Shown: piece by piece, positions 1-20,877 of the stretch
How positions within the stretch are numbered: position 1 is the first letter of the stretch
How the letters are laid out: every line of letters starts with the position of its first letter
DNA from: a virus
Reading direction: 5' to 3' (one strand)
DNA: 20,877 nt
IMG/VR virus record: IMGVR_UViG_3300023179_000603
Span: 1-20,877 of that record
Notes under the pieces: model-generated
What the model was told of the DNA's origin: nothing
Database searches by the model: none
Seen by the model: the letters and a program-made list of their open reading frames with translations, nothing else
Program-made: the position numbers and the translations under genes

Positions 1-1113
1 AACCGTTTGTATTTGCATCCTAAGCGTGACTCGCTAATCAAGCGCATCTTCTCTGGCCCACCGGCACAGGCAGAGTTGCCAAACGCAATCAATCGAATCA
101 TCACATCACAGTCTCAGCCCAATATCACCGGCAATGTGAACCTTGGGCTGGAGGGTTCTAACCGTTATATCGCAAGAGTAGCGGAAGAAACGGTGGAGAT
201 GAGAGAATTGTGGGTATGGAATGACGACACAAGCGATTATCAAGTTGTTACAATAGCAAATCCTGATGTTGTTGTGTATGACAGGTCAGGTGAGGCAATG
301 TTCCTCAAGGGCGAATGTCCGTTCATTCAGATTTGCCCTAATCCTTTGTATGACTATTTTTGGGGTCAATCGGAAGTACAGAAGTTAATTTACTTGCAGA
401 TGCTTCGTAACAAGCGCATAGGCGAGATTTCCACTTTGCTGGCAAAGCAGGTGAATCCTCCCAAGGCTTTTACGGGGTTCATGGGCATCACGGATGAGAA
501 AGCATATGCATTGAATATGCCTAACTCCTACGTCATGTCCGACATGCCGGGAGCCAAAGTCGATGAACTATCCCCATCTATTCCAAACGATTTGTTCAAA
601 GAAATCGCCGAAATTGATGCCATGTTCGCAGAGGCTTCAGGAATATCTTCTGTACTCCAAGGTCGTGGAGAAAGCGGGGTGCGCTCTGCTGGACACGCAT
701 CGCAACTTGCTCGTCTTGGTTCATCCCGCGCCAAAAAACGTGCATTAGTCATTGAAGACAGCCTGGAAAAGGTTGCAACCCTGTATCTCAAGCTGATGCA
801 GGCTTATGACAACACCCACTTTGTTGGTGATGACGGCAACCACTTCATTGCCGAGCAATTCACCCATGATTTTGTTGTCAAGGTGGATGCACACTCAAAT
901 TCACCCATTTTCATGGAAGATTCCAGGGAATTGGCGTTCAAGTTGTTTGAGGCCAAGGTTATTGACCGTACTCGTCTGATTGACTTGGTTGATCCTCCTA
1001 TGAAACAATTGTTAAAAGACGATCTGGCAAAAGCAGAGAAAAAGGAAGCACAAAAAGCAGCAATGCAGCCTCCTCCTCAAGCTAAACCAGAGCAACCGAA
1101 AAAAGGTGCATAA
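1..1113 (+). CDS. Portal protein, C-terminal part (5' end outside window)
   Basis: The reading frame is open from base 1, so about 370 C-terminal residues are visible and the start lies upstream. Portals form the dodecameric ring at one capsid vertex through which DNA is packaged and ejected and to which the tail attaches. The visible part has the helix-rich stretch typical of podovirus portals: FWGQSEVQKLIYLQMLRNKR, then KQVNPPKAF, then a long helical segment containing SGVRSAGHASQLARLGSSRA and AKKRALVIEDSLEKVATLYL. The last 35 or so residues are a Lys/Gln/Pro-rich, probably disordered tail (KKEAQKAAMQPPPQAKPEQP). Its place directly upstream of scaffold and capsid genes fits. The stop codon overlaps an ATG (TAATG at 1111-1115). 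The family call rests on motif appearance and gene order, not on a search. Confidence 0.85.
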   Translation, partial: NRLYLHPKRDSLIKRIFSGPPAQAELPNAINRIITSQSQPNITGNVNLGLEGSNRYIARVAEETVEMRELWVWNDDTSDYQVVTIANPDVVVYDRSGEAMFLKGECPFIQICPNPLYDYFWGQSEVQKLIYLQMLRNKRIGEISTLLAKQVNPPKAFTGFMGITDEKAYALNMPNSYVMSDMPGAKVDELSPSIPNDLFKEIAEIDAMFAEASGISSVLQGRGESGVRSAGHASQLARLGSSRAKKRALVIEDSLEKVATLYLKLMQAYDNTHFVGDDGNHFIAEQFTHDFVVKVDAHSNSPIFMEDSRELAFKLFEAKVIDRTRLIDLVDPPMKQLLKDDLAKAEKKEAQKAAMQPPPQAKPEQPKKGA

Positions 1114-1154
1114 TGCTCACAATCAGAATTGGTACAGTTGGTAAACCGGAAGTC

Positions 1155-1162
1155 AAAAGGAG
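1155..1162 (+). promoter_or_regulatory. Strong Shine-Dalgarno before micro-ORF A
   Basis: AAAAGGAG lies four bases upstream of the ATG at 1167. An alternative ATG at 1113, overlapping the portal stop, is in frame and would give a 32-residue product. The strong site just before 1167 and the match to the second micropeptide favour the short form; the coupled 1113 start remains possible. Confidence 0.55.
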
Positions 1163-1166
1163 TTCC

Positions 1167-1211
1167 ATGTATACTCGCAAAATCAAACGTGGTCGCAAGA
1201 CTCGTAGGTAA
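1167..1211 (+). CDS. Micropeptide A, 14 residues, highly basic (putative)
   Basis: Encodes MYTRKIKRGRKTRR; 8 of 14 residues are Lys or Arg. It has a strong ribosome binding site (AAAAGGAG) and ends in TAA. It aligns almost position by position with micropeptide B encoded about 70 bases downstream: both fit [TA]-R-K-x-[KR]-[RK]-G-R-K-[TS]-R-[RK]. Several matched residues use different codons (cgc/cgt, ggt/ggc), which points to conservation of the peptide rather than a recent DNA duplication. The GRK-x-R pattern recalls arginine-rich RNA-binding motifs and protamine-like DNA condensers, but function is unknown. Starting at the upstream in-frame ATG at 1113 would add 18 residues. I do not recognise a named family. 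Confidence 0.5.
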   Translation: MYTRKIKRGRKTRR

Positions 1212-1226
1212 TTCCCCGCAAGGAAT
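1211..1226 (+). other. Hairpin directly after micro-ORF A
   Basis: ATTCC (1211-1215) pairs perfectly with GGAAT (1222-1226) around a 6-base loop. The first base is the last base of the micro-ORF A stop codon. The stem is short (5 bp) and has no T-run, so it is not a classical terminator. Its interest is that micro-ORF B is also followed immediately by a hairpin. Confidence 0.35.
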
Positions 1227-1280
1227 GGGTTATGGCTGCTTCACCCTGAGTAAGTGGCCGCTGTTTGAAAGGTCATGAAA

Positions 1281-1322
1281 ATGGCACGTAAAGCTCGCAA
1301 AGGCCGCAAGAGCCGCAAGTAA
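1281..1322 (+). CDS. Micropeptide B, 13 residues, highly basic (putative)
   Basis: Encodes MARKARKGRKSRK; 8 of 13 residues are Lys or Arg. GAAAGG at 1267-1272 sits eight bases before the ATG at 1281; an ATG at 1275 is also in frame (adding Met-Lys) but is only two bases from the same site. The peptide is a clear sequence relative of micropeptide A: after the first residue or two nearly every position is identical or a Lys/Arg or Ser/Thr swap, with the Gly-Arg-Lys core unchanged. It lies in the portal-to-scaffold interval, so expression with head genes is expected. A role in binding packaged DNA or phage RNA is a guess from charge only. Confidence 0.5.
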   Translation: MARKARKGRKSRK

Positions 1323-1323
1323 T

Positions 1324-1359
1324 CTGGCGGGGTAACACCCTCCAGAGAACTCAGGTTCT
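1324..1359 (+). other. Two stacked hairpins after micro-ORF B
   Basis: The first (1324-1345) pairs CTGG with CCAG, then has a single bulged C, then GGGGT with ACCCT (one G-U pair), closing on an AAC triloop: nine base pairs in all. The second (1346-1359) begins at the next base: AGAAC pairs with GTTCT around a TCAG loop. The direct abutment would allow coaxial stacking. The sequence after it is TCCCCTCTC, not a uniform T-run, so this looks like a structured or protective RNA element rather than a strong terminator. Pairing was done by eye; no folding energy was computed. Confidence 0.45.
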
Positions 1360-1370
1360 TCCCCTCTCAT

Positions 1371-1399
1371 TGGACGTTGGAGAGATGAACTAACGTCCA
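1371..1399 (+). other. 8-bp stem hairpin upstream of the 1421 gene
   Basis: TGGACGTT (1371-1378) is the exact reverse complement of AACGTCCA (1392-1399), enclosing a 13-base loop that contains GGAG and an ATG. It ends about 20 bases before the next gene's ATG and just upstream of that gene's own GAGG site. No T-run follows. It could tune translation, or be an RNA processing or protein binding site; the sequence alone does not decide. Confidence 0.45.
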
Positions 1400-1420
1400 C
1401 CCATTGAATTGAGGATTGAT

Positions 1421-1867
1421 ATGGCAACGGACAGAATGATGGATTTGATTAAGCAGGGGCAAGCTCAAGGGCAGTCTCCTGAAGATTCCAATTTGCCCAC
1501 TCCCGATCAAGCTGGCGCTGGCCCTGATTCTGGTACGCCTCCTATGGCGTCTGCAATGACTACGCCAGAACCCAAAATGGGAAGCAAAGAAGCCGCCAAC
1601 GTCAACTTGCAAATGGCTATGGATTTGATGGAACAATCGCTACCTGCGCTTGGTTCCGAATCTGAAGAAGGCCAAAGCATTATGAAAGCACTCAGTTCCT
1701 TGCACCGGGTTTTTGGTAAGCGCGAAGCAAAGAACCGTGAACTGATGCCAGCAGAAATTCTGCAAATGATTCAAACTCTGCCGCAAGCTGGTGGAGCAAC
1801 GCCAGAGCAGCGTAGCATTGCTCAAGCACCCGTACCGGGTATGTCTCAACCTCCCATGCAAATGTAA
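1421..1867 (+). CDS. Unknown 148-residue Met/Gln/Pro-rich phage protein
   Basis: I do not recognise a named family. The ATG at 1421 has a GAGG site 7-8 bases upstream; an in-frame TTG at 1409 has none and would lie over that site, so the ATG is preferred. The protein opens with a helical start (MATDRMMDLIKQ), passes through a low-complexity Pro/Gly/Ser/Asp stretch at about residues 15-50, has a more ordered helical middle (ANVNLQMAMDLMEQSLPAL and SIMKALSSLHRVFGKRE), and ends in a Gln/Pro/Met-rich tail. The position between portal and scaffold-like genes suggests a head assembly or minor virion protein. Composition and cotranscription support it being real; function is unassigned. Confidence 0.7.
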   Translation: MATDRMMDLIKQGQAQGQSPEDSNLPTPDQAGAGPDSGTPPMASAMTTPEPKMGSKEAANVNLQMAMDLMEQSLPALGSESEEGQSIMKALSSLHRVFGKREAKNRELMPAEILQMIQTLPQAGGATPEQRSIAQAPVPGMSQPPMQM

Positions 1868-1879
1868 CCGGAGAATATC

Positions 1880-2074
1880 TTGGAAATCTTCAAGCCGAAA
1901 GGCAACCCCTCGATCCGCAAGCCGACTGACAACAATATGCAGAACGGCCAAGTTTTCAACCCGCCTCGGTTTAGCCAAATCGGTGGCGGTGGCGACGGTA
2001 CTGCGATCAAAAGCCGCATGACCAAAAACAAAATGACCCTTGAGAAGCCGGGTGGCACTCGTCGGGTTGTTTGA
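1880..2074 (+). CDS. Unknown 64-residue basic protein, TTG start
   Basis: A short frame reading from TTG at 1880, preceded by GGAG (1870-1873) at a six-base spacing, in the 225-base interval between the 1421 gene and the scaffold-like gene. The product is rich in Lys, Arg, Asn and Gly with a GGGGDG run near the middle (NPPRFSQIGGGGDGTAIKSR) and a basic end (KPGGTRRVV). It has no hydrophobic segment. No family was recognised. A TTG start with a well-placed ribosome site, and the fact that it fills an otherwise empty gap in a tightly packed operon, support it moderately. Initiation at an internal ATG (about residue 20) is less likely because no Shine-Dalgarno precedes it. Confidence 0.55.
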   Translation: MEIFKPKGNPSIRKPTDNNMQNGQVFNPPRFSQIGGGGDGTAIKSRMTKNKMTLEKPGGTRRVV

Positions 2075-2080
2075 TTCACA

Positions 2081-2091
2081 TAGGGGATAAA
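2081..2091 (+). promoter_or_regulatory. TAGGGGATAAA leader before scaffold-like gene
   Basis: The 11-mer TAGGGGATAAA ends one base before the ATG at 2093 and contains the likely ribosome site (AGGGGA). The identical 11-mer precedes the ATG of the membrane protein gene at 16551, and TAGGGGAT recurs at 2638-2645 upstream of the capsid gene. Confidence 0.5.
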
Positions 2092-2092
2092 T

Positions 2093-2623
2093 ATGTCACT
2101 TGAAGATGTTTCTTTTGAGGCGCGAGATGAACTCGCATCTTTGTCGCGTCGGTTGTCGGAAGACCCATCGACTCGCAAGGAGTTTTTGCGTCTGACCAAA
2201 AAGGTTCGACCTGATTTGCCAATTCCTGAATTGGACATTGAAGACCGTGCCATGTCTCTGGTGAGCAAGTCGGAAGACCGTGTTGCTCAGATGGAGGCAA
2301 AGTTGGCAGAACGTGATGCAATTGACAAGCTCAAAGAGCGTCGGGCAAACTTGCTGAAAAGTGGTTTGGTTAAGTCAGAAGCAGAGATTGAAGAGGTGGA
2401 AAAAGTCATGATTGACAAAGGTATCCACAATCATGAAGCTGCAGCTGAATACCACGCATGGATGAAGCAGGCGGCAACGCCTACTCCAACTGGCTACAAT
2501 CCAAACCCATTGAAGCAGTTTGATATGTCTGCGTTCCGCAAAAACCCTGTGCAAGCCGCAAGGGATGTTGCCGCGCAAGCATTGAATGAAATTCGTCGTC
2601 CTACACGCCCTATCGGTTTGTAA
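2093..2623 (+). CDS. Scaffolding-like coiled-coil protein
   Basis: 176 residues, highly charged and predicted helical by composition. Scaffolding proteins line the prohead interior and guide coat assembly, then leave. Residues about 60-105 (SEDRVAQMEAKLAERDAIDK onward) look like a coiled coil rich in Glu, Lys and Ala, followed by a helix-loop segment (KVMIDKGIHNHEAAAEYHAW). A Pro/Thr/Asn-rich linker follows (ATPTPTGYNPNP), and the C-terminus is basic (ALNEIRRPTRPIGL), as expected for a coat-binding scaffold tail. It sits directly upstream of the major capsid gene, the standard scaffold position. Low-complexity helical proteins are hard to assign by eye, so the call leans on position. AGGGGA provides the ribosome site. 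Confidence 0.65.
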   Translation: MSLEDVSFEARDELASLSRRLSEDPSTRKEFLRLTKKVRPDLPIPELDIEDRAMSLVSKSEDRVAQMEAKLAERDAIDKLKERRANLLKSGLVKSEAEIEEVEKVMIDKGIHNHEAAAEYHAWMKQAATPTPTGYNPNPLKQFDMSAFRKNPVQAARDVAAQALNEIRRPTRPIGL

Positions 2624-2637
2624 GATAATTTGGTAAA

Positions 2638-2645
2638 TAGGGGAT
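2638..2645 (+). promoter_or_regulatory. TAGGGGAT in the capsid gene leader
   Basis: The third TAGGGGAT in the window, 26 bases before the capsid ATG, followed by its own separate AGGAG site nearer the start. It cannot be the capsid ribosome site at this distance, which hints that the octamer may do something other than, or besides, recruit ribosomes. A chance match to a purine-rich motif is possible. Confidence 0.25.
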
Positions 2646-2663
2646 TGTTTTTAGGAGATTATT

Positions 2664-3680
2664 ATGCCTATTGGTGGCGGTATTTTGCCAGCAGCGGGTT
2701 CGGCGCAATACACCGAGTTGTCTTATGTGACTCGTCGTGCGTTCATTCCCAAGCTCGTAGTTCAACTCTACAACTCAACTCCCCTACTCGCCGCTTTGCT
2801 GGCTAACAGTCAGCAAGCATCTGGCGGTGTGTCGTCAGTCACTGCGCCCGTCCAGGGTTCGCAGATGGTGACTTCTCAGTGGTCGGATTACTCCGGTTCT
2901 TTTAATCAGCCTTCTGTTCAGACTGGTATTACCAACGCTGAATTCAACCTGAAGCTGATGATTGCCCCGGTTCCGTTCCTCGGCATGGAAGGCGCAATCC
3001 AGCAAGATTACGCCATCATCCCTCTGATTGAAGCTCGTATGAATGACGCTGCCAACTCGATGATGGATTCGATGGCAACCTCGTTGTACAACAACACCAC
3101 CAACGCTCAACAATTCATCGGCCTGCCCGGTGCAATTGATGACGGCACGACTCTTGCCACCTACGGCAACATCAACCGCACCACCAACACCTGGTGGAAG
3201 GCCAAGCAATACGCTGCAGGTTCGGTCAACCCGACTCGTCAGAACGTGTTGCAATACATCTCGGGTACTGTGAAGAACTCCGCTGAAGTTCCGACTTTCG
3301 GCGTGTGTGGTTTTGGTACTTGGACGCTGTTGGCTCAAGACTTTGTTGGCCAGGAATCGTATGTCATTACCCCCGGTAAAGGCATTGGTTTTGACAATGA
3401 CGCTGATGGCCCTCAGTCTGGTTTCCGCGCCCTGATGGTTGCTGGTGTGCCGATCTATCCGGATCCGTACTGCCCTGAAGGTACTGTGTACCTGCTCAAC
3501 AGCAACTACCTGTCGCTGTACATCCATGAGATGGGTTCGTTTGCCTTCACCGGCTTTGAATCCACCCTGCCCAACTGGCAAATTGGCTATGTCGGCGCGG
3601 TGCTGACGATTGCTGAACTGGTTGTTACCAAGCCGAAGTCGATGACCAAGGTGACTGGTTACAACTCGCTGACCATTTAA
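2664..3680 (+). CDS. Major capsid protein (HK97-fold type)
   Basis: 338 residues, the usual size for a mature podovirus coat protein. Coat subunits build the icosahedral shell. The order of elements fits an HK97-like fold: an N-arm with YVTRRAFIPKLVVQLYNSTP, a beta-rich E-loop-like region at about 55-100 (SSVTAPVQGSQMVTSQWSDY), a long spine helix at about 116-144 (IIPLIEARMNDAANSMMDSM), an A-domain-like middle, and a C-terminal beta-rich P-domain-like segment with VAGVPIYPDPYCPEGTVYLL. The ATG has AGGAG seven bases upstream, a strong site suiting an abundant protein. Scaffold-like gene upstream and decoration-like gene 12 bases downstream support the call. The fold assignment is by pattern only. 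Confidence 0.85.
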   Translation: MPIGGGILPAAGSAQYTELSYVTRRAFIPKLVVQLYNSTPLLAALLANSQQASGGVSSVTAPVQGSQMVTSQWSDYSGSFNQPSVQTGITNAEFNLKLMIAPVPFLGMEGAIQQDYAIIPLIEARMNDAANSMMDSMATSLYNNTTNAQQFIGLPGAIDDGTTLATYGNINRTTNTWWKAKQYAAGSVNPTRQNVLQYISGTVKNSAEVPTFGVCGFGTWTLLAQDFVGQESYVITPGKGIGFDNDADGPQSGFRALMVAGVPIYPDPYCPEGTVYLLNSNYLSLYIHEMGSFAFTGFESTLPNWQIGYVGAVLTIAELVVTKPKSMTKVTGYNSLTI

Positions 3681-3692
3681 GGAGAAAACAAA

Positions 3693-4799
3693 ATGGCAAT
3701 GAACTACATGGGTTCTGGAGTTCGCTCCACTGCGTTTAGCGCCCAGCCGATCAACCTGCCCAGCGGTGACGTTTACCTCATCCCGTCTGGTCAGTATCAA
3801 ATGATTCTGGGTAACTACACCACCCTGCAAATGTTTGACCCGGCTACGCAAATCTGGCGCAATGCTGTGCCGTGCGCTCAAGCTGGTGCAACGCTGGTAT
3901 CGTCTGATGGCGCAAACTTCCGTCTGGCAAACATCACCGGCACCGTTCAAGGTGTTGTGATTACCAACGCTGGTACGGGTTACACCAACGGTATTTACCC
4001 GGCTGGTACTCAGCTTGGTACTGCCGCCTCGCCCTCCGTGACGTTTGCGGCTGGTGGTGGCTCGGTGTTGGCAACTGGTAACGTGATTGTTGGCGGTGCT
4101 ATCAACACCACCGTGACCATCACGACTGCTGGTTCTGGCTACACCAAGGCTCCCATCCTGGTTGTGTCTGCTCCCCCGGCTGGTGGCGTTCCCGCAACCA
4201 TGACCTGCACGATCTCTGGTGGCGCAATCAACGCTGTTACCGTGACCAACCAAGGCGCTGGTTACCTGACGGCTCCCACCGTGACTGTTGTTAACTCTCA
4301 AGGTGATACGACTGGTACTGGTGGCGTTCTGACCGTGAATGCAACGCTGGTTGGCTCTGGAACCATTACCGCCATCACGATGGCAAACAATGGCGCTGGT
4401 ATGACTTCGGTTCCAGCTATCACGTTCAGCCCCGCTTCGACCACCGCGGCAACCGCTGTGATGTGCCTGACTGCTCTGACGCTGACTGGTGCTTCTGGTG
4501 TTGGTAATACGGTGGGTACGTTCCCGCTAGTGGCTACTTCCACCGTGACGGCTGGTTCGGCAACGCTGACCAACCCGGCAATCTCCACTGGTGTGTTTGT
4601 TCCCCGGATGGCTACGGCTGTGGCAACGACTGCCGCAACGACCTATTCGACGGCCATTCAAGACGGTGGCTTGCACCAGGTTGCGAGTGTCGCCCAAGGT
4701 CTTGGACTGATGGGTGGCGCAGCATTCGGTACTACGGCATACACCCCGGCTGCTACCTTTGGTGGCGCATCCGACTTGTCGTACCTCCTGCCCATCTAA
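3693..4799 (+). CDS. Gly/Thr-rich repeat virion protein, probable capsid decoration or head fibre
   Basis: 368 residues with almost no charged residues after the first 80. Residues 1-80 form a non-repetitive domain (MNYMGSGVRSTAFSAQPINL, then LIPSGQYQMILGNYTTLQMF). Residues 88-254 carry four copies of a beta-strand repeat of pattern V-x-[VI]-x-[NT]-x-G-x-G-Y followed by an A-P-x-V strand (TNAGTGYTNG, TTAGSGYTKAP, TNQGAGYLTAP, ANNGAGMTSVP). The C-terminal third is Ala/Thr/Gly-rich, ending in GGASDLSYLLPI. The position right after the capsid gene, with AAGGAG fused to the capsid stop, is the classic site for decoration or head-fibre proteins. Related repeats occur in the nozzle gene at 6186. 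Direct evidence for the virion location is lacking. Confidence 0.6.
   Translation: MAMNYMGSGVRSTAFSAQPINLPSGDVYLIPSGQYQMILGNYTTLQMFDPATQIWRNAVPCAQAGATLVSSDGANFRLANITGTVQGVVITNAGTGYTNGIYPAGTQLGTAASPSVTFAAGGGSVLATGNVIVGGAINTTVTITTAGSGYTKAPILVVSAPPAGGVPATMTCTISGGAINAVTVTNQGAGYLTAPTVTVVNSQGDTTGTGGVLTVNATLVGSGTITAITMANNGAGMTSVPAITFSPASTTAATAVMCLTALTLTGASGVGNTVGTFPLVATSTVTAGSATLTNPAISTGVFVPRMATAVATTAATTYSTAIQDGGLHQVASVAQGLGLMGGAAFGTTAYTPAATFGGASDLSYLLPI
3954..4454 (+). repeat. Four GxGY beta-repeats inside the decoration-like gene
   Basis: Copies start near residues 88, 141, 182 and 228 of the protein, about 40-50 residues apart. Each has a hydrophobic strand, an N/T-x-G-x-G-Y (Met in the last copy) turn, an A-P-x-V/I strand and a Gly/Thr-rich stretch. 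The third copy also contains QGDTTGTGG, closely matched by SGDTTGNSG in the nozzle gene. The repeats are visible at protein level; the DNA copies have diverged. Confidence 0.75.
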
Positions 4800-4808
4800 G
4801 GAATCAAC

Positions 4809-5204
4809 ATGGCATCATCTCGCGTTGCAAATAAGCTGCCAAGTCAGTTTGGTAGCATTCTGCTGGCAGTTGTGCCAAGTTTGAACCTGAATGCAACGGG
4901 CGATACGTTCGTTGCCTTTCCTGATACGCCGACCAAGTTTCGGATTCGGGCCATTGCAATGACCAATGGCTCGATCAACCCGACTACGGCTCGGTTTACT
5001 GTTCAAACGGCTGCTTCTGCCGGTGGTACGGCAATCGTCACGGCTGTTACGCCTTCGCTGGCATCTTCCGCTGTTGTACAAGATTTGAGCATTGCGAACA
5101 CCAACGCATGGTCGCAATCTTATCTGTACATCAACGTGGGTACGGCGCAAGGTGCGGCAGCGACTGTTGACCTGTACATCTACGGCGACATTCTCACTGC
5201 TTGA
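4809..5204 (+). CDS. Small beta-rich virion-type protein, unknown
   Basis: 131 residues, mostly beta-prone and poor in charge. It opens with MASSRVANKLPSQFGSILLA, has an FPDTPTKFRIRAIAMTNGS region that reads like a jelly-roll or Ig-like strand pair, and ends in strands (SYLYINVGTAQGAAATVDLY). Proteins of this size and composition directly after capsid genes are often cement, minor head or fibre-base proteins, but I do not recognise a specific family. The start ATG has AAGGAA overlapping the previous stop. It is in the same frame as the capsid and decoration-like genes. The real gene ends at the TGA at 5202-5204, one base before the next gene's ATG. Confidence 0.65.
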   Translation: MASSRVANKLPSQFGSILLAVVPSLNLNATGDTFVAFPDTPTKFRIRAIAMTNGSINPTTARFTVQTAASAGGTAIVTAVTPSLASSAVVQDLSIANTNAWSQSYLYINVGTAQGAAATVDLYIYGDILTA

Positions 5205-5205
5205 T

Positions 5206-5538
5206 ATGTGGATCACCAACAATAGCGGGAAAAATCTTGAAGATGGATACGATGGCAAGCGATATACGTTTGTTGCTGGACAATCTTTGGAGGTACCCGC
5301 TGTTGTTGCGAGACACATTTTTGGTTTTGGTGACGACGATAAACGTCCTTACCTCATCCGCTTAGGCTGGATTCAAAAATCCAACGATTACGATTCTGCT
5401 GTCGAAAAGCTCAATCAGTTTTCGTTTTCCTCGGAAAAGCCTCAGCAACCCGTCCACTCGTTATCCCCGGTGGTTGATACTGAGCCAGTCCCCATGTCTA
5501 AACGGCGTGGGGCTGGCAAGGTTCAACTTGTGGCTTAA
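5206..5538 (+). CDS. Unknown 110-residue protein
   Basis: No family recognised. The frame is open further upstream, but the ATG at 5206 follows the previous stop after one base and gives a protein with an ordered-looking N-terminal half (MWITNNSGKNLEDGYDGKRY, then FVAGQSLEVPAVVARHIFGF). The second half is linker-like and basic at the end (PMSKRRGAGKVQLVA). No clear Shine-Dalgarno precedes the ATG, so translation is probably coupled to the upstream gene. Starting earlier would overlap the upstream gene by over 100 bases and is less likely. The VPxxVARHIFGFGDDDKRPYL pattern is one I associate with small proteins sitting before adaptor genes, possibly head completion, but this is weak. Confidence 0.6.
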   Translation: MWITNNSGKNLEDGYDGKRYTFVAGQSLEVPAVVARHIFGFGDDDKRPYLIRLGWIQKSNDYDSAVEKLNQFSFSSEKPQQPVHSLSPVVDTEPVPMSKRRGAGKVQLVA

Positions 5539-5553
5539 CACCATGAGGAGCAT

Positions 5554-6183
5554 ATGGCACTCTCTGACTACATCACTGAATGTCGTAGGCTCCTGCATGA
5601 TGCAACGGGCAATTTCTACACAGACCTTGAACTGACTGACTACATCAATGCCGCAAGGCAGCGTGTAGTCCGTGATACTGGTTGCCTTCGTAGCCTTCAA
5701 GCCTCATCGGTTGTTCAAGGCCAAGAAGTTATCTCGACAAGCGCCATTCCAGGTGGCAGCAACACGCTGGACATTATTGGCATCAATCTGATTTGGGGCA
5801 ACACCCGAATCTATCTTAGGTATCTTCCTTGGACTCAGTTTAATGCTGAGTTGCGCTATTGGCAGAACTATCAAGGCAGGCCAGTTGCTTTTTCAATGTA
5901 CGGTCAGTCCTCGATTTACATTGGGCCTATCCCTGACCAAACGTATTCAATTGAACTGGATACGATTGTCATGCCTACTGCATTGTCAACAGCGTATCCA
6001 ACAGAAACCATTCCTGACCCGTACACTACGCCGGTTGCGTTCTATGCTTGCCACAAAGCCAAGTACAAAGAACAGGCTTACGGTGAATCGGAAATCTTCA
6101 AACAAGAATACACGAACCAAGTCAAAGCCGTCTTGTCTAGCGTGTTTACCCGGCGTCTGTCTACACCTTACTCTATGGGGTAA
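5554..6183 (+). CDS. Head-tail adaptor protein (SU10-adaptor / gp6-like)
   Basis: 209 residues. Adaptors form a ring under the portal and dock the tail. The N-terminus shows the usual helix pair: YITECRRLLHDATGNFYTDL followed by LTDYINAARQRVVRDTGCLR, the pattern seen in podovirus adaptors of the SU10/phiEco32 type. A beta-rich middle follows (IGINLIWGNTRIYLRYLPW, SMYGQSSIYIGPIPDQTYSI), then a C-terminal helix (FYACHKAKYKEQAYGESEIF) that would insert along the portal. GAGGAG lies seven bases before the ATG. The next gene is the nozzle, as expected for adaptor-nozzle gene order. Confidence is good because motif, length and context agree. Confidence 0.8.
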   Translation: MALSDYITECRRLLHDATGNFYTDLELTDYINAARQRVVRDTGCLRSLQASSVVQGQEVISTSAIPGGSNTLDIIGINLIWGNTRIYLRYLPWTQFNAELRYWQNYQGRPVAFSMYGQSSIYIGPIPDQTYSIELDTIVMPTALSTAYPTETIPDPYTTPVAFYACHKAKYKEQAYGESEIFKQEYTNQVKAVLSSVFTRRLSTPYSMG

Positions 6184-6185
6184 GC

Positions 6186-8180
6186 ATGGCAGCGCAAGAA
6201 CAAAAGAAGGGTTACCACGTCACCAAAGATTTTGCTGGCGTCAACACCAAAGCCAACAGAACGGCAGTCAAAGAAGAAGAATTCTCTTGGCTTGAGAACG
6301 CCATGCCGATTGGTCACGGCAACATCAGGATTGTGCCTGCTCCAAGCACAATTGCTGGCATAACATTTTCAGTTGCGGTGTCGTATTCAGTGTACGGCAA
6401 CATTGGTACAACCAATTATTTCTTGGCATTCCAGACAGATGGAAGTTGTGAGGTAGTCAATCTGACCACCAACACCAAGACAAGCATTGCGGCTGCTGGT
6501 ACGTTTTCTGCGTCAGGAATGTCTGCCACCAATTGGAACAACACGCTTGTTCTAATCATTGACCCTGTAAAGGGATACTTTACATGGGATGGCACAACGC
6601 TTAAAGCATTTACTGGTGCTATCCAAGCGTTGACAGTAACCAATCTTGGTAACAGCTACACCAAGTCTCCAATACTCAGTTTTTCGTCTGGTTCTGCTAC
6701 AGCAACTACCACCATCTTTTTAACGCAAGCAGAACACAATGCGGGTGGCTCTGGTTATCGCGTTGGTGACGTTCTGACTATTTCAGGTGGAACATACACC
6801 ACTCCTGCAACAGTAACTGTTTCAAGCATTGGCGGCGGTGGAGCAGTCACCGGAATTTATGTCAGCAATGGTGGTGTTTACACTGTTGCGCCAACAACAG
6901 CAGCAGCTACTGTAAGCCTTAATGGTTCGCTTGGCACAGGATGCACTGTTGGCGGTGGTGGCAAATTATTCATCTTTAGTATTCTTGCAGCAACCATTAC
7001 CAACGCCGGTTCTGGATACAGCAGCGCACCTACTGTAACGGTCACAAACGCATCAGGAGACACGACAGGCAATTCTGGCGCTGTTACTGCATCTATCACT
7101 GGTGCGCCGTCTTCAGGCACGGCAATCGCCTCTTTTTCAGGCAGAGTATGGATTGTTGGATCAGGAGCAAATGCCAGAACAATCTATTATTCGTCCTCGA
7201 TCAGCCCAACAGACTTTGTGACGGTATCTGCTGGCAACATCACGCTAAATGATGCAACACTGATTGGCAATATTACCAATCTTGTCAGCGCAAACAACTT
7301 CTTGTACATCTTTGGTCAAGATTCGATCAATGTGTTTTCTGATGTTCGTGTTGGAAACACAGGCGTAACCACATTCACCAACACCAACATTTCAGCGTCT
7401 GTTGGTTCTGATTTGCCGTATGCCACGATGCCGTACTTTCGGTCAATCGTGTTTATGAACCGATACGGTATGTATGCGCTGGTGGGTTCAACAACATCAA
7501 AGCTAAGTGATGGCCTGGACGGCATTTTTCCGTACATTGACTTTACAAAGACGATCACTGCTGGCCCGGTGTTGATTAACAACATCTTGTGTGCTGCGTT
7601 CTCGTTTACCTACAACGATCCATTGTCGTCAGCCAGGGTCATCCAAGCGGTGTACTTTGACAAGAAGTGGTTCTTTACATCTCAGTCAGAGATAACCTGG
7701 ATGTCGTCTGTTCCTGTCAATGGTGCAGCAAAGTTGTATGCCACCACAGGCACTGACCTAAAGACGTTGTTCACCGACAAAACAATTGCAATCAGCAGCA
7801 AGATACAGCCTGCGCTTTTGCCAATGGGTGACAACATCCGTGACAAGCAAGCACTAAAATTTGGTGTCGAGGCAATTCTTAGCGACACAAATGCAAGCAG
7901 CATCACGGTTACTGTTGACAATGAAAACAGATCATCGGCTGGTACAACGCTGTCCAATACGCTTAACTCATCGTGGGTTAACAATCTAGGAAGCACTGTC
8001 AACTGGTCAAATGTATCGTTGTCATTGGTAACCTGGACTTACATCATCAACGGGTATTATTTGTATCGGTACGATGCCCAGCAGTGGGGCAAGTACATTG
8101 GCATGACAATTACCAGCACGTCACCAAACTTTATTGTCAGTGGTGTGCAATACGAAACTGAATTGAGAGCAAGGTTCTAA
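6186..8180 (+). CDS. Tail nozzle / tubular protein with an inserted repeat domain
   Basis: 664 residues. The N-terminal KGYHVTKDFAGVNTKANRTA and WLENAMPIGHGNIRIVPAPS are typical of podovirus tail tube/nozzle proteins, which extend the tail below the adaptor as a beta-propeller-like hexamer. Recurrent blade-like phrases appear: ATNWNNTLVLIIDPVKGYFT, FSGRVWIVGSGANARTIYYS, NNFLYIFGQDSINVFSD and YFRSIVFMNRYGMYALVGS. Residues 147-311 are different: Gly/Thr/Val-rich repeats (TNLGNSYTKSP, NAGGSGYRVGD, NAGSGYSSAPTVTV) inserted between GYFTWDGTTLKAF and GTAIASFSGRVW. The gene starts two bases after the adaptor stop with a GGGG site. The nozzle assignment is by pattern and context. Confidence 0.75.
   Translation: MAAQEQKKGYHVTKDFAGVNTKANRTAVKEEEFSWLENAMPIGHGNIRIVPAPSTIAGITFSVAVSYSVYGNIGTTNYFLAFQTDGSCEVVNLTTNTKTSIAAAGTFSASGMSATNWNNTLVLIIDPVKGYFTWDGTTLKAFTGAIQALTVTNLGNSYTKSPILSFSSGSATATTTIFLTQAEHNAGGSGYRVGDVLTISGGTYTTPATVTVSSIGGGGAVTGIYVSNGGVYTVAPTTAAATVSLNGSLGTGCTVGGGGKLFIFSILAATITNAGSGYSSAPTVTVTNASGDTTGNSGAVTASITGAPSSGTAIASFSGRVWIVGSGANARTIYYSSSISPTDFVTVSAGNITLNDATLIGNITNLVSANNFLYIFGQDSINVFSDVRVGNTGVTTFTNTNISASVGSDLPYATMPYFRSIVFMNRYGMYALVGSTTSKLSDGLDGIFPYIDFTKTITAGPVLINNILCAAFSFTYNDPLSSARVIQAVYFDKKWFFTSQSEITWMSSVPVNGAAKLYATTGTDLKTLFTDKTIAISSKIQPALLPMGDNIRDKQALKFGVEAILSDTNASSITVTVDNENRSSAGTTLSNTLNSSWVNNLGSTVNWSNVSLSLVTWTYIINGYYLYRYDAQQWGKYIGMTITSTSPNFIVSGVQYETELRARF
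6624..7118 (+). repeat. Inserted GxGY repeat domain in the nozzle gene
   Basis: Encodes residues 147-311. Units begin near 148 (TVTNLGNSYTKSPI), 184 (HNAGGSGYRVGDVLTI), 221 (VTGIYVSNGGVYTVAP) and 269 (ATITNAGSGYSSAPTVTV). The last is the closest match to repeat 3 of the decoration-like protein at 3693, sharing GxGYxxAPTVTV and GDTTG. The blade-like sequence resumes on both sides, which suggests an inserted domain displayed on the tail. Confidence 0.7.
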
Positions 8181-8181
8181 C

Positions 8182-9957
8182 ATGACTATTCCGTACACTT
8201 TTGCAAGTCAAGCAGGGCCAATCCCGTTGTCTCAATTGGACAGCAACTTTGCGTATGTTGGAAACAGCAGCGGTGTAACGTACACCCCCGCAGGCACAGG
8301 CGCTGTAACTACGACGGTGCAGACGAAGTTGCGGGAGAGTGTGAGTGTTAAGGATTTTGGGGCTGTGGGTAACGGGGTGGCTGATGATACGGCTGCGATT
8401 CAGGCGGCGTTAACTGCCAAATTGGCTGTAAATTTTGGCGATGCAAGCAATGTTTACAAAATCTCTGGGGAATTGACTGTTCAGTCGGGCGCATTCTTGT
8501 TTGGTAGTGGTGCAACCATTCGTCAAACAACCAACGTAACGTCAATGCTAAACATCGTCGGCAAGACAAATATCTACATTGATGGGCTGACGTTTGATGA
8601 CACCGGAGCCGGGTACGTTACCAATGATGGAACGCCGAATGCCGCCATTTTTGGCGGTGCTGGAACGCAGTATGTAACTGTCACTCGCTGCAAGTTCACA
8701 AAGGTGACTTATGCGGCGATTCGGTTTGTTGGCTCTAGCAACATCACCGTAAAAAACAACACCATTATTGGCCCCGGTGTTGCCACATTACCTTCAAACA
8801 CCAACTTGCGCTGCTATGGCGTTTTATTTGATGCAGCTTGCAATCGGTTTGTCTGCAACGATAACCAGATAACTGGCACAACGCATGGAATCCGAATTGA
8901 ACAAGCAACCAACGGGGTGTGCAATGGCAACAACATATTTGACATCCCGGGTCAACACGGTTTTTACATTGGTGCGGCATGTAGCAATCTGACTATTTCA
9001 GGCAATTCCATATCAGTCATCGCCTTACAGGGCATCAAGATTCAAGCCCAGAATTCCTACTCTGACGTGTTGAATATTGCGGTGGTTGGAAACACACTCA
9101 TATCGTGTTTGGATTCCGCAATTACGACCAGCAACGGCGCAGGGGCGACTGCGCAAACAGCCAAGTGCGGAAACATCACGATTGAAGGCAACACTATCAG
9201 AACCAGCGGCGGCTCTGGTTTGAGCATCCAGAATACGGTTCAAGCGGTTGTGTCGGGTAACTCGATTCAGAATTCAACTTTTTCGGGAATTGCTTTTAGT
9301 GCCTGCGATCACATTTTGATTTCCTCAAATGTGATTACCACTGCCGGGTTGTCCGGTATTCGTGATGCCTACCAAAACACAACATTCAAAATCGACAACA
9401 ACACCATCCACAATGTTGCAACCGCTGGAACTGCTGGCGATAAATATGGCATTTTACTGCAAAATATTGGTAACTGCACAATCTCCAACAATCGCGTGAC
9501 CAGTTTGACCGCAACGATGCAGTACGCGTGTTATTTGGTTACTGGCGATCAAACCACAACAATAGTTGAGGGCAACAAATTCTTTGATGCCACCGATTAC
9601 GCATTGCGGGTTGCATCAGCCGCAAATAATTTCTTGGTCTATAAAAACAACGCGCTGTATGGCACTTTGGGGCAGGCATACAACTCTTCTGCGTTACCGG
9701 CGGTTGCATCAGCGGCAACCATCACGCTGCCGACTGAATCTGATGTTATTCGCATATCTGGCACAACCAACATAACCACGATTAATACTAACGGTCACAC
9801 AGGCCACCAAGTGACGCTTTTGTTTGATAGTGCATTGACAGTTGTTCGCGGGAGTACCATTTATGCGGCCAGCAACTTTGTGACAACGCAATTTGACACC
9901 ATTACATTTGTTTGCGATGGCAATTATTGGTTTGAAGTTTCCAGAAGCGTGAATTAA
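8182..9957 (+). CDS. Tailspike with pectate-lyase-type parallel beta-helix
   Basis: 591 residues. A short N-terminal virion-anchor region (MTIPYTFASQAGPIPLSQLD) leads into the signature VKDFGAVGNGVADDTAAIQ at about residues 56-75, the entry to pectate-lyase-3-type beta-helix domains. Residues about 125-480 show many right-handed beta-helix rungs of the form N-x-x-I/V-x-x-N-x-I (SNITVKNNTIIG, SNLTISGNSIS, CGNITIEGNTIR, NCTISNNRVTS). The last 100 residues are strand-rich and may trimerise. Such spikes bind and often cleave surface polysaccharide; the catalytic residues cannot be placed by eye. It starts two bases after the nozzle stop. The DNA around 8311-8418 is unusually G/T-rich compared with its surroundings. 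Confidence 0.85.
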   Translation: MTIPYTFASQAGPIPLSQLDSNFAYVGNSSGVTYTPAGTGAVTTTVQTKLRESVSVKDFGAVGNGVADDTAAIQAALTAKLAVNFGDASNVYKISGELTVQSGAFLFGSGATIRQTTNVTSMLNIVGKTNIYIDGLTFDDTGAGYVTNDGTPNAAIFGGAGTQYVTVTRCKFTKVTYAAIRFVGSSNITVKNNTIIGPGVATLPSNTNLRCYGVLFDAACNRFVCNDNQITGTTHGIRIEQATNGVCNGNNIFDIPGQHGFYIGAACSNLTISGNSISVIALQGIKIQAQNSYSDVLNIAVVGNTLISCLDSAITTSNGAGATAQTAKCGNITIEGNTIRTSGGSGLSIQNTVQAVVSGNSIQNSTFSGIAFSACDHILISSNVITTAGLSGIRDAYQNTTFKIDNNTIHNVATAGTAGDKYGILLQNIGNCTISNNRVTSLTATMQYACYLVTGDQTTTIVEGNKFFDATDYALRVASAANNFLVYKNNALYGTLGQAYNSSALPAVASAATITLPTESDVIRISGTTNITTINTNGHTGHQVTLLFDSALTVVRGSTIYAASNFVTTQFDTITFVCDGNYWFEVSRSVN

Positions 9958-9958
9958 T

Positions 9959-10153
9959 ATGACCACCATCCTCCAACTCTTAAAATCCCGCACAGTCTGG
10001 TTTGCTTTGCTGCTGGCCGTACTCAGCATCGTGCAAGGCTACGTTGCCCTGCTGCCGATCACGCCAGTGCAGCAAATGTTTGTCGGCTGCGGCATCGCTG
10101 TAGCCATTACGTTGCTGCGGATTATCACGACCCAACCGATCTTTGAAAAATGA
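9959..10153 (+). CDS. 64-residue protein with two membrane segments
   Basis: Two likely membrane helices, about residues 13-32 (VWFALLLAVLSIVQGYVALL) and 37-56 (VQQMFVGCGIAVAITLLRII), with a short PITP turn between and basic residues at the N-terminus (LKSR). Size and topology match class II holin-like or other small phage membrane proteins. A typical holin is encoded near the endolysin at 20100, so this one could be a second holin, an antiholin or unrelated. The ATG overlaps the tailspike end almost directly (TTAATATG) with no clear ribosome site, so translation is probably coupled. Its stop overlaps the next ATG in an ATGA junction. Confidence 0.65.
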   Translation: MTTILQLLKSRTVWFALLLAVLSIVQGYVALLPITPVQQMFVGCGIAVAITLLRIITTQPIFEK

Positions 10154-10389
10154 CGCCAGAAGAACGCGCCCAATTCGCCGCTGATCTTGTCGCCGCTTTG
10201 AAAGCAGACGATTCTTGTCTTAACAAAGATGAGCAGCAATGGGTGCGTCTTGCTATTGCCAAACAGGAGCAATCAATCAAGTTGCGTCAGGCTGTGATTG
10301 AAAAGACGTTTGCTGGTCTGGTGTGGTCTGCCATTGTTGGTGCAGGGTATATGTTTGTTGATTTTCTCAAAGGACATGGCTTCAAATGA
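10150..10389 (+). CDS. 79-residue protein with one C-terminal membrane segment
   Basis: The N-terminal two thirds is charged and helical (MTPEERAQFAADLVAALKAD, then KDEQQWVRLAIAKQEQSIKL); residues about 53-73 (TFAGLVWSAIVGAGYMFVDF) form a single hydrophobic segment ending in a short basic tail. This tail-anchored arrangement would leave most of the protein in the cytoplasm. It overlaps its neighbours by ATGA on both sides, so it forms a coupled trio with the two-helix protein before it and the WLxxH protein after it. I have a general impression of similar proteins in other phages but no named function; it could assist a holin. No signal peptide or lipobox is visible, so it does not look like a spanin. 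Confidence 0.65.
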   Translation: MTPEERAQFAADLVAALKADDSCLNKDEQQWVRLAIAKQEQSIKLRQAVIEKTFAGLVWSAIVGAGYMFVDFLKGHGFK

Positions 10390-10724
10390 ACATGGACGCT
10401 TTATCAATGGTGAAGTTTGGTGACGTTGACTCGTTGCAAGGCTTGCTGTTTGAGAATGGCATACAACATCAGACTTTTGCTGACATTCTGGCTGATTCTG
10501 GCGTACAAATTACCCGTTTTCCCATCATGGATGCCGATCCTAATGACCTGGAAGACTGGTTATTGGCCCATCAATCTGAGCATCAAAGCATTGCAATTGC
10601 ACTGAATTTAAGCAATCCAATCAATCTTTTGGACTCTGATTGGAACAATGAAGACTCGTTTTACGATTGGTTGAGTACACATCTTTCGTTGCATCAACAA
10701 ATTTCTGCCGCACTAGGATTGTGA
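10386..10724 (+). CDS. 112-residue acidic protein with WLxxHxxxHxxI repeats
   Basis: Unrecognised family. Two copies of one motif are clear: LEDWLLAHQSEHQSIAIALN near residue 55 and FYDWLSTHLSLHQQISAALG near 92, both [LF]-x-D-W-L-x-x-H-x-x-x-H-x-x-I-x-x-x-L. A weaker relative occurs at about 26-40 (IQHQTFADILADSG). The protein is acidic between repeats (DADPNDLED, DSDWNNEDS) and lacks membrane segments. Paired histidines at i and i+4 on a helix could bind metal or form a helical packing unit. Because it is coupled to small membrane proteins and followed by virion genes, it might be structural or an assembly factor; nothing decides this. Confidence 0.6.
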   Translation: MNMDALSMVKFGDVDSLQGLLFENGIQHQTFADILADSGVQITRFPIMDADPNDLEDWLLAHQSEHQSIAIALNLSNPINLLDSDWNNEDSFYDWLSTHLSLHQQISAALGL

Positions 10725-10725
10725 T

Positions 10726-11172
10726 ATGCCGGTGACCAACCCTTCCCCCCCACCAGAAAAAAATCAGATTTCTGGAAAAGTCTTGAGCATCATTAGGGAT
10801 ACCCTGATGACTGAAACCAAGGATGCTAACCAGACTCAAAAGCTGATTGGTGGCCTTGGATTGCTGTTGAAAAAGCCTGGGAACAAATTGGTTCAGTTTG
10901 GCAACAGCGTGTTTTTGGTTTCTGTCAAAGCGCCTGGTGAAGTGGAGTTTCACACATTCAGCAAAGAAAGCACAAACAACCTTGTGCAAAACTATGTCAA
11001 GTTGGCTGAGTATTTGAAGAAGATTGGCGTCAAGAAAATCAAGACCTACAGCGACAACCCTGGGTTTCAACGAATTGCTCAAAGCACAGGTTTGCCAGTC
11101 AAGGTTAACCAAACAACTCGGCAGCAAGGCGGCGAGATGCGCCCTATGTACGAATACTCTTTGGAGTTCTAA
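10726..11172 (+). CDS. GNAT-like 148-residue protein in the internal-virion cluster
   Basis: The region at residues 75-125 resembles the C-terminal half of GNAT acetyltransferase folds: a strand (EVEFHTFSK), a long helix (LVQNYVKLAEYLKKIGVKKI), a strand (IKTYSDN) and an NPGFQRIAQSTGL helix comparable to the usual N-x-x-x-x-x-y-x-x-x-G-F ending. The acetyl-CoA P-loop (Q/R-x-x-G-x-G/A) is not evident, so enzyme activity is doubtful. The N-terminus is a Pro-rich linker (NPSPPPEKN). In several podoviruses a GNAT-like protein is encoded next to internal core proteins; that family knowledge and the next gene's nature support a virion role. AGGA lies upstream of the ATG. Confidence 0.45.
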   Translation: MPVTNPSPPPEKNQISGKVLSIIRDTLMTETKDANQTQKLIGGLGLLLKKPGNKLVQFGNSVFLVSVKAPGEVEFHTFSKESTNNLVQNYVKLAEYLKKIGVKKIKTYSDNPGFQRIAQSTGLPVKVNQTTRQQGGEMRPMYEYSLEF

Positions 11173-12129
11173 ATGCCTGGCATTCCCATTTTGGCTGCTA
11201 TTGTTTCTGTTGCCGCACCTGAATTGATTGCTGCGGCTGGCGCTGCCATTCTTGAAACCGTTGGAGCAACAGCTATTGCCGGGGAGATTGGCTTATCTGC
11301 GGCAACTGTTGGTAGCGCGGCATTGGGAGCAGCAGGAACAATTGCCTCAGGTGGGTCAGCAGAAGATGCTTTGAAATCTGCCGTGTTAAGCGGTGTTGGC
11401 AGTGCGGCTGGTAGCGCAGCAGTTGGCGCATCTGGTTTAACTGGAACTGCTGGTTCTGCACTTGGTGGCGCTGTATCCGGTGGAACACAAGCGGCATTGA
11501 CTGGCAAAGATGTTGGTCAGGCAGCGTTGCGAAGTGGTTTGTCGTCTGGGTTAACGTCAGGCATCAAGCAAGGTCTGGATGTGCTGAACCCGCCTACGGC
11601 TAGAGAATTGCAGGAACTGTCTTTGCGAGGGGGGGCAAATCAACCTCCATCAATGCCGGAATCTATTGATCTTAGCCCAGAAAGAGATTGGGAGGCGGTG
11701 GCAAGAGAACAAGCTGGAAAAGATGGTCGTCCAGAAGATTGGACGGCAGAAGATGCACAAAGAGAAGCCAGCCGACAAGCCGGTGCAGAAAACAGAGAGT
11801 ATTCTCGTCAAGTTGAAAGTTTTGCATTAGGAACAGAGCCATCAAAATCTAAATCCACCAACAAAGAGCTTGCTGGAATACTGTCCAAGGGTTTGACAAC
11901 AAGTTTGTTTAGCAAGCCCAGCGGTTCTACTGGTGGGAAAACTCCAGCAAAATCAACGACAATTGGGGGAGCTGTTGGTGCGTCACCAATGGCATTTGGC
12001 GCTGCGGATGTGCTTGGTGTAGACACAACGCCTGGCGAGGTTGAATCCAAGAAACGCGCAGGAACAGAGGAATATCCGTGGGGTGAACCGACGGGAACGT
12101 CAGCTTTGAAACAAGGACTAGGAATCTAA
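11173..12129 (+). CDS. Ala/Gly-rich internal virion (ejection-type) protein 1
   Basis: 318 residues. Residues 1-140 are almost entirely small and hydrophobic (Ala, Gly, Ser, Leu, Ile, Val: PILAAIVSVAAPELIAAAGA, then GSAALGAAGTIASGGSAEDA), the style of phage pilot or ejection proteins that insert into the host envelope during DNA entry. Residues about 140-215 are charged and helical (RDWEAVAREQAGKDGRPEDW), and the rest is Ser/Thr/Lys/Gly-rich linker. GGAG precedes the ATG at a good spacing, and the start codon directly follows the previous stop. It begins a series of four large genes of similar character. Function is inferred from composition and context. Confidence 0.6.
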   Translation: MPGIPILAAIVSVAAPELIAAAGAAILETVGATAIAGEIGLSAATVGSAALGAAGTIASGGSAEDALKSAVLSGVGSAAGSAAVGASGLTGTAGSALGGAVSGGTQAALTGKDVGQAALRSGLSSGLTSGIKQGLDVLNPPTARELQELSLRGGANQPPSMPESIDLSPERDWEAVAREQAGKDGRPEDWTAEDAQREASRQAGAENREYSRQVESFALGTEPSKSKSTNKELAGILSKGLTTSLFSKPSGSTGGKTPAKSTTIGGAVGASPMAFGAADVLGVDTTPGEVESKKRAGTEEYPWGEPTGTSALKQGLGI

Positions 12130-12130
12130 T

Positions 12131-13297
12131 ATGGCTACGAAACTTGCGGCACTGCTACGCACATCCTCGATGGGCTTGCCTGAGTTGGCAAACGTCTTGC
12201 AATCCAAAGGACGCAATGGCGACACTATTCTGGCGCACATCAATCCCAAGGAAGCAAGGTTGCTCAAGCGCATGGGTGGCGCTGGAACGCTGAATCCTCA
12301 CACTGGATTGCCTGAGTTTTATTCTGGTGAAGATGAGTTTTTGTTTCCAAGCGAAGACACATCTACACCCGATTATCAGCCATCTGTTGGCAGTGAAGAG
12401 TACAAGGCACAAGAAGGCGCAACCGTAGGAGATCGTACCCCGTACATCACTCAGCCGATTGAACCCGCAACAGCGGCAACGCCACAAGTGCCAGAGGTTA
12501 CTGCTAGTCAAGGTTTGCCTGATGTTAATTTGCCAACGCAAACCGCTGATATGGGAGCATATACAACTCCTTTAGAAGGATATTCATTTCCATCAACTCA
12601 AACAACTACTCCAGCCGCGCCATCTCCCGCTGGTCAACCTTTGGTAGGTATTGGTGGTGTTGGAACAGATGTGTCTGCAACCTCACCCGCATTTACTGAA
12701 ACTGAAAAAGAACAATTGAAACCCAGCTTGTTTGACAAAGCTGGTGACAAGATTGATGCACTTGCCAAAGCATTGCAGACTGATCGTCTTGGTTTGCTCA
12801 GGTTAGGCATTGGCGGTGTTGGTGCTTTGCAAGGCGCTGGTGCATCACGGCAAGCACAAGGTGCAGCAGAGGCCACACAGAAGCAGATAGAGAGCCTTGG
12901 TGCACCCTACAAGGAACGTGGACAGCAGTTGGTGGCAATGGGCCAGGCTGGTCAACTGACGCCTGCACAACAACAGTCATTGGCGGCACTTCGCGCACAG
13001 CAAGCACAGCAGTTGCAACGCATGGGCTTGTCTGGTGGTGGCACTGCATCGATGCAAGCCGAGGCGCAGATCCAGAACCTGGCGCAGCAGTTCGCGCAGC
13101 AGAACATTGACCAAGGCATGAAGCTGATTAACCTCAGTGACAAGTACGTCATGGATGCCATCAAGCAAGGTTACTCGCAGAGCAAAGATGCGACTGCCAT
13201 GTCTGGTGATTTCTACAAAACGCTGTTGTCATCCATTCCTGGTGCAACGCAACAAGCAGCGCCAGCACAAGCTCAAGTTCCGGGGACACAAAAATGA
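12131..13297 (+). CDS. Internal virion protein 2 with AHINPKEA motif and Gln-rich coil
   Basis: 388 residues. Residues 30-64 contain a compact motif (GDTILAHINPKEARLLKRMG, then GTLNPHTGLPEFY) that I associate with large virion proteins of many podoviruses; the role of that motif is unknown to me. Residues about 75-190 are Pro/Thr/Ser-rich linker. Residues about 195-350 are helical and Gln/Ala-rich (LAALRAQQAQQLQRMGLSGG, IQNLAQQFAQQNIDQGMKLI), likely coiled coil. The C-terminus is linker-like (QQAAPAQAQVPGTQK). AGGA precedes the ATG, and the stop overlaps the next start by ATGA. Position among Ala/Gly-rich ejection-type proteins suggests an inner-core or ejected component. Confidence 0.6.
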   Translation: MATKLAALLRTSSMGLPELANVLQSKGRNGDTILAHINPKEARLLKRMGGAGTLNPHTGLPEFYSGEDEFLFPSEDTSTPDYQPSVGSEEYKAQEGATVGDRTPYITQPIEPATAATPQVPEVTASQGLPDVNLPTQTADMGAYTTPLEGYSFPSTQTTTPAAPSPAGQPLVGIGGVGTDVSATSPAFTETEKEQLKPSLFDKAGDKIDALAKALQTDRLGLLRLGIGGVGALQGAGASRQAQGAAEATQKQIESLGAPYKERGQQLVAMGQAGQLTPAQQQSLAALRAQQAQQLQRMGLSGGGTASMQAEAQIQNLAQQFAQQNIDQGMKLINLSDKYVMDAIKQGYSQSKDATAMSGDFYKTLLSSIPGATQQAAPAQAQVPGTQK

Positions 13298-14931
13298 ATG
13301 AAGTAGGCGCTGGTCGCGGAAATGTAAACCCATCGTTTGCACTGCAAAGTGCGCTCGGGCTTGACCCGGCAATGGCTGCACAACGTAGGGCTGTTCAGCC
13401 TAAAGTTCCTGTCGCGCCTACATCTACCACTACAAAACCTGTAGCACCAACACCATCAGAGCAACGGGAAAAAGCGATTGCCGCCAAAGAAACAGAGCAA
13501 ACATCGGCATCTCAGGCTGCAAGTTCGGCACAAGAAGAATTGACGCTAAAACAAGCAGAAAGAGAAAAGCAAGATGCAATAGCAAAAGCAGATATTGCAA
13601 AACAATATGCCGAGAAAATGAAGGCGGCATATGGAGAGGCTGAAGGCAAAACCAAGTCTTATGATGCCTTCCACCCGTCGCAAGAAACACAAACGGGATT
13701 GGCAACAATGTTTGCTTTGACCAACTTGGCGGCATTTATGGCTGGTGGCTCTGGTCGCTATGCAGGTATGGCTGCACTAGGCAACATGACCAACGCCATG
13801 AAAGGTTATCAAGCTGGTCGCAAAGATGTGTTTGACCGCGAGATGAAAGAGTACGACAAGAATGTTGCTGCGCTCAAACTGAACAATGAGCAAGTAGAAA
13901 AACACTTGAAGCGCGGTCTTGAGTTGATGTCGGTGGACAAAGAAGCGGCTCAAGCAGAGTACTTTAAAGCTCGCGCTTTGGCTGGAGATGGAATTGTTGG
14001 CGCTCAAATAAGATTTAACAAATCAAATAAGGCGCTAGAAATCATTGGCGATCAACTTAAAGCATTGCGTGAAGTTGACAAACAAAAAACTATTCTTGAA
14101 CAAAAACAACTAGATCGTGAACAACGGGCGCGACAACATAGAGAAAGCATTGCAGCGGCAAATGAACGGGCTAGATTGCAATTAACCCGGCGAGATGAAA
14201 AAGCATTTCAAGCTATTGGCCCCGCTTTAAGAAATATTGCTGAAAATTATCCCGACGGAACTGCAAACACTTTGCTAGGTGCATCTCCAAAAGACAAAGA
14301 CAGAATTCAAGGCGCTTATAGATCTGTACAAGAATCTGAATCTGTCGCAGATTTTGTTGCCCGAAACAAAGGCGCAGTTGGAGCAATGGCGGCAATCAAG
14401 AACTATTTGAAAATGGATGCCATTAAAAGCATTCAAAATCAAGATGAAAATGTTGCTAAAGAACAAAAGCAACAGCTTGTTGATGCCGCTATTGACAAAG
14501 CTGTAGCAGACAAAAAGATTTCTGCGGATGATGCTCAAAACGCAAAAATTCTTCAAAAGAAATTGTTTGGTTTGGCTCTTGCAGATGTGCAAGGTTCTGG
14601 TCAACGAGGTTCTGTTTACCTTGACCGCCAGTTCCAAAACCTTTATGACCAGGCATCAAGGCAAGACACTTTGCTAAAAATCATTAAAGAACGGGCAAAA
14701 GAAAACAACGGCAATTTAGAAATTTACGGATTAAATGTTGAGCGCCACAACAGGCCAGAAAAATTTCCTCTTTTAGGAACCCAAAAAATTGAGGATTACA
14801 TTAAAGAAAGAACGCCAGAAGCAACGAAAACTTCAGAAACCATATCTGTAGGTGGCAAGACGTATTCTCGTCCCGCCGGGATGAGTGACACTGATTGGGC
14901 TGCTTATAAAAAAGAAGTGGGAGTTAAATAA
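13294..14931 (+). CDS. Internal virion protein 3, long coiled coils
   Basis: 545 residues. A Pro/Thr linker near residues 35-57 is followed by a charged helical region (about 57-120), a small hydrophobic segment (about 135-165: GLATMFALTNLAAFMAGGSG), then long charged coils (about 175-305: EQKQLDREQRARQHRESIAA and similar). The C-terminal third is mixed helical, ending with ISVGGKTYSRPAG and MSDTDWAAYK, the latter resembling the repeats that open the next protein. The start overlaps the previous stop (ATGA) and GGGGA lies upstream. The architecture suits an ejected core protein forming a channel or rod. From roughly 13.4 kb on the DNA is visibly more A-rich than the capsid region. Confidence 0.6.
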   Translation: MNEVGAGRGNVNPSFALQSALGLDPAMAAQRRAVQPKVPVAPTSTTTKPVAPTPSEQREKAIAAKETEQTSASQAASSAQEELTLKQAEREKQDAIAKADIAKQYAEKMKAAYGEAEGKTKSYDAFHPSQETQTGLATMFALTNLAAFMAGGSGRYAGMAALGNMTNAMKGYQAGRKDVFDREMKEYDKNVAALKLNNEQVEKHLKRGLELMSVDKEAAQAEYFKARALAGDGIVGAQIRFNKSNKALEIIGDQLKALREVDKQKTILEQKQLDREQRARQHRESIAAANERARLQLTRRDEKAFQAIGPALRNIAENYPDGTANTLLGASPKDKDRIQGAYRSVQESESVADFVARNKGAVGAMAAIKNYLKMDAIKSIQNQDENVAKEQKQQLVDAAIDKAVADKKISADDAQNAKILQKKLFGLALADVQGSGQRGSVYLDRQFQNLYDQASRQDTLLKIIKERAKENNGNLEIYGLNVERHNRPEKFPLLGTQKIEDYIKERTPEATKTSETISVGGKTYSRPAGMSDTDWAAYKKEVGVK

Positions 14932-14992
14932 TGAGTCCAGAAGAATGGATGGCTTCCAAAAACAAACCTTTGATGAGTCCAGAAGAATGGAT
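14931..14992 (+). repeat. Exact 20-base tandem repeat at a gene start
   Basis: ATGAGTCCAGAAGAATGGAT occurs at 14931-14950 and again at 14973-14992, 42 bases (14 codons) apart and in frame. It encodes MSPEEWM and MSPEEWI. A degenerate copy at 14881 (ATGAGT...) encodes MSDTDW near the end of the preceding gene. Only the first ATG has a nearby GGGAG site. Confidence 0.85.
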
Positions 14993-16301
14993 AAAATCAA
15001 AAAAGCCAGAAGAATCTGAAAGTAATTTTCTTGCTCCAACAATAAGCGCTGCAAAACAAGCTGGTGCTGGCTTGCTTGAATCTGTTCCTTTTTACGGTGA
15101 AAAAATGGCAAAAGCAACAGGTGTTGCGGAGCCATCTAGTCTTGTTGAAAGAACAACTCGCAGATTTGCTAGGAATGCGCCTTATGCTGCTTTGGCGGCA
15201 ACAGGCGTAGGAGCCATCCCTGCGGCAATTGGTTTAGGTGGGGCAACACTTGCTGGACAAGCTGCTGAAGAAGTTGGCGTACCATCAGAATATCAACCAT
15301 TGGCAGAAATTGTTGGTGGCGGTGTCCCTCAGTTTGCCAAAGGGTTTTTGGGAAGAACAATTGGTTATGTTGAAAAACCATTGGCAGAATTAACTTCAAA
15401 AGCTCAAAAAGCAGGTTACGAAATGGGGCCGGGAGCCAAATCCAACTTAGGGATGAAATATGGTTCTGGCTCAGACCCAGCTTCTGCAATCAGAAATCTA
15501 AACAAATTTACAGAAGAAGCAACTGCTAGAGCAGGTAGACCAACAACCAATGTAAACCCCGCATGGATAGAACAAACACAAGCTGAACTTGGCAATGAAG
15601 TTGGCCGTTTGTTTGCTGGAAAAACATTTACGTCAAAGCCAGGATTCCTTCAAAAAATACAAGATGTTGTTAATAAAGCAGAAGGAATTTTTGGTCAACA
15701 AGGAAATGTTGCTAGAACAATCCTTGAAAAAAATATTGGCGGGAAACGTGCTGGTGGTGAACTTTTAAGTCCTCAATTCAAGGCAGAAGATTTGCGAGAC
15801 GCAATCACTCAAGTCAATGCTGCTTTGTCAGGAGTAAAAGGCCCACAAGCAAAAGTTTTGCATGATTTAAAAGATGCTTTGGAAGAACTTGCTGCCAAAA
15901 ACTTGACTGGCGCGGAAGCAAAACAATACGAAGCATGGAGAAAAAAATACAATTCTTGGTCTGTTATAAGAGATGTAAATGAATTAGAGGGAAAAACAGG
16001 AGTGACTGCTGCTGGTCAAATCAACCCCGAAAAACTTTTGGATGAAATTACCACAAGAACTGGTGGAAAAGCGGCAAATCATCCTTTGTTTGAAAACTTA
16101 GGGGAATTTGGTGGCATTTTGAAATCCAAAGTTGTTCAACCACCAGGAGCGTTAAAAGCAGCATTGCAATCGGTAACAGAAAGCCCGTTATCAAAAGCAT
16201 TGCAAACGGGACTACAACCAAATCTTCCGGGTCGAGGTGCGGGTTATAAAGCAACCATACAAACAATGGCTCCAGCACTTCAATATACGCAACAAAAATA
16301 A
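14931..16301 (+). CDS. Internal virion protein 4 with N-terminal MSPEEW repeats
   Basis: 456 residues. The first 28 residues are two copies of a 14-residue unit (MSPEEWMASKNKPL and MSPEEWIKSKKPEE). Residues 84-112 are hydrophobic (PYAALAATGVGAIPAAIGLG), like a membrane-insertable helix. Residues about 140-330 are charged and helical (KAEDLRDAITQVNAALSGVK, LKDALEELAAKNLTGAEAKQ), and the C-terminus is basic and linker-like. The start overlaps the previous stop (TAATG) and has GGGAG upstream. Composition and position match an ejection protein. The gene is the most A-rich in the window: hand counts of two 60-base lines gave 37% and 32% GC, against about 48-50% for sampled lines in the capsid gene and the 17-kb gene. 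Confidence 0.6.
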   Translation: MSPEEWMASKNKPLMSPEEWIKSKKPEESESNFLAPTISAAKQAGAGLLESVPFYGEKMAKATGVAEPSSLVERTTRRFARNAPYAALAATGVGAIPAAIGLGGATLAGQAAEEVGVPSEYQPLAEIVGGGVPQFAKGFLGRTIGYVEKPLAELTSKAQKAGYEMGPGAKSNLGMKYGSGSDPASAIRNLNKFTEEATARAGRPTTNVNPAWIEQTQAELGNEVGRLFAGKTFTSKPGFLQKIQDVVNKAEGIFGQQGNVARTILEKNIGGKRAGGELLSPQFKAEDLRDAITQVNAALSGVKGPQAKVLHDLKDALEELAAKNLTGAEAKQYEAWRKKYNSWSVIRDVNELEGKTGVTAAGQINPEKLLDEITTRTGGKAANHPLFENLGEFGGILKSKVVQPPGALKAALQSVTESPLSKALQTGLQPNLPGRGAGYKATIQTMAPALQYTQQK

Positions 16302-16513
16302 TGGCTACCAAAAAATCCAAAGGCATCAATCCTGAACTTGAGAAAGCCATCAGCGATATGCTGAAACAGGTGATGCTTGACCCTGAGTGTTCGCTGACAG
16401 ACAAGATGAAAGTGGTGGATAGGTCGCTCAAGTTGGAGGCCATCAAGCTGAAGATTTCTGGTGACGATTGGGGCGCAGGCTTGTTTAATGGTGATGAACA
16501 AGATGATGAATGA
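16301..16513 (+). CDS. 70-residue acidic-tailed protein, possible small terminase subunit
   Basis: A basic N-terminus (MATKKSKGINPELEKAISDM) precedes two helices (MLKQVMLDPECSLTDKMKV, then VVDRSLKLEAIKLKISGDDW) and an acidic tail (DEQDDE). Short proteins of this kind in phages are sometimes labelled terminase small subunit, because the helix pair and lysine content could bind DNA, but I see no definite helix-turn-helix. Its location, far from the portal and not beside a large subunit, weakens that idea. Start overlaps the previous stop (TAATG) with a poor ribosome site, so coupling is likely. A virion accessory role is an equal possibility. Confidence 0.45.
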   Translation: MATKKSKGINPELEKAISDMLKQVMLDPECSLTDKMKVVDRSLKLEAIKLKISGDDWGAGLFNGDEQDDE

Positions 16514-16538
16514 GGTTACACTATGAATCCTTGCAACC

Positions 16539-16549
16539 TAGGGGATAAA
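16539..16549 (+). promoter_or_regulatory. TAGGGGATAAA leader before membrane protein gene
   Basis: Identical to the 11-mer at 2081-2091. It ends one base before the ATG at 16551 and supplies the AGGGGA ribosome site. Two different genes 14 kb apart sharing the same leader suggests a phage-preferred translation start context. Confidence 0.5.
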
Positions 16550-16550
16550 C

Positions 16551-16790
16551 ATGGACAAGACCGTCATTCAGTTGATAACAATCGCGCTCGGGGTCATCAC
16601 AGATCGCTTGCTGACCATCATCAGTTTGGGCATGACATTCGGCCTGGCAACGTGGATAATGTGGAATCCAAGCTGGGAGAGATTCGCAACTTTTGCATTT
16701 TTTGCCATCGCAGTGTTTCTACCCTGTATCTTTAAGGAACGGAAAAATGAACATATTTCAAAAGGACAATCTGAAGAAAGACATGACTAG
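16551..16790 (+). CDS. 79-residue protein with two membrane segments
   Basis: Likely membrane helices at about residues 16-38 (ITDRLLTIISLGMTFGLATW) and 45-61 (FATFAFFAIAVFLPCIF), joined by a short WNPSWER loop, with a charged C-terminal tail (KERKNEHISKGQSEERHD). This resembles small phage holin-like proteins, but a separate holin candidate is beside the endolysin. The ATG at 16551 has a strong AGGGGA leader; a different-frame ATG at 16523 yields a His/Arg-rich sequence that looks like a shadow. The C-terminal 44 bases overlap the next gene in another frame. Confidence 0.65.
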   Translation: MDKTVIQLITIALGVITDRLLTIISLGMTFGLATWIMWNPSWERFATFAFFAIAVFLPCIFKERKNEHISKGQSEERHD

Positions 16791-17007
16791 TAGCATTGAT
16801 GCCGACTATCGCATCAAGGCTCCTTCCGCTCCGATTCAACCCATCTTCTCCTATCGCACTGAGCGCGGTAGTGATACATCTCGCCCTGAACGTGGACGCC
16901 AGGTTCTGGATCGTCCTTCGCGTATCGCAGGTAACCCAACTGTTGAACCCAGCAAAGCCAACTACTGGATGACTGGCGGCACTAAGAAAATGCACCGGGA
17001 GGATTAA
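16747..17007 (+). CDS. Unknown 86-residue polar protein
   Basis: No family recognised. The protein is polar and Pro/Arg/Ser-rich with little predicted structure (IDADYRIKAPSAPIQPIFSY, SRPERGRQVLDRPSRIAGNP) and ends with NYWMTGGTKKMHRED. The ATG at 16747 has AAGGAA upstream; a second in-frame ATG at 16783 is possible and would shorten the 44-base overlap with the previous gene, but has a weaker site. It is followed after two bases by the 879-residue structural gene. Possible minor virion component or assembly helper for that neighbour, on position only. Confidence 0.5.
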   Translation: MNIFQKDNLKKDMTSSIDADYRIKAPSAPIQPIFSYRTERGSDTSRPERGRQVLDRPSRIAGNPTVEPSKANYWMTGGTKKMHRED

Positions 17008-17009
17008 TC

Positions 17010-19649
17010 ATGTCTATTTCTGCATCTTCAACAATTTCATCGTCGCCGTCGCAAAGCAATGCACAGGCACTGTTAAAACAGAATGTTCTGTCTCATGCCT
17101 ATGACCCGGTTGACAAACTTCGAGTGTCTCAGCCACAGGCGCTGATCGACACGGACTTTGAGTACGGTGTTCAGCCTACCAAGTGGGAATCCATCGTCCT
17201 GCAAAACAATCGGGCATCGTGCTATTACACCCCTCAGTCGCCCAGGACGATCACCACAGTCACCGGCAATGGCACAACCACTGTTGTTGTCAACATGGGA
17301 GACACCACAGGCTTTTCTGTTGGTAGTCTGATCTATGTCCAGAACTCGCTGGACACTAATGCCAATGGCTGGTACTACGTTACCGCAGTGTCGGCTAACG
17401 TCAGCGTGACGTACATTGCTCGGGGTAATGTTGCCAATGGTAACCAGTACAACCCGGCATCCACCTATGTGTTTCTGGGTTTCTTTTACAGCAACTGCGG
17501 CGTTGCAGTTGGCGCAAATGCTTTCACCACTGATGGCACAACAAACGTATCGGTGTCTACCACTTATCCGCATGGGTTGAATGCTGGTTCGCTGATTTAC
17601 ATTGTCAACACCTCCAGCACCAGCAACAGTGCCAATGGTGCGTTTGTTGTTGTCACAACGCCAACGGCAAACTCTTTTACCTATACAGCGCCAGCAGCAA
17701 TTACGGCGGCAGCAGTCACCAACTCATCTGGCAACACGGTGGTTTATGCTCGGCCTGCCGGGTATGTTGAGACTCGCGCATTTGATGGCGGTGTTGCTTT
17801 TTCTGTTGGTGCAGCCGCTCCGAACCAGCAACTGATTCGTCAGACACGGCGTTACTTCCGCTACCAGTCTGGCAAGGGCATCCAGTTCAGCACAGGTACT
17901 TCTCTGTGTCCTCCGCTGTTTGTGACTGGCATTTCGGCAGTCGGCGCTACCGTCACGATTACCACCAGGTTCCCGCACAACATTACGGCTGGCGCAGTTA
18001 TCTTGGTGTCTGGCGTCAATGAAGCAGGTTACAACGGCACTTGGACAGTGGCATCTGCGCCTACGCTGACGACACTGACCTATACAGCAGCAATCATTCC
18101 TACTGTCACCCCGGCGACAGGGTTCCCAATGCGGGTCAACCCTATCAGTTGGTTTGGCAGTTCCAACAGGATTGGAATGTTTGACCAGCAGAACGGTTTG
18201 TTCTTTGAGTACGATGGTCAGACCCTGTACGCTGTCTGGCGCAACTCAGTCAACCAGATCAATGGCACGGTGCAAGTCACCAAAGGGAATGGTCTGGTTA
18301 CCGGCAGCGGAACTCAGTTTCTGAGCCAGTTGACTGTTGGAGACTTCATTGTCATTCGAGGTCAATCGTACAGGGTAATGACGATTACCAGCGACACTGC
18401 TTTGTACATCAGCCCCGAGTATCGAGGCACAACCATCTCTAGTGGTGGCTGTTTGGTGTCTCGCACTTCTGACACTCGCGTTCCTCAGTCGCAATGGATT
18501 GATACTTGCGACGGCAGCAATGGCCCAAACAATCCTTCTGGGTACAAGCTCGATCTGACCAAAATGCAGATGTTCTACATTGACTACTCCTGGTACGGTG
18601 GTGGTCATGCCCGGTGGGGTCTGCGAGGCCCGAATGGTGCGGTCATCTATGTGCAACAGCAAGTCAACAACAATGCCCGGTACGAAGCGTATATGCGCTC
18701 GGGCAACATGGCTTCGCACTATGAGAGCAATGGCATCACGCCAATGACTTTCCTGACCAAGACGCTATCCAACACCGAGACGGGTACGCTGTATTTGGCT
18801 GACACCACTTTGTTTGCCTCAAGCGGTGTGGTCAAGCTGCAGAACTCTGGTGTGTCTGGCACGATTGAACACATTGCTTACACTGGCAAAACAGCAACCA
18901 CACTGACAGGTTTGACTCGCACTCAAACTGGTGGCAACACTGTTGCACAGACGTTTACCTATTCTGCGTCTGCACCAATCAGCATTGAATATATGTCTCC
19001 TGACACGGCTTGCGCCTTGTCGCATTGGGGTTCCAGCGTCATCATGGACGGACAATTCAACGATGACAAATCGCTGATCTTCAACTACGGAACGACAACA
19101 GCTATCACGACCACCAGCACGACACCTGTAGTTGTGTTGGCAATCCGTGTTGCTCCTTCTGTTGATTCTGGTCGCACTGGTGCAATGGGTGATAAGGAAA
19201 TCATCAACCGGATGCAGTTGCAGTTGACTGAGCTTGGGTTAGTGACTACCGGCACAGGCTACCTGATTAACTTGATTTTGAACGGTTATGCTTCTGGTGC
19301 AACGTCAGGTTCATGGATCAGCCCGGTGCAGGGCGCTCAAGGTGCGTTTACGTCTAGCCTGGCGCAGGTTGCAACCAACACCAATGCTGTCAGCGTGACT
19401 GGTGGCGAATCTGTTGCGGCATCGTATTGCCCGGAAAGCACTGCCAGAACCACCACCGTGCTGGATTTGAGTGGCGTCCGTGACTTGGGTAACTCGATTC
19501 TGGGTGGTGGCTCGGATACCGCAGTACCCACCGCACAGTCTGGTTTTTACCCTGATGGCCCTGACGTTCTGTATGTGGTCGCAACGCCATTGACGGCAAC
19601 ATCAAGCACCATCTTGGCTCGACTGTCTTGGAAAGAAGCGCAGGCGTGA
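17010..19649 (+). CDS. Large 879-residue beta-repeat virion protein
   Basis: GGGAGG before the ATG is the strongest ribosome site in the window. The N-terminal DPVDKLRVSQPQALIDTDFE followed by YGVQPTKWES, and the later YIDYSWYGGGHARWGLRGPN followed by VNNNARYEAYMRSGNM, match phrases I associate with a large structural protein of T4-like cyanophages and marine phages. Between them are strand-rich units: three PHGLNAG-type domains (near residues 80, 172 and 304), a VTGSGTQF domain (about 415-480) and a TIEHIAYTGKTATTLTGLTR domain (about 583-652). The final part ends in LARLSWKEAQA. A fibre, base or adhesin-like role is likely. The stop overlaps the endolysin start (GTGA). Confidence 0.65.
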   Translation: MSISASSTISSSPSQSNAQALLKQNVLSHAYDPVDKLRVSQPQALIDTDFEYGVQPTKWESIVLQNNRASCYYTPQSPRTITTVTGNGTTTVVVNMGDTTGFSVGSLIYVQNSLDTNANGWYYVTAVSANVSVTYIARGNVANGNQYNPASTYVFLGFFYSNCGVAVGANAFTTDGTTNVSVSTTYPHGLNAGSLIYIVNTSSTSNSANGAFVVVTTPTANSFTYTAPAAITAAAVTNSSGNTVVYARPAGYVETRAFDGGVAFSVGAAAPNQQLIRQTRRYFRYQSGKGIQFSTGTSLCPPLFVTGISAVGATVTITTRFPHNITAGAVILVSGVNEAGYNGTWTVASAPTLTTLTYTAAIIPTVTPATGFPMRVNPISWFGSSNRIGMFDQQNGLFFEYDGQTLYAVWRNSVNQINGTVQVTKGNGLVTGSGTQFLSQLTVGDFIVIRGQSYRVMTITSDTALYISPEYRGTTISSGGCLVSRTSDTRVPQSQWIDTCDGSNGPNNPSGYKLDLTKMQMFYIDYSWYGGGHARWGLRGPNGAVIYVQQQVNNNARYEAYMRSGNMASHYESNGITPMTFLTKTLSNTETGTLYLADTTLFASSGVVKLQNSGVSGTIEHIAYTGKTATTLTGLTRTQTGGNTVAQTFTYSASAPISIEYMSPDTACALSHWGSSVIMDGQFNDDKSLIFNYGTTTAITTTSTTPVVVLAIRVAPSVDSGRTGAMGDKEIINRMQLQLTELGLVTTGTGYLINLILNGYASGATSGSWISPVQGAQGAFTSSLAQVATNTNAVSVTGGESVAASYCPESTARTTTVLDLSGVRDLGNSILGGGSDTAVPTAQSGFYPDGPDVLYVVATPLTATSSTILARLSWKEAQA
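17247..18092 (+). repeat. Three divergent Ig-like units within the 879-residue protein gene
   Basis: Units span about residues 80-139, 172-228 and 304-361. The second and third align well: SVSTTYPHGLNAGSLIYI with TITTRFPHNITAGAVILV, then NGAFVVVTTPTANSFTYTAP with NGTWTVASAPTLTTLTYTAA. The first is weaker (VVVNMGDTTGFSVGSLIYV, NGWYYVTAVSANVSVTYIA). Such units are common surface-exposed domains of phage structural proteins. The repeats are protein-level only. Confidence 0.6.
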
Positions 19650-20110
19650 ACCTGTCTACTCATTTCACGCTGGATGAGTTTACGCAGTCAGACACGGCAA
19701 AGAGGCTTGGCATTGACAATGACTTGCCTATCATCTATTACCCTGCCGCATACAATACTGCGGCAATGCTGGAACGCATCCGTGCGTATTTGAGTGAGCG
19801 CAATGCTGCGCCAGTGCCAATTTCTATCACCAGCGGATACCGTTGCTTGGCTTTGAATTGTGCCATAGGCAGCGCAGACACATCAGACCATATCAAAGCA
19901 CTGGCGGCAGACTTTAAGGCTCCTGTGTTTGGTACGCCATATGAAGTGTCTAAGCTGCTGGCTGATGCTATGGATTTCTTGCAGATTGGGCAACTGATCT
20001 ATGAGCATACCTGGATCCATGTTTCTACCCGCACCCCAGAAAAAATCCTGAATCGGATACTGACTGTGCAAGGCAAAGATTACGTCACCGGAGTTGTTAA
20101 TGGCACTTGA
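19646..20110 (+). CDS. Endolysin, peptidase M15-type
   Basis: 154 residues from GTG at 19646, which overlaps the previous stop by GTGA. A TTG at 19628 would also be in frame, but family members start close to the LSxHFTLxEF motif, so GTG is preferred. M15 peptidases cut the peptide cross-bridges of peptidoglycan. Visible motifs: MNLSTHFTLDEFTQSDTAKR at the N-terminus, SGYRC at about 63-67, and the zinc site SDHIKALAAD at 80-89, giving H82 and D89 as ligands; WIHVS near the end supplies H125, with E120 as likely catalytic base. The usual Gly in SxHxxGxAxD is Ala85. No signal sequence is present, so a holin is needed; one follows. Confidence 0.85.
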   Translation: MNLSTHFTLDEFTQSDTAKRLGIDNDLPIIYYPAAYNTAAMLERIRAYLSERNAAPVPISITSGYRCLALNCAIGSADTSDHIKALAADFKAPVFGTPYEVSKLLADAMDFLQIGQLIYEHTWIHVSTRTPEKILNRILTVQGKDYVTGVVNGT

Positions 20111-20507
20111 TCCTGTAACCGCACTGTTAGACATTGGTGGCAAAGTCATTGACCGGCTCTGGCCTGATCCCACTCAAGCAGCCAATGCCAAGCTGGAGTT
20201 AATCAAGCTACAGCAGTCTGGTGAACTGCAAGTCATTGCTGGTCAACTCAAGATCAATGAAGTTGAAGCAGCAAACCCATCTGTGTTTGTCTCAGGATGG
20301 CGACCTGCAATAGGATGGATTTGTGGTCTGGCCTGTGCCTGGAACTGGATTGGCTTGCCTATTGCCAAACTTGGCATGGAACTGTGGGGGCATCCCATTG
20401 ATTTAGCCCCTGCCAATATCACTGAGATGCTGCCAATCCTTACGGGTATGCTTGGCCTTGGTGGACTACGCACCATTGAAAAGCTGAACGACAAAGCTGC
20501 TAAGTAG
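20100..20507 (+). CDS. Holin, 3-TM type (GTA_holin_3TM-like)
   Basis: 135 residues. Holins form the timed membrane lesion that lets endolysin reach the cell wall. GGAG lies about seven bases before the ATG at 20100; an in-frame TTG at 20094 is not favoured. The N-terminal half is helical (VIDRLWPDPTQAANAKLELI, ELQVIAGQLKINEVEA); then NPSVFVSGWRPAIGWICGLA and the following NWIGLPIA form membrane-type segments, with a third near residues 108-123 (TEMLPILTGMLGLGGL), before a basic end (KLNDKAAK). The VSGWRPAIGW phrase is characteristic of this holin family. The gene overlaps the endolysin by 11 bases, forming a lysis pair. Confidence 0.8.
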   Translation: MALDPVTALLDIGGKVIDRLWPDPTQAANAKLELIKLQQSGELQVIAGQLKINEVEAANPSVFVSGWRPAIGWICGLACAWNWIGLPIAKLGMELWGHPIDLAPANITEMLPILTGMLGLGGLRTIEKLNDKAAK

Positions 20508-20514
20508 CGTTTTT
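20496..20514 (+). terminator. Possible terminator at the end of the late operon
   Basis: GCTGC (20496-20500) can pair with GTAGC (20504-20508), with one G-U pair and a TAA triloop, followed by G and five Ts (20510-20514). The stem overlaps the holin stop and sits exactly between convergent genes, where a terminator is expected. The stem is only five base pairs, so strength is uncertain. Reading in the opposite direction there is no good T-run. Confidence 0.4.
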
Positions 20515-20877
20515 CTCTTTCAGTTTGGCTTCAATAGCTCGGGTAGTCTCGACTAACCCTCCGTACCTTGTATCGAAAGCAATTGCTTTTATTTCCGCAT
20601 CCGTCAGCCCTACCCACGGGCGCTGTGCTGCGGGCGGGGTGGTGTAGAGGGCGCGAATATCCCAGCCTTGCGCTTTCTTGCTCCACCACTTAGCGTCATA
20701 CTCGCTGGTGTTTTCCCACGCACCTCCTGTCCGCAGTGGATGACGCTTCTGCCATAGCGCCACCGGCTCCTGCTCAATCTCTTGCCCAAGGTCAGCAAGT
20801 TTTTTTAGCGCCGCCTCTTCAATAATCCTCTTGTAACCGATCACCTCTCCTTCAAGTTCGTGGATGCGGTATTTCAA
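20500..20877 (-). CDS. Opposing gene with ALYTTPPAAQRPW module (5' part outside window)
   Basis: The only good minus-strand frame. It runs off the right edge, so its true start is beyond 20877; 125 or more residues are visible. The first part looks like a coiled coil (IHELEGEVIGYKRIIEEAAL), followed by EPVALWQKRHPLRTGGAWEN, a Trp-rich DAKWWSKKAQGWDIRALYTT segment, then PPAAQRPWVGLTDAEIKAIA and a helical end. I associate the VALWQ...LYTTPPAAQRPWVGLTD module with small phage and prophage proteins of betaproteobacteria, often of unknown function and located in early or accessory regions. The last eight bases overlap the holin stop. Being opposed to the late operon, it is probably controlled separately. 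Confidence 0.6.
   Translation of the reverse strand: MKYRIHELEGEVIGYKRIIEEAALKKLADLGQEIEQEPVALWQKRHPLRTGGAWENTSEYDAKWWSKKAQGWDIRALYTTPPAAQRPWVGLTDAEIKAIAFDTRYGGLVETTRAIEAKLKEKNAT

What the first reader, a model, noticed from the sequence alone, without database searches (positions are those of the whole stretch)
1155..1322. Tandem pair of protamine-like 13-14 residue peptides inside the head operon
Two micro-ORFs, each with a purine-rich ribosome site, encode MYTRKIKRGRKTRR and MARKARKGRKSRK. They match at nearly every position ([TA]RKx[KR][RK]GRK[TS]R[RK]), while matched residues use different codons, which is what selection on the peptide would leave. Over half of each peptide is Lys/Arg. 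They lie between portal and scaffold-like genes, so they would be made with the head. Possible roles are condensing packaged DNA, binding the portal or terminase, or RNA binding (the GRKxR core recalls arginine-rich motifs). Such short ORFs are skipped by standard gene callers.
Basis: partly seen in the sequence, partly recalled or inferred. Interest (0 to 1): 0.75.

Follow-up and report, generated by a model that had tools for sequence, protein, structure and literature searches.

The report
Tiny basic peptide genes in phage heads
A large group of uncultured tailed phages carries one or two overlooked genes for 10-18-residue peptides made mostly of lysine and arginine, next to the genes that build the phage head and usually behind a new RNA pseudoknot; the peptides are clearly under selection, and a role with the packaged DNA is likely but not shown.

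Summary
The two micro-ORFs are real. uORF1 is 1167-1211 (MYTRKIKRGRKTRR) and uORF2 is 1281-1322 (MARKARKGRKSRK). In 63 of 63 distinct portal-selected IMG/VR relatives with a complete gap, at least one such micro-ORF lies between portal and the next head gene; 43 have two. A pattern scan with no context recovered almost only this locus. The motif occurs 263 times in 79 kb of gap and never in 1,279 kb of flanking phage sequence. In-frame pN/pS is 0.32-0.60, against 1.5-4.3 in shifted frames, so the peptides themselves are selected. They persist where the portal is about 28-50% identical and neighbouring genes have moved. They contain no acidic residues and are read with favoured codons.

Searched on its own, the pseudoknot leads to the peptide at 69 of 71 sites; the other two are most likely contig-end truncations.

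Function is inferred. The best reading is a highly expressed nucleic-acid-binding peptide acting in head assembly or DNA packaging. Autoregulation by RNA binding, and an assembly-factor role, remain open.

The parts
1..1113 (+). portal protein, C-terminal part (5' end outside the window)
   Evidence: PF23899 1.5e-6 (below its cut-off), phrog_1216 4.3e-7; 590 relatives in IMG/VR
1155..1162 (+). Shine-Dalgarno AAAAGGAG of uORF1
   Evidence: sequence; (A)GGAG in 107 of 114 relatives, usual spacing 6 nt
1167..1211 (+). uORF1, MYTRKIKRGRKTRR*
   Evidence: conserved in 114 distinct gaps, pN/pS 0.32-0.43 in frame
1212..1225 (+). P1: hairpin TTCC-CCGCAA-GGAA directly after the uORF1 stop
   Evidence: by eye in most relatives with changed stems; 30 nt after the stop fold slightly better than shuffled, 59 of 84: weaker support than for P3
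1227..1259 (+). PK1: H-type pseudoknot; S1 1227-1230/1243-1246, S2 1234-1241/1252-1259
   Evidence: covariation: S2 z=6.7, S1 z=4.8, 0 of 20,000 permutations; compensatory types; no Rfam match
1267..1272 (+). Shine-Dalgarno GAAAGG of uORF2
   Evidence: sequence; (A)GGAG in 128 of 133 relatives
1281..1322 (+). uORF2, MARKARKGRKSRK* (an ATG six bases earlier, 1275, is in frame)
   Evidence: conserved in 133 distinct gaps, pN/pS 0.51-0.60 in frame, CGT/CGC 98% of Arg codons
1323..1346 (+). P3: hairpin directly after the uORF2 stop
   Evidence: mean -9.1 kcal/mol versus -4.6 shuffled, better in 92 of 97; pairing starts at the first base after the stop in 62
1364..1398 (+). PK2: second H-type pseudoknot; S1 1364-1368/1380-1384, S2 1372-1378/1392-1398
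   Evidence: covariation in the relatives that have it: S2 z=6.25, S1 z=3.5; other relatives have a plain hairpin and a TTGACA promoter-like box there
   Evidence: conserved in synteny; no Pfam or PHROG match

Best explanation
uORF1 and uORF2 are two protein-coding micro-genes of a tailed-phage head operon. Each makes a short peptide that is almost only Lys, Arg and small residues, so it is unlikely to fold alone and most likely acts by binding nucleic acid or an acidic surface. Shown: conservation, selection on the peptide, an own strong ribosome site, favoured codons, linkage to portal/head genes, and a conserved pseudoknot leader for uORF2. Inferred: the peptides are made in quantity late in infection, and bind DNA at the portal or inside the head during packaging, much as the microvirus J/VP8 peptides do, either staying in the particle or helping DNA entry. 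The PK1 leader and P3 hairpin that bracket uORF2 most likely set its translation or protect its very short message. Bulk neutralisation alone is unlikely: at an assumed 415 copies each (one per T=7 coat protein) two +8 peptides would cover about 9% of the phosphates of a 35-kb genome, so a local role (portal, DNA ends, DNA-shell contact) fits better.
For: Present in 63/63 portal-selected complete gaps, 43 with two. Specific to the gap, 263 versus 0. pN/pS 0.32-0.60 in frame versus 1.5-4.3 out of frame. 247 peptides with no acidic residue. SD (A)GGAG at 6-8 nt in most. CGT/CGC is 98% of Arg codons in uORF2 versus 68% in portal and 78% in the coat gene. Stays with the head module when neighbours move: L110, L115, L096 keep it behind portal with the next gene displaced; L122 and L164 keep it in front of the scaffold-MCP block with portal divergent; L134 carries it behind a portal only about 36-38% like the annotated relatives. 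Found in GTDB-binned relatives with portal down to about 28% identity. PK1 and uORF2 occur together: 131 gaps with both, eight uORF1-only gaps without PK1, 69 of 71 from the RNA side.
Against: No protein-level or binding evidence. At least one close relative (L211, portal 63%) lacks both peptides, so they are not strictly essential. PMC3281028 states there is no evidence that basic proteins contribute much to neutralising phage dsDNA. Specific residues (GRK core, fixed R/K positions) look more specific than charge alone requires, although AAR-CGN codon distance also hinders K/R exchange. The dedicated RNA leader hints at regulation.
Confidence: 0.45

Rival explanations
1. The peptides are RNA-binding arginine-rich motifs that act on structured phage RNA, first of all on PK1 itself: uORF2 peptide binds its own leader pseudoknot and sets expression of the head operon (autoregulatory RNP).
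For: PK1 and uORF2 are linked from both sides; covarying helices; the GRKTRR core recalls arginine-rich motifs such as HIV Tat (own knowledge, a lead only).
Against: Peptides persist without a recognisable PK1 in distant relatives (L122, L164, L176, L199, L216, L218), and uORF1 has no PK1 in front of it.
Confidence: 0.18
2. The peptides are assembly cofactors that bind an acidic head protein (portal, the 148-aa protein, scaffold) rather than nucleic acid.
For: Strict genomic linkage to portal and head genes; almost no hydrophobic and no acidic residues.
Against: No partner surface identified; 13 residues without hydrophobic anchor give little specificity.
Confidence: 0.2
3. They are leader or arrest peptides: translation of the micro-ORF, not its product, controls the downstream gene through the hairpins.
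For: Conserved C-terminus and stop position, hairpins directly after the stops, pseudoknot upstream.
Against: Fast codons instead of regulatory ones; micro-ORF kept when a different gene or 1-2 kb follows (L096, L110, L115, L213) or when a terminator-like hairpin with a T run follows (L199); copy number varies from one to three.
Confidence: 0.12
4. The conserved thing is a structured RNA and the ORFs are incidental.
For: Two pseudoknots and hairpins with covariation.
Against: In-frame purifying selection with reversed ratio in shifted frames; SD at optimal spacing; peptide found without the RNA.
Confidence: 0.02

Closest known systems
Microvirus DNA-binding protein J / VP8 (phiX174, SpV4)
   Same: Short Arg/Lys-rich virion peptide important for DNA packaging (PMC11281519); encoded among capsid genes (own knowledge).
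   Different: J/VP8 is about 25-40 aa with a C-terminus buried in the coat protein, in ssDNA phages without portal or terminase; here 10-18 aa, no hydrophobic anchor, dsDNA tailed phage, often two copies, pseudoknot leader.
Protamine-like core proteins of eukaryotic dsDNA viruses (adenovirus mu, baculovirus P6.9)
   Same: Small, strongly basic, proposed or known to condense the packaged genome (PMC6163548 abstract; PMC3281028).
   Different: Different viruses and packaging mode; no sequence homology can be tested at this length; condensation not shown here.
T4-type internal head proteins and giant-phage inner-body proteins
   Same: Head-operon products that go into the head with DNA (own knowledge; PMC5694885 listed).
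   Different: Those are folded, protease-processed proteins; these peptides are far shorter.
Arginine-rich RNA-binding peptides (lambda N, HIV Tat/Rev)
   Same: Short basic motif; GRKxR core; pseudoknot nearby (own knowledge, a lead).
   Different: No tested RNA target; peptide persists without the RNA element.

Membership tests
Microvirus J/VP8 | Arg/Lys-rich small protein encoded among capsid genes | tested here: met
   57-63% K+R on average, no acidic residues, in the portal-head gap
Microvirus J/VP8 | C-terminal hydrophobic/aromatic anchor in the coat protein | tested here: not met
   10 I/L/V/F/W among 3,230 residues; C-termini are R or K (by selection of the set, and by eye in loci not chosen for the peptide)
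Microvirus J/VP8 | present in virions and bound to the genome | not testable with these tools
   needs proteomics or structure
Protamine-like viral core proteins | very high basic content, no acidic residues | tested here: met
Protamine-like viral core proteins | condenses the packaged DNA | not testable with these tools
   no biochemical data
Leader/arrest peptides | fixed regulated gene downstream | tested here: not met
   downstream gene differs or lies 1-2 kb away in L096, L110, L115, L213
Arginine-rich motif RNA-binding peptides | binds a defined RNA structure | not testable with these tools
   candidate target PK1 exists but binding is untested
Known phage protein family (PHROGs, Pfam) | profile match | tested here: inconclusive
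   peptides are below the 20-residue limit; the 32-aa version has no match; second micro-ORFs of L176 and L215 match phrog_20273 weakly
Known RNA family (Rfam 15) | covariance-model match of the gap | tested here: not met
   no match at E<=1 in window 1-3000, none at gathering in ten relatives

The most novel reading that the evidence does not exclude
Tailed dsDNA phages of a large uncultured lineage use dedicated genetically encoded protamine-like micro-peptides on their packaged DNA, translated from a pseudoknot-headed mini-message: a packaging strategy not known for tailed phages, with some of the shortest conserved virion genes.
Probability: 0.3. Interest if true: 0.9.

Novelty: new variant of a known kind. 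Interest (0 to 1): 0.72.

Why it matters
It shows a gene of 10-18 codons that is nearly universal in a big phage lineage and missed in the annotated genomes checked (antisense hypothetical genes are annotated in the same gap in two public records). It gives an independent handle, covarying RNA pseudoknots, for finding such genes. If the peptides ride with the DNA, the published statement that there is no evidence for basic proteins contributing much to neutralising phage dsDNA (PMC3281028) has an exception that can be tested directly.

Tried and rejected
Chance or low-complexity artefact: rejected by 0 background matches and frame-specific selection. Incidental ORFs in a conserved RNA: rejected by frame-specific selection. 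Known RNA family: no Rfam match. Distant isolates: Pelagibacter phage HTVC106P and Paenibacillus phage API480 have distant portals and show no such ORF in the gap. PDB search with the two peptides joined: nothing. Host: only metagenome bins with mixed labels (beta-, gamma- and alphaproteobacteria, Acidobacteria, Verrucomicrobia and others), so host not assigned. MAFFT misplaced the S2 3' strand in one clade, so covariation was tested by swapping strands instead; that test does not model phylogeny. The literature library holds open papers only and returned no earlier description; the paper on small phage genes that I looked for by title could not be searched. Structure prediction was not used: the peptides are too short.

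Full report
WHAT WAS CHECKED. The window is a 20,877-base record of a virus fragment. It opens inside a portal gene (weak PF23899 and phrog_1216 matches), and the major head protein lies at 2664-3680 (phrog_9953, 8e-41).

CONSERVATION. A portal search of IMG/VR found at least 590 relatives, of which 80 were kept. Among 63 distinct complete gaps chosen by portal alone, all 63 carry at least one micro-ORF of 9-20 codons with 45% or more K+R and a ribosome site; 43 carry two. With loci from the pattern scan added, 144 distinct gaps all have one or more. The context-free pattern scan (SD, ATG, GRKxR[KR]*) hit almost only this locus; nearly all other hits were out of frame. The motif has 263 hits in 79 kb of gap and none in 1,279 kb of flanks. 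The two annotated genomes from Manatee Spring carry both peptides but the genes are not annotated.

SELECTION. In-frame pN/pS (Nei-Gojobori counts, uncorrected) is 0.32-0.43 for uORF1 and 0.51-0.60 for uORF2. The same bases in shifted frames give 1.5-4.3. Synonymous change is near saturation, so the true ratio is probably lower. Across 247 peptides there is not one acidic residue. Fixed positions are R-1, K-4 and R-5 in uORF1, and K-1 in uORF2 with R-2, K-4 and R-5 nearly fixed; the invariance of the last residue partly reflects how the two sets were sorted by their ends.

DEPTH. A profile search of GTDB genomes gave 17 loci not chosen for the peptide. Clear micro-ORFs are in L205, L206, L207, L210, L212, L213, L214, L215, L216 and L218, probably in L220, and a diverged one in L208. 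None was found in L211, L219 and L221; L209 and L217 end too early. Portal identity there goes down to about 28%. In L122 and L164 the portal is divergent and the micro-ORF heads the coat block; in L110, L115 and L096 it stays behind portal while other genes change.

EXPRESSION SIGNS. (A)GGAG at mostly 6-8 nt in 107/114 and 128/133. Arg codons in uORF2 are CGT/CGC in 98%, in portal 68%, in the coat gene 78%. This suggests high output and speaks against a stalling leader. It is inference, not measurement.

RNA STRUCTURE (new here). Between uORF1 and uORF2 there is a hairpin P1 and an H-type pseudoknot PK1; in genomes without uORF1, P1 follows the stop of a 54-aa ORF instead. Own S2 strands pair far better than strands swapped between genomes (z 6.7, 17 types; S1 z 4.8; 0 of 20,000). 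Clear double changes include GGCUGACUU/AAGUUGGCC, UUCUGCUC/GAGUAGAA, UCUCGCUC/GAGUGGGA and AGCUGCCU/AGGUGGCU; some types keep one or two internal mismatches. Searching IMG/VR for the 5' half of PK1 alone gave 71 distinct sites, 69 followed by a basic micro-ORF; the two exceptions look truncated. Gaps with uORF1 only lack PK1; L096 has uORF2 without it. After uORF2 come a strong hairpin P3 and, in the window's group, a second pseudoknot PK2 (S2 z 6.25). No Rfam family matches. The swap test does not model phylogeny, so the z values are indicative.

MECHANISM. Shown: selected, gap-specific, very short basic peptides tied to the head module. Inferred: nucleic-acid binding in packaging or assembly. 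Charge arithmetic (own calculation) says that stoichiometric amounts would neutralise under a tenth of the genome, so a local role is likelier than bulk condensation. The pseudoknot leader may tune or protect a very short message, or be the target of its own peptide; the data do not separate these.

COMPARISON AND VERDICT. Functionally the nearest thing is microvirus J/VP8 (PMC11281519), but membership fails on the C-terminal anchor. The published position for tailed phages is that there is no evidence of basic proteins contributing much (PMC3281028).

Noticed in passing
window 1364-1398 and homologous place in L003-L024, L033-type loci: A second covarying H-type pseudoknot lies after uORF2; in most other relatives a plain hairpin stands there instead.
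   Followed up: partly
116 of 143 gaps, within 110 nt of the next gene; absent from the window: A TTGACA/T box, likely a late promoter, precedes the gene after the micro-ORFs in most relatives; some add a GTTTGTAA..TTACAAAC inverted repeat.
   Followed up: partly
L026, L003 and most relatives, directly after the portal stop: An unassigned ORF of about 54 aa with a basic tail overlaps the portal stop; in the window it seems deleted down to 18 codons and fused in frame to uORF1.
   Followed up: no
L211: Portal 63% identical but both micro-ORFs and PK1 are missing; the gap runs straight from the 54-aa-type ORF to promoter and next gene.
   Followed up: partly
L085, L196, L119: Three basic micro-ORFs in one gap.
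   Followed up: no
uORF1 and uORF2 of 14 relatives: Arg at position -2 is replaced by Cys (CGC/CGT to TGC/TGT).
   Followed up: no
MW202753 4740-5038, MW202825 25683-25943: Antisense hypothetical CDSs are annotated in the micro-ORF gap, probably spurious.
   Followed up: partly
window 1880-2074: A 64-aa gene whose Arg codons avoid CGA, CGG and AGG in relatives, suggesting high expression.
   Followed up: no
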